Positions 1 through 64,000 of a stretch of 64,000 nt of DNA are shown piece after piece (position 1 is the stretch's first letter; every line of letters starts with the position of its first letter). The notes beneath the pieces were generated by a model. That model worked only from the letters and a program-made list of their open reading frames with translations, was not told the DNA's origin and made no database searches. The stretch spans positions 1-64,000 of the forward strand of contig NZ_LEKH01000013.1 of the NCBI RefSeq assembly GCF_001029505.1. The letters are read 5' to 3'. Source of the stretch: Rubrobacter aplysinae (GTDB lineage Bacteria > Actinomycetota > Rubrobacteria > Rubrobacterales > Rubrobacteraceae). Both the position numbers and the translations under genes were made by a program.

Positions 1-2
1 CG

Positions 3-341
3 ATCTCGCTGCTGTACGGCGTCTCCCGCTCCGGGGCGACGATAGCCTTCGGCCTCTTCGCGGGCCTCCGGCGCACGGAGGCGGCGCGGTTCTCGTTTCT
101 CCTGAGCATCCCGATAACCGCCGGGGCGATCCTCTCGGAGTTGCCGGGGGTGGCGGGCGCGGGCCTGCCGGAAGGGGCCGCCGGGGCGTACCTGACGGGG
201 CTCGTCTCCTCGGCGGTGACGGCGTACCTCTCGATCAAGCTCCTGCTGGCCTTCTTCGCGCGCTACAGCCTGAAACCTTTCGCCTACTACCTGATAGCGG
301 CGGCGGCCCTGATCGGGCTCGCGCTCCTGCTCGGGCTCTGA
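3..341 (+). CDS. uppP: Undecaprenyl-diphosphatase UppP (BacA family), C-terminal part
   Basis: Partial gene cut by the left window edge; 112 residues remain. UppP dephosphorylates undecaprenyl diphosphate at the membrane to recycle the lipid carrier for peptidoglycan and other wall polymers. The family signature GVSRSGAT is at residues 6-13 of the fragment. It is followed by typical hydrophobic helices, the conserved FLLSIP stretch, and a final helix ending in LLLGL. The stop is at 339-341. The upstream active-site glutamate motif lies outside the window. Identification is firm because of the SRSG motif and the C-terminal topology; nothing looks broken in the visible part. Confidence 0.9.
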
Positions 342-460
342 TCCCGGCTCCCTGGTTCCGGCTCTCCGGCTACGGGCCCCTAATTGTCTCTTATTACAGG
401 AAAGAGGCTCCAGGCCTGACAGAATCTACTTATATAGAGTAGTAACAGACGTAGTAATAC

Positions 461-490
461 AAGAGCCGAGAAGAGCCGAGAAGAGCCGGG
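461..490. repeat. Three tandem 10-bp direct repeats upstream of idi
   Basis: AAGAGCCGAG occurs at 461-470 and 471-480, and AAGAGCCGGG at 481-490. The repeats sit between an A+T-rich TATATAGAGTAG stretch (433-444) and the idi ribosome site, so they would lie in the 5' leader. Their function is unknown. Confidence 0.7.
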
Positions 491-511
491 CGGAGCACGG
501 AGGTGAGTCAC

Positions 512-1069
512 ATGATAACCAGTAACCCTAGACGGGCCGGACGGGCCGAAGAGGTGGTGCTGGTGGATGAGGGAGACCGTGAGCTGGGCCCCGCCGGGAA
601 GCTCGCCGCGCACGAGGCCGGCGGCAGCCTCCACCGGGCCTTCTCGGTCTTCGTGTTCGACGCCGGGGGCAGGCTGCTACTTCAGCGGCGGGCGGAGGGC
701 AAGTATCACTTCGGCGGGCTGTGGACCAACACCTGCTGCGGGCACCCGAGGCCCGGAGAGACGGTCGAGGCCGCAGCGGGCCGCAGGCTGTTCGAGGAGA
801 TGGGCCTGAGCCTCGAACTCACGCCGGTAACGAGCTTCGTGTACGAAGCCTCGGACCCGGAGAGCGGCCTGACCGAGCGCGAGTACGACCACGTCCTACG
901 TGGTCTCTACGACGACCGCGTAGGCGTACCCGACCCGGATCCGGCAGAGGTCTCGGACTGGGCGTGGATCTCCCGAGAGGAGCTATCCAGGTACCTCGCC
1001 GAGAACCCGGGCACATTCACCCCCTGGTTCCCGCTGGCCGTGGCCCAACTCTATGGCGAGGGTATTTAA
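512..1069 (+). CDS. idi: Isopentenyl-diphosphate delta-isomerase, type 1 (Nudix fold)
   Basis: Interconverts isopentenyl and dimethylallyl diphosphate for isoprenoid synthesis (quinones, carotenoids, undecaprenol). The 185-residue protein has the type 1 hallmarks: TNTCCGHP with the catalytic cysteine at residue 76, a Nudix-like segment around LFEEMGL, and the downstream EREYDHVL carrying the second catalytic acid. An ATG at 512 was chosen because GGAGG at 499-503 sits 8 nt before it; an in-frame GTG at 503 overlaps that Shine-Dalgarno and is unlikely. A single gene, placed next to uppP, which also acts in isoprenoid-carrier metabolism. Length is normal for the family. Confidence 0.92.
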   Translation: MITSNPRRAGRAEEVVLVDEGDRELGPAGKLAAHEAGGSLHRAFSVFVFDAGGRLLLQRRAEGKYHFGGLWTNTCCGHPRPGETVEAAAGRRLFEEMGLSLELTPVTSFVYEASDPESGLTEREYDHVLRGLYDDRVGVPDPDPAEVSDWAWISREELSRYLAENPGTFTPWFPLAVAQLYGEGI

Positions 1070-1104
1070 CACAGAGAAGTCTGGTTAGCCCATTCTACCC
1101 GGCC

Positions 1105-1296
1105 CTAAGAGCGCCGGATGCGGGACCGCATTTCGCCGGGCTCGCGGGAGATGTCGTACCCGGTGGCCTCGGCTCGCTTGGCGCTCGAGGCGAGTAGGGT
1201 CACGGGCATCTTGACGGTTGCGGTCTTGCCCGCATCGTTCGGCCCGGGGCAACCGTAGGTCTTACCAGGAGCCACCGAGAGAGCAACGCAGGCCAC
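1105..1296 (-). pseudogene. Decayed fragment of an ABC-transporter ATPase
   Basis: On the minus strand about 60 codons translate to a recognisable N-terminal ABC ATPase segment: ALSVAPGKTYG, a Walker A-like GPNDAGKTATVKM, then TLLASSAKRAEATGYDI and SREPGE, and a stop. Intact DrrA-type ATPases have GPNGAGKTTT, so the Walker A glycine and one threonine are changed. Everything after the first quarter of the domain (Q-loop, signature, Walker B) is absent. It can be read as a relic of a lost transporter. It has no start or ribosome site of its own and lies within an over-long open frame that is otherwise meaningless. The rest of 1070-1421 holds nothing recognisable. Confidence 0.6.
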
Positions 1297-1421
1297 AACA
1301 CTTCTCGTCCGAGGCGGCGAACGAGTCCCCTCGGCCGGGATAGCGGCACCGACCGCCCCTCCCGCTACTCCGTGGCGGAGCCGTCTCCGGGCTTCTGGTC
1401 TCGGATATCCCGGTCCCGCGC

Positions 1422-2243
1422 TTACCGGACGGTCCCGGGCCTGCGGGTTTTCCTCCGGGTCTCGCGCGTCACGCTGATGAGAACCAGGATCACACAGACC
1501 GCCGTTACCGCCGCGGCCCCGGTGGTGAGGACAGAGTCTCCGTACCGTCCCACCATCACGGCGACGAGCGCCCACAGAAACGCGGCCGCGTAGGCCAGGT
1601 ACCCGAGCCTCGGCCCGATACCGCCCGTTAGCAATACCCCGGATGCCACCAGCCCGCCCAGAAAGAGCAGCAGGCTGCCGAGGGCCGCCTCGAAGAGGCC
1701 GCCGTCCAGCACGCCAAGCCCGGCGAGCGTCGAGGCGAACCCCACGAGCGCGGCAGCGGTTACCCACCCGAAGAGAAGTCCTACGGTTGGCGCCACGAGA
1801 AGAGCGCCGGAGGGCGCGACGTTTGCGCGGGTGTCCGAGATCTGGCGCTGCACGATCAGATACGCCGCCCCGGAGGTCAGGAAAACTCCCAAGAGCACCA
1901 CCTGCGCGGCAACGAGCAGCCGCGCGGGAAACAGGATCTCCCACAGCCCGTTCAACAAGAACGCGGCGGCGGTAAACCACCCGATGCGCCGCAGCAGCGG
2001 GTCCTCCCGTCTCGCGGGGAACGCCGCGTACACGGCGTAGAGTAGTGAAAGCGCGAAGATCGGGGACCAGATCGCGAACGCGTAGCCCGCCGGCGTCGCG
2101 TAGGTTGCGTAATCGTCCGCGACCCGGCCCACGGCGGGCCCGGCGATGGCCGCAGCCACGATCTGGAACAGAGCGCCGGCCACGTTCGCCGCCTGCCGCA
2201 CCACGTCGGAGGTTTGCCCGTCTCCCGGGCCTCGTCGCGCCAC
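1422..2243 (-). CDS. TspO/MBR-like (tryptophan-rich sensory) membrane protein
   Basis: A 273-residue integral membrane protein with about seven hydrophobic segments and no signal peptide. The segment containing PAGYAFAIWSPIF resembles the P-x-G-x-x-FAIW motif of the long TspO-related proteins found in cyanobacteria and actinobacteria. Classical TspO binds tetrapyrroles; whether this longer relative does so is unknown. The C-terminus is basic (RETRRKTRRP). Start GTG at 2243 with no strong ribosome site. Family assignment rests on a short motif plus topology, so the function is tentative. Confidence 0.6.
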   Translation of the reverse strand: MARRGPGDGQTSDVVRQAANVAGALFQIVAAAIAGPAVGRVADDYATYATPAGYAFAIWSPIFALSLLYAVYAAFPARREDPLLRRIGWFTAAAFLLNGLWEILFPARLLVAAQVVLLGVFLTSGAAYLIVQRQISDTRANVAPSGALLVAPTVGLLFGWVTAAALVGFASTLAGLGVLDGGLFEAALGSLLLFLGGLVASGVLLTGGIGPRLGYLAYAAAFLWALVAVMVGRYGDSVLTTGAAAVTAVCVILVLISVTRETRRKTRRPGTVR

Positions 2244-2244
2244 C

Positions 2245-2565
2245 CTAGGCTCCCCCGCCGCGCACGCGGCTCGTTTTTCGGGCCAGAGCCCTTTTCAGGA
2301 AGACTCCGACCATCTCGGGGGCCATCCGGACGCCGCCCCTGCCGGAGCCTGTGGCGGCCACTGCCCGCGCGTCGAGCAGGCCGGAGATCGGCCCGAGAAA
2401 GGTCCTGGTCATGGCCTCCGGGTCTCCATCCCGGGACTCGCCAGAGCCCACGGCTCCGGCAACGGTCTCGTGTGCCGAACCGGAGAGCGAGCAACAGCTT
2501 CCCTCGGCGAGCGCGACGTGGCCCGCCTCTCTTCGGGAGAGCATCACGGCGCGCATCTCGTTCAT
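2245..2565 (-). CDS. Hypothetical protein of unknown family
   Basis: A 106-residue frame starting ATG at 2565, about 12 nt after AGGAGGAG, and ending one base before the TspO-like gene. The frame has the G/C-biased third positions typical of coding DNA here. It contains AEGSCCSLSGS and later MAPEMVGVFLKRAL, but no domain I recognise. It could extend upstream to a GTG at 2673 inside the DUF2256 gene. It may be a real small protein co-transcribed with DUF2256 or merely a chance frame; I cannot decide without homologues. Confidence 0.35.
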   Translation of the reverse strand: MNEMRAVMLSRREAGHVALAEGSCCSLSGSAHETVAGAVGSGESRDGDPEAMTRTFLGPISGLLDARAVAATGSGRGGVRMAPEMVGVFLKRALARKTSRVRGGGA

Positions 2566-2614
2566 CGGACGCCCGAGCTCCTCCTGCACCAGCCGGCGCG
2601 CAGCCTCTCCGAGA

Positions 2615-2776
2615 TTACCGGGCTCGCTCTCCAGAGCGGCGGATACGGCGGGCTTCGCGGCGGCAACGGTCACTGCAGTACACGACCGTCTCCCAGTCTC
2701 CGGCCCATTTCCTGCGCCAGGAGAAGGGGCGGCCGCACACGGGGCACACCTTGTCCGGCGGGTGCCCTTTTGCCGT
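2615..2776 (-). CDS. DUF2256 zinc-ribbon protein with an apparent ACG start
   Basis: A 53-residue protein, too short for many gene callers, with the DUF2256 pattern: [14 protein letters not shown], then [14 protein letters not shown]. Four cysteines (11, 14, 34, 38) make a zinc ribbon and the C-terminal tail is Arg-rich. The function of the family is not established. A perfect AAGGAGG (2785-2791, minus) lies 8 nt upstream of an ACG codon (2774-2776). There is no ATG, GTG, TTG or CTG between that ribosome site and the first cysteine. The alternative GTG just before Cys-11 would leave the ribosome site more than 30 nt away. It sits directly downstream of ssb, probably in the same transcript. 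Confidence 0.7.
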
Positions 2777-2804
2777 GGTCCGGGCCTCCTTGTGTGAGTC
2801 AGGG

Positions 2805-3233
2805 CTAGAAAGGTATGTCGTCGAAGTCCTGCTCGTTGAACTCCACGTTATCCCGGGAGCCCTGGGACTGGCTCTGCTGGCCGCCCTGACCCCCGCCGGA
2901 GCCGTCTCCGCTGCCGTCGGAGCGGCCCAGGAACTGGATGTTGTCGGCTACCACGTCTACCTTGTTGCGCTTGGATCCGTCCTGGGCCTCCCAGGAGCGG
3001 AACTGGAGACGGCCTTCTATCAGGATGGGGTCGCCTTTTTTCTTGTAGTTGGCAATGGTCTCGCCGAGCTCGCGCCAGGCGCTGATGTCGAAGAAGTCGA
3101 CCTCTTCGTTCTTGGAGCGTACCCGGTTTACCGCTATGCCGAAGCCGCAGACCGGCACGCCGTTGTTGGTGAACCGGAGCTCCGGGTCCCTGGTTAGGTT
3201 GCCCGCGAGTACCACCCTGTTAAAGCTGACCAT
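2805..3233 (-). CDS. ssb: Single-stranded DNA-binding protein
   Basis: A 142-residue SSB with an N-terminal OB fold (residues 1-105; [19 protein letters not shown], then WRELGETI and FRSWE), a Gly/Ser/Gln-rich linker, and the acidic C-terminal tip DFDDIPF. The tip is the docking peptide for recombination and replication partners. The ATG at 3233 is preceded by GGAGGA six bases upstream; the open frame continues further but those residues do not match SSB. It is the last member of the replication cluster on this strand and may be one of several ssb paralogues, as it is not in the usual rpsF-ssb-rpsR context. Confidence 0.95.
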
Positions 3234-3336
3234 GCCGCTCCTCCCGCGTCCGAGTGTTTCCGAGCTTAGTATTGTCAGTCTACAGAAACGACGGTGACTC
3301 ACAAGGGTCAAGGACCCCGGCCGTGGATGGTACGGA

Positions 3337-4251
3337 TCAACCATCCCCGGAGACGGCGACCTCGAGCTCACCCTCGTGCAGGGTGACTATCACGTCGCCC
3401 TGCTCGTCCGTGCGGAAAACCTCGGATCCGACCGTCCGCAGCCGGCGCAGGGTCTGGGGGGTGGGGTGGCCGTAGCCGTTATCCTCCCCCACGGAGATGA
3501 CTGCTACCTGGGGCCGGAAGCGGCTCAGGAACAGCGGGGTGGTGCTGGTGCTGGAGCCGTGGTGGCCCACCTTCAAGACGGCGAGCGGTCCGGTTTCCGG
3601 GCCCTGACTCATGTACTCCTCGGCCCTGGCCTCTGCGTCCCCGGTCAGCAGGACCCTGCCCGTCTCCGGGTCCGGGCCGTGCTCTATTAGTGTGGCGACG
3701 GAGTTATCGTTGTCCTCGGAGAACCCGCCCTCGGGCGGCGAGAGCACCGTTATCTCGGAGGCTCCCCAGACGAGCTCGTCCCCCGCGCCGACCTCGGTGA
3801 GTTCCGCCTCTTCCTCCTCGACGGCCTCGAGGAATGCGGCCTCCAGGGAACCGCCCGGGGATCTGTCGGAGACGTAGACCTCTTGTACCGGCATCGCGCC
3901 GAGCACCTCGGGCACGCCACCGATGTGATCGGCGTCCGGGTGGGTCACCACGAGGCCGTCGAGCTCTTCCACCCCGCGGCTACGCAGGAAGTCGACCACC
4001 TCCGGCCCCTCCTCCGGACGTCCGGCGTCGATCAGAAAGCTCTCACCACCGCTCTGGACCAGCGTGGATCCACCCTGCCCGACGTCTATGAAGCTGAGTA
4101 CCAGGGCCCCGGACGGCGGCGGCTCGGCGGTGGCCGGACCTACGGCAAGGGCGCCGCATCCCGACGGCAACCCCAGGAGCGTCACCATGAGGATAACGGC
4201 TGCAACTACGCGGGCCAGATGCCCGCGGCGGGCGTACGCGCCGTTGCTCAC
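3337..4251 (-). CDS. ComEC/Rec2-like metallo-beta-lactamase-fold lipoprotein
   Basis: A 304-residue secreted protein with an N-terminal signal and lipobox LPSGC (lipidated Cys-32). It then has a metallo-beta-lactamase fold like the soluble C-terminal domain of ComEC: FIDVGQG at 54-60, the metal motif HPDADH at 104-109, and KVGHHGS in the second half. Such domains are thought to act as extracytoplasmic nucleases during DNA uptake. The ComEC channel domain is absent, so this is a stand-alone version. GTG start at 4251. It lies between ssb and the annealase-like gene on the same strand. Confidence 0.8.
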   Translation of the reverse strand: MSNGAYARRGHLARVVAAVILMVTLLGLPSGCGALAVGPATAEPPPSGALVLSFIDVGQGGSTLVQSGGESFLIDAGRPEEGPEVVDFLRSRGVEELDGLVVTHPDADHIGGVPEVLGAMPVQEVYVSDRSPGGSLEAAFLEAVEEEEAELTEVGAGDELVWGASEITVLSPPEGGFSEDNDNSVATLIEHGPDPETGRVLLTGDAEARAEEYMSQGPETGPLAVLKVGHHGSSTSTTPLFLSRFRPQVAVISVGEDNGYGHPTPQTLRRLRTVGSEVFRTDEQGDVIVTLHEGELEVAVSGDG

Positions 4252-4312
4252 GGGCTCGCCGTCATCCCAGCGGCCCGGGAGACGCGGGACGCAAGGTCTT
4301 CTACCGAGCGTC

Positions 4313-5134
4313 CTACCGGCCGTCCGCCTCTTCCTTGGGGGTGAGGCGGTCTATCCACTGCTCGGCCTCGTCGCGGGTGAGCTCGGAGAGTGGCTTGCCT
4401 ATCCTGCTCTCCAGACGCTCCACACCCTTCTCGCCCCGCCACTCCTCTGCGAGGGTCCTGATGAGGTCGATCTGGCTCTTAGGAGCCTTCGTGCCGCCGC
4501 GCTCCCGGGTCTGCCCACTGCTCTGGTCGCCGCCATCTTCGACGGGCCTCGGCCCCGGCTTCTCGGGGCTCTGCCCGGAGGTTCCGGCGTCAGAGGCGTC
4601 AGGGGCTCCGCCCTCCCCGGTACCCTTTGTGTTGGCGCCCCTCGTCTCCGCGCCTTTCGCCTCTCGCAGGTTTGGTGCCTGGTTGGACGCTTCCTTCTGG
4701 GCTCCAGCGTTTTTGGGACTCCTGGGATTCTGGTTATTCTGATGGCTCTGGGCGGGGGCGTCGTCGCCGTCTGAGAGCTCTTCGAGGGCGGTCGCGCCGA
4801 CGTTTACCGCGTCGCGCAGGGCGCGGGCCTTGGCGCGGGTCTCGGCCATGCGGATGAGGTGCGGCACGATGTTGCGCGAGACGTTCTGCGGGCTGGCGTC
4901 GCCGATGCCGGAGAAGGTGCGGAGGCTCGAAGGCTCGCCGGAGCCCTTTCCGCTCTCGGACTCCTCTATCTGCACCGTGGCCTTGACCACCGCGACCTGG
5001 CCATTGGTCTCTTCGGGGACCTGGATCAACTCCGTGTCTATGCCGACGAGGCCGCGGCTGTGGGCCTCGTCCAGCAGGCCGGCGAACAGGACGTACTGCT
5101 TGCCCTGCCGGGTCATCATGAACTCTTCGCGCAT
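4313..5134 (-). CDS. Rad52/annealase-like hypothetical protein
   Basis: A 273-residue protein in three parts. Residues 1-120 form a conserved core with QGKQYVLFAGLLDEAH, a GIGDASPQNV segment and IRMAETRAKARALRDAV. Residues 120-205 are a low-complexity linker rich in Asn, Gly, Glu and Ser. Residues 215-268 form a small helical domain (LTRDEAEQWIDRL) like that trailing some phage annealing proteins. The core resembles proteins found near phage-type recombination genes and I infer single-strand annealing or Rad52-like activity; no catalytic motif proves it. It lies 41 bp downstream of the DnaC-like loader. Function is tentative, but conservation of the core looks real. Confidence 0.55.
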   Translation of the reverse strand: MREEFMMTRQGKQYVLFAGLLDEAHSRGLVGIDTELIQVPEETNGQVAVVKATVQIEESESGKGSGEPSSLRTFSGIGDASPQNVSRNIVPHLIRMAETRAKARALRDAVNVGATALEELSDGDDAPAQSHQNNQNPRSPKNAGAQKEASNQAPNLREAKGAETRGANTKGTGEGGAPDASDAGTSGQSPEKPGPRPVEDGGDQSSGQTRERGGTKAPKSQIDLIRTLAEEWRGEKGVERLESRIGKPLSELTRDEAEQWIDRLTPKEEADGR

Positions 5135-5175
5135 CTAAATCCCCATCTCTTCTGTATCTCTGCTGTATCTCTGCT

Positions 5176-6090
5176 CTATCTCGTTCCGGAGCCGCGTCCG
5201 GCGTCCCGGGCCTGCGTCTCCCGGGAGGTCTTGCGGTAATCGTCACCTTCGAGCTCGACGCCGGTACACATCGAGAAGATGCGCGAGGCCGTGCGTTCGC
5301 CGAGCTGGGACGGCAGATCCTTTGGCCGGGTGTTAGAGGTTATGAGCGTCGGCAGCGTCTCCCGGTAGCGGTGGTTGATGATGACGAACAGCCGCTCCTG
5401 CACCCAGTGGGTCGCTTTCTCCGATCCGAGGTCGTCCAGTATGAGGAGGTCGGCGTTCTTGACCGCCTCCATCCACTCGTCCAGGTTCTTGGCCGGGTCG
5501 TTATAGGCCCCGCGCAGGTTGTCCAGAAGCTCGGGGACGGTCACGAAAAGCGCCGGGACACGCTCGCGCCGGATCAGGTCGTTCATCACCGCGACAGCCA
5601 GGTGGGTCTTGCCGGTCCCCACGCCGCCGCCGAAGTACAGGCCGTTCCCGTTCTCGCGGTTCTCTTCCCAGTTGTTCAGGTACTCCTCGACCTTCTCGAC
5701 GGCCTTGGTGGCGCTGTGGCTGGTGAAGGGCTTGAAGTTACTTAAAGAGTAGCCGCGCATCCTCTTTGAGAGGCCGCTACGGTCCTGGAGGCTCTCGATC
5801 TTGGCCTCGCGGCGCATCTTCTCCCACTCGCGCTGCTCGTTCTTCTTCTCGCACTCGGGGGTGCAGGGCTGGTAGTCCCACTCGCCGGTCTTGCCGAACT
5901 TGCGCTGCAGCGCCGGGGGAAACTCCACCCACTGGGCCTCTAGCTCCCGGCCGCAGTGCGGGCAGACCTGATCGTCGAGTCGGAGAACGGGGCCGGACTT
6001 GCCACGGCCGCCGTAGCTATCCTGACTACTCCCCGAAGAACCACTCGTACCCTTCCTTGAATCCGGCAGCAGGCTGTCTATCCGTTCCAT
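5176..6090 (-). CDS. DnaC/DnaI-type AAA+ helicase loader with N-terminal zinc finger
   Basis: A 304-residue ATPase expected to load or remodel the replicative helicase. The N-terminus has a Ser/Gly-rich stretch and then four cysteines (43, 46, 76, 80), a plausible zinc site. The AAA+ core carries Walker A GVGTGKTH (156-163), Walker B LLILDDLG (215-222), sensor I TSNT (251-254), and an arginine-finger region near ERTASR. The ATG at 6090 lies inside the DnaD-like gene (65-bp overlap), so translation is probably coupled. Most actinobacteria load DnaB with DciA, so a DnaC/DnaI-type protein beside a DnaD-type protein suggests a Firmicute-like or phage-derived primosome. Confidence 0.85.
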   Translation of the reverse strand: MERIDSLLPDSRKGTSGSSGSSQDSYGGRGKSGPVLRLDDQVCPHCGRELEAQWVEFPPALQRKFGKTGEWDYQPCTPECEKKNEQREWEKMRREAKIESLQDRSGLSKRMRGYSLSNFKPFTSHSATKAVEKVEEYLNNWEENRENGNGLYFGGGVGTGKTHLAVAVMNDLIRRERVPALFVTVPELLDNLRGAYNDPAKNLDEWMEAVKNADLLILDDLGSEKATHWVQERLFVIINHRYRETLPTLITSNTRPKDLPSQLGERTASRIFSMCTGVELEGDDYRKTSRETQARDAGRGSGTR

Positions 6091-6904
6091 CGCTCACCTC
6101 CCTTCCTCTCTGCGGAGTATCGTAGCCTCCAGAGCCCCCAGAGCCCCCAGAACCACCCTCGGCGACGAGGCGGAGCTTGCGGTCCTGCTCGAAGAGCTCC
6201 ACGTCCGCGACGGTCTTGACGCCACGCTCGACCCACCGCTCCAGGATGGATCGGACGTAGCCCATTTTGCGGGCGTCGCGCTCGGAGGCGATCCTGAGCG
6301 CCTCCCGCACCACGTCGGGCTCGACGCCGTCGCGGCCACAGTAGCCGTTTAGGAACTCCAGTATGTGTGGCGCGGGCAGGCTGCCCATGTAACGGAAGTA
6401 GTCGTCGGCGGAGACTCCCTCGGGCTCGGCCCTGACGATCTCGATCTCCCTGGCTCCCGGCGCGGCCTCGACTGCACCCGACTCCTCGGGTGCCTCCCGT
6501 TCCCTTAGTTCCTGTGGTTCCTGCGATTCTCTCGGCTCTTCTAGCTGTTCTAGCTGCTCTGCCTCCGGCGTCTCCTCGGCTTGCCGGGGTCCATCGGTCG
6601 CTCTCCGCGGGCTCCCGGAGCCGGGCGGCAGGGGGTGTACCTCGATCCAACCCTCGTGCCCGGTCGCAAAGCCGTTGTCGAGCAGCGTCTGGAGAGCGTC
6701 CCCGGCTCTCTCGGGCGTGGTGCGTAAAAGCTCCGCCATCTCCACCGTCTCGACCGACTCTATACCGGCGTCGGGCAGGGCGCGCAGGAGCTCGTACAGC
6801 GCCACGGCCTCCGCCCCCAGCCGCGGCATCCAGCGTATGTACAGCCGCGCCTTCTCGCCCCGCGCACGACGTTCATCCGGGGGTGTGAGCCGAACCCGCT
6901 CCAT
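6026..6904 (-). CDS. DnaD-domain primosome protein
   Basis: A 292-residue protein. Residues 10-105 look like a winged helix (MAELLRTTPERAGDALQTLL). After an acidic Glu/Pro/Gln-rich linker comes a DnaD-like C-terminal domain (about 180-250) with ILEFLNGYCGR, then GYVRSILERWVERGVKTVADV. The tail has a GGSGGSGGSGG repeat. DnaD proteins bridge DnaA, origin DNA and the helicase loader in Firmicutes. A TATACT hexamer ends 8 nt before the ATG, so the mRNA is probably leaderless. It is the first gene of the run loader - annealase - MBL lipoprotein - SSB. Confidence 0.75.
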   Translation of the reverse strand: MERVRLTPPDERRARGEKARLYIRWMPRLGAEAVALYELLRALPDAGIESVETVEMAELLRTTPERAGDALQTLLDNGFATGHEGWIEVHPLPPGSGSPRRATDGPRQAEETPEAEQLEQLEEPRESQEPQELREREAPEESGAVEAAPGAREIEIVRAEPEGVSADDYFRYMGSLPAPHILEFLNGYCGRDGVEPDVVREALRIASERDARKMGYVRSILERWVERGVKTVADVELFEQDRKLRLVAEGGSGGSGGSGGYDTPQRGREVSDGTDRQPAAGFKEGYEWFFGE

Positions 6905-6912
6905 AGCACCCC

Positions 6913-6918
6913 AGTATA
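6913..6918 (-). promoter_or_regulatory. -10 element (TATACT) for a leaderless dnaD-like mRNA
   Basis: TATACT on the minus strand, with 8 nt between it and the ATG at 6904. No Shine-Dalgarno can fit, which implies transcription starting at or just before the start codon. Confidence 0.6.
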
Positions 6919-7018
6919 ACCGTAGCGGCGGACGCTCTCTATGGGAGATTATCCCGGACGTCCCCGTCTTTCGTCAGGGTTATCAAGGTTTTGCTGGTTT
7001 TATTAGGTTTGTTCTCTA

Positions 7019-7411
7019 TTAGGGTTGCTGGTCGCCCGGGGGGCCCTCGAAGAGGTTCTGCTTGCCCTCGGGCGCTCCGGGCACGATCCCCTGCGTGGCC
7101 GCCAGGCTCAGGAACGCGGCCAGCAGGCCGAGGACCGCGACCACGAGGCCAAGCCTCCGGGCGCCCATGAAGTAGCCGACCGCGCCGAGCGCGATCCCGA
7201 TCACCCCGGGGGAGATGCTCGCGACCGATGCGTCCTGTCCCACGAACACTGAGATTATCCCCGCCACCACGACCAGAAGCCCTATAGACGCCGATACCCT
7301 GCCCAGCAAGAGCCTGAACTGCTGCCCGCCGCCCTCGGAGCCCGTCGGTGCCGCATCCCGGTCCCTGCGCTCTTTCTGGTTTTCCTGCTCCGAGTCTCGT
7401 TTCTCGCCCAC
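7019..7411 (-). CDS. Small membrane protein, unknown function
   Basis: A 130-residue protein with a charged, hydrophilic N-terminus (about 30 residues rich in Glu, Arg, Gln) and three predicted transmembrane helices: GLLVVVAGIISVFV, GVIGIALGAVGYFM and LVVAVLGLLAAFL. A short Gly/Pro-rich tail follows. GTG start at 7411, preceded at a suitable distance by AGGAG. No family recognised and no obvious partner; it is divergent from the ATP-grasp gene. Confidence 0.6.
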   Translation of the reverse strand: MGEKRDSEQENQKERRDRDAAPTGSEGGGQQFRLLLGRVSASIGLLVVVAGIISVFVGQDASVASISPGVIGIALGAVGYFMGARRLGLVVAVLGLLAAFLSLAATQGIVPGAPEGKQNLFEGPPGDQQP

Positions 7412-7552
7412 TCTAGGCTCCTATCGAAGATGGTGGTCCTTGCGTAGTTTACGTCGTTTGCGCGGTGTGACGGTCGTGTAGGGGTCCTCGGGTAAAGCTC
7501 GTCTATCTACCGCTCTACCCGTTGCTATCCGTTGCTATCCGTAACGGCTCTG

Positions 7553-7558
7553 TATAAT
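7553..7558 (+). promoter_or_regulatory. -10 element (TATAAT), leaderless start of the ATP-grasp gene
   Basis: A perfect TATAAT lies 9 nt before the ATG at 7568. Upstream, GTTGCTATCC is directly repeated at 7521-7540, with TTGCTA as a possible -35 at a short 15-nt spacing. Confidence 0.65.
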
Positions 7559-7567
7559 CCCGGTCCT

Positions 7568-9028
7568 ATGAGTTCCACTGGTTATCCGAGGTTCGAACGC
7601 TCACTGTCGGCCACCAACGAGGTCTTTCTCCCAGATAATAACCCGCGCCCGGTGTACCGCGAGGTGCTCGCGGAGCTCGGGGGTCTGGGCCCCGGGAAAT
7701 GGCGCGAGCGCCTGGACCTCGCCCACCGCCGGCTCCTGGATGAGCAGCACGCCTTCGGCCTCGCCGACGGCGACATGACCCACCCTACGGACTGGGTTCC
7801 GCGCATCATCCCGGCCGAGGACTGGGAGAGGCTCGAAAAGGGCGCCGCCCAGCGACTGCGCGCCATAAACGAGTTTCTGCGGCGGCTGGAGGCCGGGACC
7901 GAGGAGATAGTGCCACGGGAGGTACTCGAGACCAGTGTCCTCTATGACACCGGGACGCCGAACCGCTTCGGGCCGGTGCCGGTGCGTCAGATCTCCTTCG
8001 ACATAGTCGCCGTCGAGGGCGAGAGGGATGAAAGCGGCATCGGCCCCCTGGAGTACCTCGTAATAGAGGAGAACGCGAAGATGCCCGTCGGGCTCGCCCC
8101 GATGACCCGCCGCCGCCAGATGACGCGGGACGTGTTCTTCCCCGAGGCCTACGAGAAGCTGCCGGTGCGCTCGCTGGACGGCTGGCTCGCCCGCCTCGGC
8201 GACGCCCTGCGCGCCGCCGCCCCACAAGGTAGACCGGAAGAGGCGACGCTCGCGGTGGTTTCCGGCGGGCCGGAGGATCAGTTCTACCTCGACCACCACA
8301 TCTACGCCGCCGAGATGGGCGCGATTCTGGCCGAGCCGGGGGACCTCGACTTCGACGAGGCCGGGTATCTCGTGCAGCGCGCCACGGGCCGACGGATAGA
8401 CGTGATCTACGAGCGCGTGGACGAGGACCGGCTCTACTCCGAGCTGCCGCGCCTGCTGAAGAGTCACCTCGAAGGCAAGGTCCACGTGCTCTTCGCCCCG
8501 AACTCAGAGGTAATAGACGACAAGGGCGTCTACCCCTTCGTGCCCGAGATGATCCGGCGCTACCTCGGCGAGGAACCGATAATCGGGAACGCCAGGACCT
8601 ACTCGCTCGCCGTGGAGTCGGACCGCGAGTACGTCATGGACCATTTCGACGAGCTCGTGATAAAGAGCCGCGGAGGCTACGGCGGCAAGGACGTCCTTAT
8701 AGGACCCTCGGAGCCGCCGGAGACGATACAGAAGTTCCGCCGCCAGGTGGAGGAGAACCCGGTCGAGTACATCGCCCAGGAGCTAATAGACTTCTCGACC
8801 CACGTCCTCTGCGAGCCGGGTGATTCGGAAGGTTCGGACAAGGCCGGCCCAGAGCTGCGCGACTCCCACGCGGACTACCGGCTGCTCGGGCTCGCCCCGG
8901 ACCCGGAGGACCCGTCGGTTGTGGAGGTCGTGCCGGGCTCGCTCTCGCGGGTGGCGGCACCCGGCAAGTACATAGTGAACATCTCCAGCGGCGGCAAGAT
9001 GAAGGACACCTGGGTGCTCGAAAGGTGA
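7568..9028 (+). CDS. Circularly permuted ATP-grasp protein
   Basis: A 486-residue protein of the circularly permuted ATP-grasp (DUF404/407-like) family, whose members make peptide-like bonds with unknown substrates, often beside an alpha-E protein. Visible family segments include VIEENAKMPVG, RRRQMTRDVFFPEAY, YPFVPEMIRRYLGEEPI, and the nucleotide-binding stretch LVIKSRGGYGGKDV, followed by EEYI-like YIAQE. The ATG at 7568 is chosen because the -10 box overlaps any upstream start. The usual alpha-E and transglutaminase partners are not next to it; the following gene is a membrane protein with its own -10 box. Confidence 0.8.
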   Translation: MSSTGYPRFERSLSATNEVFLPDNNPRPVYREVLAELGGLGPGKWRERLDLAHRRLLDEQHAFGLADGDMTHPTDWVPRIIPAEDWERLEKGAAQRLRAINEFLRRLEAGTEEIVPREVLETSVLYDTGTPNRFGPVPVRQISFDIVAVEGERDESGIGPLEYLVIEENAKMPVGLAPMTRRRQMTRDVFFPEAYEKLPVRSLDGWLARLGDALRAAAPQGRPEEATLAVVSGGPEDQFYLDHHIYAAEMGAILAEPGDLDFDEAGYLVQRATGRRIDVIYERVDEDRLYSELPRLLKSHLEGKVHVLFAPNSEVIDDKGVYPFVPEMIRRYLGEEPIIGNARTYSLAVESDREYVMDHFDELVIKSRGGYGGKDVLIGPSEPPETIQKFRRQVEENPVEYIAQELIDFSTHVLCEPGDSEGSDKAGPELRDSHADYRLLGLAPDPEDPSVVEVVPGSLSRVAAPGKYIVNISSGGKMKDTWVLER

Positions 9029-9036
9029 AACAGGAG

Positions 9037-9042
9037 TAGAGT
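9037..9042 (+). promoter_or_regulatory. -10 element (TAGAGT) before the membrane-protein gene
   Basis: TAGAGT ends 9 nt before the ATG at 9052, the same spacing as the neighbouring ATP-grasp gene; a leaderless transcript is likely. Confidence 0.5.
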
Positions 9043-9051
9043 GTAGGGGCG

Positions 9052-10032
9052 ATGGACTACGGTGCCCTGATCGGTGACTCGCTCCGCCTGACGCTGCGTA
9101 ACCGCTATCTGTGGTTTTTCGGCTTTTTCGCGGGCGGCACGGGGACGAACCTCGTCTTCCAGGTACCCTCTAACCTCTCCGACTTGCAGAACATGCCGGA
9201 CGGTCTGGATAGCCTGGACCCTACTCCCGCCCTCGTCTCCCCGGCGCTCCTGCTGCAGACGGGCCCGGGGGGCGTAAACGTGGCGCTGGTGGCCGCGCTG
9301 GCGCTGCTGGTTATATTGCTGGTGTTGGCGTTTATCGCGCTCTCCCTGATCTCGCACGCTGGGCTGGTGCGGGGCGCGGCGGCCATCGAGCGTGACGAGG
9401 TCTCCGGGGGTAGCCGGTTCGCCGCCACGTGGCGCTCGGGCGTGAACGGCATGTGGCGGGTGCTCGGCTTAGTCGTGCTGCTCTTTCTGCTCGGTCTCGG
9501 CATCCTGCTGGCGGCCGGGGTTCCGGCCGGGGTTTGCATCGGCCTCGTCTTCTTGCTCACGCAGTCGGTGGCGGCGCGGGTGGTGGTCACGGTGCTGGTC
9601 TCGCTGGTCGTGATGATCCTGCTGGTCGCCATCTTTATCCCGCTCGTCATTATCGGTCAGCTCGCCCTGCGCCGGACCCTCCTCGCCGGAGACGGCATAA
9701 CGGGCTGCATCGGCGGCGGGTACGGGGTGTTCCGGCGCAACCTGGGCCGCAGCCTCCTGGTGTGGCTCATACAGATCGTGGTCGCGTTCGGCCTCGGCAT
9801 AGCCCTGCTGATAGCGGCCATTATCGTGGGCGTCGTGCTGTTCTTGCCGACGATGATCCTGGCGTTCGCCGGGCTCACCACCGCCGCCGTCGTCACCGGC
9901 GCGGTCGCGGGCTTCCTGCTGCTCGCGCTCTTCATAGTCGCCTCGGGCGCTCTGGGCACCTTCGGCTCGGCCTACTGGACCCTCGCATATCTACGGCTCG
10001 AAGCGGCGGAAGCGCACAGCGGAAGCGCATAG
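9052..10032 (+). CDS. Polytopic membrane protein, unknown function
   Basis: A 326-residue protein beginning MDYGALIGDSLRLTLRNRYLWFF, a start typical of actinobacterial proteins with glycerophosphoryl-diester-like or DUF7544-like membrane domains. It has about six to seven long Leu/Val/Ala helices. Charged cytoplasmic stretches, including ERDEVSGGSRFAATWRSG, separate them. No catalytic motif is visible. It is 23 bp downstream of the ATP-grasp gene, so the two may function together, though it appears to have its own promoter. Confidence 0.65.
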   Translation: MDYGALIGDSLRLTLRNRYLWFFGFFAGGTGTNLVFQVPSNLSDLQNMPDGLDSLDPTPALVSPALLLQTGPGGVNVALVAALALLVILLVLAFIALSLISHAGLVRGAAAIERDEVSGGSRFAATWRSGVNGMWRVLGLVVLLFLLGLGILLAAGVPAGVCIGLVFLLTQSVAARVVVTVLVSLVVMILLVAIFIPLVIIGQLALRRTLLAGDGITGCIGGGYGVFRRNLGRSLLVWLIQIVVAFGLGIALLIAAIIVGVVLFLPTMILAFAGLTTAAVVTGAVAGFLLLALFIVASGALGTFGSAYWTLAYLRLEAAEAHSGSA

Positions 10033-10189
10033 CGGCGGGGCCATGGCAGCCTCCTGAGTCTCCCGAGTCTTCTGAACCCCTCGAAGCCGGCAGGGTGGTA
10101 CAGGATGGTATATTCAGCCGGCCGCAAGATTCCGACGAGGGTCGCGGAAAGTAACCAAAAGTAACAGAGAGTAATGAGGAGAGCCTATT

Positions 10190-10933
10190 ATGGCGAAGCT
10201 TGACGGCAAGGTAGCGGTGATCACGGGCGCGTCGAGCGGCATCGGCGAGGCCACGGCGGAGGCGCTCGCCGCCGAGGGAGCGAGCGTGGCGGTCGCGGCC
10301 CGCCGCAAGGACCGGCTGGAGAGCCTGTCGCAGCGCATCGAGGGTAACGGCGGTCGGGTGCTCACGGTGGAGTGCGACGTCACCGACGAGGGGCAGGCGC
10401 ACGACCTGATCCGGCAGGTAGAGCGGGAGCTTGGCCGGGTGGACATCCTGGTAAACAACGCGGGCGTGATGCTGCTCTCCCGGATAGACAAGAGCCTCTC
10501 GGACGAGTGGCGTCAGATGTTCGACGTGAACGTGCTCGGCCTCCTGTACGCCACCGACGCCGCCCTGGAGGTGATGAAGCGCCAGCAGAGTGGCCACATC
10601 GTGAACATCTCCAGCGTGGCGGGCAGGGTCACCAACCCGAGCAGCGGCGTCTACTCCGGCACCAAGTTCGCCGTCAACGCCATAAGCGACGGGCTGCGCA
10701 AGGAGAACGTGGACGATCATCTGCGCGTTACGGTAATAGAGCCCGGCGCGGTCGCCACCGAGCTAACCGAGCACATCTCCGACGACGAGGCGAAGGACGC
10801 CATAGAGGGCATGGTCAACCGGATGGACCCGCTACAGAGCGAGGACGTCGCGAACGCCATCGCCTACGCCGTCACCCAGCCGGCCCGGGTAAACGTGGAC
10901 GAGATCCTCATAAAGCCGACGGATCAGGCATAG
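10190..10933 (+). CDS. Short-chain dehydrogenase/reductase
   Basis: A 247-residue classical SDR. The cofactor motif TGASSGIG is at 13-20, an NADP-type arginine pair lies after the second strand (AARRK), NNAG is at 89-92, and catalytic Ser-142, Tyr-155 and Lys-159 are present (YSGTK). The closest known type is the YdfG/serine-3-dehydrogenase-like SDR group, which has broad substrate range, so the substrate is not predicted. The ATG is preceded by GAGGAG. The gene ends at a strong hairpin shared with the convergent DUF1385 gene. Confidence 0.88.
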   Translation: MAKLDGKVAVITGASSGIGEATAEALAAEGASVAVAARRKDRLESLSQRIEGNGGRVLTVECDVTDEGQAHDLIRQVERELGRVDILVNNAGVMLLSRIDKSLSDEWRQMFDVNVLGLLYATDAALEVMKRQQSGHIVNISSVAGRVTNPSSGVYSGTKFAVNAISDGLRKENVDDHLRVTVIEPGAVATELTEHISDDEAKDAIEGMVNRMDPLQSEDVANAIAYAVTQPARVNVDEILIKPTDQA

Positions 10934-10950
10934 AAAGGACTCCGGGGTCG

Positions 10951-10987
10951 CCCGCTTCTAGCTAAACCGTGGGTAGCTAGAAGCGGG
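10951..10987. terminator. Bidirectional hairpin between convergent genes
   Basis: A perfect 13-bp inverted repeat, CCCGCTTCTAGCT and AGCTAGAAGCGGG, with an 11-nt loop. It lies between the SDR gene (+) and the DUF1385 gene (-), and the stop codon of the latter is inside the right arm. There is no long T-tract on either side, so it may act partly as an RNA-stabilising structure. Confidence 0.65.
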
Positions 10988-11882
10988 CCGGGATCTGGAG
11001 GGTCTTGCCGATCTCGCCGTTCATCTCTCCGGCTTCGGCCTTTACGAGCCTCTGGAGGGACTCCACCGCGACCTCTAGCTCGGCCCGGCGGGGCTCGGAG
11101 GTCGTGAAGTAACGCTGCAGGAAGTTTCCGGCGGCTATGGAGGCTCTGGTGTCACCGAGGACGTACCAGGCCTCGGAGATCAGGACGAACTGCAGCACGG
11201 CGTACGGCGGCCAGCTAATCACGGGGGCCAGCAGCGAGGCCAGGATTATGTAGATCAGGATATTCGTGCCGCAGCGGGGGTGGATGCGGCCGCTGCGCTT
11301 CGCGCCCGGCAAGGTCACCTCGCCGTCGCGCTCGTAGGCGGCGACCGCCTTGTGCTCGGCGCCGTGATAGCGGCCTATGGCGGTGAACTTCATGCCCGCG
11401 AAGAGCAGCAGTAGCAGCGGCAGCACGGGGAATGTGGCGAACAGGTTGAGGGCGTCCCCGAAAAGGCCGTCCCCACCGACCCTCCCGCCGAACTCCAGCA
11501 GGAGCGTAAAGAGCCACAGCACGAGCAGTGTCAGCAGGAGCGCGATCACCCCGCGCACGGAGCCCACCAGCTGCAGGAGCAGCCGGCCCCAGAAAAAGCC
11601 GGATCTCACCAAAGGCCACCGGGAGACGCGCCGCACCAGCGGGGAGCGCGGAGGCCCGGAGCGGGAGTGGTCTATGCGGAGCTCGATCTCGCTCCCGCGA
11701 CGGTCGGCGACGCTCATGTAACCCGGGCCGAAGAAGTCTATCCCGTGCAGGCGGGCCATGCCTCCGAAGGCCAGCGGCTCCCAGTCTCCGCCCCGGTTAT
11801 CCCGGGACTCGCCGCCCTCCGGCTCTCCCGTTGCTCCAGAGGCCCTGGACTTCCTCGATGACCGCTCACCCGCGCGGGCCAA
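10977..11882 (-). CDS. DUF1385 membrane protein
   Basis: A 301-residue protein of the DUF1385 family, whose function is not established. After a polar N-terminus of about 40 residues, the family begins near MARLHGIDFFGPGYMS. The hallmark YHGAEHKAVAAYE follows a pair of membrane helices, then HPRCGTN and further helices. A TTG at 11882 preceded by AAGGAG (5-nt gap) is the likely start. In many bacteria this gene lies near prfA/prmC or rpmE; here its neighbours are an SDR and an AI-2E-type permease. Confidence 0.85.
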   Translation of the reverse strand: MARAGERSSRKSRASGATGEPEGGESRDNRGGDWEPLAFGGMARLHGIDFFGPGYMSVADRRGSEIELRIDHSRSGPPRSPLVRRVSRWPLVRSGFFWGRLLLQLVGSVRGVIALLLTLLVLWLFTLLLEFGGRVGGDGLFGDALNLFATFPVLPLLLLLFAGMKFTAIGRYHGAEHKAVAAYERDGEVTLPGAKRSGRIHPRCGTNILIYIILASLLAPVISWPPYAVLQFVLISEAWYVLGDTRASIAAGNFLQRYFTTSEPRRAELEVAVESLQRLVKAEAGEMNGEIGKTLQIPARF

Positions 11883-12052
11883 GTGCTCTCCTTCTTCTTT
11901 GTGGAAGGTTGCTCTACGTCCTGCTCTACCGTACTGCTCTGCGCCTCCGGGTCCGGGCCCGGACAGGGCTAAACGATAGCACGGGATAGCGCGACACCGC
12001 GTCCTGGACCTCTTCCGCCCCTACCGTGCCGCTCCAGAGGACCGGGCTTGGG

Positions 12053-12058
12053 TAGAAT
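12053..12058 (+). promoter_or_regulatory. -10 element (TAGAAT) of the AI-2E permease gene
   Basis: TAGAAT lies 46 nt before the GTG start at 12105. Here a true leader with a Shine-Dalgarno (GGGAGG, 12095-12100) is present, unlike in several neighbouring genes. Confidence 0.5.
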
Positions 12059-12104
12059 ATACCCTTGCCACCGCACTTCGGACCCGAGACATCAGGGAGG
12101 GACC

Positions 12105-13250
12105 GTGCAGGAGCCGGCCAGAGGCTTGAAGAACAGGACCGTGTACCTGGCCGTAGCGCTGGCGTTCGCGCTCGCGGTTTTCTCGTACTTCGTGTACGAG
12201 ATCCGCACCATAGTCCTCGTCCTGCTGCTGACGATGCTGTTCTCGATAATAATCAGCGGGCCGGTAGACTACCTGGCCCACCGGGGCCTGCCGCGCGGTC
12301 TAGGCATCCTCGTCGTGCTCGGCGTCCTGGCGGGCGTTTTCTGGCTCGGCGGAGTCGCCGTCGCGCCGGTAGTGGAGCGGCAGGCCCGGGAGCTCGTCCA
12401 GAACTTTCCGGCGCTGCTGTCCCAGGCCGAGGGCTTCGCAAACCGGGTGCAAAACTTCTTCGGGGTGGACCTCGGGGGTTTTCTACAGCCGCAACGCCTC
12501 TCGGAGACGATCTCCGGCGCGCTCTCCGGCGACACGTTCAACGTGGTGGCGAACATCGGCGGCTCCATAGCCAACGGCCTCTCGCTGGCGCTGGTGGCGC
12601 TCATAGGCACTATCTACCTCGTTATACGCCCCGCGCCGCTGGTAAACGGGTTCGTCTCGTTCTTCCCGGCGGAGCGCCGGCCCCGGGTGCGGGAGATCCT
12701 GACCAAACTCTACGGCACGGTGCAGCGGTGGTTCCTGGGCCAGTTGACCACGATGGTGCTTATAGGGGTGCTCTCCGCGATCGCTTTTTCCATTATCGGG
12801 GTGCCCTTCGCGGTTCTTCTGGGGGTCTTCGGCGGGCTCGTCGCCTTCGTGCCTTTCATAGGTCCGACCATCGCCGTCATACCGGCGATACTCCTGGCCC
12901 TGAGCGAGAGCCCGGTGCAGGCGATCTGGGTGCTCGTCGCCTACCTGGCGATACAGGCCGTGGAGTCCAACGTGATACAGCCCATAGTGATGAGTCAGGC
13001 GGTCGAGCTCCACCCGGCGGTCGTGGTCTTCGGCCTTCTCATAATGGGCACCCTGTTCGGCTTCGTCGGCCTGCTCTTGGCCGTGCCGCTGGTGGCGGCG
13101 ATACAGGTGCTAACGCGGGAGCTGTGGGTAAAGCGGATGGACCGGATAGGCACCGACCCGGCTCCCCCCGCCCCCAGGGCCAAACCAAGACACCCGACCA
13201 AACGCTTCAGCCGGGCTTGGAGAGCCTTAAAAGGCCTCTTTCGCTCGTAA
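12105..13250 (+). CDS. AI-2E family transporter (PerM/YdiK type)
   Basis: A 381-residue polytopic membrane protein with the family arrangement: two or three N-terminal helices, a hydrophilic central region (residues about 80-200), and a cluster of C-terminal helices containing GVFGGLVAFVPFIGPTIA and the conserved QAVESNVIQPIVMSQAV. Relatives export autoinducer-2 or act as Na+/H+ antiporters; the substrate here is not predictable. GTG at 12105 is favoured by its ribosome site over an in-frame codon at 12048 that precedes the -10 box. The 3' end overlaps the convergent accC by 44 bp. Confidence 0.85.
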   Translation: MQEPARGLKNRTVYLAVALAFALAVFSYFVYEIRTIVLVLLLTMLFSIIISGPVDYLAHRGLPRGLGILVVLGVLAGVFWLGGVAVAPVVERQARELVQNFPALLSQAEGFANRVQNFFGVDLGGFLQPQRLSETISGALSGDTFNVVANIGGSIANGLSLALVALIGTIYLVIRPAPLVNGFVSFFPAERRPRVREILTKLYGTVQRWFLGQLTTMVLIGVLSAIAFSIIGVPFAVLLGVFGGLVAFVPFIGPTIAVIPAILLALSESPVQAIWVLVAYLAIQAVESNVIQPIVMSQAVELHPAVVVFGLLIMGTLFGFVGLLLAVPLVAAIQVLTRELWVKRMDRIGTDPAPPAPRAKPRHPTKRFSRAWRALKGLFRS

Positions 13251-14601
13251 GCTCCCGGTCGGAGAGAAAGCTCGTGGTCACGCCGCCGCGCCGAAACTCC
13301 GCATCCTCCAGGATAGCCAGGTGCAGCGGCAGCGTCGTCTCCAGCCCGGCGACGGCGAACTCGTCCAGGGCCCGCGCCCCGCGCTTTACCGCCGCCTCCC
13401 GGCTCGCGGCGTGGACCACGAGCTTCGCCAGTAGCGAGTCGTAGTGCGGCGTGACCTTGTAGCCCGGATACAGATGAGAGTCCACCCGCACCCCGGGGCC
13501 GCCCGGCGGGTTGTAGAACTCCACGGGGCCGGTCTGGGGCAGGAAGTTTCTGCGGGGGTCCTCGGCGTTGATCCTGAACTCCATGGCGTGGCCCTCTGAG
13601 ACGACCTTCCTCCTCTCCGAGAGCCTCTCACCGGCGGCGACCCGGATCTGCTCGGCCACGAGATCCACGCCCGTAACCATCTCCGTGACCGGATGCTCGA
13701 CCTGCAAGCGCGTGTTCATCTCTATGAAGTAGTACTCGCCGCCCGAGTACACGAACTCCACCGTCCCCGCGCCCTCGTAGCCCAAAGAGTCCACGAGCCG
13801 GGCGCTGGCCTCCATCATGCCGCTGCGCGCCTCCTCCGGCAGGCCGGGGGCGGGAGACTCCTCGACGAGCTTCTGGTAGCGGCGCTGCACGGAGCAGTCG
13901 CGCTCGGGGAAGGCGGCGGAGTTGCCGTGGGAGTCAGCGAGCACCTGCACCTCGACGTGGCGCAGGCTCTCGAGGTACTTCTCGACGTACACCGACCCGT
14001 CGTCGAAGCTCGCCCCGGCCTCCCGGCTCGCCGCGGCGTGGGCGTCGGCGACCTCGGCCTCGCGGTAGACGACCCGCATCCCCTTGCCCCCGCCCCCGGC
14101 GCTGGCCTTTATGACCAGCGGGTAGCCGACCTCCGCCCCGACGCGCTTTATCTCGGCCGCGTCGTTACACAGGCCCTCGGAGCCGGGGGTTATGGGCACT
14201 CCGGCCGCGCTCGCCACGGAGCGGGCGGTCGCCTTGTCCCCCATGCGCGAGATCGTCTCCGAGGAAGGCCCGATAAACTTTATGTTGCAGGACTCGCAGA
14301 TCTCGGCGAACCGGGCGTTCTCCGAGAGAAACCCGTAGCCGGGGTGTATCGCGTCCGCCCCGGTGAGCTCCGCGGCGGAGATGATCGCCGGTATGTTCAG
14401 GTAGCTAGCCCGCGCCAGCGCCGGCCCGACACACACGGCCTCGTCGGCCAGCAGCCGGTGCAGCGAGTCGGCGTCGGCGGTGGAGTAGACGGCGACGGAG
14501 GGTATCCCGAGCTCGCGGCAGGCCCGGATGACGCGCAGCGCGATCTCACCCCTGTTCGCGACGAGCACCTTGCTGATGCCGCCCTCGCGGGACCCGGCCA
14601 T
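13207..14601 (-). CDS. accC: Acetyl-CoA carboxylase, biotin carboxylase subunit
   Basis: A 464-residue biotin carboxylase, ATP-dependently carboxylating biotin on the BCCP encoded just upstream. It starts near ISKVLVANRGEIALRVIRAC; the ATP-grasp glycine loop is KASAGGGGKGMRVV, and the active-site region FIEMNTRLQVEHPVTE is intact. Full length for stand-alone AccC. In the operon with accB (61 bp apart), this is the separate-subunit form, unlike the fused AccA3-type chains of many actinobacteria. The carboxyltransferase genes are not in the window. Confidence 0.95.
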   Translation of the reverse strand: MAGSREGGISKVLVANRGEIALRVIRACRELGIPSVAVYSTADADSLHRLLADEAVCVGPALARASYLNIPAIISAAELTGADAIHPGYGFLSENARFAEICESCNIKFIGPSSETISRMGDKATARSVASAAGVPITPGSEGLCNDAAEIKRVGAEVGYPLVIKASAGGGGKGMRVVYREAEVADAHAAASREAGASFDDGSVYVEKYLESLRHVEVQVLADSHGNSAAFPERDCSVQRRYQKLVEESPAPGLPEEARSGMMEASARLVDSLGYEGAGTVEFVYSGGEYYFIEMNTRLQVEHPVTEMVTGVDLVAEQIRVAAGERLSERRKVVSEGHAMEFRINAEDPRRNFLPQTGPVEFYNPPGGPGVRVDSHLYPGYKVTPHYDSLLAKLVVHAASREAAVKRGARALDEFAVAGLETTLPLHLAILEDAEFRRGGVTTSFLSDRELTSERGLLRLSKPG

Positions 14602-14662
14602 TAGCGTCTCACCGGCCCGATTCCGCCCTCACCCGGGACCTTCCAGCCCCTCACTCAGATCC

Positions 14663-15211
14663 TCACTCGGAGTCGGGCTGCAGCGCGAAGAGCGGCTGAT
14701 CGTACTGCACACCTCCGGTGTTCTCGGCCAGCACCTCCACGACCTCACCGGAGACGTCGGCCGGGATCTCGTTCATCAGCTTCATCGCCTCGACGATGCA
14801 CAGGGTCTGTCCCTCGCGCACCCTGTCGCCGACCTGCACGTAATCGTCCTCACCGGGGGCGGGGGCCCGGTAGAAGGTCCCCACCAGCGGCGAGCGCACC
14901 TCGTGCAGCCCGTCCTGCCCGGCGGCCTCCTCCGTCTCCGCCGGGGCCGGCTCTGGGGCGGCAGTCCGAGCGGCGGGCTGCGCGGGCGGGCCGCCCTCCG
15001 GTATCGCGGTCTCCCGGGCGCGAACCGTCACCTCCAGCTCACCCTGACGGACCCGGATCTCACCCACCCCGCTCTCCTGGACGAGCTCGACCAGCCGGCC
15101 GACCTCTTCCAGCGGGAGCGCGCTCTCCGGCCCCGGATCTCCGGCATTCTCTCCGGAGGAGCCGCCGTTGCCCGCGTTGTTCACGTTGTCTACGTTATCT
15201 ACGTTGTTCAT
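14663..15211 (-). CDS. accB: Biotin carboxyl carrier protein of acetyl-CoA carboxylase
   Basis: A 182-residue BCCP. The C-terminal biotinyl domain has EAMKLMNEI with the biotinylated Lys-144 (counting from the ATG at 15211), preceded by an Ala/Pro/Glu-rich linker. The N-terminus is oddly Asn-rich (MNNVDNVDNVNNAGNGG), encoded by a 9-bp micro-repeat. An upstream ATG at 15271 is discarded because a TACAAT hexamer abuts it, putting transcription start downstream. It is the first gene of the accB-accC operon. Confidence 0.92.
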   Translation of the reverse strand: MNNVDNVDNVNNAGNGGSSGENAGDPGPESALPLEEVGRLVELVQESGVGEIRVRQGELEVTVRARETAIPEGGPPAQPAARTAAPEPAPAETEEAAGQDGLHEVRSPLVGTFYRAPAPGEDDYVQVGDRVREGQTLCIVEAMKLMNEIPADVSGEVVEVLAENTGGVQYDQPLFALQPDSE

Positions 15212-15269
15212 GCCGCGCGCCCCGATGCGGGCCCGGCGGTCTCGTGTATCTCGCTCTGCATAGCCCGGC

Positions 15270-15275
15270 ATTGTA
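15270..15275 (-). promoter_or_regulatory. -10 element (TACAAT) of accB-accC
   Basis: TACAAT on the minus strand directly abuts an in-frame ATG (15269-15271), giving a leader of about 50 nt to the preferred start at 15211. Confidence 0.45.
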
Positions 15276-15359
15276 CACCCACTCTCGCGGCTCGTGGGGG
15301 CCGCTGTAAAAGAGGGGCGCCGGGGCGGATGCGCCCTGTGGAACGCGCCGGGCCGCGTG

Positions 15360-15365
15360 TAGAAT
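15360..15365 (+). promoter_or_regulatory. -10 element (TAGAAT) for leaderless mutL
   Basis: TAGAAT lies 10 nt before the mutL ATG at 15376; no Shine-Dalgarno is visible between them. Confidence 0.55.
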
Positions 15366-15375
15366 CTCTGCGAAT

Positions 15376-17268
15376 ATGGCGGACTCTGCGAGCCAAACCA
15401 CGAACGTCCGGGTCCTCGACCCCCGCGTTGCCCAGCAGGTGGCGGCGGACGAGGTCGTTGACCGTCCGGCCTCGGTGGTAAAGGAGCTCGTCGAGAACGC
15501 CCTGGACGCCGGGGCCACGCGGGTAGAGGTGGAGCTCGGCGACGGCGGGACCTCCCACATCCTGGTGCGCGACGACGGCTCCGGCATGAGCGCCGAGGAT
15601 GCCCGCGCCTCCGTGCTGCGCCACGCCACGAGCAAGATCCAGAATCTCGAAGACCTCGAAGCCGTTACCACGCTGGGCTTTCGCGGCGAGGCCCTGCCAT
15701 CCATAGCCAGCGTCTCGGCCTTCCGGCTCACGACCTCCACGGGCGAGGGAACCGCGACGAAGGTCACCGTGGACGGCGGCGGACCGGCGGAGGTAACGGG
15801 GGCGGCACACCCGAAGGGCACCACCGTCCTCGCCGACCGCCTGCTCTACAACGTCCCGGCCCGCCGGGCGTTCCTGAAGGGCACCCGCGCCGAGCGAGCC
15901 GCCATCATAGAGGCCGTTACCCACCTGGCCGTCGCCCATCCGGAGGTGGCGTTCCGGCTTTCGGAGAAGGGCCGGGACTACCTATCCCTCCCGGAGGCCG
16001 GGGAGCTACCCGTGAGGCTGGCCCAGATCCACGGCGTCGCAAAGGCCCGGGCCATGCGCGAGGTCCACTACGAGTCCGGGGCCTTCGAGGTGACCGGCTA
16101 CGCGGCCCTGCCCTCCGTAACAGAGGGCAGCCGCTCGGCCCAGACGGTCGCGGTGAACGGCCGCTGGGTGCGCGGCGAGAGCCTGCAGCGCGGCCTGGAC
16201 GACGCCTACCGGGCGACGGTGCCCGGCGGACGCTACCCGCCGGTGGCGATCCAGGTCACGGTGGACCCCCGCCGGGTGGACGTGAACGTCCACCCCACCA
16301 AGCAGGTGGTCCGCTTCTCCGAAGAGCGTGCCGCCCGGGACGCGGTGGCCGCCGCCGTCCGCGACGCCATAGAGTGGCACCCGGCCGCGCCGGCCACCAC
16401 GCCGAGCCACCCCGAGCCCCGCTTCCAGCAGGACCGTATCGGGCCCCCGGAGGGTAAAGCGCCCCGCGTCGCGGAGCGCGGAGCAGATTACGGCGCCCAG
16501 ACCCAGCCGGCAGAGCGCCCGCAGCGGGACCTTGCGGCTTTCCGAGAGAGGATCTCGGACGCCTCCACCCCGCTTTCGGAGCTTTCACGCTCTTCGGAGC
16601 CCGGGGCGCGAGAGCCGGAGGCCGGACACGCCGGCGGGCTGCCCGAGCGGGGCGCGTTGCCGCCGCTCGAAGGGTCGCGCGTGATCGGCCAGCTCGCCGC
16701 AGGCTACATCCTGCTCGAAGAGCCCGCGGCCCTGTGGATCGTGGACCAGCACGTGGCCCACGAACGCGTCCTGCTCGACCGCCTGAACGACGCCGGCAGC
16801 CGGGAAGCCCCGGACCCGGCGGACCCAGACTCGACAGGCCCGGCGACGATGCAGGGGCTCCTGATGCCACACGTCGTCGAGCTCTCGCCCGCCGAGGCGG
16901 AACTGGCCGTGGATCACCTCGAAGAGCTGGCCGTCTACGGCTTCGAGGCCGAGCCATTCGGCCCCCGCTCTTACCGCGTTACCGCGATAATCTCCACCCT
17001 GGCCGACGCCGACGTGTCCCACGCCTTCAAGGACGCGCTCGCAGCCGTCTCCGGCACCGGCTCCGGACGCCACCGCGAGGACCGCATCCTCGCCACCATC
17101 GCCTGCCACTCCGCCGTCAAGATGGGCGACCGGCTCTCACAGGAGGAGATGCAGCGGCTCATCCAGGACTGGCTCACCACCCGCCTCCCGGCTACCTGTC
17201 CCCACGGGCGCTCCATCTGCTACCGCACGGATCTCTCAGAGATCGCCCGCAAGCTCGATCGCCACTAG
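15376..17268 (+). CDS. mutL: DNA mismatch repair protein MutL
   Basis: A 630-residue MutL. The N-terminal GHKL ATPase has VKELVENALDAGA, DDGSGM and LGFRGEALPSIASV. The C-terminal dimerisation/endonuclease domain has DQHVAHERV, ACHSAVKMGD and CPHGRS, the pattern of endonuclease-type MutL in bacteria lacking MutH. In the canonical motif DQHA-x2-E-x4-E the last acid is Asp here. A poorly conserved, Pro/Glu-rich linker (about 335-440) joins the halves. No mutS lies adjacent. Most actinobacteria lack MutS/MutL and use NucS, so its presence supports a deep-branching lineage. Confidence 0.95.
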   Translation: MADSASQTTNVRVLDPRVAQQVAADEVVDRPASVVKELVENALDAGATRVEVELGDGGTSHILVRDDGSGMSAEDARASVLRHATSKIQNLEDLEAVTTLGFRGEALPSIASVSAFRLTTSTGEGTATKVTVDGGGPAEVTGAAHPKGTTVLADRLLYNVPARRAFLKGTRAERAAIIEAVTHLAVAHPEVAFRLSEKGRDYLSLPEAGELPVRLAQIHGVAKARAMREVHYESGAFEVTGYAALPSVTEGSRSAQTVAVNGRWVRGESLQRGLDDAYRATVPGGRYPPVAIQVTVDPRRVDVNVHPTKQVVRFSEERAARDAVAAAVRDAIEWHPAAPATTPSHPEPRFQQDRIGPPEGKAPRVAERGADYGAQTQPAERPQRDLAAFRERISDASTPLSELSRSSEPGAREPEAGHAGGLPERGALPPLEGSRVIGQLAAGYILLEEPAALWIVDQHVAHERVLLDRLNDAGSREAPDPADPDSTGPATMQGLLMPHVVELSPAEAELAVDHLEELAVYGFEAEPFGPRSYRVTAIISTLADADVSHAFKDALAAVSGTGSGRHREDRILATIACHSAVKMGDRLSQEEMQRLIQDWLTTRLPATCPHGRSICYRTDLSEIARKLDRH

Positions 17269-17317
17269 TCCACTGCGGGCGAGAAGGCGCCGGGCCCGGT
17301 GCCCGGATGGGACACGA

Positions 17318-17356
17318 AAGAGCGCGAGCCCGGCGTAGTGCCGACCCCGCGCTCTT
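17318..17356 (+). terminator. Hairpin after mutL
   Basis: AAGAGCGCG (17318-17326) pairs with CGCGCTCTT (17348-17356) around a 21-nt loop that can itself fold. It lies between the convergent mutL and RlpA-like genes and lacks a strong T-tract. Confidence 0.45.
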
Positions 17357-17398
17357 CTGGGCGGCCCACTTTATGCGGGCCTCGCCATGATGGATCTA

Positions 17399-18103
17399 CT
17401 AGATAAGGCCGGCCGCGGCGTTTGCCCGCTGCTGGGCGATCTCCATGGCCTGCTGATAGGCGGCCTGGTAGCCCTCGGGGCCAACCGGGACCACGACGTT
17501 CGAGATGAAGACGCCCGGGCTCTGCTCGAAGACGTTCACGTTGGTGGCCTCGGTGCTCTGCTCCACCTCTTGGCTCAGGTTCTGGACGTCGGAAGCCTGC
17601 GGCTGGGCGGCCTGCTGAGGCTCGGCGGCCTGCTGCGGCGCGGCCTCTTCCTGGGCCGGCTCCGGTGCGGGAGCGGGCTCCGGCGTCGGCTCCGGTGCGG
17701 GCTCGCTGGTCCCACCACCCTGGCCGAGGACGGTCGCGTCCACGGTGCCAACGCCGACGGCCTTCAGGCCGATGGCATCCGCCGCGGCGGAGGAAAGATC
17801 ATACTCCGCACCGTTGGCGTACGGACCACGGTCGTTGATGGTGACGGTCGTGCAGCCGTTGAAGCAGACCTCGACCTGCGTGCCAAACGGCAGAGACTTG
17901 TGGGCGGCGGTCAGGGCGCCCGGGTTGAACGGCTCACCACTCGCGGTCGGGTTACCGGCGAAACCGGGACCATACCAACTCGCGGTGGTCGGCGCGGCCT
18001 CGGCTTTACCGGAAGAAACAACGGCGATGGCCAGCGCAATAAACAGCGCACCCACCATATACAACGCCTTCTTGGCGCGCACTCCTACTACTACGTTCGA
18101 CAT
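17399..18103 (-). CDS. Secreted RlpA-like double-psi beta-barrel protein
   Basis: A 234-residue exported protein: N-terminal signal peptide (basic AKK, hydrophobic core, cleavage near KAEAAP). An RlpA-like domain (TASWYGPGFAGNPTASGEPF, then LPFGTQVEV and INDRGPYANG) carries the conserved Asp of the lytic-transglycosylase-like fold. A long Pro/Glu/Ala/Gln-rich C-terminal segment follows. Probably a cell-wall hydrolase or related to actinobacterial resuscitation factors. The ATG at 18103 has GGAGGGG upstream. It has an unusually long, A+T-rich 5' region shared with the divergent glutamate-cysteine ligase gene. Confidence 0.8.
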   Translation of the reverse strand: MSNVVVGVRAKKALYMVGALFIALAIAVVSSGKAEAAPTTASWYGPGFAGNPTASGEPFNPGALTAAHKSLPFGTQVEVCFNGCTTVTINDRGPYANGAEYDLSSAAADAIGLKAVGVGTVDATVLGQGGGTSEPAPEPTPEPAPAPEPAQEEAAPQQAAEPQQAAQPQASDVQNLSQEVEQSTEATNVNVFEQSPGVFISNVVVPVGPEGYQAAYQQAMEIAQQRANAAAGLI

Positions 18104-18715
18104 AAGCCCCCCTCCAGAAGCGGCTAACAATTAACAACGGGCAGAAAGTAACAGCACGCCACTGACTTTGCAATCCGATATTACGAAAATTTTACGATTT
18201 TGTTGAGATTTCTTTAAGATCAGGCCCTGAACCGCCCCCGAAAGGGTCTTCTAGGACCGTCCAGAAGTCAGGAGGCGACGAGCAGCTAACCATATGTAGC
18301 ATACATTCCTCTAGCATTCATACTACATTCCGTGCCGCCCGACGGCGATCTTACAAGCCGACCCGGCATCTTGCGAGGTATTACAAGGTTGTGGCCCAGG
18401 GGAGCCTGCAACCTCTCTTTTGCGCCGGATTTTCGTGTGTCCCGGTACAATCTCCCGAGTGTAAGAGCCTGGGAGAGCCAATTGCAACGCCGCCGGGGCC
18501 TGTTCTGGCTCTAAAGTGTAACAACGGGTAAGATACCGGTCTGCATGTGTAGCACGGTTTACGAGAGCGGCGCTCCAGTGTCCCCTGTATCGCCCCGCGT
18601 GCAGACGCGGGGGTGCTCTTCCGGAGATTGGGATGATCCTGCACCGGGGATACAGGCGCTTGGAAGTTTGGAGTATTCTTGATGTTTCCGGGCGTAAACC
18701 GGGAGGGAGGGTGCC
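18104..18715. other. 612-bp intergenic region, no gene found
   Basis: Divergent spacer between the RlpA-like gene (-) and the glutamate-cysteine ligase gene (+). The part near 18170-18225 is strikingly A+T-rich for this genome. TACAAT (18446-18451, +) and several short inverted repeats occur, for example AGAGCCA (18473-18479) and TGGCTCT (18506-18512). I could fold no known riboswitch or RNA with confidence. It is long enough to hold regulatory RNA for either flank. Confidence 0.5.
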
Positions 18716-19849
18716 GTGCCGATACAGTTTAGGGGCGACTGGGAGAGCCGGGGCTACAGCCTGGGCGTCGAGGAGGAGCTGTGCCTCGTGGACGCCACGA
18801 GCGGCGAGCTGGTGCCCCGGATAGAAGAGGTGATGTCGCGGCTACCCGGGGAGCTTTCGGAAGCCGTCTCCTACGAGCTCTTCCAGTCGGTGCTGGAGAC
18901 CAAGACCCCGGCCTGCGCCACGGTCGCGGAGACCGAGCGGCATCTCAGGAGCCTCAGGAACCGGGTGGGGTCGTGGACGGCGGCCTGCGGGGCCTCACTG
19001 GCCGCCGTCGGCACCCATCCCTTCTCCCGGTACGCGGAGCAGAAGATCACGGCCCAGGAACGTTACGAGTACGTTATCGAGACGCTGCGGTGGGTGGCAG
19101 AGCGGGAGGTGATCTTCGGCCAGCACGTACACGTCGCCGTGCCCGGTCCCGAGGAGGCCATACTCGCCCACAACCGGCTCTCGGAGCAGGCCCCGCTACT
19201 CCTGGCGCTCTCGGCAAACTCGCCGTTCTGGCAGGGGATGGACACGGGCTTCGAGTCCTCGCGGGTCAAGATCTTCGAGACCTTCCCCCGGGCGGGGCTG
19301 CCGCCGGCCTTCGGCTCCTATGAGGAGTTCGAAGGATACGTGGACCTCATGGTAGAGGCCGGGGCGATGGACGACTACACGTTCTGCTGGTGGGACATCC
19401 GGCCCCACCCGAAGATGGGGACCATAGAGCTGCGGATACTGGACGCCCAGACCAGCCTGACCGCCGCCAGCGCCCTGACCGCCCTTACCCAGTGCATGGT
19501 CGCCCGGGCGCTCGCCGAAGAAGGTCCCCTGGTCCCTTACGACCGCGAGCTCGCCCAAGAGAACAAGTGGCGTGCCTCCCGCCACGGCCTCGACGCCAGC
19601 TTCTTCGACGACAGGCGCCGGGAGAACGTCCCGGCCCGCGAGATGGCCCGGAACCTGGTCGAGGAGCTGCGCCCGGTCTCCCAGGACCTCGGCTGCGAGA
19701 ACGAGCTGGGAGACGTGCTGGAGATAGTCGAAGGCGGCACCGGCAGCCAGCTGCAGCGCCAGGTCTACGGGCGGAGTGGGGAGCTCCTAGACGTGGTCGC
19801 CTACCTCATAGAGGGCACGCGCCCCGCCCTGGCCGGAGAGCCCGGCTAG
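18716..19849 (+). CDS. Carboxylate-amine ligase of the glutamate-cysteine ligase 2 (YbdK) family
   Basis: A 377-residue member of the GCS2 family, which joins glutamate (or another carboxylate) to an amine with ATP, often cysteine. It begins with YSLGVEEELCLVD, the family signature for the metal-binding glutamates. It contains FGQHVHVAVPG, SANSPFWQG and WWDIRPHPKMGTIELR. GTG start at 18716 with GGGAGGGAGG upstream. It could supply gamma-glutamylcysteine for a thiol or ergothioneine-like pathway; no pathway partner is adjacent, so the product is uncertain. It ends with a 4-bp overlap with the convergent acetyltransferase. Confidence 0.85.
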   Translation: MPIQFRGDWESRGYSLGVEEELCLVDATSGELVPRIEEVMSRLPGELSEAVSYELFQSVLETKTPACATVAETERHLRSLRNRVGSWTAACGASLAAVGTHPFSRYAEQKITAQERYEYVIETLRWVAEREVIFGQHVHVAVPGPEEAILAHNRLSEQAPLLLALSANSPFWQGMDTGFESSRVKIFETFPRAGLPPAFGSYEEFEGYVDLMVEAGAMDDYTFCWWDIRPHPKMGTIELRILDAQTSLTAASALTALTQCMVARALAEEGPLVPYDRELAQENKWRASRHGLDASFFDDRRRENVPAREMARNLVEELRPVSQDLGCENELGDVLEIVEGGTGSQLQRQVYGRSGELLDVVAYLIEGTRPALAGEPG

Positions 19850-20379
19850 ACCTCCATATATTCCCAGTCCTCATAATCTATGGCGTACCACACCATGTCG
19901 TGGCCCCTGAAGCGGACCTCGCCCTGCAAACAGAGCCCAGACTTCTCCATGATCCGCCTGGAAGCCAGATTCTCCGGCTTTACGATACCGATTATCCGCT
20001 CTAGTCCTACCTCTCTGAAACCGTAACGGTAGGCCGCCGCCGCTCCCTCGGTCGCGAGCCCCCGACTCCAGTAAGCAGGGTCCAGCAGCCACCCAACCTC
20101 CGTCTTGTACTTCCCCTCGGGAAAGTCTTCGTAGTAGTTCAGGCCGATCCTGCCGATAAGCCCGCCGGTGGCCCTGTGCTCAACCGCCCACGGCCCGAAT
20201 CCCCACTCCTCCCACCGGCGCGTGAAGCTCGCGATCTGCCCCGCGCTCTGCTCGCGAGTCAGTGGGCCGCCGTTACCGCCCAGCAGATACCGCATGGCCT
20301 CGGGATCGGCGCAGATACGGGCGTAAGGCTCAAGGTCCTCTTCCCGCCAGGGCCGCAGCCGGAGGCGAGGGGTCTCTAT
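19846..20379 (-). CDS. GNAT acetyltransferase (RimJ-like), apparent ATA start
   Basis: A RimJ/RimL-type N-acetyltransferase: GWLLDPAYWSRGLATEGAAA holds the acetyl-CoA loop, then KPENLASRRIMEKSG. The first conserved strand, ETPRLRLRPWREEDLEPY, lies upstream of the first ATG (20295), so the true protein is longer, about 177 residues. The first codon before that strand is ATA (20377-20379), 12 nt after GAGGAGG at the end of the preceding Lrp-like gene. No ATG, GTG or TTG exists there. If the ATG at 20295 is used instead, the fold would lack its first strand. Substrate unknown. Confidence 0.75.
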   Translation of the reverse strand: METPRLRLRPWREEDLEPYARICADPEAMRYLLGGNGGPLTREQSAGQIASFTRRWEEWGFGPWAVEHRATGGLIGRIGLNYYEDFPEGKYKTEVGWLLDPAYWSRGLATEGAAAAYRYGFREVGLERIIGIVKPENLASRRIMEKSGLCLQGEVRFRGHDMVWYAIDYEDWEYMEV

Positions 20380-20386
20380 GGCGCGG

Positions 20387-20671
20387 CTATTCCTCCTCGA
20401 AGCCGAGCGACCACACCCGGTCGAGGTCGTAGTTGGAGTAACAGCGGAAGGCGACCATCGTCTCGGTACGGGAGACGCCGGGGACTTGGGCGAGCCTCTC
20501 GGGGACCACGTCGGCCAGCCGTTCGAAGTCCGTGAGCCGGACCATCGCCACCAGGTCGTGCGGCCCGGTCACAGAGTAGACCTCCGTTACACCCTCGACC
20601 TCCAGCATCGCCTGAGCGGTCTCCTGGACCCGCTCGGACTCGGTCGTTATCAGGACCACCGCCGTGACCAA
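20387..20671 (-). CDS. Lrp/AsnC ligand-binding (RAM) domain protein
   Basis: A 94-residue protein made only of the RAM effector domain of Lrp/AsnC regulators: VTGPHDLVAMVRL is the typical ligand-loop strand, followed by LAQVPGVSRTETMVAF. There is no DNA-binding helix-turn-helix. Stand-alone RAM proteins bind amino acids and modulate partner regulators. The TTG at 20671 follows GGGAGG at 9 nt. Its last codons provide the ribosome site for the acetyltransferase gene, so the two are probably co-translated. Confidence 0.85.
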   Translation of the reverse strand: MVTAVVLITTESERVQETAQAMLEVEGVTEVYSVTGPHDLVAMVRLTDFERLADVVPERLAQVPGVSRTETMVAFRCYSNYDLDRVWSLGFEEE

Positions 20672-20713
20672 CCGTGCATCCTCCCGCTATCTTCCGTTAA
20701 TCTCCCCGCGTCG

Positions 20714-20797
20714 TGGGCGAGGGGGGACTCGAACCCCCATGTCCTCTCGGACACTAGACCCTGAACCTAGCGCGTCTACCAATTCCGCCACTCGCCC
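20714..20797 (-). tRNA. tRNA-Leu (CAG anticodon)
   Basis: An 84-nt class II tRNA on the minus strand: acceptor GGGCGAG pairing with CTCGCCC, D-arm with TGGTAGACGCG, anticodon loop TTCAGGG (anticodon CAG, reading CUG), a long variable arm, and the T-arm GGGGGTTCGAGTCCCCC. The discriminator is A, as expected for leucine. CCA is not encoded. Confidence 0.95.
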
Positions 20798-20921
20798 GTG
20801 GCCCCGCGGATTGTACCAAGCCGGCCGAGGGATAACTAGCTCGTGGCGGGCCTCGGCAGCAGACCTCTGGTAACAAACGGGTAACAAAGTAACCATTTGC
20901 CGGAGATCGCCCGTAAAAGCC

Positions 20922-20927
20922 TATAAA
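20922..20927 (+). promoter_or_regulatory. -10 element (TATAAA) of the kinase/FHA operon
   Basis: TATAAA abuts an in-frame ATG at 20928 and lies 9 nt before an in-frame GTG at 20937. The 6-10 nt rule seen at other genes here points to GTG 20937 as the true leaderless start. Confidence 0.55.
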
Positions 20928-20936
20928 ATGCCATTC

Positions 20937-22634
20937 GTGGCCGAGACACGATACATCGAGGGCCAGGGCAGTTACGAGCTTCTGGAGATGATCGGGCGCG
21001 GCGGCTTCGCCAACGTGTGGCTCGCCCGCTCGCTGGGGCTCCCCGGAGGCTCTCCGGGCGGCGAGGACGTCGCGATCAAGATCATACCCGTCGGCAGCAT
21101 GAAGGAGCGTTCGCGGGCGCTGCGGGAGGGCCAGATCGCGGAGGGCCTCAAGCACCCCAACATCGTCGAGCCGCTGGAAGTGATCGCCGCGGACTACGAG
21201 GTCTGCATAATCACGGAGTTCGTGGATGGGCTGCCGCTGGACGTGGCGGCCCGCAGCTACAGCCCGGAAGAGGTGGTGGACGCGCTGGCCCAGATCCTGG
21301 AGGCGCTCGACTACGCCCACGGCAAGGGGATAATCCACCGCGACATAAAGCCCCAGAACGCCCTGGTGGACGCCCACGGGCGGGTTAAGATCACGGACTT
21401 CGGCATCGCCTACCGGGCCGGGGACACGCGCCTGACCCAGATCGGCTACGCGGTCGGCACCCCGGGCTACATCGCCCCGGAGCTCGTGGAGGGCGGCGAG
21501 CCCACGGCGCTCTCGGACATCTACGCCGTCGGGGCGACCGCCCGGTCCATGCTCGCCCACCAGCCGGACGAGCCGCCGCCGGATATCCAGGAGTTCGTGA
21601 ACCGCGCAACCTCCCCGAACCCGGCGCACCGTCCGCAGAGCGCCGAGGAGGCCCTGCGGCTGCTCACCGGCCAAAGTTTTACGAGATGGCCTCTCATGTC
21701 TCCGGAGAGCGGGAAGAGGGGGCTGCTCCGCAAGTTCCGCAGACCTCACAAACCCCGCAACCTCCGCAAAGCGCGCGAGGATGTCTTCACGGACTACGAC
21801 ACGGGAGAGCTGGAGCCCTATGAGGGTTACGAGCCTTACGGGCCGGACTGGCAGGTCCCCAAGCACTACGCGGAGTATGTATCACGCGGGATAAACGGCG
21901 TCGTGGCGGGGTGGCTCGGGTACCTCGGCGGCGAGGCGCTCCTGAGCGGCGGCGGGGCCCTCGTGGTCGCCGCGGGCTTCGGGCTCGCCGGGTATTTCCT
22001 ACCCAGGCTCGGGGCGCTCGGCGTGATCGTGGCCCTGGCGGTCGCGCTTGCGCGGAGCGGGGCGGGCTTTGGTTTCGCCGCGCTGGTGCCGGCAATCGGG
22101 GTGATATGGATAGTCTTTGTCCAGGGGAGCATGCGGAGGCTGCCTCTGGGGCCGGTGCTGGCGATTCCGCTGGCTGCGGTCGGGCTCGGCGCCGGGCTGC
22201 CGTTGCTGCTCGGGGGTTTGATGCGGCCGCTGGGCGCGGCGGTTTCGGCGGCGGCCGGGGCGGCGACGCTGGCGGGCTACAGCCTGACCAGGGGCGCGGG
22301 CAGGCTGGATTACATAGGGATCAGCCTCGGGAAACTTCCGCAGGGGCTTGGCGCGACGCAGCTCGCGGGGCGCACGGAGTTTCTGCTGCTGCAGTACCCC
22401 GGTCTGTGGCTGCAGGCGGCGCTGTGGGCGGTAATGGCCGCGCTCGTCTCCGCGGGCGAGAGGCTCGGGCAGTGGCTCGTCGGGGTGATCCTGGCCGTGG
22501 CCACCGGAGCCGTGGGCTATGCGGCCTTCGTCTCGGCCTCCCCGGAATCGCTGACGAGGGCTATGGCTTCCATGGGGTTCGCGGCTATAATATATTCCGT
22601 AGTAAGGTACTTCGGGTCCGAGTCGAGAGGGTAG
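20937..22634 (+). CDS. Membrane serine/threonine protein kinase (PknA-like)
   Basis: A 565-residue kinase. The Hanks-type domain fills the first half: glycine loop IGRGGFANV, catalytic lysine in VAIKII (residue 48), HRDIKPQN (Asp-136), DFGIAYR (154-160) and the GTPGYIAPE activation segment. The second half is a bundle of hydrophobic helices (about 320-560) with no PASTA or other extracellular domain. It is the first gene of kinase-fhaA-fhaB-pstP-ftsW. GTG 20937 is favoured over ATG 20928 because a -10 box abuts the latter. It likely phosphorylates FHA partners in cell-wall control. Confidence 0.85.
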   Translation: MAETRYIEGQGSYELLEMIGRGGFANVWLARSLGLPGGSPGGEDVAIKIIPVGSMKERSRALREGQIAEGLKHPNIVEPLEVIAADYEVCIITEFVDGLPLDVAARSYSPEEVVDALAQILEALDYAHGKGIIHRDIKPQNALVDAHGRVKITDFGIAYRAGDTRLTQIGYAVGTPGYIAPELVEGGEPTALSDIYAVGATARSMLAHQPDEPPPDIQEFVNRATSPNPAHRPQSAEEALRLLTGQSFTRWPLMSPESGKRGLLRKFRRPHKPRNLRKAREDVFTDYDTGELEPYEGYEPYGPDWQVPKHYAEYVSRGINGVVAGWLGYLGGEALLSGGGALVVAAGFGLAGYFLPRLGALGVIVALAVALARSGAGFGFAALVPAIGVIWIVFVQGSMRRLPLGPVLAIPLAAVGLGAGLPLLLGGLMRPLGAAVSAAAGAATLAGYSLTRGAGRLDYIGISLGKLPQGLGATQLAGRTEFLLLQYPGLWLQAALWAVMAALVSAGERLGQWLVGVILAVATGAVGYAAFVSASPESLTRAMASMGFAAIIYSVVRYFGSESRG

Positions 22635-22640
22635 CGCTCT

Positions 22641-23666
22641 TTGGGGTTCTTCAAACAGATAGAGAAGGGCATGGAGTCCATGGTCGAGGGCGTCTTCGGC
22701 CGGGCCTTCCGCCGTCAGGTCCACCCCGTCGAGATAGCCAAGGGCCTCACCAAGCAGATGGACGAGGGGCGCATGATCAGCGTCTCCCGCACCTACGCGC
22801 CGAACGACTTTACCATCCACCTCTCGTACGAGGACCACGAGTCCATGCAGGCCTACGAACGCTCGTTGCGGGAAGAGCTGATCCAGTACGCCTCTACCCA
22901 CGCCGAAAGCAAGAGCTACCACCTGATGACGCCCCCTAAAGTCCGCTTCGAGTCCGAGGAGACGCTCAAGTTCGGCGAGTTCGGCGTCACCGCGAAGCTG
23001 ACGGGCGGCGAAGGCCCGCGCGACCGGGGAGCCCCCTCGGATACCTCGGGCCAGACGCGCATCTTCCGCACCGAAGCACCAGAAGAACCGGAGCCGGAAG
23101 GATCAGAGGAGCCCGAAGAGCCGGAGAAGCGGGCGGATCAGAGAGAGACCGAGTACGCCTCGGGTGCAGCCGGGGGGACCGCCTCTATCTCGGCGGAGCA
23201 GGCCCGCAGGGAGGGTCTTGCACGGGAGACGGTCACGGTCTCCACCGGGGACGAGACCTACACCCTGGAGGGCAGCGGGCCGTGGACCGTGGGCCGGGCC
23301 GAGGACAACGACATCGTCGTCCGGGACCCGAACGTCTCGCGCCGGCACGCCCGGCTGGAGCGCCAGGAGAACGGCTTCGCGGTCGAGGACCTCGGCTCCA
23401 CCAACGGCACCCTGCTGGACGGAGCCCCGATAGGCCGCGAGCGGATAGACGACGGGGATGAGATCACCTTCGGCCACACCGCCACCACGTTCAACGTGCG
23501 CCGGAGCCAGCCCAGGGGCCGGGAGGCGGCTCATCCCGGCGGAGCCGGCGGCTCTGGTAGCTCCTCCGGGCCGGGTGGCATAACCTCGCGCTGGGACCGC
23601 GGTTCCTCGGGCTCATCAGGTTCCTCGGAGGCCTCCCGGGGACGCCGGGGGGCAGGAGGGGCCTAG
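22641..23666 (+). CDS. fhaA: FhaA-type protein (DUF3662 plus FHA domain)
   Basis: A 341-residue cytoplasmic protein. Residues 1-115 match the DUF3662 domain of mycobacterial FhaA (FFKQIEKGMESMVEG, then GRAFRRQVHPVEIAKGL). A Glu/Pro-rich linker follows. An FHA phosphothreonine-binding domain (about 200-285) has GRAEDNDIVVRDPNVSRRHARL and LGSTNGTLLDG. The tail is Ser/Gly-rich. FhaA binds phosphorylated partners such as MurJ or kinases in mycobacteria. TTG start at 22641 with GAGAGGG 8 nt upstream, 6 bp after the kinase stop. Confidence 0.9.
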   Translation: MGFFKQIEKGMESMVEGVFGRAFRRQVHPVEIAKGLTKQMDEGRMISVSRTYAPNDFTIHLSYEDHESMQAYERSLREELIQYASTHAESKSYHLMTPPKVRFESEETLKFGEFGVTAKLTGGEGPRDRGAPSDTSGQTRIFRTEAPEEPEPEGSEEPEEPEKRADQRETEYASGAAGGTASISAEQARREGLARETVTVSTGDETYTLEGSGPWTVGRAEDNDIVVRDPNVSRRHARLERQENGFAVEDLGSTNGTLLDGAPIGRERIDDGDEITFGHTATTFNVRRSQPRGREAAHPGGAGGSGSSSGPGGITSRWDRGSSGSSGSSEASRGRRGAGGA

Positions 23667-23670
23667 ACCC

Positions 23671-24201
23671 GTGGACATCCAGGTACCCCTGCTGGCCGCA
23701 AAGGCCCTGCTCCTGCTGCTTTTGTTCGCCTTCGTCTACGCCGTGGTGCGGCGGGGGGTCGGGGATCTCAAGAAGGTCTCCGAGGAGGATCTCCGCTCAC
23801 CGGGCTCGGCGCGCTCCGTGGCCGCGCGCCGCAACGGCGGCAATGGTGGTAGCGGCGGTAATGGAGGCTACGGGGGCAACGGCAGGGCCCCCTCGAACGG
23901 TCCGGAGACCAGGCTGGTGGTAGAGAAATCCGAGGTGCTGGAGCCCAGGACCCGGTTCCACATAAAGGGCGGGATAACGGTCATAGGGCGCTCACCGGGC
24001 TCGGACATCGTCTTGAAGAGCGACGATTTCGCGTCGAGCAGTCACGCCAGGCTTACCCGACACGCCGGCCTTCTGTACGTGGAAGACGCGTACTCGACCA
24101 ACGGCACCTACGTCAACGACGAGAAGATAGTCGGGGCCACGCCGCTACACCAGGGGGATGAGATCACCGTCGGCTCGACCACCTTCAGGTACGCGGAGTA
24201 G
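23671..24201 (+). CDS. fhaB: FhaB-type FHA-domain membrane-anchored protein
   Basis: A 176-residue protein with an N-terminal membrane helix (LLAAKALLLLLLFAFVYAVV), a Gly/Asn-rich linker (NGGNGGSGGNGGYGGN), and a C-terminal FHA domain with IGRSPGSDIVLKSDDFASSSHARL and YSTNGTYVND. In actinobacteria FhaB (FipA) recruits kinase-phosphorylated partners at the division site. GTG start five bases after the fhaA stop; the next gene, PP2C, starts 12 bp later. Confidence 0.9.
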   Translation: MDIQVPLLAAKALLLLLLFAFVYAVVRRGVGDLKKVSEEDLRSPGSARSVAARRNGGNGGSGGNGGYGGNGRAPSNGPETRLVVEKSEVLEPRTRFHIKGGITVIGRSPGSDIVLKSDDFASSSHARLTRHAGLLYVEDAYSTNGTYVNDEKIVGATPLHQGDEITVGSTTFRYAE

Positions 24202-24212
24202 GCTTCCCTCTA

Positions 24213-25733
24213 GTGCTCTCCCTGGACCATTTCGGCCTCACCGACCCGGGCAGGGTGCGCGAGAACAACGAGGACTCCCTGCTCTCGGGTGGAGGCCGGG
24301 ACCCGGCGCTCTTCGCGGTCGCCGACGGCGTCGGGGGCTTCGAGGCCGGGGAGGTCGCAAGCTCGATGGTCATCGAGTCACTCGAAAATCTGGAGCCCGG
24401 AGATCCGCTCCAGCCCGCCATCCGGGAGGCGAACCGCCGCGTCTACTCTGCCGCCCGGGAGAACGAGAAGCTCTCCGGCATGGGGACCACGGTGGTCGCC
24501 GCCAGGATCGAGGAGTCCGGAGGCGGCGTAGAGGCGGAGATCGCCCACGTCGGGGACTCCAGGGCTTACCTGCTCCGGGACGGCGAGCTTTCGCCGCTTA
24601 CGGAGGATCACTCCCTCGTCGCCGAGCTGGTGCGGAGCGGCAGCCTGACCCGGGCACAGGCCTCGGATCACCCGCAGAAGAACCTCATTACCCGGGCGCT
24701 GGGGGCAGAGGAAGAGGTGGAGGTGGACTCCGCCCGGTACCGGCTCCGGCGCGGCGACCGGCTCGTGCTCTGCTCCGACGGGCTGCCGGACATGGTCGCG
24801 GAGACCAGAATCTCAGAGCTGGCCTCCGGCGGCCCGGGTGGCGATCCGGGGACCGCCGAAGAGTCTGCCCGCAGCCTGCTCTCGGCGGCGCTCTCCTCGG
24901 GCGGCAGCGACAACGTCACCGTGGTCGTCGTGGACGTCGAGCAAGAGGCCCGCCGGTCCTCTGCGGCCCAGGAGTCTCCGGAGGCACCCAGCCCGACCAG
25001 CGTCGGGACCACCGGCGGAACCCGGGAGCCGGCGACGCCCCCTCCCCCGGACACTCCGGGCGGAGGCGAGCCCACGGAGGAGAGACCTTCCAGGGTCCGG
25101 CGGCTCCGGGGTAGAGAAAAGAGAGGCGAGGCCCGGAGAAGACGCAGAAGGTCCGCCATACGAAGCTCGGACGAGACGGGCGGGGACGAGGCACGCTCCG
25201 CCGGACAGCGCGGGGGCCGCGGCAGAGAAGGGAGCTACTCCGGGCCCGGCGAGGGGGAGAGCCTGATCCCCGGCGTGTGGGACGGCGTGGCGGTCGAGGA
25301 AGAGCCAGAGCCCCGGGAGCCGACGCCGGAGGAGGTCGTCGAGAGATACCGCATCAGGCCCGAGCCGGACGAACGGGAGACCCAGGGTGATCCACGCCGT
25401 CGCCAGCGCCGTCGGAAGCGGCTCGCAGCGGGAGGAAAGGCGATATCCGCACTCATCCGGGGGCTCGCGGTGGTCGCCCTCCTCGGGCTGTTGCTCGTGC
25501 CGCCGTACCTGTGGTGGAGCACCCGGTACTTCATGGCCTACGAAGAGGGTGAGGTCGTGATCCACCAGGGCGTGCCCTACGATTTCTTGGGCAACGAGCT
25601 GAACCGGGTGGACCAGCGCACCGGGGTGAAGGAGTCAGATATAGCGGAGCCCTACCGGGACCAGGTGCAGGATAACAGGTTGTACACTGAAGGTCGGCTC
25701 CAGACCGTGCTCGAAGACCTGCAAAAGCAGTAG
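24213..25733 (+). CDS. pstP: PP2C-type protein phosphatase, membrane anchored (PstP)
   Basis: A 506-residue phosphatase that reverses the action of the operon kinases. The PP2C domain (1-240) has the metal motifs RENNEDS, FAVADGVGG, THV-like AHVGDSRAYLLRDG, LCSDGLPDM and GGSDNVTVVVV. A long, disordered, charged linker (about 245-410; Arg/Glu/Pro-rich) is followed by one transmembrane helix (ALIRGLAVVALLGLLLV). A short extracytoplasmic tail of about 70 residues ends the protein. GTG start. The position between fhaB and ftsW is the standard actinobacterial order. Confidence 0.92.
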   Translation: MLSLDHFGLTDPGRVRENNEDSLLSGGGRDPALFAVADGVGGFEAGEVASSMVIESLENLEPGDPLQPAIREANRRVYSAARENEKLSGMGTTVVAARIEESGGGVEAEIAHVGDSRAYLLRDGELSPLTEDHSLVAELVRSGSLTRAQASDHPQKNLITRALGAEEEVEVDSARYRLRRGDRLVLCSDGLPDMVAETRISELASGGPGGDPGTAEESARSLLSAALSSGGSDNVTVVVVDVEQEARRSSAAQESPEAPSPTSVGTTGGTREPATPPPPDTPGGGEPTEERPSRVRRLRGREKRGEARRRRRRSAIRSSDETGGDEARSAGQRGGRGREGSYSGPGEGESLIPGVWDGVAVEEEPEPREPTPEEVVERYRIRPEPDERETQGDPRRRQRRRKRLAAGGKAISALIRGLAVVALLGLLLVPPYLWWSTRYFMAYEEGEVVIHQGVPYDFLGNELNRVDQRTGVKESDIAEPYRDQVQDNRLYTEGRLQTVLEDLQKQ

Positions 25734-25745
25734 AAGGAGCGGAAC

Positions 25746-27053
25746 TTGGCGCGCAAAGCAACCATGCCGATGGTACTCGCGCTGCTCACGGTAGCCCTCG
25801 GGTTCGCGATCCTGCTCCTCGGCAGGGAAGGCGGGATCGCGAGCCCCCCGTTCGTCTACGGCGGGGCCTACGCCGGGATGATGCTCGGGGTGTACCTGAT
25901 CGTGCGCCTGTGGCTGCCCTACGCCGACGCGCTACTCATCCCGATAGTCACGTTGCTAACCGGGGTGGGCCTGATAATGATCTACCGCGCGGGATTCACG
26001 GAGGGCGTCCCGGCCAGCCTCGCCACCACACAGGTAGTCTGGGTGCTGGTGGGCTGTGTGGTGCTCCTCCTGACCATCTTCCTCTTTCGGAACTACCAGC
26101 GTCTTTTGAGCTACAAGTACCTGATCGCGCTCGGAGCGTTCGTGCTCATCGGCCTGACGTTTACCCCGTTCGGGCAGGAGGTCAACGGAGCCAGGCTCTG
26201 GGTGGACATAGGGCCGGTCCGGTTCCAGCCTTCGGAGTTCGCCCGCATCGCGCTCGTGATCTTCTTCGCCGGGTACCTGGCCGAGAAGCGCGACGTGATG
26301 GCCGCCACCAGCAGGAGCTTTATCGGTATCCCGCTGCCGCCCCTGAAGCACTTCGGGCCCGTGGCGATGGTGTGGGCGGCGTCGCTCGGTCTTTTGGTGT
26401 TCGAGAAGGACCTCGGGAGCAGTCTGCTCTTCTTCGTCGTGCCGCTGCTCATGCTCTACGTGGCGACCGGCAAGCTCGCCTACGTCCTGATCGGGAGCCT
26501 GCTCTTCGCCGGGGGCGCTGTCGCCGGGTACTTCATGTTCGACCACGTCCAGGTCAGGGTCAGCGCGTGGCTGGACCCGTGGTCCCAGGCGAACGAGGGT
26601 GGGTACCAGATTCTGCAGAGCATCTTCGCCATCTCAGAGGGCGGGGTCGCGGGCACCGGGCTCGGCGAGGGGCTCGCGGGACGCATCCCGGAGGTCCAGA
26701 CGGACTTCATCTTCTCCTCGGTGGCGAGCGAGCTGGGGTTGCTCGGGGCGACGGCGCTACTCATGGCGTTCCTCGTGTTCGCCTACCGGGGCCTGAAGAT
26801 AGCCCTCTACGCCCCGGACGACGGCTCGAAGCTGCTCGCCGGCGGCCTGACGGTGATGTTCGCCCTGCAGACCTTCATCATCGTGGCCGGGGTGACCAAG
26901 CTGATCCCACTCACCGGCATCACGCTACCCTTCGTCTCCTACGGCGGCAGCTCGGTGGTGGGAAACTTCATCCTCACGGGCCTGCTCCTGGTCATCTCAA
27001 ACAAGGCCGGCCGCAGGATGGCGCTCGGCGAGGAGTGGGAGGGTAGGCCGTGA
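25746..27053 (+). CDS. FtsW/RodA/SpoVE-family glycosyltransferase
   Basis: A 435-residue polytopic SEDS protein that polymerises lipid II. Conserved blocks: GLIMIYRAGF, GARLWVDIGPVRFQPSEFARI, LLVFEKDLGSSLLFF, GLAGRIPEVQTDFIFS, and the last loop LTGITLPFVSYGGSSVVGNF. TTG start with AAGGAG six bases upstream, directly after pstP. In other actinobacteria this position holds RodA followed by PbpA; here no transpeptidase follows, so its partner PBP must be encoded elsewhere. RodA or FtsW cannot be told apart from sequence alone. Confidence 0.92.
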   Translation: MARKATMPMVLALLTVALGFAILLLGREGGIASPPFVYGGAYAGMMLGVYLIVRLWLPYADALLIPIVTLLTGVGLIMIYRAGFTEGVPASLATTQVVWVLVGCVVLLLTIFLFRNYQRLLSYKYLIALGAFVLIGLTFTPFGQEVNGARLWVDIGPVRFQPSEFARIALVIFFAGYLAEKRDVMAATSRSFIGIPLPPLKHFGPVAMVWAASLGLLVFEKDLGSSLLFFVVPLLMLYVATGKLAYVLIGSLLFAGGAVAGYFMFDHVQVRVSAWLDPWSQANEGGYQILQSIFAISEGGVAGTGLGEGLAGRIPEVQTDFIFSSVASELGLLGATALLMAFLVFAYRGLKIALYAPDDGSKLLAGGLTVMFALQTFIIVAGVTKLIPLTGITLPFVSYGGSSVVGNFILTGLLLVISNKAGRRMALGEEWEGRP

Positions 27054-27097
27054 GAGACGCCAGACTATCAGGGAGAGTGTGGAGACCCGGCCCCGGG

Positions 27098-27103
27098 TAT
27101 AAT
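27098..27103 (+). promoter_or_regulatory. -10 element (TATAAT), leaderless pknB
   Basis: A perfect TATAAT lies 8 nt before the GTG at 27112, in the 58-bp gap after the ftsW-like gene. Confidence 0.6.
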
Positions 27104-27111
27104 TCTCTGAC

Positions 27112-29652
27112 GTGCCACAGCTAGTAGACAACCGCTACAGGATACTCAGGCCGCTCGGTACGGGCGGGATGGCCGAAGTCTACCTGGCCCACGACGACGT
27201 GCTCGACCGGGACGTGGCGCTCAAGATCCTGAGCAACAGCCACGCGGACGACGAGGAGTTCGTCGAGAGGTTCCGGCGCGAAGCCCAGAGCGCCGCCGCA
27301 CTGACCCACCCCAACATCGTCTCCATCTACGACCGGGGCGAGACAGAGGATGCGGAGAACGGGCAGGACGGTCAGGACGGACAGGGCTCCCGGGGGACGT
27401 ACTACATCGCAATGGAGTATCTGCCCGGCGGCTCCCTGAAGGACCGCATAAACAGCCGGGGCGCGCTCCCGGCCAGGACGGCCGCCGAGGTGGCGCTCCA
27501 GATCGCGGAGGCGCTCAAGGCGGCCCACGAGCGGGACGTGGTCCACCGGGACATAAAGCCCCACAACATCCTGGTTACCGAGACCGGGGACCTCAAGGTC
27601 ACGGACTTCGGCATAGCCCGGGCGGCGACCTCCTCAACCATGACGCGGACGGGCTCGATCATGGGCACGGCCCACTACATCTCGCCCGAGCAGGCGATGG
27701 GAGAGCCCGCCGGGCCCCAGAGCGACCTGTACTCCCTAGGCGTGGTGCTGTACGAGATGCTGACCGGTGAGCTCCCGTTCGACGCCGAGACCCCGATAGG
27801 CATCGCCATGAAGCACGTCAACGCGGACCCCGAGCCGCCGAGCGAGCTAGACGACTCCATCCCGGAGGGGCTGGACGCGATCACCTACCGGCTGATGTCC
27901 AAGGCCCCGGAGGACCGCTACCCCGACGAGTCCGAGCTGATCCGGGACCTCGAAAACGTCGTGGCGGGCTACCCTCCGGGCGAGGCGACGACGATGGCGC
28001 TACCGGCGGTCGCCCCCCCGGTCGGTGGTTACGGGGGTCACGGCGGTAGCGGAGGTAACAACGGAGGCGGGGAGCGTACCCTGGTCTCCGACTGGGGAGG
28101 GGCGGGAGGCAGGAGACGCAGCAAGGCTCTGCCCCTGCTGATACTGCTCTTCCTGGCGCTCCTCGCCCTCGCCGGTTGGGCCGCCTACACCGTGGTCCCG
28201 CAGGCCGCCCCCACCGCGCAGGTGCCCGGGCTTGAAGGGCTCACCCTGCAAGAGGCGCGGGACCGCGCCGGGGAGGACTTCAACATCGCCGTGTCGGACA
28301 GACGGGACAGCCGGGAGCCGGAGGATACGGTACTCGAACAGAGCCCGGCCCGGGGCTCCGAGCAGGAGCAGGGTTCGGAGATCTCGGTCGTCCTCAGCGG
28401 CCAGCGGGTGGCCGAGGTGCCGGACGTGGTCGGAGACTCCCGCAACGAGGCCGAGAGCCGGCTCGCCGAAGACGCCTTCGGGGTAGAGGTAGAGAGAGAG
28501 GAGAGCTCCGCGGACGAGGAAGGGAACGTGGTTTCCCAGAGCCCCTCGGCCGGCAAAGAGGCGGATTACCAGTCGGACGTCACCATAACGGTGGGGACGG
28601 GCCCGGCCCCCGTGGACACGCCGGACCTCTCCGGGATGTCCGTCTCCGAGGCGAGGTCCGCCTTGTCCGACGCCGACCTGGAGCTTGGCGAGAGGAGCGA
28701 GGCCGCGAGCGACGAGGTGGCGGAGGGCGACGTCATGGAGCAGAGCCCGGAGGCCGGGTCGGAGGCAGAGCCGGGCAGCGCGGTGGACGTGACCGTCAGC
28801 ACCGGGCCGGAGGCGGTCTCCGTGCCGAACCTCTACGGCTCGAGCGTGGCGGAGGCGAGATCCCTCCTCTCGGACGCCGGCCTGGAGCTCGGGGAGGTGT
28901 CGGAGACGGAGACCGGAGAGCTCGAGGAGGGTCTGATCCTCTCTCAGAGCCAGTCGGGCGGGGCCACCGCCGAGCCCGGCACGGCCATAGACGTGACCGT
29001 CAGCGCCGGCCCCGCACCGGTAACCGTCCCGGACGTGCTCGGAGAGCAGGTTATAGACGCCCAGCGGGAGCTCGGGGACCAGGGCTTTGGCTACACCACC
29101 CAGGGAGTACAGAGCAGCGAGTCCGCAGGCACCGTGCTCTCGACAGACCCCGGAGCCGGAACCGAGGTGGAGCCCGGCGCCCGGATCGCGATCTCATACA
29201 GTCTCGGGGCCCCCGAGCCCGCCCCGGCGCCAGATTCCGCTTCGACGTCAGACCCCGCACCGACGCCAGATCCAGCTTCGACGCCAGCTCCCGCATCACC
29301 ACAGCCTCAGGTTCCGGAGCCGACTCCCTCTCCCCAGCCCGGTAATCCTGGAGAGACTGCCGGCTCTAGCGGAGACTCGGGACCCAGTGGTGACTCCAGC
29401 CCGGGCTACGCATTCGGGGGATCCAGCGACTCCTCGAACAGCGACTCCTCAAGCAGCGACTCCTCAAACAGCAACTCCTCGAACAACGACTCCTCGAACA
29501 ACGACTTCCCGGACGCAGGACGCGAGTCCGGCAACGTGGGGGCCCCAGGGGCTTCCAGGGGCGGCGAGGTACAGGCCCCGGACATAGAGGAGCCCGAGGC
29601 CCCGGACGTAGAGGCTCCGAATGTGGAGGCCCCGGAGGCTCCGGACCTGTAA
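27112..29652 (+). CDS. pknB: PASTA-domain serine/threonine kinase (PknB)
   Basis: An 846-residue receptor kinase. Kinase domain (1-285): LGTGGMAEVYLA, VALKIL, HRDIKPHN, DFGIARA, GTAHYISPEQA. A Gly-rich juxtamembrane region precedes one transmembrane helix (about 343-365). Five extracellular PASTA repeats follow, each about 65 residues, opening with VPGL, VPDV, TPDL, VPNL and VPDV; they bind muropeptides or lipid II. The last 140 residues are Pro/Ala/Ser then Ser/Asn/Asp then Glu/Ala/Pro-rich, much longer than usual. A leaderless GTG start is likely. Works with the upstream FHA proteins, PP2C and SEDS protein. Confidence 0.95.
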   Translation: MPQLVDNRYRILRPLGTGGMAEVYLAHDDVLDRDVALKILSNSHADDEEFVERFRREAQSAAALTHPNIVSIYDRGETEDAENGQDGQDGQGSRGTYYIAMEYLPGGSLKDRINSRGALPARTAAEVALQIAEALKAAHERDVVHRDIKPHNILVTETGDLKVTDFGIARAATSSTMTRTGSIMGTAHYISPEQAMGEPAGPQSDLYSLGVVLYEMLTGELPFDAETPIGIAMKHVNADPEPPSELDDSIPEGLDAITYRLMSKAPEDRYPDESELIRDLENVVAGYPPGEATTMALPAVAPPVGGYGGHGGSGGNNGGGERTLVSDWGGAGGRRRSKALPLLILLFLALLALAGWAAYTVVPQAAPTAQVPGLEGLTLQEARDRAGEDFNIAVSDRRDSREPEDTVLEQSPARGSEQEQGSEISVVLSGQRVAEVPDVVGDSRNEAESRLAEDAFGVEVEREESSADEEGNVVSQSPSAGKEADYQSDVTITVGTGPAPVDTPDLSGMSVSEARSALSDADLELGERSEAASDEVAEGDVMEQSPEAGSEAEPGSAVDVTVSTGPEAVSVPNLYGSSVAEARSLLSDAGLELGEVSETETGELEEGLILSQSQSGGATAEPGTAIDVTVSAGPAPVTVPDVLGEQVIDAQRELGDQGFGYTTQGVQSSESAGTVLSTDPGAGTEVEPGARIAISYSLGAPEPAPAPDSASTSDPAPTPDPASTPAPASPQPQVPEPTPSPQPGNPGETAGSSGDSGPSGDSSPGYAFGGSSDSSNSDSSSSDSSNSNSSNNDSSNNDFPDAGRESGNVGAPGASRGGEVQAPDIEEPEAPDVEAPNVEAPEAPDL
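29428..29511 (+). repeat. 15-bp tandem repeat coding the Ser/Asn tail of PknB
   Basis: Five full copies and part of a sixth of a unit like GACTCCTCGAACAGC encode D-S-S-N-S type pentapeptides. Copies differ by one to three bases. The repeat lies outside the folded PASTA domains, so copy number could vary without loss of function. Confidence 0.8.
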
Positions 29653-29681
29653 GACCCGTAGGTACGTAGGTACGTAGATAG

Positions 29682-29699
29682 CCGGAGCAAGGGCTCCGG
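29682..29699 (+). terminator. Weak hairpin after pknB
   Basis: CCGGAGC (29682-29688) pairs with GCTCCGG (29693-29699) with a 4-nt loop; there is no T-run. It is preceded by the direct repeat GTAGGTACGTAGGTACGTAG. Confidence 0.4.
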
Positions 29700-29700
29700 T

Positions 29701-29994
29701 CTAGCGGGCTCCCAGCTCGTTCCTCGCGTAATCCCGGAGCTCTCTGGCCTCCAACGTGCGCGGCGGGGTCACCTCGACGAAGCTGTGTCGGCCTATGGCG
29801 TTGTCCCGGAGCCATTCCTCCTCGACCCGCTTGGAGCGGTCCAGATCGTAGCCCGTCTCGTGGTAGGCCACACAGAGGCCCCCGGAGTCCAGCTCCAGGA
29901 CCAGGATGGGGTGCCGATCCGGCGAGTACGCCCTAACGGTAACGGGCGTCCGTGCATTTTGCGTGTTTCCTTGACTGCGAGGTTCATCTTCCAT
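29701..29994 (-). CDS. Hypothetical protein
   Basis: A 97-residue soluble protein of unknown family. The central part (ILVLELDSGGLCVAYHETGYDLD) could be a beta-sheet; the end is helical and charged (ARELRDYARNELGAR). ATG at 29994. A hairpin with a U-tract lies 17-38 nt upstream of its start on the same strand, so expression may depend on read-through. It is convergent with pknB. Confidence 0.5.
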   Translation of the reverse strand: MEDEPRSQGNTQNARTPVTVRAYSPDRHPILVLELDSGGLCVAYHETGYDLDRSKRVEEEWLRDNAIGRHSFVEVTPPRTLEARELRDYARNELGAR

Positions 29995-30010
29995 GCCCGG
30001 AGTCTATACG

Positions 30011-30032
30011 AAAAAGCCCCCTCTCGGGGCTC
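30011..30032 (-). terminator. Intrinsic terminator in the leader of the 29701-29994 gene
   Basis: Minus strand: GAGCCCC, GAGA loop, GGGGGCT, then TTTTT. No minus-strand gene lies upstream to be terminated, since the neighbour at 30154 is on the plus strand. It therefore ends a short leader or small RNA, which could be initiated near the TAGCAT at about 30082-30087. Confidence 0.65.
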
Positions 30033-30153
30033 GTAACGCCCAGCGTCAGCCAGAGGCTATGGGGCGGTCCGGGGTCCCCCTCATGCTAAAATTTGATGTG
30101 TATGCAGCTCCCAGATAAAACAGACAAAACTTACATTTTCAGGAGGAGACCCG

Positions 30154-32844
30154 ATGCCAGATCCCAAACCTGGAGACGAGGAGACCGGTGCCGGTAATGC
30201 TCGGGAGGAGGTCACCGACGAACTCACCGAGAGGGCCGGGGGGGATTCGAGGGCGGACGAGCCCTCGAGGCTCTCGACCCGGCGCCCGCCGGAGAACCTG
30301 CCTGAGGAGCTCGTAAAGCAACGGCTCTCGCGGCTCGACACCCGCCGGGCGCTCGCGGACCTGTGCAAGAGTGTGCCCGGCCTCGACGAGCTGCTCCTGC
30401 CCCGGGGCATCCAGGCCGACGCCCTGACCCGCAAGTCCGGCGGCAGCTCACAGCTCCTCAAGAGCCTGACGCGCAGGATCACCCAGGACGCCGCCGCCTG
30501 GGGCGCTTTCCGCACCGCCGTCCAGGAGCAGATACCGTCAGAGACCTTCGAGGCGGTCGGGGAGCTGTCCGGGGAAGACGGCCGGAGCCTCGCCGAGCTC
30601 TCCGGCTCGCACACGAACGAAGGGTTGCTGCTCGCGGCCGTCGCCGGGGACGGCGACCCGGACGAGGAGACCGTACAGGCGCTCGTCTCCGCCTGGGAGA
30701 GCGAGAACCAGCAAGAGAAGAAGAAGGCCTCGGACTCGGCCCGCGTCCGGGAGCTGGAGGACGAGATCGAGAGCCTCAAGAAGGAGCGGGATCAGCTCTC
30801 CTTCTCCTCCCGCACCTCGAAAGAGCAGACCGAATCCCTGCGCCAGGAGGTCGAGGTGCTCAGGGGTGAGCGCGAGGAGGCGGCCTCCCGGGTGAAAAAG
30901 GCCGAGGAAGGCGCGGCGGCGGCCAGAGACTCCGAGAAAGAGCTGGAGTCTCGCGTCTCGGAGCTCGGCTCCCGGAACACGGAGCTAGAACGCGCCCTGG
31001 AGGGCGAGCGCGACGCCTACGCCAAGGCCGCCGAACGAGTAGAGCAGATGCACGAAGAGCTCGGCGGGGTGATCTCGGAACGCGACCGGGTACGGGAGGC
31101 GCTGGATAACGCCCGCTTTACGGACCAGGGGTTCGGGGACCTGCTCGTCCGCTCGGTAAAGAACGAGGTCGCCTCACTCCCGGACTCCGTGCAATCAGCC
31201 GCCCGTACAGCCCGGCTCATGGAGTTCATGGGCAACGTGCTCCAGGCCCACTCCGACCTCCGCGGCGAGACCCCCGGGACGGGCGCTACGGCCTCCGGCG
31301 GCCGCCCGGACGAGCAGCCCGGAGGCCGCACCGGCACCAGGAGCAGGGAGAGCGGAGAGGGTAAGGAGAGCGGGCAGGGCGGAGACTCCGAAGACTCGGA
31401 GCACTCGCAAGCCGGCTGGTCATCCGGCATAGGTGCTAACACAGAGCCCGGCACGGAGGCCGGGATAGACCTGCTGGTCCGGCTCGACGCCCAGGAGCCG
31501 CGTGGCCCCGGGTCCGCCACCGAGCCAGAGCCGGGCGTGGCCACGAAGACCACGAGCGCGGTCCCCAAGCCGAGGCCCATGCTCTCGTTCAAGGCCCTCG
31601 GAGGGGCGGGTGAGATCGGCGGTTCGAGCCACCTGCTGGACTTCGGCGACTCCCGCGTACTGGTGGACGCCGGGATCAAACCCGACGGCCGCAGCCCACA
31701 GACCCCGGACTTCGCCTCGCTCGACCGCCTCGACGCCGCCGTCATAACCCACGCCCACCTGGACCACTGCGGTGCACTGCCGCGCCTGTTTCGGGACAGA
31801 CCCGGCCTGCCGGTGTACTGCACACCACCCTCGGCAAAGCTCATAGTCGCCGCGCTGAACGACCACGCGGCGATGGGCGGAAGCCTGCCCGGCGGCGTCC
31901 CCATAAGCGAGGTGCGCAAGAACCTGATCCCCGTGCCGTTCGGCAAGCCGTTCAAGGCGGGTAATGCTCGCGTCACCTTCACCGAGAGCGGTCACATCCT
32001 GGGTGCGGCGAGCGTCTTGCTGGAGTCGGGCTCGGCCACGACCTTCCACACCGGCGACATCTGCCTGGAGGATCACCTCTCCATCCCGTCGGCCAACCTG
32101 CCAGACGTGAGCGACATAGACCTGCTCGTCATGGAGGCGACCCTGGCAGACCAGCGGCCACAGCCCTTCAACGAGTCCGTCCGCACGATGGTGGACGTCA
32201 TAAACGAGACCACGATGGGCAACGAGGGATCGGTCCTGATCCCGACCTACGCGCTTGGTCAGGCGCAGGAGATACTGCTCGGACTCAAGCACTACGGTCG
32301 GGAGTACGGCCTGGACCGGGAGGTGTTCATCTACGTGGACGGCTCGGTCGTCACGACTTCGGAGCGACTCTACGCCGAGCAGCTCGCGTACATGAAGCCC
32401 TACCTCCAGCAGTCCGACCCGCGTGAGGTGTTCTTCTCGGACAACATCCGGGCCGTCTCGAACGACGACGAGACCCGCGAGCGCATCCTCGGCAACCCCT
32501 GCGCCATCGTCGCCTCGCCGGTAACGATGCAGGGCGGGGCGAGCGCGTTCTACCGCAAGCGCCTCGAAGGCTCGCCGGATAACGCCGTGATCCTGCCGTC
32601 CAACGCAGCCGCCGCTTATGCAAACGACACGAACGGCGACGCAAAGTGGCGCGTCGAGCGGGTAAACTTCGCCGCCCACTGCACCAAGGAGGACCTGATG
32701 AGCATCACCGAGCGGCTGACGCCGCGTCAGATCATCCTGGTCCACGGCTCAAAGCGCAAGATCTCCGACCTCGCCCACCGGCTCTCGCCTTCCCACAAGA
32801 TCCACACCCCCGGCGTCGGCGAGACGGTACGCACGGTGCTCTAA
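30154..32844 (+). CDS. Beta-CASP metallo-nuclease with long coiled-coil N-terminal extension
   Basis: An 896-residue fusion. Residues 1-180 are polar and unrecognised. Residues about 190-320 form a strong coiled coil (Glu/Lys/Arg heptads), and 380-470 are Ser/Gly/Glu-rich. From about 475 there is a metallo-beta-lactamase/beta-CASP domain like archaeal CPSF-type or RNase J-like nucleases. Motif 2, THAHLDH, has H533, H535, D537 and H538; ESGHILGA follows, then the acidic MEATLAD motif, FAAHCTKEDL and LVHGSK at the end. Such enzymes process RNA or DNA. ATG with AGGAGGAG upstream. The gene for a 118-residue partner overlaps the stop by one base. Confidence 0.85.
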   Translation: MPDPKPGDEETGAGNAREEVTDELTERAGGDSRADEPSRLSTRRPPENLPEELVKQRLSRLDTRRALADLCKSVPGLDELLLPRGIQADALTRKSGGSSQLLKSLTRRITQDAAAWGAFRTAVQEQIPSETFEAVGELSGEDGRSLAELSGSHTNEGLLLAAVAGDGDPDEETVQALVSAWESENQQEKKKASDSARVRELEDEIESLKKERDQLSFSSRTSKEQTESLRQEVEVLRGEREEAASRVKKAEEGAAAARDSEKELESRVSELGSRNTELERALEGERDAYAKAAERVEQMHEELGGVISERDRVREALDNARFTDQGFGDLLVRSVKNEVASLPDSVQSAARTARLMEFMGNVLQAHSDLRGETPGTGATASGGRPDEQPGGRTGTRSRESGEGKESGQGGDSEDSEHSQAGWSSGIGANTEPGTEAGIDLLVRLDAQEPRGPGSATEPEPGVATKTTSAVPKPRPMLSFKALGGAGEIGGSSHLLDFGDSRVLVDAGIKPDGRSPQTPDFASLDRLDAAVITHAHLDHCGALPRLFRDRPGLPVYCTPPSAKLIVAALNDHAAMGGSLPGGVPISEVRKNLIPVPFGKPFKAGNARVTFTESGHILGAASVLLESGSATTFHTGDICLEDHLSIPSANLPDVSDIDLLVMEATLADQRPQPFNESVRTMVDVINETTMGNEGSVLIPTYALGQAQEILLGLKHYGREYGLDREVFIYVDGSVVTTSERLYAEQLAYMKPYLQQSDPREVFFSDNIRAVSNDDETRERILGNPCAIVASPVTMQGGASAFYRKRLEGSPDNAVILPSNAAAAYANDTNGDAKWRVERVNFAAHCTKEDLMSITERLTPRQIILVHGSKRKISDLAHRLSPSHKIHTPGVGETVRTVL

Positions 32845-33200
32845 TGCCCGAGGAAAGGGCAGAAGGTATCACCACTCTCCCGGAGGTCACGCCCCTGGAG
32901 GACGCTCGCCCGGAACGTCCGGCGGACGCGGTCGGTATCGGCGAGTTCTGGTACGAGCCCGCAATCTGGGAGGCCCCGGTCTCCCCCGCCGCCCGCGTCC
33001 TGTACGCCGGGCTGTGCTCGTTCGTGCCGAATGGCAAGATCAACCGCAGAGACCTCCGAAACACCCTCGAAGGAACCCCGGACCCCGAGATACAGGCCAC
33101 CCTGGACGAGCTGGTGCAGGAGAGCCTCCTGCAAAGCGCGCAACTACGCCGCGGCCACGCCTTCTACGGCGGTTACGTCGTAAACCCGGTATCTTCCTAG
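32844..33200 (+). CDS. Small winged-helix-like protein coupled to the nuclease
   Basis: A 118-residue protein whose ATG overlaps the TAA of the nuclease gene (TAATG), so it is translationally coupled. The middle (SPAARVLYAGLCSFVPNGKI, then RRDLRNTLEGTP, IQATLDELVQESLL) has the helix spacing of a winged-helix domain, with an Arg-rich strand pair at the end. No named family. Context suggests a partner or regulator of the beta-CASP protein. Could bind RNA or DNA; not shown by sequence. Confidence 0.6.
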   Translation: MPEERAEGITTLPEVTPLEDARPERPADAVGIGEFWYEPAIWEAPVSPAARVLYAGLCSFVPNGKINRRDLRNTLEGTPDPEIQATLDELVQESLLQSAQLRRGHAFYGGYVVNPVSS

Positions 33201-33264
33201 CAGCCCCGAGCCGCCCCGGCGGACGAACGCGGCGAAAAGCTCATCCGGGAGCCGCCGATACAAA

Positions 33265-33286
33265 CCCCGGGCTCCGGAGCCTGGGG
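33265..33286 (+). terminator. Hairpin after the nuclease operon
   Basis: CCCCGGGCT, loop CCGG, AGCCTGGGG: a nine-pair stem including one G-T pair, 65 bp after the stop at 33200. The following bases are only weakly T-rich. The rest of the 33201-33509 gap holds the promoter of the next gene. Confidence 0.45.
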
Positions 33287-33393
33287 TACGCTTTCCGCAT
33301 GTCACTCGCGTCAGCCCGGCTCGCCCCCGGCAGGAGGCAAACCTAACCCCGGTCCCCCGGTCCTCGGTCCGAGAGGCTTTGGGGTAAAAGGTA

Positions 33394-33399
33394 TAGAAT
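33394..33399 (+). promoter_or_regulatory. -10 element (TAGAAT) of the PRC-barrel gene
   Basis: TATAGAAT lies about 110 nt before the start codon, giving a long 5' leader (about 33406-33509) that ends in GAAAGGAG. The leader could hold regulation; no known fold recognised. Confidence 0.5.
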
Positions 33400-33509
33400 G
33401 TGTAAACTACCGCACAATACGCTCGGGCTCGTGCGGGCGGCTCCAGTGGGATGCGTAGTCCGACGCGCCGTAAAGAACGCTCTATGAAGCTCTACGAAAG
33501 GAGATGCCA

Positions 33510-34346
33510 GTGGGATACAGGGGGCGTGATGAGGATTCCGGTAAGCTCTCGGCGGAGTGCAGAGGCTACGAGCTGCGCGACCGGGAAGGAGAGAAGGTCG
33601 GCAAGATAGACGAGGTCTTCGTGGACGAGGACGACCGGCCGGAGTACCTCGGCGTGAAGCTTGGGCTACTGGGCGGCAAGCTCACCCTCATACCAGCGGG
33701 CCTCGCCCAGGCCGACGACGAGCGCCGGCTGATCTCGGTCTCCGAGTCCAGGGAGCGCATAAAGGACGCCCCGAGCCTGGGCTCCAACGAGGAGGTCACC
33801 GCCGAGCGAGAGCGCGTCGTCCGGGACTACTTCGGCCTGGACGCCAGCCCGGACTCCGGCTCCTCGTCGGACGAGCAGCGAAGCCGGGAGGAAGATACCT
33901 CCGAGATCCCTACCGGGCACCGCCAGGACCCGGAGAGCCGGGACACTGGCTCCGGCGACGAACGGCCCGACGAGACCAAAGAGACGGGCGACGAGGACGG
34001 CTTCACCGGCGAGAGGCAGCCCTGGAGCGACTCCGACGACTCTTCCACGGGCTCGACCGAGTCAACCGGAGAGATGGGCGCAGCCGCCGGCTCCGGAAGC
34101 CGGGAGCGGGAGCACTCCAATCACTCTAAAAGTGCCGGCGAAGAGCGCCAGGGCCGGGGCTCGGAAACTGGCTCTGAGCCCGGCCCCGGAGCCGGCTCCC
34201 CGGAGACCATGCGGGTCTCTGTCTGGCGCGAGAAGGCCCGAGCCGAGAAGATACTGGGAGAAGACGGCAACGAAGAGGTGCGCGTCCGCAAGGAGTGGGT
34301 CGAGGAAGAGGAGACCATAGAGGTCGAGGACCACCGCCGGGGATAG
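33510..34346 (+). CDS. PRC-barrel domain protein with disordered tail
   Basis: A 278-residue protein. The first 80 residues form a PRC barrel (YELRDREGEKVGKIDEVFVD, then YLGVKLGLLGG). A 150-residue low-complexity acidic/Ser/Gly stretch follows, then a short conserved end (VRKEWVEEEETIEVEDHRRG) like the DUF2382 motif of stress proteins. GTG at 33510 is chosen because AAAGGAG ends directly against the ATG at 33504, leaving no spacing. PRC-barrel/DUF2382 proteins are often stress-induced, with no defined enzyme activity. Its Shine-Dalgarno is complementary to the small RNA described downstream. Confidence 0.75.
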   Translation: MGYRGRDEDSGKLSAECRGYELRDREGEKVGKIDEVFVDEDDRPEYLGVKLGLLGGKLTLIPAGLAQADDERRLISVSESRERIKDAPSLGSNEEVTAERERVVRDYFGLDASPDSGSSSDEQRSREEDTSEIPTGHRQDPESRDTGSGDERPDETKETGDEDGFTGERQPWSDSDDSSTGSTESTGEMGAAAGSGSREREHSNHSKSAGEERQGRGSETGSEPGPGAGSPETMRVSVWREKARAEKILGEDGNEEVRVRKEWVEEEETIEVEDHRRG

Positions 34347-34442
34347 CAAACCTCCCGGAAGAAGCGTAAGGGTCCGGCAAACGGCCCTGCGATGGAAATG
34401 AGAAAACGATCACCAATCTCCCGGCACGGACAAAACACATCC

Positions 34443-34471
34443 TTGACGCCGGCACATATGTGCTATATAAA
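34443..34471 (+). promoter_or_regulatory. Consensus sigma-70 promoter of the small RNA
   Basis: TTGACG (34443-34448), a 17-nt spacer, and TATAAA (34466-34471): the best -35/-10 pair I saw in the window. No open frame with a ribosome site follows before the terminator. Confidence 0.75.
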
Positions 34472-34477
34472 TATAGT

Positions 34478-34584
34478 CAATCCGGCAACCGAATACCCCT
34501 TTGATTCTCCTTTCCCTTTCCCACCTTTTCGGGAGCCGGATCATTACCCCGAGCCCCGACCGCTCCCCCGGTCGGGGCTCTTTT
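34478..34584 (+). ncRNA. Putative small RNA with pyrimidine-rich anti-Shine-Dalgarno stretch
   Basis: Predicted transcript of about 107 nt, from a consensus promoter to a strong intrinsic terminator. The centre (34504-34530) is a run of C and U including TCTCCTTTC at 34506-34514, flanked by less-structured sequence. It has no start codon with ribosome site. The C/U tract could pair with Shine-Dalgarno sites, including nine contiguous bases (33496-33504) at the start of the PRC-barrel gene. This is a prediction from sequence signals only; it might also be the leader of nothing, since the convergent gene ends at 34585. Confidence 0.6.
34552..34584 (+). terminator. Strong intrinsic terminator
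   Basis: AGCCCCGACC pairs perfectly with GGTCGGGGCT (34570-34579) around an 8-nt loop and is followed by CTTTTC. It ends the small RNA and may also stop read-through from the PRC-barrel gene. Confidence 0.85.
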
Positions 34585-35214
34585 CTATCGCGGGAGTCGC
34601 AGGTTCTTGGGGAAGCTTTCTTGTGAGGCGAGGTCTTCGAGGGAGTACCCGCTCTCCGGCGACCACGCGACGCCCGCGCCGCCGGTCAGGGCCGCCAGGT
34701 CCACTAGCCGGCCCACGATGCGCAGGCAGAAGCCGTGCAGGATCTCGTCGGAGTCGTGGGTCTTGCCCCGGGCGTGCTCCACGAAGACGCCTTTCGTCTT
34801 CCACACCCCGTCCCGGTATACGGCGAACGTCTGGCATGGTCCCTCTTCGACGATACTAGAGAAGCCCAGGATGCGCCCCGAGTAACCGGAAGGGTCCAGG
34901 CTGTAGTGACTGAGTCCCTCGTGCATCAGGTCCTCGTCGGTCTCGGCGGCCGCACCGGGTAGCACGCCGAAGGTGAGTGAGGCCCCGGTTCTCTCCCCGG
35001 CAATCACGCGCAGGTTCAGAAGTCCCGACTCCTCGGTGGTCTCCGCCTCGAACCCGGCCTCCCGCGCCAGAGAGGCGACGTACCCGAGCCCGGAGAAGAG
35101 ACGTCTGGAGAAGGCCCGGACAGCCTCCTCCGACTCCCGCGACAGCGCAAGCGAGCGGTCCGCCTCCTCCCGGTAGCGGCGTAATCTGGTAAGCGCGGCG
35201 TCCTCGAAGCCCAA
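34585..35214 (-). CDS. Hypothetical protein
   Basis: A 209-residue soluble protein of unknown family. The N-terminal 55 residues are helical and charged (LTRLRRYREEADRSLALSRE). The rest is mixed alpha/beta with GLSHYSLDPSGYSGRILGF, CQTFAVYRDGVWKTKGVFVE and a final SFPKNLRLPR. No metal or nucleotide motif is seen. ATG at 35214, four bases after the SDR stop on the same strand, so it is probably the second gene of an SDR operon. Its stop lies at the end of the opposing small-RNA terminator. Confidence 0.55.
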   Translation of the reverse strand: MGFEDAALTRLRRYREEADRSLALSRESEEAVRAFSRRLFSGLGYVASLAREAGFEAETTEESGLLNLRVIAGERTGASLTFGVLPGAAAETDEDLMHEGLSHYSLDPSGYSGRILGFSSIVEEGPCQTFAVYRDGVWKTKGVFVEHARGKTHDSDEILHGFCLRIVGRLVDLAALTGGAGVAWSPESGYSLEDLASQESFPKNLRLPR

Positions 35215-35217
35215 GGG

Positions 35218-36027
35218 CTACTCCTCCGAATCTTCCGCCCAGGAGCGCAGCGCGAGATCCAGGGCGCCCGGGGCCAGGGTCGCGGCGGCTGAGAAGGCGC
35301 GGTCCCCGAGCGTGACGTATACGTCCCGGCCCCCACGCTCGGCGGCGCGGGCTATCTTCACGGCGACCTTCTCCGCGGGCACGCCTTTCGGACGCCAGCC
35401 GCGCTTCTCGTCCTTCGTGCGGCGGGAGTTATCCCGGAAGGCGGTCCGGGTGGTGCCCGGGTAGACGCTCGTCACGGTGACGCCGCGAGAGGAGATCTCG
35501 ACGCGCAGGGCCTCGGAGAGCGCGTTCAGGGCGGTCTTCGAGGAGCAGTAGCCCCCGACCTTCGGGATCGCCCGCAGCCCGACGATAGAGGAGACGTTGA
35601 TGATCCTGCCCCCGCGCCGCATGTGGGGCAGCGCGGCCTGCAGACAGCGCAGCGGGCCGAGTACGTTTACCTCGTACACGTAGCGCAGGTCGTCGGCCCG
35701 AAGCTCTGCGACCCGCCCGGAGAGCCCTAGACCGGCGTTGTTCACCAGCACGTCTACCCCGCCGAGCCCGGCGGCGCGCCCGACCAGCGCCCGCACCGAC
35801 TCCTCGTCGGTCACGTCGGTCGGCACCGGGAGGGCGTGGCCTCCGCGGCTCTGGATCTCCCGGGCCAGCCCTTCGAGCCTTTCGGCGTCGCGGGCCGCCA
35901 GCACGACCGCCGCGCCCCGGCCCGCGAGCTCGCGCGCGGTGGCCTCCCCGATGCCGCTGGAGGCCCCGGTAACGATTGCAACCCTGTTCTCAAGCGTCTT
36001 GTTCGTCTCATTCTTCTCATCAAACAT
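35218..36027 (-). CDS. Short-chain dehydrogenase/reductase
   Basis: A 269-residue SDR similar in layout to the one at 10190. TGASSGIGEAT is the cofactor loop, NNAGLG follows strand 4, the SSIVGLRA serine is present, and YCSSKTAL gives the catalytic Tyr and Lys. Residues beyond 190 are longer and basic (RRTKDEKRGWRPKG), typical of DltE/YqjQ-like SDRs with unknown substrates. TAAGAT ends 7 nt before the ATG, so the mRNA is probably leaderless. It diverges from the CoaC-type gene across only 32 bp. Confidence 0.88.
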   Translation of the reverse strand: MFDEKNETNKTLENRVAIVTGASSGIGEATARELAGRGAAVVLAARDAERLEGLAREIQSRGGHALPVPTDVTDEESVRALVGRAAGLGGVDVLVNNAGLGLSGRVAELRADDLRYVYEVNVLGPLRCLQAALPHMRRGGRIINVSSIVGLRAIPKVGGYCSSKTALNALSEALRVEISSRGVTVTSVYPGTTRTAFRDNSRRTKDEKRGWRPKGVPAEKVAVKIARAAERGGRDVYVTLGDRAFSAAATLAPGALDLALRSWAEDSEE

Positions 36028-36034
36028 GGGCGGT

Positions 36035-36053
36035 ATCTTAACGGGTATATACT
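36035..36053. promoter_or_regulatory. Back-to-back -10 elements for two leaderless genes
   Basis: Minus strand TAAGAT (36035-36040) lies 7 nt from the SDR ATG. Plus strand TATACT (36048-36053) lies 6 nt from the flavoprotein GTG at 36060. The entire divergent intergenic space is 32 bp, so each -35 region falls inside or beyond the other gene's -10. Confidence 0.55.
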
Positions 36054-36059
36054 GCGACC

Positions 36060-36641
36060 GTGGAAGACCCGAGAGAAGAGCAGAGAGCAGAACGCGTAAT
36101 CGTCGGGGTCACCGGCAGCATCGCGGCGTACAAGACGCCCGGAGTGATCCGGCGCGTCAGAGAGTCCGGCCGGGAGGTACGCGTGATCTCGACCGACGCC
36201 GCCCTCCGGTTCGTCCCCGAGGAGACGCTCGCCATAGCCGCCGGAGGAAGCATACACACCGAGAGGAGCTGGTGGGAGAACTCGGGCCGGGTCGAGCACG
36301 TAAGCCTCGCCCGCTGGGCCGACCTCCTGCTCGTCGCCCCGGCCGCCGCCGACGCCCTGGCGCGGACCGCGATAGGCCTCGGCGACGACCTCCTCTCCGC
36401 CACCGTACTCGCCGGCACGCGCCGCGTGATCTGGGCCCCGGCGATGAACCCCGAGATGTGGCAGAGTCCCGCCACCCGGCGCAACGTCGAGACGCTAGAG
36501 GGCTGGGGGCACCAGTTCGTGGGCCCGGCAGAAGGTGAGATGGCCTCCGCAGAGGAGCTACCGGGAGTAGGACGCCTCGCCGACGAGGCCGAGATACTCG
36601 CTGCGGTAGAGGCGGCGCTGGCCGAGGATATCCCGGGCTAG
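36060..36641 (+). CDS. Flavoprotein of the phosphopantothenoylcysteine decarboxylase family
   Basis: A 193-residue HFCD flavoprotein: VGVTGSIAAYKTPGV at the start, a catalytic histidine in VEHVSLARWADLL, and the PxMNxxMW motif as PAMNPEMW. Equivalent to the CoaC half of bacterial Dfp; the CoaB synthetase half is missing. It may decarboxylate phosphopantothenoylcysteine in CoA synthesis, or be a related cysteine decarboxylase or UbiX-like enzyme. A leaderless GTG start is predicted. The 3' end overlaps the convergent pyc by 4 bp. Confidence 0.8.
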   Translation: MEDPREEQRAERVIVGVTGSIAAYKTPGVIRRVRESGREVRVISTDAALRFVPEETLAIAAGGSIHTERSWWENSGRVEHVSLARWADLLLVAPAAADALARTAIGLGDDLLSATVLAGTRRVIWAPAMNPEMWQSPATRRNVETLEGWGHQFVGPAEGEMASAEELPGVGRLADEAEILAAVEAALAEDIPG

Positions 36642-39600
36642 GAGAGCACCAGCAACAGGTCGCCGGGCTCGACGCGGGTGCCGCTTGAGGCGGCGAGGCG
36701 CTCCACGGCCCCCGTTGACTGGGCCGTTATGGAGGACTCCATCTTCATGGCCTCGATGGTACCGATCTTCTGCCCCGCCTCGACCTCCTCACCTTTCTCG
36801 ACCGAGATCGTGACGACTCCGGTCATGGGCGCGGCGACGTGGCTGGAGTTGGTGGTGTCCGCCTTCTCCTGGCGCGGCACCTCGGGCTCCAGCGAGCGGT
36901 CGAGGGCATCTATGGGCCGGGGCTGACCGTTGAGGGTACAGAGCACGGTGCGGATGCCGCCCTCGTCGGCCTCGGTAACGGCGTCGAGCTCTATGTACAG
37001 CCGCACGCCGGGCTCGAGATCCACCGCAAGCTCCTCCTGACGCTCCAGGCCGTAGAAGAACGCCTTCGTGGGCACCACCGATACGTCGCCGTGGCGAGAC
37101 TTCGAGGCTTCGAAGTCCTTCGTGGGGCCGGGTAGCAGCATACGGTTCAGCGCCTCGCGCCGTCGGGCCCCGCCCGCGGCGAGCGACTCGCGATCCTCGC
37201 GATTTTCGGCGGTTAGCTCGTCTTCACTCTCCCCGGCACCGTAAGCCTCCAACGCCCGGCTGCGGAACGGCTCGGGCCAGCCGCCGGGGGGCACGCCGAG
37301 CTCGCCGCGCAGGAAGCCGATCACGCTATCCGGCAGGTCGTATCCGCCGGGGTTTTTCTCCAGATCTTCGAGGTCTATATCCGCCGAGAGCAGGTACAGC
37401 GCGAGATCCCCGACGACCTTGCTCGTGGGCGTGACCTTTACGATATGCCCGAGCAGGTCGTCGCAGCGGGCGTAGAGGCGCTCGACCTCCTCGAAGCGTT
37501 CCGAGAGCCCGAGGGCGGCCGCCTGCTGCCGGAGGTTGGAGAGCTGGCCGCCCGGGATCTCGTGCCGGTACACCGTACCCGTAGGCGCGCGCAGACCGGT
37601 CTCGAACGGTTTGTAGAGCGTGCGTACCGTCTCCCAGTACGGCTCCAGGTCGCCCAGGGCGTGCATCGAGAGCCCGGTCTCGCGCCCGGTGTTGTCGGTG
37701 GCGGCTACTATCGCCGCAAGAGAAGGCTGGCTGGTCATGCCGGCCATCGGGGCCGCCGCGCCGTCCACCGCGTCGACCCCGGCCTCCAGCGCGACCAGGT
37801 AGGTTGCGAGCTGCCCTCCGGCGGTGTCGTGGGTGTGCAGGTGGACCGGCAAGTCGAACCTCTCGCGCAACGCCCCGACGAGGGTGCTCGCGGCCGGGGC
37901 ACGCAGCAGACCGGCCATATCCTTGATACACAGCACGTGTGACCCGGCCTCGACGAGCTCTTCGGCCAGGCGCAGGTAGTAGTCCAGGGTGTAGAGCGTC
38001 TCGGAGGGATCGGAGAGGTCGCCGGTGTAGCAGAGCACGCCCTCGGCCACGGCTCCCGTCTCTCGCACGGCCTCGATGGCGGGGCGCATCTGCTCGACGT
38101 CATTCAGCGCGTCGAAGACACGGAAGATGTCTATGCCGGTCTCGTTGGCCTCGGCAACGAAGGCGCGCACGGCCTCGTCTGGAGCGGCGGTGTAGCCGAC
38201 GGTGTTGCGCCCGCGCAGCAGCATCTGCAGGCAGACGTTCGGGAGCGCCTCCCGGAGCCGGGCGAGCCGCTGCCACGGGTCCTCTTGGAGAAATCTCAGG
38301 GCAACGTCGAAGGTCGCCCCGCCCCACACCTCGGCGGAGAAGAGCCCGGACATGTTACGGGCGACGTGCGGTGCGACGGCGAGCATGTCGAAGGAGCGCA
38401 TCCGGGTGGCGAACAGCGACTGGTGGGCGTCGCGCATCGTGGTGTCGGTGACCTTGAGGTCTTTCGCCTCGCGCAGCCAGCGGGCGAAGCCTTCGGGGCC
38501 GAGATCTCCGAGCCTCTGGCGCGTACCGGCGGGAGGCGGCTCGTCGGTGTTCTGTAGCCTGGGCAGCTTGGTGCGCGGGTCAGGGACCGCTGGAGGCGGA
38601 CCTTGGGGCCTGTTTACCGTGGTATCGGCGAGCAGGTCCAGGATGCGGCTGGCCCGGTCGGCGCCGGTGGAGACGGCGGTCAGATGAGGCCGCTCGTCTA
38701 TGAACGAGGTGGTCGTGTTTCCAGAGAGGAAATCCGGGTCGGCGAGCACGGCGCGCAGGAAGGCGACGTTGGTGGATACGCCCCGCACCCGGAACTCCGC
38801 CAGCGAGCGCCGGGCACGGCTGGCAGCGGACGTGAGGTCCGCGCCGCGGGCGGTCAGCTTTACGAGCAGGGAATCGAAGTAGGGGCTTATCTCGGCCCCG
38901 GTGTAGACGCTGCCGCCGTCGAGACGGATGCCGGCGCCGCCGGGAGATCGGTAGGCGGAGATCCTGCCCGTATCCGGCCGGAAGCCGCTTGCCGGATCCT
39001 CGGTGGTTACCCGGCACTGCAGGGCCGCGCCGCGTTGCCGGATCTTCCCTTGCGTGAGATCCATCCCGGACAGCGTCTCGCCGCCGGAGATGCGGAGCTG
39101 GGCGTGGACGAGGTCCACGTCGGTGGTCTCCTCGGTGACGGTGTGCTCGACCTGGATGCGGGGGTTCATCTCGATGAAGGCGTGGGTCCCGTCCTCGCCG
39201 ACGAGGAACTCCACCGTGCCGGCGTTCTTGTACCCAACCGCCTCCCCAAAGCGCACGGCGTCGGCGCAGAGTCGGTCGCGCAAGTCGGGATCGAGGTTCG
39301 GGGCGGGGGCGAGCTCCAGCACCTTCTGGTGGCGGCGCTGCACGGAGCAGTCCCGCTCGTACAGGTGTACGACCTCACCGGTTCCGTCGGCCAGGATCTG
39401 GACCTCTATGTGCCGGGGCCTCTCCAGGGCCTGCTCCAGAAACACGGTCGGGTCTCCGAACGCTCCCTCGGCCTCGCGCATCGCGGTCTCGACCGCGCTC
39501 TCCAGGTCCTCCTCGCGCTCGACCCGGCGCATGCCACGTCCACCGCCCCCGGCGGCGGCCTTTACGAAGACGGGGTAGCCGATCTCCTCCGCCGCCTCCA

Positions 39601-40033
39601 GCGCCTTCCGCGGCTCATCCAGCGACTCTGAAGCCCCCGGTACCGGGATGCCGGCCTTCTCGGCGGCCCGGCGGGCCGAGATCTTATCCCCCGTGAGCGC
39701 CAGCACGTCCGGCGGCGGCCCCACGAAGGTGATTCCGGCCTCCTCGCACGCCCGCGCAAGCTCCGCGCTCTCTGACAGGAGGCCGTATCCGGGGTAGATG
39801 GAGTCCGCCCCGACCTTCTTCGCGGTCTCGACCAGCAACCGCGCGTCGAGATAGGCCCGTACAGGATGGCCGGGCTCCCCGATTTCGTACGCCTCGTCAG
39901 CCTTTTGGCGGTGCAGCGAGTCGCGGTCGTCCGGCGTGTACACCGCCACCGCCCGGATACCGAGCTCGTAGGCGGCCCGGAAGGCCCGAACCGCGATCTC
40001 ACCCCGGTTCGCTACCAGTACCTTCTCTAACAT
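36638..40033 (-). CDS. pyc: Pyruvate carboxylase
   Basis: An 1131-residue single-chain enzyme forming oxaloacetate from pyruvate, bicarbonate and ATP. Domains in order: biotin carboxylase (1-450; VLVANRGEIAVRAF, KAAAGGGGRGMRRV, FIEMNPRIQVEHTVTEE); carboxyltransferase (about 520-1000; TDTTMRDAHQSLFATRMR, CIKDMAGLL, HLHTHDTAGGQ); and a C-terminal biotinyl domain ending near EAMKMESSI. Full length. ATG at 40033. No adjacent partner is needed; supplies the TCA cycle together with the nearby succinate dehydrogenase. Confidence 0.97.
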   Translation of the reverse strand: MLEKVLVANRGEIAVRAFRAAYELGIRAVAVYTPDDRDSLHRQKADEAYEIGEPGHPVRAYLDARLLVETAKKVGADSIYPGYGLLSESAELARACEEAGITFVGPPPDVLALTGDKISARRAAEKAGIPVPGASESLDEPRKALEAAEEIGYPVFVKAAAGGGGRGMRRVEREEDLESAVETAMREAEGAFGDPTVFLEQALERPRHIEVQILADGTGEVVHLYERDCSVQRRHQKVLELAPAPNLDPDLRDRLCADAVRFGEAVGYKNAGTVEFLVGEDGTHAFIEMNPRIQVEHTVTEETTDVDLVHAQLRISGGETLSGMDLTQGKIRQRGAALQCRVTTEDPASGFRPDTGRISAYRSPGGAGIRLDGGSVYTGAEISPYFDSLLVKLTARGADLTSAASRARRSLAEFRVRGVSTNVAFLRAVLADPDFLSGNTTTSFIDERPHLTAVSTGADRASRILDLLADTTVNRPQGPPPAVPDPRTKLPRLQNTDEPPPAGTRQRLGDLGPEGFARWLREAKDLKVTDTTMRDAHQSLFATRMRSFDMLAVAPHVARNMSGLFSAEVWGGATFDVALRFLQEDPWQRLARLREALPNVCLQMLLRGRNTVGYTAAPDEAVRAFVAEANETGIDIFRVFDALNDVEQMRPAIEAVRETGAVAEGVLCYTGDLSDPSETLYTLDYYLRLAEELVEAGSHVLCIKDMAGLLRAPAASTLVGALRERFDLPVHLHTHDTAGGQLATYLVALEAGVDAVDGAAAPMAGMTSQPSLAAIVAATDNTGRETGLSMHALGDLEPYWETVRTLYKPFETGLRAPTGTVYRHEIPGGQLSNLRQQAAALGLSERFEEVERLYARCDDLLGHIVKVTPTSKVVGDLALYLLSADIDLEDLEKNPGGYDLPDSVIGFLRGELGVPPGGWPEPFRSRALEAYGAGESEDELTAENREDRESLAAGGARRREALNRMLLPGPTKDFEASKSRHGDVSVVPTKAFFYGLERQEELAVDLEPGVRLYIELDAVTEADEGGIRTVLCTLNGQPRPIDALDRSLEPEVPRQEKADTTNSSHVAAPMTGVVTISVEKGEEVEAGQKIGTIEAMKMESSITAQSTGAVERLAASSGTRVEPGDLLLVLS

Positions 40034-40227
40034 CGCCTACCCCCAGTGGCCTGACCCATACGTGACCGCCCGATCCGCGAAGCGCCCATGAAATCCATGA
40101 AGACTGTACACGCACCGTTATCCGAGACTCTCATGACCCCATTATGGACCAGAGCCCGCCAGCACTTCCAGTCTCCACATATATTCGCCCGGCACAGACC
40201 GGGGCCAAGCCTCGGTATCGTCGTAGT

Positions 40228-40737
40228 CTATCTTCTGAGATAGTCCTTCAGGGCGTGCTCCGTGCTCGGGAAGGCCAGCTCGGGCCACGGCAGATCCTCA
40301 CGGGCAAAGCTCCTTACGTCCAGCGTCTCGTCGAGGGGGGACGGCTTGCCGCCCACGACTCTGGCGGCGTAGACGGCTATGGCGGGTACCGAGTCCTGAT
40401 AGGAGTACAGCCCGACGATACTCTCGATCTCGAGCTCGACCCCGCACTCCTCCAGCGCCTCACGAGCGGCGGCGACCTCGGACCTCTCGCCGAGCTCGAC
40501 GAACCCGCCGGGGAACGTCCACTTACCATAGCCGGGCTGTATGGAGCGTTGGATCAGGACTATCCCACCGTCCAGCTCGAAGATAGCACTCGCAACCAGC
40601 TTGGGCCCCTGATAAAACACGAACCCACACTCGCCGCACACCAGCCGCTCCGGCTCCCCGGCCTTCACGACCCGCTCCTCCAGAGGGCCGCCACACCGGG
40701 GGCAGAACTCGTACTCGTAAGGGTTGCGCGGGTTCAA
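40228..40737 (-). CDS. Nudix hydrolase with N-terminal zinc ribbon
   Basis: A 169-residue protein. Cys-12, 15, 34 and 37 form a zinc ribbon. The Nudix box follows: GGFVELGE, then REALEECGV (residues 78-100), matching GX5EX7REUXEEXGU. Layout resembles NudC/YmaB-like ADP-ribose or NADH pyrophosphatases, but the NudC SQPWPFPxS motif is missing, so the substrate is open. ATG at 40737; divergent from the tRNA-Gly gene. The 194 bp downstream (to pyc) contains nothing recognised. Confidence 0.85.
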   Translation of the reverse strand: MNPRNPYEYEFCPRCGGPLEERVVKAGEPERLVCGECGFVFYQGPKLVASAIFELDGGIVLIQRSIQPGYGKWTFPGGFVELGERSEVAAAREALEECGVELEIESIVGLYSYQDSVPAIAVYAARVVGGKPSPLDETLDVRSFAREDLPWPELAFPSTEHALKDYLRR

Positions 40738-40773
40738 CGAGACTCCAGACTATGAGCGAGATGGCGGGCGTGG

Positions 40774-40779
40774 TAGAAT
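40774..40779 (+). promoter_or_regulatory. -10 element (TAGAAT) of tRNA-Gly
   Basis: TAGAAT lies 11 nt upstream of the mature tRNA 5' end, the right place for a short tRNA precursor leader. Confidence 0.5.
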
Positions 40780-40790
40780 TTACCTCGTTC

Positions 40791-40863
40791 GCGGACGTAG
40801 CTCAGTTGGCAGAGCGCCAGCTTCCCAAGCTGGAGGTCGCGGGTTCGACCCCCGTCGTCCGCT
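40791..40863 (+). tRNA. tRNA-Gly (CCC anticodon)
   Basis: A 73-nt tRNA: acceptor GCGGACG pairing with CGTCCGC, D-arm AGCTCAGTTGGCAGAGCG, anticodon stem CCAGC/GCTGG with loop TTCCCAA (anticodon CCC), and T-arm GCGGGTTCGACCCCCG. The discriminator is U, as in bacterial glycine tRNAs. CCA not encoded; followed by a T-run at 40867-40871. Confidence 0.95.
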
Positions 40864-40908
40864 CTCTTTTTGGCGGATAGCAGCCTGTCCCCCGTCTTCA
40901 AAGTAACG

Positions 40909-40914
40909 TAGAAT
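40909..40914 (+). promoter_or_regulatory. -10 element (TAGAAT), leaderless small membrane-protein gene
   Basis: TAGAAT lies 6 nt before the ATG at 40921, exactly the distance to put transcription start at the A of ATG. Confidence 0.6.
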
Positions 40915-40920
40915 ACTTTT

Positions 40921-41337
40921 ATGGACGAAGGCAGCGGGAGACTAGGTAGACCGGAGAGGTCGCTACGACGCTTCGCCCGCACGCCGGGTAGCATCTCGAA
41001 GGGATACAGGAACCTTTTAATCGTAGTCGGAGTCTTTCTCATCGCCATCAGCGTGTATAGCCTGTTCTTTTCCAGCGGGGCCGATCTCATATATAGTATT
41101 GGTGGAGCCTTGCTAGGCTTGTCTTTCGTCGTGTGGTTCGGCGGAGGGGATATAGAGGGCCGACTGGGTTCGTTGTCCCGCTTCTCCTGCCTGCTACTGT
41201 GGCCCGCCACGATATTGTTCCTGGCAACCGCCAACTACATGTGGATGGGCACCGGGTATCTAATATTCCTGGCTCTGGTCGGGGCCGCTTTCCTCCTGGT
41301 TTGGTGGTTTTTAAAGAGGTCGAGCGCCGGGTCCTGA
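40921..41337 (+). CDS. Small membrane protein, unknown function
   Basis: A 138-residue protein with a basic cytoplasmic N-terminus (about 30 residues) and four hydrophobic helices: LLIVVGVFLIAISVYSLFF, LIYSIGGALLGLSFVVWF, FSCLLLWPATILFLATA and YLIFLALVGAAFLLVWWFL. It ends KRSSAGS. No conserved motif recognised. Probably leaderless. Stands alone between tRNA-Gly and the convergent sdhB. Confidence 0.6.
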   Translation: MDEGSGRLGRPERSLRRFARTPGSISKGYRNLLIVVGVFLIAISVYSLFFSSGADLIYSIGGALLGLSFVVWFGGGDIEGRLGSLSRFSCLLLWPATILFLATANYMWMGTGYLIFLALVGAAFLLVWWFLKRSSAGS

Positions 41338-41384
41338 TCCCCGACGCTCGATAAGGGCTCGATAAAGCCTTCTAAACGCAGGCT

Positions 41385-42230
41385 CTAGCTCCCGTTGACC
41401 GAACCGTTACTTGCGCCGTTCTTGCGGCCCCGGATCTTGCGCATCAGCCACTTTGCCGGGTCATAGTACTCGTCGGCGACGCGCTCCTTTAGCGGGATGA
41501 TGGAGTTGTCGGTTATCTTGATCCCGACCGGGCACACCTCCGTGCAGCACTTGGTGATGTTGCAGTACTGAATGCCGCCCCGGTCCTCCTTGAGGTAGCG
41601 CAGCCGGTCCCGGTCGTCCATCGGGTGCATCTGCAGCCACTGGTTGCGCACGAAGAAGCGCGGCCCGGCGAACACGTCGTGCTTCTCGTGGGTGCGCAAC
41701 ACGTGGCACACGTCCTGGCACATGAAGCACTCGATGCATTTCTTGGGCTCGTACAGCCGCTCGACGTCCTCCTCGTACATGGTGAACGGGGCCTGCTGCT
41801 CGCTGTGGAACGGGATCGTCGAGCGCGAGACCTCGTAGTTCCAGGACACGTCGGAGACGAGATCTTTTATGATCGGCCACGCCTTGAGAGGCTGGACGTT
41901 TATCTCCCGACCCTCGTACTCCTCGATGCGCGTCTTGCAGAGCAGCTTCGGGACGCCGTTGATCTCGGCGCTGCAAGAGCCACAGTGCGCCGCCTTGCAG
42001 TTCCAGCGTACCGCGAGGTCGCTCTCCTGCTCGGCCTGGATGTTCAGGATCGCGTCCAGGACGACCATCCCGGTGACCATCGGGGTCTCGTACTCGACAA
42101 ACTCCCCGTTCTCGCCGTCGCCCCGGTAGACCTTGAGCCGCGCAGCGCTCCCGTCCGCGGTCATGCTTGCCGTCGAGCCGTTACCGCTGGCGCCATTGGT
42201 GCTGTTGGTGCTGTTGGCACCTTCTGTCAT
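41385..42230 (-). CDS. sdhB: Succinate dehydrogenase/fumarate reductase iron-sulfur subunit
   Basis: A 281-residue electron-transfer subunit. The N-terminal [2Fe-2S] ferredoxin domain has the cysteines of NCKAAHCGSC and LLCKTR. The C-terminal domain has CIECFMCQDVCH and CNITKCCTEVCPVG for the [4Fe-4S] and [3Fe-4S] clusters. An extra N-terminal segment is Asn/Ser/Thr/Gly-rich (NSTNSTNGASGNGSTAS). The start overlaps the sdhA stop by 4 bp. Third gene of a membrane anchor-sdhA-sdhB operon; passes electrons from FAD to menaquinone. Confidence 0.95.
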   Translation of the reverse strand: MTEGANSTNSTNGASGNGSTASMTADGSAARLKVYRGDGENGEFVEYETPMVTGMVVLDAILNIQAEQESDLAVRWNCKAAHCGSCSAEINGVPKLLCKTRIEEYEGREINVQPLKAWPIIKDLVSDVSWNYEVSRSTIPFHSEQQAPFTMYEEDVERLYEPKKCIECFMCQDVCHVLRTHEKHDVFAGPRFFVRNQWLQMHPMDDRDRLRYLKEDRGGIQYCNITKCCTEVCPVGIKITDNSIIPLKERVADEYYDPAKWLMRKIRGRKNGASNGSVNGS

Positions 42231-44014
42231 ACCTTGGCCTCCTCTTTGAACAGCCCGGAGAGGTGCTCGGGCATCGGCGCGATCTCCCGCGACTCGATGC
42301 CGACCTCGCCCTGGCCGTCCTTGCTGACGATAAAGTTGACGTGGCCGAGCTCCTCATCCATGTCCGGATGGTCGAGCCGCCACTGGGCCCCGCGGCACTC
42401 CCGGCGCTCGAGCGCGGTGCGCAGGATGATCTCCGAGATCTGCACCAGGTACCGCACGTCCTGGGCGGCGTGCCAGCCGGGGTTGAAGAGCCTGGAGCCC
42501 TGCACCCGGATGTTCTCCAGCCGGTCCTTGAGAGCCAGGATCTTGCCGAGCCCCTCCTTGAGGTCCTCCTCCGTGCGCATGATGTTCGCGTGGTCCATCA
42601 TCGCCTTCTGCAGCTCCTGCTGGATGAGGTACGGGCTCTCGCCGGTCTCGCCGGTCTCAATGGGCTTCAGCACCCGCTCGATCTCGCGCTCTATCTCCGA
42701 GCCCTCAACCTCCAGCGAATGGCTGCCCTCGTTCACGTACTCGATAGCGCCAATGCCGGCGCGCCTGCCGAATACGAGAAGGTCAGACAACGAGTTGCCG
42801 CCGAGGCGGTTCGCCCCGTGCAGCCCACCCGCGACCTCGCCGGCGGCGAAGAGGCCGGGTACGGTGGAGGCGCAATTCTCGGGCTCGACCTTCACGCCGC
42901 CCATCGTGTAATGGACGGTCGGGAAGACCTCCATCGGCTCCTTGGAGATGTCTATGTCGGCGAGCTTGAGGAACTGCTCGTGCATCGTCGGCAGCTTCTT
43001 CATAATGCCGTCGTAGCCGAGGTGGGTGATGTCCAGGTACACGCCGCCGTGTGGAGAGCCGCGGCCCTCCTGAACCTCGGTATAGTTGGCCCGGGCCACG
43101 ACGTCGCGCGAGGAGAGCTCCATGCGCTGCTCGTCGTAGCGGGCCATGTACCGCTCGCCCTTGGAGTTCTTGAGGATACCGCCCTCGCCGCGAACGCCCT
43201 CGGTCACGAGCAGCCCGGCGACTCCCGGCGGCCACACCATGCCCGTCGGGTGGAACTGCATCATCTCCATGTCCACGAGGTCCGCGCCCGCGTCATAGGA
43301 GAGCACGACGCCGTCTCCGGTCCCCTCCCAGGAGTTTGAGGTGACCTCGAAGATCCTGCCCCATCCCCCGGTCGCCATCACCACGGCCTTTGCCTTGATG
43401 TAGATGAACTTGCCCGACTCGCGGGTGTAAGCCAGCGCCCCCACGACCTTGCCGTCCTTCTTGAACAGCCGGGTGACCGTGGTCTCCATGTACACCTTGG
43501 CGTCGGTGGCGAGCGTCTTCTCCTGCATGGTCCGGATCAGCTCCAGGCCGGTGCGGTCGCCGACGTGGCACAGGCGGCGATAGGTGTGGGCACCGAACGG
43601 ACGCTGGCTTATCTTGCCCTCCGGCGTGCGCTGGAACAGCGCGCCCCACTGCTCCAGCTCGTACACCCGGTCGGGCGACTCCTTGGCGTGAAGCTCGGCC
43701 ATGCGCCAGTTGTTGATGAACTTCCCGCTCTTCATGGTGTCCATGAAGTGGGTCTTCCAGGAGTCCTCGGGGTCCACGTTACCGACGGCGGCGGCCATGC
43801 CGCCCTCCGCCATTACGGTGTGGGCCTTGCCCAGGAGGCTCTTGCTCACGACGCCGACCGAGAGTCCGGCCTCCGAGGCCTCGACCGCGGCCCGCAGCCC
43901 GGCTCCACCGGCCCCGATGACGAGTACGTCGTGCTCCTGGACCTCGTACTTCTCGGATGAGCCGTTGCGCTGGGCGCTGGCTCCGTTGCTTCCGTTATGT
44001 CCGTTCGTGTCCAT
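42227..44014 (-). CDS. sdhA: Succinate dehydrogenase/fumarate reductase flavoprotein subunit
   Basis: A 595-residue flavoprotein oxidising succinate. FAD-binding DVLVIGAGGAGLRAAVEA is near the N-terminus. The histidine for covalent FAD is in KAHTVMAEGGMAAAV, and substrate-loop and capping-domain segments such as FHPTGM, HYTMGGVKVE and GANRLGGNSLSDLLVFG are intact. The first 20 residues are Asn/Gly/Ser-rich. It is 47 bp downstream of the membrane anchor. The gene order anchor-A-B resembles the Sdh1-type operon of mycobacteria. Confidence 0.96.
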   Translation of the reverse strand: MDTNGHNGSNGASAQRNGSSEKYEVQEHDVLVIGAGGAGLRAAVEASEAGLSVGVVSKSLLGKAHTVMAEGGMAAAVGNVDPEDSWKTHFMDTMKSGKFINNWRMAELHAKESPDRVYELEQWGALFQRTPEGKISQRPFGAHTYRRLCHVGDRTGLELIRTMQEKTLATDAKVYMETTVTRLFKKDGKVVGALAYTRESGKFIYIKAKAVVMATGGWGRIFEVTSNSWEGTGDGVVLSYDAGADLVDMEMMQFHPTGMVWPPGVAGLLVTEGVRGEGGILKNSKGERYMARYDEQRMELSSRDVVARANYTEVQEGRGSPHGGVYLDITHLGYDGIMKKLPTMHEQFLKLADIDISKEPMEVFPTVHYTMGGVKVEPENCASTVPGLFAAGEVAGGLHGANRLGGNSLSDLLVFGRRAGIGAIEYVNEGSHSLEVEGSEIEREIERVLKPIETGETGESPYLIQQELQKAMMDHANIMRTEEDLKEGLGKILALKDRLENIRVQGSRLFNPGWHAAQDVRYLVQISEIILRTALERRECRGAQWRLDHPDMDEELGHVNFIVSKDGQGEVGIESREIAPMPEHLSGLFKEEAKV

Positions 44015-44061
44015 GAAGATCTACCTCTCCGCTCTGCGGTTCCTTGAGTACCCTACAGTAG

Positions 44062-44835
44062 CTACAGTATCTGGAAGTCGGTTATTATCCCGGCCTGTAT
44101 CAATCTTATGTATATGTCGGCTATTAACAGTGAAAACAAGCTGTACCAGGCCCAGTTGGCGTGGGTCTTGTTGATCTTGCTCACGCCGTTGTAGGTCTTG
44201 CGCCTGAGCCTCTTTATGGCCCCACCGCCGTTGCTCGACGGCCGGCCGTTCACGCATGAGTTACAGTCCTTGTTACCCCCCACCAGATGCCGGAAAGAGT
44301 GACAGGAGAAGGTGTAGGCGCTCACCAGCACGATGTTCACGAGCAGTATGATCGTGCCGACCGTTATCCCGAACGCCCCGCCCGGGAAGAACGCCAGCGC
44401 CGCCTCATACCACAGGAAGGCGACCACGATGATCGAGGCGTATAGGAAGTAGCGGTGGATGTTGTTCAGCACGAACAGCGCCGTCTCGCCGTTATACTGC
44501 TTGCGCGGCTCGTGCTGCTGAGCCGTCTCCGAGCAGTTCGGCGGGTCCCAGAAGAAGGAGCGGTAGTACGCCTTGCGATAGTAGTAACAGGTCGCCCGGA
44601 ACCCGAGCGGTATCCAGAGCACCAGCATCGGCGCGGTAACGAAGCCCGGCATCCAACCCGGCAGCCCGACCTGCGGTGAGTAGAACGGCGAGAGTAACGC
44701 CTGCCCTCCTTCACCGTTGGGGAAGAAGAAGACTATGATCATGGAATATAGACCAAACAAGATGAGCGCCGTAGAGACAGTGATCGGCCCCGCCCACCAG
44801 GGCAGCTTCTTCGTAGCAGCGGATATGCTCGCCAA
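44062..44835 (-). CDS. Succinate dehydrogenase membrane anchor (Sdh1-type single subunit)
   Basis: A 257-residue protein with about five transmembrane helices, matching the single-chain cytochrome-b-like anchor of the actinobacterial Sdh1 operon. Candidate heme-ligand histidines occur in NNIHRYFLYAS and CHSFRHLVGG. A short Cys-containing loop (DCNSCVNG) lies before the last helix. TTG start at 44835, with GGGAG seven bases upstream. Anchors the SdhAB dimer and reduces menaquinone. Promoter TATACT at 44902-44907 (minus) gives a leader of about 60 nt containing the palindrome AAACCCGGGTTT. Confidence 0.8.
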   Translation of the reverse strand: MASISAATKKLPWWAGPITVSTALILFGLYSMIIVFFFPNGEGGQALLSPFYSPQVGLPGWMPGFVTAPMLVLWIPLGFRATCYYYRKAYYRSFFWDPPNCSETAQQHEPRKQYNGETALFVLNNIHRYFLYASIIVVAFLWYEAALAFFPGGAFGITVGTIILLVNIVLVSAYTFSCHSFRHLVGGNKDCNSCVNGRPSSNGGGAIKRLRRKTYNGVSKINKTHANWAWYSLFSLLIADIYIRLIQAGIITDFQIL

Positions 44836-44976
44836 ACCTTACTCCCTCTCTAAGACCTCATCGACGAAAAACCCGGGTTTCCTCGACCCTATCTGATCGG
44901 GAGTATAGGGGATTCGGGGGTACCATTTTGTGAACCGATTCTTTCGTGCCCGCACCTCCCGGGATGCGCATGGACA

Positions 44977-45436
44977 TGGTTCCGGGGCCGTCCCATAAGC
45001 CGGATTCTGCTCTATCCCGTCATCCATCTCCCGGAGGGCTATCCTCCGGGGCTCCCCCTGCGGGGAGCCGCACCTACCAGCCCCGGGCCTCTCGGCTCCG
45101 GGACAATTTGGCTTGCTCGCACCGGTAGTTTACCTGGCCGGTCCCTGTGACGAGCCTGGGCTCGCCTCGGGATACCGCCGGTGGGCTCTTACCCCACCCT
45201 TTCAGCCATCACCTGTGCCGGAAGCGGAGGCTTTGCCTCCGACCGGCCATCGGCTGGTCTACTCTCTGCTGCACTTGACGTGACGGCGGGCTTACGCCGC
45301 CCTTACGGGCTTCCGCCGTCCCCCGGGTTGTTAACCCGGGCGGCCTCTGTACCGCTCTCTACGAGTCCGGACTTTGCTCTACGCCCACGGTCTCTGGGAC
45401 CGGGCGCAGCGACGGGCCGGACGGCCCCGGAACCTC
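44977..45436 (-). ncRNA. rnpB: RNase P RNA (type A)
   Basis: A 460-nt catalytic RNA that matures tRNA 5' ends with RnpA (encoded at 59283). P1 is a perfect 16-bp helix: GGTTCCGGGGCCGTCC at the 5' end and GGACGGCCCCGGAACC at the 3' end. The conserved 5' core AGCAAAGTCCGGACTC and the 3' core GCAGAATCCGGCTTAT are present, as are GC-rich P-helices between them. Ends are set by P1 and are accurate to a few bases. It lies upstream of the sdh operon on the same strand. Confidence 0.95.
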
Positions 45437-45442
45437 CTGATT

Positions 45443-45847
45443 CTATCTTACCGGCGGGTCGTCTGGGTCTTTGCTCCCGGAGACATCCTTGCGCGGGACC
45501 AGCACGATCTTCTCGGGGAGGAGGTGCAGGTCTAAGAGGGCTACGGATCCCCACCCCTTGCGCCAGCGAGGCTCCTCCCCCACCGCCGGGTCGAACCATA
45601 TACCCGTCCTTTCGCCCCTCTCGATCACGCCTTCGTAGAGCACGCAGTCCTCCGGCTCCGGGGGAATCTCGGGTGGCGGGCCGGGGGCGTGCGTGCGGTA
45701 GATGGCGTTCCGGGATCTAAAAGACTGTACCGACGACGGGGTGGTGCCCAGGGCGCTCGCGATCCAGTCGTCGCTCCGGCCCTCTCCGACCCAGCGCCGA
45801 ATGTCCTCCGTGAAACGTCTGAGAGAGACCCTCTGCTTTATGCCCAT
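45443..45847 (-). CDS. Hypothetical helix-turn-helix-like protein
   Basis: A 134-residue protein. The first 60 residues look like a DNA-binding unit: FTEDIRRWVGEGRSDDWIAS, ALGTTPSSVQSFRSRNAIYR, with a plausible helix-turn-helix at GTTPSSVQSF. The second half is beta-rich with Trp/Pro (GIWFDPAVGEEPRWRKGWG) and ends in a charged tail. TATAAT (45875-45880, minus) and GGAGGT at a 9-nt spacing precede the ATG. It ends 6 bp before rnpB on the same strand, so rnpB could be co-transcribed. Related proteins seem to occur only in close relatives; function unknown. Confidence 0.6.
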   Translation of the reverse strand: MGIKQRVSLRRFTEDIRRWVGEGRSDDWIASALGTTPSSVQSFRSRNAIYRTHAPGPPPEIPPEPEDCVLYEGVIERGERTGIWFDPAVGEEPRWRKGWGSVALLDLHLLPEKIVLVPRKDVSGSKDPDDPPVR

Positions 45848-45874
45848 CGCCGCGGCACCTCCGTTTGGCTTGTA

Positions 45875-45880
45875 ATTATA
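45875..45880 (-). promoter_or_regulatory. -10 element (TATAAT) upstream of the 45443-45847 gene and rnpB
   Basis: Perfect TATAAT on the minus strand, about 28 nt before the ATG, with a GGAGGT ribosome site in between. Serves the helix-turn-helix-like gene and possibly rnpB. Confidence 0.55.
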
Positions 45881-45975
45881 CTACCGGAGATGCATGTTTC
45901 TCAAACCCGTCGCGGATTCGTGATCCCATTCGCTGAAGGACGGCTACCGCGCGTGGTGGCTCGCGGCGGTTATTG

Positions 45976-45981
45976 TAGACT
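45976..45981 (+). promoter_or_regulatory. -10 element (TAGACT), leaderless small membrane-protein gene
   Basis: TAGACT ends 6 nt before the ATG at 45988; no ribosome site intervenes. Confidence 0.5.
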
Positions 45982-45987
45982 CGGGAC

Positions 45988-46284
45988 ATGGATCTTGAGG
46001 CGCTTTTGAGGCTCGGCATAGACGTTCTGCGTCAGGTGCCCCTGATCATGATCTTCTACATACCGGCGTTGTTCGGTATGGCGATCCTGCGCGAGCAGGG
46101 CGAGAACTACAAGGTAAAAGCCGGCCTCATGCTCGCTCTGGGTTTCGGTGCGATTCTCGTCGTCCACCTCGTGCTGCGTCTCGTCTCCGTCGAGCAGGTC
46201 CTTGCGACCTTGGGTATCTCCCTCCTTCAGATGGCAGTGGCGCTCGGGCTCGCCGCCGTGACCGTATACAAGCTGGCCGACTAG
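45988..46284 (+). CDS. Small membrane protein, unknown function
   Basis: A 98-residue protein with three hydrophobic segments: VPLIMIFYIPALFGMAIL, AGLMLALGFGAILVVHLVL and LLQMAVALGLAAVTVYKLA. They are separated by short charged loops (REQGENYKVK; RLVSVEQV). No motif recognised. Likely leaderless. Convergent with the NYN-domain gene. Confidence 0.6.
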   Translation: MDLEALLRLGIDVLRQVPLIMIFYIPALFGMAILREQGENYKVKAGLMLALGFGAILVVHLVLRLVSVEQVLATLGISLLQMAVALGLAAVTVYKLAD

Positions 46285-46322
46285 CACCCTACTCGATACA
46301 GCGCCGGGGCACCCGGCACGTG

Positions 46323-47603
46323 CTAGCCCTGGCCGCTGTCCAGCAGGTTCTCGACCTCTTTCATCTCCCGGTTCAGGGCGTAGAAGGTCATCTTCGCCTT
46401 CGACTGCTCGTAGGGCTTCCGCCGGGAGGTGCTCAGATAATCGGCGTCGAGCATAGCGGCGATGACCTCTCCGATCTCCTCCCGGCTCATCTCAAGATCG
46501 CCGCGCTCTTCCAGCTCCCGGATGCCGGAGAAGATCTCGACGAACGACGCCGGCTGCCGCAGACCGGCGATGGTCTGGCACACGGTCTTCAGCTCGTAGG
46601 GCGTGAGATCCTCGGTCAGGTCGAAGGCTTCTTTAGCATCTTTAACTTCTCTAGTATCCCTAGTGTCCTTAGGCTCCCTGGACTCCGGGCTCTTGGACGA
46701 GGGCTCCCGGGAGCCCGAGGAGTGTCCGTTCTCGCTCCCGGATGGGGAAGCCGAGACGGGGGTCTCTGGTATCTGCTCTTCCGGCTTTGGCTCCTCGGAG
46801 GCGAGGTCCGACTCCTGCGGCCTCGGCAGCTCCTCGTCCGGCAGGTAGACCTGCAGCTCGAAGTCCTGGTCCACCGTGTTCACCAGGTTGCGGCGCTCGG
46901 CCTCCACCACGAAATCCTTGAACTTCTTGAAGCCCTGGTTGCGCTCGTCGAAGGAGCCGAGCTGCACGATCATCTGCTGCTTGACCTGTCCGAGCACCCG
47001 CGTGTTGCCCCGCTTCTTTAGCGTCTCGACAGCTCGTACCAGTTCCTGATAAGGGTCGGCCTTCTCCTTCTTCGGTGCCCGGTCCCGCTCGCGGGCGGCC
47101 CGGTCCTCCTCTATCAAGGAGGCGTAGGAGATGAACTCGTCGGCGGACTCTATGAGATGGTAGCTGGTCGCCTCCGAGACCCCGATCACGACCACCTTCT
47201 TGCCCCGGCTCCGCAAGAGGCTCACCAGCGGGATAAAGTCCCCGTCGCCGGTGACCAGCACGTAGGTGTCTACCTGCGGATGGTCGTGCAGAAAGTCCGA
47301 GCACTCGACCGCGAGCATCACGTCTATGGAGTTCGTGCGGCGCTTTGAGGACTTGCCGCCGGGGAAATACCGGGCCGAGATGTAGCGCGGCGAGATGCCG
47401 TTGGAGTACAGCGTCGGCGGCGCGTTGCGGTAATCGGCATCGGTCCAGTCGGCGTAGGCGTTGGAGGAGACTATGCGCCCGTACTCGTGCGCCTTCTCCA
47501 GTATGGCGGAGACGTTCGGCTTCGTGCCGTACTCTGTGACCGTGGAGATGTAGATGTTCTCCCAGTCCATGAAAATTGCCAGATCTTCCTGTGCTTCAGG
47601 CAT
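46323..47603 (-). CDS. NYN-domain (LabA/DUF88) putative RNase with LOTUS-like domain
   Basis: A 426-residue protein. The NYN/PIN-like nuclease domain (residues 5-165) shows the acidic catalytic set: FMDWENIY, SIDVMLAVEC and TGDGDFIPLV. Residues about 185-255 resemble an OST-HTH/LOTUS RNA-binding domain (PYQELVRAVETLKKRGNTRV). A Ser/Glu/Pro-rich linker follows, then a winged-helix-like C-terminus (about 335-415). NYN-LOTUS proteins are thought to bind or cut RNA or DNA. ATG at 47603. It lies downstream of a terminator, so it is transcribed separately from gyrA. Confidence 0.82.
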   Translation of the reverse strand: MPEAQEDLAIFMDWENIYISTVTEYGTKPNVSAILEKAHEYGRIVSSNAYADWTDADYRNAPPTLYSNGISPRYISARYFPGGKSSKRRTNSIDVMLAVECSDFLHDHPQVDTYVLVTGDGDFIPLVSLLRSRGKKVVVIGVSEATSYHLIESADEFISYASLIEEDRAARERDRAPKKEKADPYQELVRAVETLKKRGNTRVLGQVKQQMIVQLGSFDERNQGFKKFKDFVVEAERRNLVNTVDQDFELQVYLPDEELPRPQESDLASEEPKPEEQIPETPVSASPSGSENGHSSGSREPSSKSPESREPKDTRDTREVKDAKEAFDLTEDLTPYELKTVCQTIAGLRQPASFVEIFSGIRELEERGDLEMSREEIGEVIAAMLDADYLSTSRRKPYEQSKAKMTFYALNREMKEVENLLDSGQG

Positions 47604-47640
47604 CCTCGTCCTTCACGTTTTTGTCTCGTAACAAGCGAAA

Positions 47641-47667
47641 GGGGGAGGCGCGTGTCACGCCTCCCCC
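47641..47667 (-). terminator. Intrinsic terminator downstream of the gyrA operon
   Basis: GGGGGAGGCG (47641-47650) pairs with CGCCTCCCCC (47658-47667), with a 7-nt loop. Reading on the minus strand the stem is followed by TTTCGCTTGTT. It separates the DUF6941-like gene from the NYN gene. Confidence 0.7.
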
Positions 47668-47737
47668 TCCCGCTGCGTCGTTTTCCGGGTCATTTTTGTG
47701 ATCTTTGCGCTTCATCGATCCGTAGTTCTCTTTGGTC

Positions 47738-48226
47738 TCAGACGCTGTACTGGCTCTGTACCCGCACGGCGGTCTGGGCGAGGGTCTCGTCGTCGAGAAC
47801 CGCCTCGATCCACAGCACGCGCTCGCCGCCGGCGACGTCGGCGGGCAGCTCGAACCTCACTATTAGAGTGGCGGGCTCCTCGGCCCCGGCGAGCGTCACC
47901 CGATACTCCTCGGATTCCTGGAGGATGCCGCCATCCCCGTCAGAGAGTATGAACCGCGACCACCGCTCTTCCCCGGCGGCGTGCTCGCAGCCCTCGAACT
48001 TGGCATACACGACGAAAGAGGTCTCCTCGGCCGCCTCTGTACCCTCGGCCGAGACCCGCAGCTCGTCCAGGACCCCGAAGAGCGTGATCTTCCCGTCCAT
48101 CTCCGTGGCGGCCTCCGAGAGCACGAGCGCCGTACACTCGACGACGCCCTCGCAGCCCTCCTCCGCCTCCTCGGAGAACTCAGAGAAATCGTCTTCCGGG
48201 AAGTAGTCTCCTCCTGGCCTACTCAT
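47738..48226 (-). CDS. DUF6941-like hypothetical protein
   Basis: A 162-residue soluble protein starting ATG at 48226 (an upstream GTG at 48244 is possible). The pattern ALVLSEAATEMDGKITLFGV, then SFVVYAKFEGCEHAAGEERW and a run of beta strands ending LWIEAVLDDETLA resembles DUF6941 proteins, which are small, beta-rich and uncharacterised. The start overlaps the gyrA stop by 8 bp, so translation is coupled to gyrA. The N-terminus is acidic. Confidence 0.6.
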   Translation of the reverse strand: MSRPGGDYFPEDDFSEFSEEAEEGCEGVVECTALVLSEAATEMDGKITLFGVLDELRVSAEGTEAAEETSFVVYAKFEGCEHAAGEERWSRFILSDGDGGILQESEEYRVTLAGAEEPATLIVRFELPADVAGGERVLWIEAVLDDETLAQTAVRVQSQYSV

Positions 48227-50822
48227 CGGTGGCCCCACCTCCATTCTCCGAAAGCTCCGAGGGCTCCGGGGCGCCTTCCTGGCCGTCCACCGTCGCCACC
48301 GTCGGCGGCGCGGCTTCGGCGGCCACCTCGTCGCCCACGAGCTCCTCCAGGGAGAGCTCGTCGTCGGACTCCTGACCGGCGCTGTCGCGGGAGGATACGA
48401 CGGAGGCCAGCGCGCTCACCGAGTCGCCGTTTCTCAGGTTCATCACCCGCACTCCCTGGGCGGTCCGGCCCTGCTGGGAGACGGTCTCCGCGCCGAGCCG
48501 GATGGTGGTCCCGAGGTTCGAGACTATGACGAGCTCGTGCATCTCGGGGTTCACCACCCGCACCCCGGCGAGCTTGCCGCGCTCGCCGTCGGTCTTCATC
48601 GCGATCACACCCTGCCCGCCCCGGCCCTGGGCCCGGAACTGCGAGAGCGGGGTGCGCTTGCCGAAGCCCTTCTCAGTGATCATGAACAGATCCAGCTCGT
48701 CCGAGACGGTGTCCATGGAGAGCACCGCGTCGCCGTCGCGGAACTTTATGCCCCGCACGCCGCCGGTGGCCCGGCCCTGGGCGCGGGCGTCGTCCTGCCT
48801 GAAGCGCAGGGATTGTCCGTTCCGGGTGACGAGGATCACCTCCTCGTCCTCGGAGACCTGCCGGACCGAGATCAGCTCGTCGTCCTCGGCGAGGTTTATG
48901 GCGATGATGCCCTCGTTCTTCAGGGGCGTGTTGTAGTCGCCGAACCTAGTCTTCTTCACGATGCCGCCGCGGGTGGCGAACATCAGGTAGTCGGACTCGT
49001 TGAACTCTTTGGTCGCGATCACGGTCGCTATCCGCTCGTCTCCGGCCAGCGGCAACAGGTTCGCTATGTGACGGCCCTTGGCGGTGCGGCTCATCCTGGG
49101 TAGCTGGTGCACCTTCAGGCGGTAGACCTTGCCCTTGTTGGTAAAGAACAGCATGTAGTGGTGGGTGGTGGTCACGAAGAGGTGATCTATGTAGTCCCCC
49201 TCCTTGAGCTCCATACCGGAGACACCCATGCCACCCCGGCCCTGCTTGCGGAAGGAGTTGACGGGCACGCTCTTGAGGTAGCCGCCGTTTGAGATGGAGA
49301 TGACCATCTCCTCCTCGGCGATGAGGTCCTCTATCTCGAAGTCCACGCTCTCGTCCACCGTAAGCTGGGTGCGGCGTTCGTCAGCGTGGGCGGCCTTCAC
49401 CTCGGCCAGCTCTTCCTTGATGACGCCGTAGACCTTGTCGTCATTGGCGAGCAGGCTTTCGAGGTACTCGATCTTCTCCTTGAGGTCCTTGTACTCCTGC
49501 TCCACCTTCTGACGCTCCATCGAGGTCAGCCGCTGCAGCCGGAGGTCCAGTATGGCCTGCGCCTGACGCTCGGAGAGCTCGAACTTCTGCATCAGGCTCG
49601 TGCGGGCGCTCGCCACCTCCCGGGAGGCGCGGATGGTCGCCACCACCTCGTCCAGGTTATCCAACGCGATCACGAGCCCTTCGAGAATGTGGGCGCGCTC
49701 GCGGGCCTTGTTCAGCTCGTACTGGGTGCGGCGCGTGATCACGTCGAACTGGTGCGAGACGTAGTGCTCCAGCACCTTCTTGTACGACATCGTCCGGGGC
49801 ACCCCGTCGACGAGCGCCACGAGGTTTACGCCGAAGCTCTGCTGTAGCTGGGTATGCTTGTACAGGTTGTTGAGGACGACCTTCGGGACGGCCTCCTTCT
49901 TCAGCTCGATGATGATGCGCATCCCGGTGCGGTCCGACTCGTCGCGCAGGTCGGAGATGTCCTGGAGCTTGCGCTCCTTTACCAGCTCGGCGATCTTCTG
50001 CATCAGGTGCGCCTTGTTGACCTGGTACGGGATCTCGGTGAACACGATCTGTGTCCGGTTGCCCTTGATGCTCTCCGTGTGGGCCTTGGCCTGCACCCGC
50101 ACCGAGCCGCGCCCGGTGGCTATAGCCTCCCTGAGGCCGCGGGTACCGACGATTACGCCCCCGGTCGGGAAGTCCGGCCCCTTGATGCGCCGCAGTATCC
50201 CGTCCTCGTCGAGCTCCGGGTCATCTATGAGGGCGGTGGTGGCGTCTATGACCTCGCCGAGGTTGTGCGGCGGGATCTTGGTCGCCATCCCGACGGCGAT
50301 GCCTTCCGAACCGTTGACAAGCAGGTTCGGGTACCGCGCCGGCAAGACCACGGGCTCGCGCTGGGACTCGTCGAAGTTGGGCACGAAGTCCACCGTGTCC
50401 GAGGCGATGTCCCGCAGCATCTCCGTCGCTAGCCGGGTCATACGAACTTCCGTGTAGCGCATGGCCGCGGCGTTATCTCCGTCCACGGAGCCGAAGTTGC
50501 CCTGGCCGTCGGCGAGCCGGTGGCGCATCGAGAAGTCCTGGGCCAGCCGCACCAGCGTGTCGTAGACGGCGGAGTCGCCGTGGGGATGATACTTACCTAT
50601 GACTTCACCTACCACGGTCGCTGACTTGCGGTAGGGGCGGTTGGGCTGTAGGCCGAGCTCGCTCATGGCGTACAGGACTCGCCGGTGCACCGGCTTGAGG
50701 CCGTCGCGCACGTCCGGCAGGGCACGCGAGACGATAACGCTCATCGCGTAGGAGAGGAAGGAGTCCTTGATCTCCTCCTCTATCGAGTGGGGCCTTATAT
50801 TACCCGCGAAGCTATCTAGCAT
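48219..50822 (-). CDS. gyrA: DNA gyrase subunit A
   Basis: An 867-residue gyrase A chain. The breakage-reunion domain has [28 protein letters not shown], and the active-site tyrosine in [15 protein letters not shown]. The C-terminal beta-pinwheel includes the GyrA box QGRGGMG and repeated GR-rich blades. A 60-residue acidic, low-complexity tail ends the chain. With GyrB it introduces negative supercoils. The start overlaps a small membrane-protein gene by 11 bp; gyrB lies beyond two such genes. Confidence 0.97.
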
Positions 50823-51060
50823 TCTGATCCTCTGTCATCTTCGTTATATCTTCCCTGGCCTCCAGGTACTCCTCTTGCAAGACTTCACCCTCCGCGTACC
50901 GGCTATCCAACTCTTCTGGGGCCGGAGGGCGCCTCCCGGAATCTTCCATCAGCCTCCTGATCCTCCTCTTGCGCCGCTGGATCACCGGATAGAAGATGAA
51001 GAGCACGCCCATCAACACCACGAAGGTCAGTAGCTCCCAGAAGAAGAGGCTCTCAAGCAC
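50812..51060 (-). CDS. Small SHOCT-like membrane protein
   Basis: An 82-residue protein: one N-terminal transmembrane helix (WELLTFVVLMGVLFIFYPVI), a basic RRKRRIRR stop-transfer segment, and a short C-terminal helical hairpin (LDSRYAEGEVLQEEYLEARED) of the SHOCT type. Overlaps gyrA (11 bp) and the next small gene (8 bp), so all are one operon. SHOCT motifs mediate oligomerisation in unrelated proteins; the role here is unknown. Confidence 0.7.
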   Translation of the reverse strand: MLESLFFWELLTFVVLMGVLFIFYPVIQRRKRRIRRLMEDSGRRPPAPEELDSRYAEGEVLQEEYLEAREDITKMTEDQNAR

Positions 51061-51304
51061 TGTACTGCCTGCCCAGAGCTCTCGCGTCCTCTTCCTTCGA
51101 GATCTCCCCTCTCACCGTCAGGTACTCGTCTCGCGAGAGCCTGCCTTCGGAGTAGCGCCGCTCCAGCTCTTCCCTGGAGATCGGCTCCGCCTTTACCGCC
51201 GCCTGGTCGTGTCGCTTGAGGGACCGGCGCACGATCAGGACCAGCGCCACGAGCGGCAGCAGATACAGGAGGATGAGGGCAAGATCTGTAGGCCCGATGC
51301 CCAT
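51053..51304 (-). CDS. Small SHOCT-domain membrane protein
   Basis: An 83-residue paralogue-like protein: N-terminal helix (LALILLYLLPLVALVLIV), then RRSLKRH and the SHOCT motif LERRYSEGRLSRDEYLTVRG. ATG at 51304, 29 bp after the gyrB stop. Together with the next gene it occupies the space between gyrB and gyrA, where most actinobacteria have no membrane protein pair. Confidence 0.75.
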   Translation of the reverse strand: MGIGPTDLALILLYLLPLVALVLIVRRSLKRHDQAAVKAEPISREELERRYSEGRLSRDEYLTVRGEISKEEDARALGRQYSA

Positions 51305-51333
51305 CTTACGTCGCTGGCCGCCTCAAGCCGTCG

Positions 51334-53352
<2,019 letters not shown>

Positions 53353-53377
53353 TCACCACATTAGTTTGCACTTGCAG

Positions 53378-53405
53378 ATTGTAACACAAGCCGTACTTTT
53401 TCCAA
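53378..53405 (-). promoter_or_regulatory. Promoter of gyrB
   Basis: Minus strand TTGGAA (53400-53405), 16-nt spacer, TACAAT (53378-53383); leader of about 80 nt to the TTG start. The 53320-53469 gap holds nothing else recognised. Confidence 0.5.
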
Positions 53406-53469
53406 CCGGTGCGTCGTGGGCTTTGGCCTTTATCTACGCGGCTTTTCCCGGCGCGAATGCCCCCTCCGA

Positions 53470-54570
53470 TCAGGCCGCCGACACCGCGCCTTCCACGACA
53501 CGGACGACCCGCGCCCGATCCAGCAGCCCGGCCCCGAAGTAGTCGAGGTTGGTGGTGGAGATGACGGCCTGATTGCTCCGCAGGAAATACTCGGCGAGCA
53601 GCTCGCGGCGGCGCTCGTCCAGTTCGCTCATCACGTCGTCGAAGAGCATCACCGGATCGGCCCCCGTCTCGCGGCGCACGTAGTCCCTGGCGGCGAACTT
53701 CAGCGCCAGAGTGGCGAGCCGCTGCTGGCCCTGCGAGCCGTAGGTCGTGAGGTTCACCCCGTCGAGCAACGCGGCGAAGTCGTCCCTGTGGGGCCCGACG
53801 GAGGTGGTGCCCCGCTCTATGTCGGCGCCACGCGCCTCCATGAGCTTCTCCTCGTAGTCTTCCGGGGTCGCGCTACTCGAATACTCCAGGCCGGCCTTCT
53901 GTGGGCCATACAGGGCCCTTAAAGACGATCCGAATAGCTCTCCCAGAGGCTCCACGGCCCGGGCGCGGCCTTCGAGGACGGTGGTGCCGAGCTCTATGAC
54001 CTTCGCGTCCCAGGTGGAGAGGGTCTTTTCGGAGGAGAACCCATCCCGGATGCGGCGCAGGAGTTGATTGCGCTGGGCCACGGCTTTCGCGTAGTCGGCG
54101 GCGGCCCGGGCGTAGGACGGGCGCAGGGTGGATAGGAGACCGTCGAGGAACTCGCGGCGGTCGGCCGGGGCGTCCTTGATCACCCGGAGGTCGTCGGGGA
54201 AGAAGTTCACGACCCGCACCCCGGTGCCTCCGGCGGCGTAGGCCGCGAGGGACTCCGCCGACGCGCCATCCACCGTGAGCCTTTTCTTCTGGCCCGGTGC
54301 GTAGCCGACGGCGACGGACCTCTCGCCGTCACCTTCCAATGTCACCCGCATCTCTGCCCGGGCGAACTCCTGGCCCCAGCGCACGATCTCCGGATCGTTG
54401 GGGGTGCGGGGGCTGGATCCGGTCGCGGCGAAAGAGAGCCCTTCGAGGAGGTTCGTCTTGCCCTGGGCGTTGTCGCCCACGACGACGTTCAAGCCTGGAG
54501 AAAGCAACACCGTGGCGTCGGCGTAGTTGCGGAAGTTGATCAGGCGCAGCGCCCGCAGGTATGAGCTCAA
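53470..54570 (-). CDS. recF: DNA replication and repair protein RecF
   Basis: A 366-residue SMC-like ATPase for gap repair with RecO/RecR. Starts LRALRLINFRNY; Walker A GDNAQGKTNLLE; signature and Walker B regions TTYGSQGQQRLATLALK and VMLFDDVMSELDERRR. TTG start at 54570, whose TTGA overlaps the stop of the S4-protein gene. Standard position between dnaN and gyrB. Confidence 0.95.
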   Translation of the reverse strand: MSSYLRALRLINFRNYADATVLLSPGLNVVVGDNAQGKTNLLEGLSFAATGSSPRTPNDPEIVRWGQEFARAEMRVTLEGDGERSVAVGYAPGQKKRLTVDGASAESLAAYAAGGTGVRVVNFFPDDLRVIKDAPADRREFLDGLLSTLRPSYARAAADYAKAVAQRNQLLRRIRDGFSSEKTLSTWDAKVIELGTTVLEGRARAVEPLGELFGSSLRALYGPQKAGLEYSSSATPEDYEEKLMEARGADIERGTTSVGPHRDDFAALLDGVNLTTYGSQGQQRLATLALKFAARDYVRRETGADPVMLFDDVMSELDERRRELLAEYFLRSNQAVISTTNLDYFGAGLLDRARVVRVVEGAVSAA

Positions 54571-54773
54571 ACGATCTCCACCCGTTCGAGGCCGTCGTAG
54601 GTCTCCACCTCCACGATGTCGCCGGTTCTCAACCGGCGGCCGCGCCTCGTCTCCGGCTCGCCGTTCACGAGCACCGCGCCGTCCTGGATCAGGAGCTTCG
54701 CCTCTCCCCCGCTACCCACGAGATCGGCGGCCTTTAGCGCCTGCCCGAGCGACATGCCGGCGGATACCTCCAA
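54567..54773 (-). CDS. yaaA: S4-domain RNA-binding protein (YaaA type)
   Basis: A 68-residue protein consisting of one S4 domain: LGQALKAADLVGSGGEAKLL, then VNGEPETRRGRRLRTGDIV. TTG start at 54773. Sits between dnaN (34 bp) and recF (4-bp overlap), as in Bacillus and many other bacteria; RNA target unknown. Confidence 0.9.
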   Translation of the reverse strand: MEVSAGMSLGQALKAADLVGSGGEAKLLIQDGAVLVNGEPETRRGRRLRTGDIVEVETYDGLERVEIV

Positions 54774-54807
54774 GCCGATTCCGTCCCCTACCTTTCCCTG
54801 ATCTTCC

Positions 54808-55998
54808 CTACTCGCCGTAGGGATCGCGCATCGGCATGATCAGGTACAGAAAGTCCTTCTCCTCACCCGGCGAAGGGGTTCCGTTGCCGTTCTCCCCACC
54901 GGAGCCCTTGCTCTCCCCCGGCACGATCAGGCCGGGCTTTAGCGACTCGTTGAGCCTGAAGACCACGTCGTCGGTGTCCACCGCGGTGACGCCGTCTATG
55001 AGGTATCCGGGGTTGAACGAGATGCGGAAATCGTCCGTATTCTCGGACCGTGCAGCGAGCTTCTCCCGCGCCTCGCCGACCTCCTGGCTCTTGACCAGCA
55101 CCTCGACCGCGCCGTCGGAGAAGTACAGACTCACGGGCACCGGCGGCGTCTGGCGCTGGGCGAACAGGTTGACCCGGCGCAGCGTGGCCATGAGCTCCTC
55201 GCGGGAGACCGCCACGTCGCGCTCGAAGCTTTCGGGCAAGAGCCGCCGGTACTCCGGGAAGTTTCCGTCTATGAGCCGGGTTCCCAGCAGCACGTCCCCG
55301 ATACGGAACAGAGCCTGGTTCTCCGAGATGGAGACCTCCACGTTCTCCTCGTCCGATCCAGAGAAGATCCTGCCGACCTCCTGCATCGCCCGCGCCGGGA
55401 TGATCGCCTCCGAAGGCGGGCTCCCGCCAAAGGTCGTCGCCAGCTCACTCTCCTTGATCGAGAGCCGGTAAGAGTCCGTGGTAACCATCCGCACCCGGCT
55501 CTCCTCGAAGCTGATGAGGATGCCCATGAGCACCGGCCGGGTCTCGTCCCTGGAGTAAGACTTCGATACCTTCTCCACGGTGTCCACGAGCACCTCGCCC
55601 GACATCGCGAACGCTCCCTCGGTGTCGAACTGGGGTAGCTGGGGAAACTCGTCGGCGGCGTAGGCCCGGATCTGGTACTCGCTCTCCCCGGCGGTGAGCC
55701 TCACCGTGCCCTCGGCTTCGCTGTACTCGATCGTCAGCTCACCCTTCGGCAACGACCGCACGATGTCGTTGAAGATCCTGGCCGGAACGACCACCCGGCC
55801 ATCCTCCCCCACCTCCGCTGGCGAGGAGGTCTGGATCGATAGCTCCACGTCCGTCGCCGAAAGACGTACCACGCCCTCCCCGGAGTCCGCCTCTAGGAGT
55901 ATCCCGCTGAGTACCTGCACCGTCGAACGGGCGGACACTCCTCGGGACGCCAGAGCCAGCTTTTTACTAAAGATATCCGTGTTGCAAACAGCCCTCAT
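54808..55998 (-). CDS. dnaN: DNA polymerase III beta subunit (sliding clamp)
   Basis: A 396-residue clamp with three repeated domains. Recognisable parts: ALASRGVSARSTVQVLSGIL, LSATDVELSIQTS, TRPVLMGILISFE, ATDSYRL-like TTDSYRLSIKE, and the C-terminal DFLYLIMPMRDP. A 20-residue Gly/Asn/Pro insert lies before the C-terminal strand. The ATG at 55998 has GGGAGGA upstream. It lies on the far side of oriC from dnaA. Confidence 0.97.
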   Translation of the reverse strand: MRAVCNTDIFSKKLALASRGVSARSTVQVLSGILLEADSGEGVVRLSATDVELSIQTSSPAEVGEDGRVVVPARIFNDIVRSLPKGELTIEYSEAEGTVRLTAGESEYQIRAYAADEFPQLPQFDTEGAFAMSGEVLVDTVEKVSKSYSRDETRPVLMGILISFEESRVRMVTTDSYRLSIKESELATTFGGSPPSEAIIPARAMQEVGRIFSGSDEENVEVSISENQALFRIGDVLLGTRLIDGNFPEYRRLLPESFERDVAVSREELMATLRRVNLFAQRQTPPVPVSLYFSDGAVEVLVKSQEVGEAREKLAARSENTDDFRISFNPGYLIDGVTAVDTDDVVFRLNESLKPGLIVPGESKGSGGENGNGTPSPGEEKDFLYLIMPMRDPYGE

Positions 55999-56016
55999 TC
56001 AGTCCTCCCTCTCGCC

Positions 56017-56461
56017 TTAGTATTAGTATTTAAAACCTTAATTCATTATCGTAGTAGTAGTAATAGGCCCTGTGGATATGTGGATAACTCGAATTATCCT
56101 CTTTACATAAGCCCAAAACCTTGAACTGCTCGTGTGGATAAGTCTGTGGATAACTCCCCAAACCCTGTGGACAAAATGTGGATAAGTGCCGAGTTATCCA
56201 CAGCACAGACTTATCCACAAAATTATCCACAGACTTATCCACAGATTTTACCCCTCTTATCCACAGACTTATCCACAAGATATATGTGTGTCTCCGTATC
56301 TAAACTGCAATGATCGTCTTCCTGCGACAACTTTATCCACAGTTTGCCAAACTTATCCACAAAAACTGTGGATAAAGTACCCGAGGTGTGGATAAAAAGG
56401 AAAGGCTTATCCACAGGCCAGGGAGGTGCTGTGGACAGATTGTGGATAAGTCTGTGGATAA
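56017..56461. other. oriC: Replication origin oriC, main DnaA-box region
   Basis: Non-coding dnaN-dnaA spacer. It contains 17 exact copies of TTATCCACA or its complement, starting at 56079, 56133, 56145, 56177, 56194, 56211, 56223, 56235, 56257, 56269, 56333, 56353, 56367, 56387, 56407, 56441 and 56453, plus variants at 56071 and 56166. An A+T-rich stretch (56017-56050) at the dnaN end is the likely unwinding element. Box orientation switches twice: left boxes read TGTGGATAA, the middle group reads TTATCCACA, and the right end is mixed. Confidence 0.95.
56052..56066 (+). other. DnaA-trio element of the basal unwinding system
   Basis: Five consecutive trinucleotides TAG TAG TAG TAA TAG, followed by GCCC (67-70), a near-consensus box TGTGGATAT (56071-56079), and a perfect box (56079-56087). 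On the other side lies A+T-rich DNA (56017-56050). This order (boxes, GC-rich clamp, trios, unwinding element) matches the system defined in Bacillus subtilis. Confidence 0.8.
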
Positions 56462-56557
56462 CTCCCGACCGAAAGTTACAAAGTGCCCTCCCTGGGTATA
56501 GGGATAAGCTGGATAAAACGCACGCCGGAGGAGTATCAGGGAAGGACGTACGGGTGG

Positions 56558-57952
56558 TTATCGTTTGCTCTTTACGTGGTACGTGATCTCGTGAATCTGG
56601 TTGAAGGCGTCGCGGTCCTTGTTTATGAGGTTGGCTATCTTGGCGGTGGCGTGCATTACGGTGGAGTGGTCTCTTCCGCCGAACGCTTTTCCTATCTTTG
56701 GCAGGGATTCGTCTGTAAGCTCGCGGCAGAGATACATGGCGACCTGGCGCGGGTAGGCGAATGGCCGGGTGCGGCTCGTGCCTGTAAGGTCCGGCTTTGA
56801 GATGCCGAAGTAGCGGCAGACCTCGTGCTGGATCAGCTCCACCGGTATCTCGCGGTAGGCGGAGTCGGTAAGGATGTCCTTGAGGACCTCTTCCGCGAGC
56901 TCGACGCTCAGGTTGCGGCCGTAGAGCGAGGAGTAGGCGAGAATGCGCACCAGGGCGCCTTCGAGCTCGCGGATATTGGTGGACACCTTGGATGCGATGA
57001 AGGTCAGGACCTCGTCGTCTACCTCCAGGCTGTCGGCTATCGCTTTCTTGCGCAGGATGGCGATCCTGGTCTCCAGGTCCGGTGGCTGGATGTCCGTTAC
57101 GAGCCCCCACTCGAAGCGGCTCACCAGCCTGTCTTCCAGGGTCTTGATGTACTTGGGGTGCCGGTCCGAGGCGATGACGAGCTGCTTGTTCTCCTCGTAC
57201 AGGGCGTTGAAGGTGTGGAAGAACTCCTCCTGTATCCCCTCTTTCTTCTCCAGAAACTGGATGTCGTCTATGAGAAGCACGTCGTTCTCGCGGTAGCGGC
57301 GCTGGAAGTCGAGCGGTTTGTTTTCCCGGATGGAGTTGATGAAGTCGTTGGTGAACTGCTCGCAGGTAACGTAGCGGATGCTCATTGACGGGTTGTGATC
57401 CTCGACGTACTGCGACACCGCGCGCAAGAGGTGGGTCTTGCCGAGCCCGACGCCACCATAGATAAAGAGCGGGTTGTAGACCACGCCCGGCGTCTCCGCG
57501 ACCGCGAGGGTGGCCGCGTGGGCGAAGCGGTTACCGGCCCCGATCACGAATGTGTCGAAGGTGTATTTCGCGCGCATCGAGCGGGGCGCCCGGGCGTTGC
57601 GCACGGACTCGGCCGCCTCACCGGCCGCACCCGCCGCGCCTGCCTCGGCGTCCTCCACGGCGACCGCCGCTTGCGGGGCCTGTGGGGCGCTATTCTTCGA
57701 GGAGCCGACGCTCACCACCAGAGAGCTCTCTTCCTTATCCAGCACGGAGTCGAGCGCCTCTTCCAGAAGCGGCTTGAATCGGCTCTCTATGTACTCCTTT
57801 GCGAAGGAGTTGGGGACCGAGATCTCCAGACCGTTCTCGTACAGGTTCACCGGCTTGGTACCCTCGAACCAGACTCGCAGGGAGGGGGCGTTGATGTGCT
57901 CGGAGACCTGATCCAGCACCTCCGTCCACACCTCTTCCATGCGCCGGGGCAT
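56558..57952 (-). CDS. dnaA: Chromosomal replication initiator protein DnaA
   Basis: A 464-residue initiator. Domain I (1-85) has [11 protein letters not shown]; a short Ala/Glu-rich domain II follows. AAA+ domain III has [28 protein letters not shown] and [11 protein letters not shown]. Domain IV binds DnaA boxes through [11 protein letters not shown]. Start is ATG at 57952 or the adjacent GTG at 57955; an internal ATG at 57940 (MEEVW) is also possible. It follows directly on the stop of the GHKL/winged-helix gene (TAAGTGATG). Confidence 0.97.
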
Positions 57953-57955
57953 CAC

Positions 57956-58765
57956 TTACTGGACCCAGTTCTGGATGATCGCCGCGGCAAGGTCTTTGCC
58001 TAGCGGGCTGATCATACGCTTCCCGGTCTCGTCTCCGTGTAGAAGTCCCTGCTCCTGTAACAGTGAGAGATCCCGGTACGCGGTGCTGACGCTTATCTCA
58101 AGACGGTCCGCCACCGTGGAAGGCCCCACCTCGCCGTACTCGAGCACCGACAGCAGTACCTTCTCCTGCCGGTCGGAGATCTCCATCCTCGGTACGGCAT
58201 CCGGGTATCTCCTGTGAGACTCCTGAGACTCTCTCGGCTCCGAGAGCCTTGCCTGACTACCGGCCTCTTCTGCCTCATCAGAGCGGGGCGCGGAGATCGT
58301 GGTTACGGTCCCGCCGCCCATATTATCTTCGATGGTAACCGTGCCCCCCACTCTCTGAACCGCCGCCCGGGCCATCCCGAGACCCGCCCCGACGCCGCGT
58401 ATATCTCGTGTCGCCGACGTGGCGCTGGTGAACCCGAACTCGAAGGCTCGCTCTTTTTGCTCGATGCCCGGACCCTTGTCAGAGACCCGCACACTACAAC
58501 CGCCGTCGAAGATCGAAATTACCACGCCTTTGTACTCCGCGTGGACGAGATTCTCAACGACCTCCCGCACCGCTTCTTCGGGTAGACGGCCACCGAGATC
58601 GCGTACCCTAGAGCAAACGAGCCTGGAGAACTTGTCCGCCGCTGCCGGGTAAGTGGAAGCCGCCGCTTCAAGGATCTCCGGCGTTCCTGTATCCGGGTAG
58701 ACGGCGATACGAACGCCGACGCCGGCACCTTCCGCGTCCCCTCTATCTCTCTCCGCGTAGATCAT
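57956..58765 (-). CDS. GHKL-ATPase / winged-helix regulator upstream of dnaA
   Basis: A 269-residue soluble protein with two domains. Residues 20-160 are a Bergerat (GHKL) ATP-binding fold: N box EVVENLVHA with Asn-72, G1 DKGPG (96-100), G2 GVGAGLGMA (124-132), G3 GGGT (150-153). It has no histidine-kinase phosphoacceptor domain, like anti-sigma kinases of the RsbW type. After a Ser/Glu linker (165-190), residues 195-262 form a winged helix (STVADRLEISVSTAYRDLSL). Its stop abuts the dnaA start, so the two are co-transcribed. I infer an ATP-dependent regulator of initiation; the function is not known. Confidence 0.8.
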   Translation of the reverse strand: MIYAERDRGDAEGAGVGVRIAVYPDTGTPEILEAAASTYPAAADKFSRLVCSRVRDLGGRLPEEAVREVVENLVHAEYKGVVISIFDGGCSVRVSDKGPGIEQKERAFEFGFTSATSATRDIRGVGAGLGMARAAVQRVGGTVTIEDNMGGGTVTTISAPRSDEAEEAGSQARLSEPRESQESHRRYPDAVPRMEISDRQEKVLLSVLEYGEVGPSTVADRLEISVSTAYRDLSLLQEQGLLHGDETGKRMISPLGKDLAAAIIQNWVQ

Positions 58766-58776
58766 CCCTTACCAAG

Positions 58777-58782
58777 GTTATA
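58777..58782 (-). promoter_or_regulatory. -10-like element (TATAAC) of the regulator-dnaA operon
   Basis: TATAAC on the minus strand lies 11 nt before the ATG at 58765, giving at most a very short leader. Confidence 0.45.
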
Positions 58783-58848
58783 CGTGCACCCCCTCGTGAC
58801 GCTACACCCCAAGAGAAGAAAGCAGTGTTTTGCAGGCTATTAAAAAAG

Positions 58849-59057
58849 TTATCCACATACTTTTCCACAACCTGTGGACAAAACGTGAAAAAGTTGTGGA
58901 AAACTTCGTAAAACCGTGGAAGATTCTCTGTACAGTCTGCCCTCGTTAGGGTTGTGTATGCCCATATTTACGAAACAAAAACGTTGTTTTGCAGGATTTT
59001 TCTCTGAAATGCTTCTGGAGGGTGTTGGCGGTGATGCTGGAGAGCTCTTGTGGATAA
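58849..59057. repeat. Second DnaA-box cluster between the dnaA operon and rpmH
   Basis: Two exact boxes, TTATCCACA at 58849 and TGTGGATAA at 59049, and three one-mismatch boxes at 58861, 58873 and 58895. They lie in an A+T-richer 380-bp spacer (58766-59145). This resembles the bipartite origin layout of Bacillus, where boxes flank dnaA. The cluster could regulate dnaA and rpmH transcription. Confidence 0.75.
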
Positions 59058-59084
59058 CCACTGGAGGTAGAAGTGCTAGTCGGA

Positions 59085-59090
59085 TATACT
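59085..59090 (+). promoter_or_regulatory. -10 element (TATACT) of rpmH
   Basis: TATACT lies about 55 nt before the rpmH ATG, with AGGAGAT as ribosome site at 59133-59139. The promoter is about 28 bp downstream of the last DnaA box, so DnaA could affect it. Confidence 0.45.
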
Positions 59091-59145
59091 GGAAAGCGAA
59101 ACCGAAATATCGGGATCGTCAATTGTCAGTCAGAGGAGATGTAGC

Positions 59146-59280
59146 ATGAAGCGCACTTATCAGCCCAACCGTCGGAAGCGGGCCAAGACTCACGGTTTCC
59201 GGAAGCGGATGAAGACCGTTGGTGGCCGTAGGGTAATAGCTTCCAGGCGTCGGCAGGGGCGCAAGAAGCTCACCGTCTAG
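59146..59280 (+). CDS. rpmH: 50S ribosomal protein L34
   Basis: A 44-residue, highly basic protein: [20 protein letters not shown], then the conserved [17 protein letters not shown]. Perfect length and signature for L34. ATG with AGAGGAGAT upstream. First gene of rpmH-rnpA-yidD-yidC-jag-rsmG. Confidence 0.97.
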
Positions 59281-59282
59281 AC

Positions 59283-59624
59283 TTGGGTCTTCGTAGGGGT
59301 AGGCGGCTTACCGATTCCCCCGAGTTCGAGAGGGTTTACAAGCAAGGCTCGGCATACAGGGGCAGGCTCATATCCGTGCATGCTTTTCCGAATGACGCCG
59401 GTGGCCCGAGGCTCGGGTTGTCGGTCTCAAAGAAGGTGGGTAACGCGGTGATCCGAAACGGTGTGAAGCGTCGGATACGGGAGATTTTCCGTCTCAAGCT
59501 GCCAGAGATACGTGGGGAGCGGGACTTTGTAATATCCGCCCGTCCGGCTGCCGCCGAGGCCGCCTACGAGCAGTTAGAGGCCGAGTTCGAGAAGGCCTTG
59601 AGAAAGCTCGGGGACCGTGATTAA
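59283..59624 (+). CDS. rnpA: Ribonuclease P protein component
   Basis: A 113-residue basic protein that assists the RNase P RNA encoded at 44977-45436. Family signature KRRIREIFR follows VGNAVIRNGV; also SVSKKVGN near residue 48. TTG start at 59283, two bases after the rpmH stop, so initiation is probably coupled to rpmH translation. Confidence 0.94.
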   Translation: MGLRRGRRLTDSPEFERVYKQGSAYRGRLISVHAFPNDAGGPRLGLSVSKKVGNAVIRNGVKRRIREIFRLKLPEIRGERDFVISARPAAAEAAYEQLEAEFEKALRKLGDRD

Positions 59625-59646
59625 TACAGGTTCTTAGGGTTATAAG

Positions 59647-59859
59647 ATGTTAGGCAGGCTCGCCGTTGGTCTGGTGAAAGCTTACAAGAGGTACCTTTCC
59701 CCCATGCTACCCGCCTCTTGCCGATTCACGCCTAGCTGCTCACAGTATGCCATCGACGCTATCTCGAAGTATGGGGTTCTCAAAGGGTCTGCGAAGGCGT
59801 GCTGGAGGGTAATGCGGTGTCATCCCTTTTCCAGGGGGGGATCGGACCCCGTAAAGTGA
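59647..59859 (+). CDS. yidD: Membrane-protein insertion efficiency factor YidD
   Basis: A 70-residue protein of the UPF0161 family: [37 protein letters not shown], then [13 protein letters not shown]. The three conserved cysteines are present. Located between rnpA and yidC as in most bacteria; a peripheral helper of YidC. Confidence 0.95.
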
Positions 59860-59869
59860 AGAGGCCCGG

Positions 59870-60721
59870 ATGGTAGACATCATCGGACGCCTGTTTAGTC
59901 CTATTACGGGTGTTCTCGGCGGCGCGCTAAGATACTTTCATTATGGTCTCGGCCTCGAATGGTGGCTGGGGATCGTGCTCCTCACCCTGATAGTTCGCTC
60001 TCTACTCTTTCCATTGACCGTCAAGCAGGTCAGGAACATGCGTCAGGTGCAGGAGTTGAAGCCGGACCTTGACAAGCTGAAAGCCAAGTACAGCGGCAAC
60101 GTGCGTAAGCAGCGCGAAGAGCAGAGCAAGCTGTACCAGGAGCGCGGGATCAACCCCCTAGGAGGATGCCTGCCTCTGCTGGTACAGATGCCCGTCTTTA
60201 TCGGCATCTTCTACGTGATTCGACACTTCGGGGGTTTCCAGGGCGGCTTTGGCGGCGCCTCCACCTCTGCCAGCGAGCCGAGCTTCAAGGAGGGAGGGCT
60301 ACTCTGGTTTACGGATCTCTCCAGCAGCGACTCCACCCTGATACTTCCAATTCTCGCCGCCGCGACGATGCTAGTCTCGATGGAGGTAACGAACAAGAGC
60401 ATGGAGCCGCAGCAACGCTGGCTCATGCGTATGCTCCCGGTGGGCTTCGCCTTCTTTACATACTGGTTTCCCGCCGGCATGTTTGTGTACTGGATCACCT
60501 CCAACCTGGTAACCCTGACCCAGAACTACATTATTTATAATCTGCTGCCAAAGAGCAGGGCGTCGGGTACCGCGAAGCCTTCTAAAACCAGGTCACTCGG
60601 TACATCCGGGCAAAATCACGTGGCCAGCGGCGGACAGAGTAACTCCCAGAGTACCGTCGTTCCATCGAGAGCGTCTGACGTCACGAGGGCAAAGAGAAAG
60701 AGAAGAAAGAAGAAGAAATGA
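59870..60721 (+). CDS. yidC: Membrane-protein insertase YidC (Oxa1 family)
   Basis: A 283-residue insertase without the large periplasmic domain of proteobacterial YidC. The 60-kDa inner-membrane domain has a hydrophobic segment near residue 35, a cytoplasmic coiled hairpin (KPDLDKLKAKYSGNVRKQRE), and NPLGGCLPLLVQMPVFIGIF with the helix that contacts substrates. The C-terminus is basic (RAKRKRRKKKK), probably binding ribosomes. Overlaps jag by 4 bp. Confidence 0.95.
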   Translation: MVDIIGRLFSPITGVLGGALRYFHYGLGLEWWLGIVLLTLIVRSLLFPLTVKQVRNMRQVQELKPDLDKLKAKYSGNVRKQREEQSKLYQERGINPLGGCLPLLVQMPVFIGIFYVIRHFGGFQGGFGGASTSASEPSFKEGGLLWFTDLSSSDSTLILPILAAATMLVSMEVTNKSMEPQQRWLMRMLPVGFAFFTYWFPAGMFVYWITSNLVTLTQNYIIYNLLPKSRASGTAKPSKTRSLGTSGQNHVASGGQSNSQSTVVPSRASDVTRAKRKRRKKKK

Positions 60722-61497
60722 GTGAACGCCGGGAATTCAATGCCTCGACCGTAGAACAGGCTATCGAGAAGGCAGCTTCCACGCTGGACCTCAAGCAACA
60801 GGAGATTACCTACGAGATACTCGACGAGGGCAGCTCCGGATTTCTCGGTCTGGGGGTGCGCGACGCGAGGATTGCTGTCGAAGTGCCGCTGGAGAACGTG
60901 CAAGAGCATCCGGACCCTGAGATTGCTCCGGAACAAGACCCTGCTCCCTTGCCGGAACCGAGTGAGACTCTCCAGGAGGCTGAAGAGGGGTCCGGGATGG
61001 CGGAGGTGGAAGACGACGCCCCTGATACTCCCGAAAGCTCCTCGCCCGAGCTCTTGGCCGAGGTCCATGAACAGGTAGAAAGCACCCTCGACGCCATGGC
61101 GTTCGACAGCGAGATCGAGGTTCGGGACGAAGGAGAGATAGTAGCGGTCAACATAGACTCCGAGGATGCGGGGCTCTTGATCGGCCAGAAGGGTGAAACC
61201 CTGGATTCTCTCGAGCATCTGGTCAACGCCGCGTTACGTCGTGGTCACGAGCATCCTAAAAAGGTAGTCCTGGATTGCGAGGGCTATCGTGAGCGTCGCG
61301 TGAAAGCCGTCCAGGGTATGGCGCACCGCACCGCCAAGCGTGTAGTCAAAGAAAACAAGTCGGCGGATCTTCCGCCAATGCGCTCTTCAGAGCGCCGCGC
61401 CGTACATGCTTACCTGAAAGATGATCAGAGGGTCGAGACCTCTAGCTCCGGCAACGACGAGAGCCGCAGGGTAACGATATCCCCCGCCCAGGGTTAG
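60718..61497 (+). CDS. jag: Jag/SpoIIIJ-associated RNA-binding protein (Jag-N, KH, R3H)
   Basis: A 259-residue protein. Jag-N domain at 1-55 (STVEQAIEKAASTLDLKQQE, then SSGFLGLGVRDARI). An acidic linker of about 60 residues follows. The KH domain has IGQKGETLDSLEHLVNAAL. The R3H domain has MRSSERRAVHAYLKDDQRVE and SSGNDESRRVTISP. Binds RNA and, in other bacteria, works with YidC and elongasome kinases. Immediately downstream lies the parS pair. Confidence 0.93.
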   Translation: MSERREFNASTVEQAIEKAASTLDLKQQEITYEILDEGSSGFLGLGVRDARIAVEVPLENVQEHPDPEIAPEQDPAPLPEPSETLQEAEEGSGMAEVEDDAPDTPESSSPELLAEVHEQVESTLDAMAFDSEIEVRDEGEIVAVNIDSEDAGLLIGQKGETLDSLEHLVNAALRRGHEHPKKVVLDCEGYRERRVKAVQGMAHRTAKRVVKENKSADLPPMRSSERRAVHAYLKDDQRVETSSSGNDESRRVTISPAQG

Positions 61498-61500
61498 ACC

Positions 61501-61604
61501 AGTTTCACGTGAAACCGCGCCTGTGACATTTGTTGGGGTTTACGTACATTTGTCGGAATTCTCATCCTGCACTGTTTGTCTTTTGGAGGGTTTCACGTGA
61601 AACA
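61501..61604. other. parS: Two parS centromere sites
   Basis: The core GTTTCACGTGAAAC is perfect at 61502-61515 and at 61590-61603, 88 bp apart. Against the 16-bp consensus TGTTTCACGTGAAACA the first matches 14 and the second 15 positions. The second palindrome contains the rsmG start codon. They are bound by ParB, encoded 1.5 kb downstream. Confidence 0.95.
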
Positions 61605-62346
61605 GGAGTTGGGTGAGAGGGCGGTAGGCGTTTTTGAAGAGCAGTTAGCTCAGTGGGGGGTAACCCTTGGACAGAGCGAAATCGAGGCCCTAACACGGTA
61701 CTCGCAAGAGCTTGCCACTTACGAGAAGGCGAATGTGGTGGGGACAGGAGAGTTGGAGCGGATATGGCTTGATCACGTCCTCGACTCCTTGAGTTGCCTC
61801 CTTTACAGGCCGCTGACAACGTTGTCCAGCTTGATAGACGTAGGCTCGGGAGGCGGTATGCCCGGCATACCACTTCACCTGGCCCTGGATCTCCACCGGA
61901 CGTGTTTGCTGGAATCCACCGGCAAGAAGGCAGAGTTCTTGCGTCACGTCTCGGAAAGCCTGTCGCTAGAGGGTGTAGAGGTGGCCAATGTCAGGGCAGA
62001 GGAGTTCGGACTCAGGCCCGGTCGTAGAGATAGCTATGAGGCGGCTACCGTGCGCGCCGTGGACTCGCTGTCGGTGATCTCCGAGTACTGTCTGCCGTTT
62101 CTGGAGCCTGGTGGAGCGATGGTCGCAATGAAGGGCCCGCTAGGGGCGGAGGAAAGAACGGCCGGTGAGAGAGCCGCTCAGGTGCTGGCGGGAGAACTAG
62201 AGGCGGTTATACGGGTCCCCTTCTCGGCGGACAGGGAGCACAAAGAGCGGCATTTGATGATAGTGAGAAAGACGGGGCCGACACCGGAGTCTTACCCGAG
62301 GCCGACCGGTACTCCCCATAAAAGACCGTTGTACAGCGCAGGGTAA
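61597..62346 (+). CDS. rsmG: 16S rRNA (guanine-527-N7) methyltransferase RsmG
   Basis: A 249-residue SAM methyltransferase (GidB). SAM loop VGSGGGMPGIPLHLAL, preceded by LDHVLDSL and followed by STGKKAEFLRHV; the conserved ARA-like VRAVDSL replaces RAV. The GTG at 61597 is in the middle of a parS palindrome and is preceded by GGAGGG six bases upstream, supporting this start over a TTG at 61576. Confidence 0.93.
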   Translation: MKQELGERAVGVFEEQLAQWGVTLGQSEIEALTRYSQELATYEKANVVGTGELERIWLDHVLDSLSCLLYRPLTTLSSLIDVGSGGGMPGIPLHLALDLHRTCLLESTGKKAEFLRHVSESLSLEGVEVANVRAEEFGLRPGRRDSYEAATVRAVDSLSVISEYCLPFLEPGGAMVAMKGPLGAEERTAGERAAQVLAGELEAVIRVPFSADREHKERHLMIVRKTGPTPESYPRPTGTPHKRPLYSAG

Positions 62347-62369
62347 GGCGAGCCTGGGCCCGACCATGC

Positions 62370-62375
62370 TAGTAT
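62370..62375 (+). promoter_or_regulatory. -10 element (TAGTAT), leaderless parA
   Basis: TAGTAT ends 7 nt before the TTG start at 62383; no ribosome site lies between. Confidence 0.5.
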
Positions 62376-62382
62376 TAGCGGA

Positions 62383-63144
62383 TTGAGCCGGGTAGTCGCC
62401 ATAGTGAATCAGAAGGGAGGGGTGGGCAAGAGCACCACCGCCATAAACCTGGCTACCTATCTTGCTCAGAGAGAGGAGCAGGTACTATTAGCCGACCTCG
62501 ACGCTCAGGCTAACGCTACCAGTGGGCTAGGGGTAAGTACCCACGATTCGGGCTGTATGTACGACGTTCTTTTGGAAGGCCGTGCTCTGCAAGAGGTCGC
62601 TACCCACACCGACATTCCCGGGCTGCACGTCGTACCTTCGACTATAAACCTGGTAGGAGCCGAGGTGGAGTTGGTTTCGGAGCTTGCAAGAGAGTTTAAG
62701 CTCAAGCGCGCTCTGGACAGGATGCCGGAGGGGCTGTACACGAGGGTGTTACTGGACTGTCCCCCTTCTCTGGATCTTTTGACCCTAAATGCCCTTGCCG
62801 CCGCGGACGAGGTGCTGATACCCATACAGTGCGAGTACTACGCGCTAGAGGGGTTAACACAGCTCATGCGCAGCATCCGCATGGTTAGAGAAGAGTTGAA
62901 CCCGGGCCTGCAGGTCGGGGGCGTGCTGCTCACCATGTTCGACGCCCGGACGAATCTTTCTCACCAGGTGGCGGGTGAGGTACGCTCTTTCTTCGGGGAT
63001 AGGGTGTTCAGTGCGGCCATACCCCGGAACGTAAGGCTTAGTGAGGCGCCTAGCTTCGGACAACCGATCTCGCTCTATGCTCCGCAGAGCGCTGGCGCCG
63101 AGGCATACTCTGCGGTGGCCGAGGAGGTGCTACACCGTGGGTAG
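62383..63144 (+). CDS. parA: Chromosome-partitioning ATPase ParA (Soj)
   Basis: A 253-residue Walker-type ATPase: deviant Walker A NQKGGVGKSTTAINLA (residues 8-23), LLADLDAQANATSGLG, LDCPPSL, and the downstream QCEYYALEGL. A TTG start preceded by a -10 box only 7 nt away. ParA forms a nucleoid-bound gradient that moves ParB-parS. The stop overlaps the parB start. Confidence 0.95.
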   Translation: MSRVVAIVNQKGGVGKSTTAINLATYLAQREEQVLLADLDAQANATSGLGVSTHDSGCMYDVLLEGRALQEVATHTDIPGLHVVPSTINLVGAEVELVSELAREFKLKRALDRMPEGLYTRVLLDCPPSLDLLTLNALAAADEVLIPIQCEYYALEGLTQLMRSIRMVREELNPGLQVGGVLLTMFDARTNLSHQVAGEVRSFFGDRVFSAAIPRNVRLSEAPSFGQPISLYAPQSAGAEAYSAVAEEVLHRG

Positions 63145-64000
63145 CAGGCGTGGCCTCGGGAGAGGGCTATCGGCTCTCATAGCGACCGGCGAGAGTGTCG
63201 GCGGGCTGCGCTTCGAGGAGATACCCACCTCTGCCGTGAGATCCAACGTACACCAGCCCAGGCGGAGCTTTCCAGAGACCGGCATACAGGAGCTGGCCGC
63301 CTCCATCAGAGAGGTCGGGATACTCCAGCCCCTGGTCGTGCGGGCCACGGAAGAGGGTTTCGAGCTGATAGCCGGCGAGCGGAGGCTGCGGGCGGCCAAA
63401 GAAGCTGGCCTCGATCGCGTACCGGTCCTGATCCGGCAGGCCCACGAAGGCGAGTCCATGGAACTCGCGCTCGTCGAGAACCTGCAGCGAGAGGACCTCA
63501 ATCCCCTGGAGACCGCTGCAGCATATCAGGCGCTAATGGAGAGCTTCGGGCTGTCCCGGGAGCAGCTCGCTTCGCGGCTCGGGAAAAGCCGGGCTGCGGT
63601 GACCAACACCATAAGGTTGATGCAGTTGCCAGAGGCCGTGAGGAGCATGGTGGCCGAAGGCCGCCTCTCGGAAGGGCACGCGAGAGCCCTTCTGACTCTC
63701 CAGGATGAGGAGCAGATGCTCAAGATGGCCGCGAAAGTGGAATCTCAGCGCCTTTCGGTGCGCAAGCTAGAGCAGCTCGTTAGAGAAGACTCTACCGATC
63801 AAGCGAGTAGCCAGTCGGAAGAGCAGCGACGTGAACCACAAAGAGACAAGGGCCTGGAGGCGGCGTCCAAAGCGATTCAGGAAGCGACCTCACTCCCTAC
63901 CAAGGTGCGCAAAACGCGCCGAGGCGGCAAAATCGAGATAGCTTTCAGGGAGCAGGAGGATCTGGAAGCCCTGATAAACCTCCTTACCTCATCTGAATAA
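63137..64000 (+). CDS. parB: Chromosome-partitioning protein ParB (Spo0J), CTPase
   Basis: A 287-residue ParB. N-terminal basic RGLGRGLSALI, the CTP-binding box IAGERRLRAAKEAGL, the conserved LVENLQREDLNPLETA, and the helix-turn-helix SREQLASRLGKSRAAVTNTI for parS recognition. A linker and a C-terminal dimerisation region follow, ending exactly at the window edge (TAA 63998-64000). GTG at 63137 overlaps the parA stop by 8 bp, so translation is coupled. Confidence 0.95.
   Translation: MGSRRGLGRGLSALIATGESVGGLRFEEIPTSAVRSNVHQPRRSFPETGIQELAASIREVGILQPLVVRATEEGFELIAGERRLRAAKEAGLDRVPVLIRQAHEGESMELALVENLQREDLNPLETAAAYQALMESFGLSREQLASRLGKSRAAVTNTIRLMQLPEAVRSMVAEGRLSEGHARALLTLQDEEQMLKMAAKVESQRLSVRKLEQLVREDSTDQASSQSEEQRREPQRDKGLEAASKAIQEATSLPTKVRKTRRGGKIEIAFREQEDLEALINLLTSSE

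Follow-up and report, generated by a model that had tools for sequence, protein, structure and literature searches.

A GHKL-type ATP-binding and winged-helix protein at the head of the dnaA operon, a strong candidate for a chromosome replication regulator that has been overlooked

What is a gene for an ATP-binding domain joined to a winged helix doing at the head of a dnaA operon? The question arises from a stretch of 64,000 nucleotides (the window) belonging to a genome that we take, from its gene content, to be Rubrobacter-like. The first gene of the dnaA operon in this window (57956..58765, minus strand; ATG start, TAA stop included) encodes a protein of 269 aa, here called GHKL-wHTH, and dnaA itself (56558..57955, minus strand; TIGR00362, E=2e-162) lies immediately 3' of it in the same frame. 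The junction reads GTC CAG TAA GTG ATG CCC, with the TAA abutting the dnaA start, which is either the GTG at 57955 or the ATG that is the next codon. A preliminary description of this locus had already placed the stop codon against the dnaA start, and the reading of the junction bears this out. Neither Pfam nor NCBIfam has a family for this protein, no NCBIfam equivalog fits it, and no description of it was found in the open-licence literature on the gene upstream of dnaA, on GHKL-wHTH regulators or on DnaA regulators. Known RNA elements (Rfam) were absent from the region between 51 and 64 kb of the window. A mobile origin of the gene was considered and rejected, phage matches being absent and plasmids giving only weak, partial kinase-like matches.

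The larger of the two domains (residues ~16-160; 58286..58720, minus strand) is a GHKL (Bergerat) ATP-binding domain in which the N, G1, G2 and G3 boxes are all intact, as the preliminary description had stated. The Pfam model HATPase_c (PF02518) matches residues 63-161 at E=4.3e-15 (56.6 bits against a cut-off of 26.4) and is matched by every one of 73 diverse homologues. The N box reads E68-x3-N72-x2-H75, the G1 box D96-x-G98-x-G100 and the G2 box G124-V-G126-A-G128-L129, and the G3 region contains G140/G141, N148 and G152. Twelve of these positions (E68, N72, H75, D96, G98, G100, G124, G126, G128, G141, N148 and G152) are invariant among the 73 homologues. The AlphaFold2 model of this domain has a pLDDT mostly >90, and its Foldseek matches are the catalytic (CA) cores of histidine kinases. 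By motif, fold and invariant residues the domain is thus a member of the GHKL superfamily, and these residues suggest that it binds ATP. A phosphoacceptor domain (DHp/HisKA-type) is not among the Pfam matches listed for the protein, nor does a HisKA-type domain appear among the 25 Pfam families most often matched by the 73 homologues. As far as these matches go, the protein is not a histidine kinase in the sense of a DHp/HisKA domain with its phosphoacceptor histidine, which agrees with the earlier statement that no kinase domain is present. The model of the RsbW/SpoIIAB type (HATPase_c_2, PF13581) gave E=0.012 and 16.1 bits against a cut-off of 27.4, and just 4 of the 73 homologues matched it at 0.01; neither this score nor the gene neighbours described below place the protein among the SpoIIAB/RsbW anti-sigma factors. 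The term "anti-sigma-kinase-like" used in the preliminary description was loosely right at best, because both the HMM and the fold put the domain nearer to the histidine kinase catalytic domain.

A variable and mostly disordered linker (residues 161-193; 58187..58285, minus strand) connects this domain to a C-terminal winged helix (residues 194-269; 57959..58186, minus strand). Several Pfam wHTH models (TrmB, HTH_20, IclR and DeoR) match residues ~194-257 with E values of 4e-5 to 4e-4, slightly under their cut-offs, at least 59 of the 73 homologues match a wHTH model, and the PDB matches to this part of the profile are IclR- and repressor-type structures. The recognition helix (S227 T228 A Y R231) and the wing (G248 K249 R250) are kept across phyla. 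R231 does not vary among the 73 homologues, and the three wing residues vary little or not at all; the linker and the N-terminal tail vary freely. In the AlphaFold2 model, built with the 73 homologues, residues 16-160 and ~196-268 form confident domains on either side of a disordered linker, and a beta hairpin at the N terminus leads into the GHKL domain (mean pLDDT 87, pTM 0.60). The winged helix, which the preliminary description had seen joined to the ATP-binding fold, is accordingly present with its fold, recognition helix and wing, and would be expected to bind DNA. In one Coriobacteriia-type group (L147-L150) both domains are retained and the linker has undergone a P/Q-rich expansion into a long P/Q/Y-rich stretch, an arrangement suggestive of two tethered heads. 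The DnaA of this group is very divergent, and the window DnaA recognises only domains III-IV of it.

The closest sequence and fold matches are the CA domains of histidine kinases (HK853, WalK/YycG, CpxA), which have the same Bergerat fold and the same N, G1, G2 and G3 boxes. GHKL-wHTH differs from them in that no phosphoacceptor domain, membrane part or sensor part was detected, and in its N box (E-x3-N-x2-H) and the wHTH that follows. SpoIIAB and RsbW have an N box of the E-x3-N type with a nearby histidine, as GHKL-wHTH does, and are likewise stand-alone cytoplasmic GHKL domains (HATPase_c_2), but GHKL-wHTH scores far under the PF13581 cut-off, has an additional wHTH and is linked to dnaA rather than to sigma factor genes. 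Among the top 50 fold matches, the sole PDB entry that aligned well beyond the ATP domain was DIP2311 (3lmm; 292-325 columns, TMq 0.37-0.44), with a poor superposition (rmsd 14-18 A, 14% identity) and a protein twice as long. DIP2311-type proteins are, we presume, COG2865, with the order AlbA_2, HATPase_c_4 and wHTH; the window protein has no Pfam match to AlbA_2 or HATPase_c_4 and so does not have the N-terminal AlbA_2 of that type. TrmB, IclR and DeoR regulators share the wHTH fold and a similar recognition helix, and GHKL-wHTH has a GHKL domain where those have a ligand domain. The folds of DiaA/HobA, SirA, YabA, Hda, Soj and DnaD are different from that of GHKL-wHTH. No Pfam match to known families of DnaA regulators was obtained, and the 25 NCBIfam matches listed (of 78) are kinases and one CARF protein, in keeping with the previous view that SirA, YabA, Soj, DnaD and Hda are unrelated to this protein. 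None of these regulators is known to be a GHKL protein with a constant link to dnaA; a common role could be the taxon-specific control of DnaA (PMC13270200, PMC5448010). GHKL-wHTH fails the histidine kinase, anti-sigma and AlbA_2-type tests and matches no known DnaA regulator, and is in this sense outside the described families. GHKL domains, winged helices and the idea of lineage-specific DnaA regulators are each well known.

The link to dnaA extends far beyond the window. A scan of GTDB contigs, from which the best 80 of 151 relatives were kept, together with whole-genome searches, provided a total of 215 loci, for which we use the taxon labels of the records, many of them MAGs. The carriers belong to Actinomycetota (Coriobacteriia, Aquicultoria, Humimicrobiia, Hakubellales, Thermoleophilia and unclassified members), Sysuimicrobiota, records labelled Armatimonadota/Armatimonadetes, ANGP1, UBP13 and Bacillota. 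In 209 of the 215 loci (160 distinct proteins) dnaA, in the same orientation, is found immediately 3'. Five others have the GHKL gene as the last one on a circular chromosome that starts with dnaA, and the remaining one ends at a contig end. Conservation of the neighbourhood had been proposed as a check on the preliminary description, a gene found mainly away from dnaA being the outcome that would speak against it; dnaA turned out to be the partner everywhere that this could be tested, with no exception among the 215 loci. The other flank is occupied by rnpA, yidD and yidC where these are present, and the rnpA-yidD-yidC / dnaA-dnaN block is conserved as a whole. A non-exhaustive search identified no sigma factor or anti-anti-sigma neighbours in the loci examined, and the other explanation that had been raised, a known sporulation or sigma regulator, thus found no such link, just as the PF13581 score (16 against 27.4 bits) offered it none. 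In whole-genome searches of 19 genomes the true match had E<1e-90 and the runner-up was an ordinary kinase-like protein at ~1e-11 or weaker, a gap that indicates one copy per genome; a relocated or duplicated GHKL-wHTH gene was never found in these surveys.

Carriers account for 158 of 397 Actinomycetota genomes, 38 of 43 in the Sysuimicrobiota/"Armatimonadetes" group (the phylum of L093, L070 and CSP1-3), all three of UBP13 and 32 of 300 in the large phylum that holds the Bacillota-labelled genomes. Nine genomes without the gene were tested from within the carrying groups; dnaA, too, went unmatched at 1e-60 in all nine, and the contig with dnaA is therefore probably missing from their assemblies. 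These nine (G009, G031, G006, G055, G421, G422, G426, G428 and G446) are drafts, some of them >90% complete. In genomes that have dnaA and genuinely lack the GHKL gene, the region upstream of dnaA contained nothing related to it. To our knowledge, the rpmH-dnaA interval of Streptomyces and Mycobacterium is without any gene. On a DnaA tree of 113 rows, whose root and deep branches are uncertain, the presence of the gene required 5 changes; 500 shuffles averaged 18.7, and none of them was as low. This pattern fits an old vertical inheritance with loss in one large Actinomycetota clade, from which the gene is missing. One genome (G050; L233:457-1300) has kept dnaA and lost the GHKL gene, which is present in the same-genus G078 (L163). 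At least one lineage has hence lost the gene and kept dnaA, which means that the gene is not universally essential.

The explanation that we favour, with somewhat better than an even chance of being right, is that GHKL-wHTH is an ancient, dedicated partner of dnaA and acts as an ATP-switched, DNA-binding regulator of dnaA and/or of origin activity. It draws on the gene order, the architecture, the conserved residues of the ATP site and the recognition helix, the single copy and the DnaA boxes of the promoter, all of them shown by the analysis. The synteny offers strong circumstantial support and makes the protein a strong candidate regulator of chromosome replication, one so far overlooked.

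A first rival, possible and distinctly less probable, is that the protein is a partner of the DnaA protein, a co-initiator or brake comparable to DiaA/HobA or SirA, in which the ATP-bound GHKL head contacts DnaA, the winged helix provides a second surface for protein or DNA, and transcription is not the target. The adjacent or overlapping codons within one operon favour a matched production of both proteins, and the long flexible tether of the Coriobacteriia-type members would suit such contacts. Pairwise protein distances point in the same direction. Their partial correlation over 59 genomes was 0.34 with DnaA, 0.33 with DnaN and 0.03 with YidC, and over 49 genomes (ten very divergent ones left out) it was 0.33, 0.08 and 0.06, respectively, which lends weak support to a coupling of GHKL-wHTH and DnaA. 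The distribution may be relevant as well. The DnaA domain I dimer is, according to PMC13270200, conserved in the class Actinomycetes and not in other classes. Set beside the large gene-less Actinomycetota clade, this raises the possibility that the GHKL gene is missing where domain I self-dimerises; the coincidence of the gene-less clade with the domain-I-dimerising group would be a correlation of two surveys that overlap incompletely. Against a contact with DnaA stands the predicted fold of the in-frame read-through GHKL-DnaA chain (40 paired rows), whose pTM of 0.41, given with no inter-domain error estimates, yields no confident interface but does not amount to a negative result, and so does the retention of a DNA-binding signature in the recognition helix and the wing.

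The second rival, which we hold to be just as possible, concerns the promoter: a plain autoregulator of the operon, that is, a wHTH repressor or activator of the divergent rpmH and GHKL-dnaA promoters in which the ATP domain is an energy sensor and which has no role at the origin. A putative -10 (TATAAC; 58777..58782, minus strand) and, 17 bp from it, a putative non-consensus -35 (GTAGCG; 58800..58805, minus strand) are suggested by the sequence and by the alignment of Rubrobacteria, with TATAAT for the -10 in a same-genus relative (L005). The putative -10 hexamer is just 11 bp upstream of the ATG (58763-58782 of the window), and the GHKL-dnaA transcript may for this reason be leaderless or nearly so. 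Three DnaA boxes follow upstream (58849-58857 and 58861-58869, plus strand; 58895-58903, minus strand; span 58849..58903) and a further one is located at 59049..59057 (minus strand). The promoter boxes are flanked by two direct copies of a CTGCAAA-N6-TTT-type element. The proximal one (CTGCAAAACACTGCTT; 58820..58835, minus strand), a candidate operator, has a CTGCAAA core that is kept in Rubrobacteria, and the distal one (58979..58994, minus strand), ~160 bp beyond, is an exact match and conserved in Rubrobacteria promoters. The whole order, a box triplet at ~-117/-105/-93, then CTGCAAA-N6-TTT, then the putative promoter (GTAGCG-N17-TATAAC in the window), is conserved in Rubrobacteria, where both AAA-N6-TTT and TGCAAA occur in 24 of 24 promoters.

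This arrangement and the IclR/TrmB/DeoR-like recognition helix are what an autoregulator would call for. The exact element is found at six sites in the genome, with the two-element cluster at the GHKL-dnaA promoter. A CTGCAAA-N6-TTT regulon was rejected, as the five other exact genomic sites have no evident link and look like chance. Apart from DnaA boxes, no DNA motif common to all lineages was found; CTGCAAA is confined to Rubrobacteria and the wHTH is kept across phyla, a mismatch that speaks against the plain autoregulator, and the element is best regarded as no more than a candidate winged-helix site. An inverted DnaA-box pair was present in 86 of 140 regions upstream of the GHKL gene, in many lineages. 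Since 8 of 19 genomes without the gene also have this pair ahead of dnaA, it was rejected as a specific GHKL-wHTH operator. DnaA boxes that are found upstream of dnaA even where the GHKL gene is absent suggest that DnaA autoregulates the whole unit. The spacer between dnaA and dnaN contains 17 more boxes (56079..56461, no strand assigned), all perfect TTATCCACA, and is likely the main part of oriC. Including the four upstream of the GHKL gene, the window has 21 DnaA boxes where 0.4 would be expected. Boxes in this spacer and upstream of the GHKL gene make up a bipartite origin layout.

Much further down in probability is a signalling protein of the partner-switching anti-sigma or histidine kinase type, unrelated to replication and sharing the dnaA promoter by chance. 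The ATP domain is indeed nearest to histidine kinase catalytic domains, but no phosphoacceptor domain was detected, the PF13581 score is weak, the gene is never away from dnaA, and the non-exhaustive search of the loci examined revealed no sigma or anti-anti-sigma gene beside it. Least likely of all is a neutral hitch-hiker kept beside dnaA solely by a frozen origin gene order, as the conserved rnpA-yidD-yidC / dnaA-dnaN block might suggest, since its catalytic and recognition residues are invariant across phyla, other lineages have no gene at the site, and neither relocation nor duplication was ever found.

A dedicated ATP-switched regulator of dnaA and/or the origin could work as follows. 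GHKL-wHTH and DnaA would be co-expressed from a promoter bearing DnaA boxes, and the winged helix would fix GHKL-wHTH to the DNA between rpmH and dnaA and at the origin, in Rubrobacteria possibly through the CTGCAAA elements. Once the GHKL domain is loaded with ATP, a dimer or a contact with a partner would form through the flexible tether, and this contact would raise or lower dnaA transcription and/or the assembly of DnaA at the origin, so that initiation would track the level of ATP or another signal. The ATP binding, the dimerisation, the DNA target and the effect on DnaA are all predicted steps of this scheme. A bolder form of it, which we put forward tentatively and consider rather unlikely as a whole, would have an origin factor of several Terrabacteria phyla, always made with DnaA and tethered to origin DNA, gate DnaA assembly by ATP-dependent dimerisation, and would have it lost in the model Actinomycetes with a self-dimerising DnaA domain I. 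If true, it would represent an additional nucleotide-switched component of bacterial initiation.

The regulation of DnaA is understood chiefly in E. coli, B. subtilis, Caulobacter and Helicobacter, and for many bacteria no encoded DnaA regulator has been identified (PMC5720831). A single-copy gene kept beside dnaA across several phyla and bearing the signatures of ATP and DNA binding is a candidate for the timing of replication in neglected lineages, including the Coriobacteriia of the gut.
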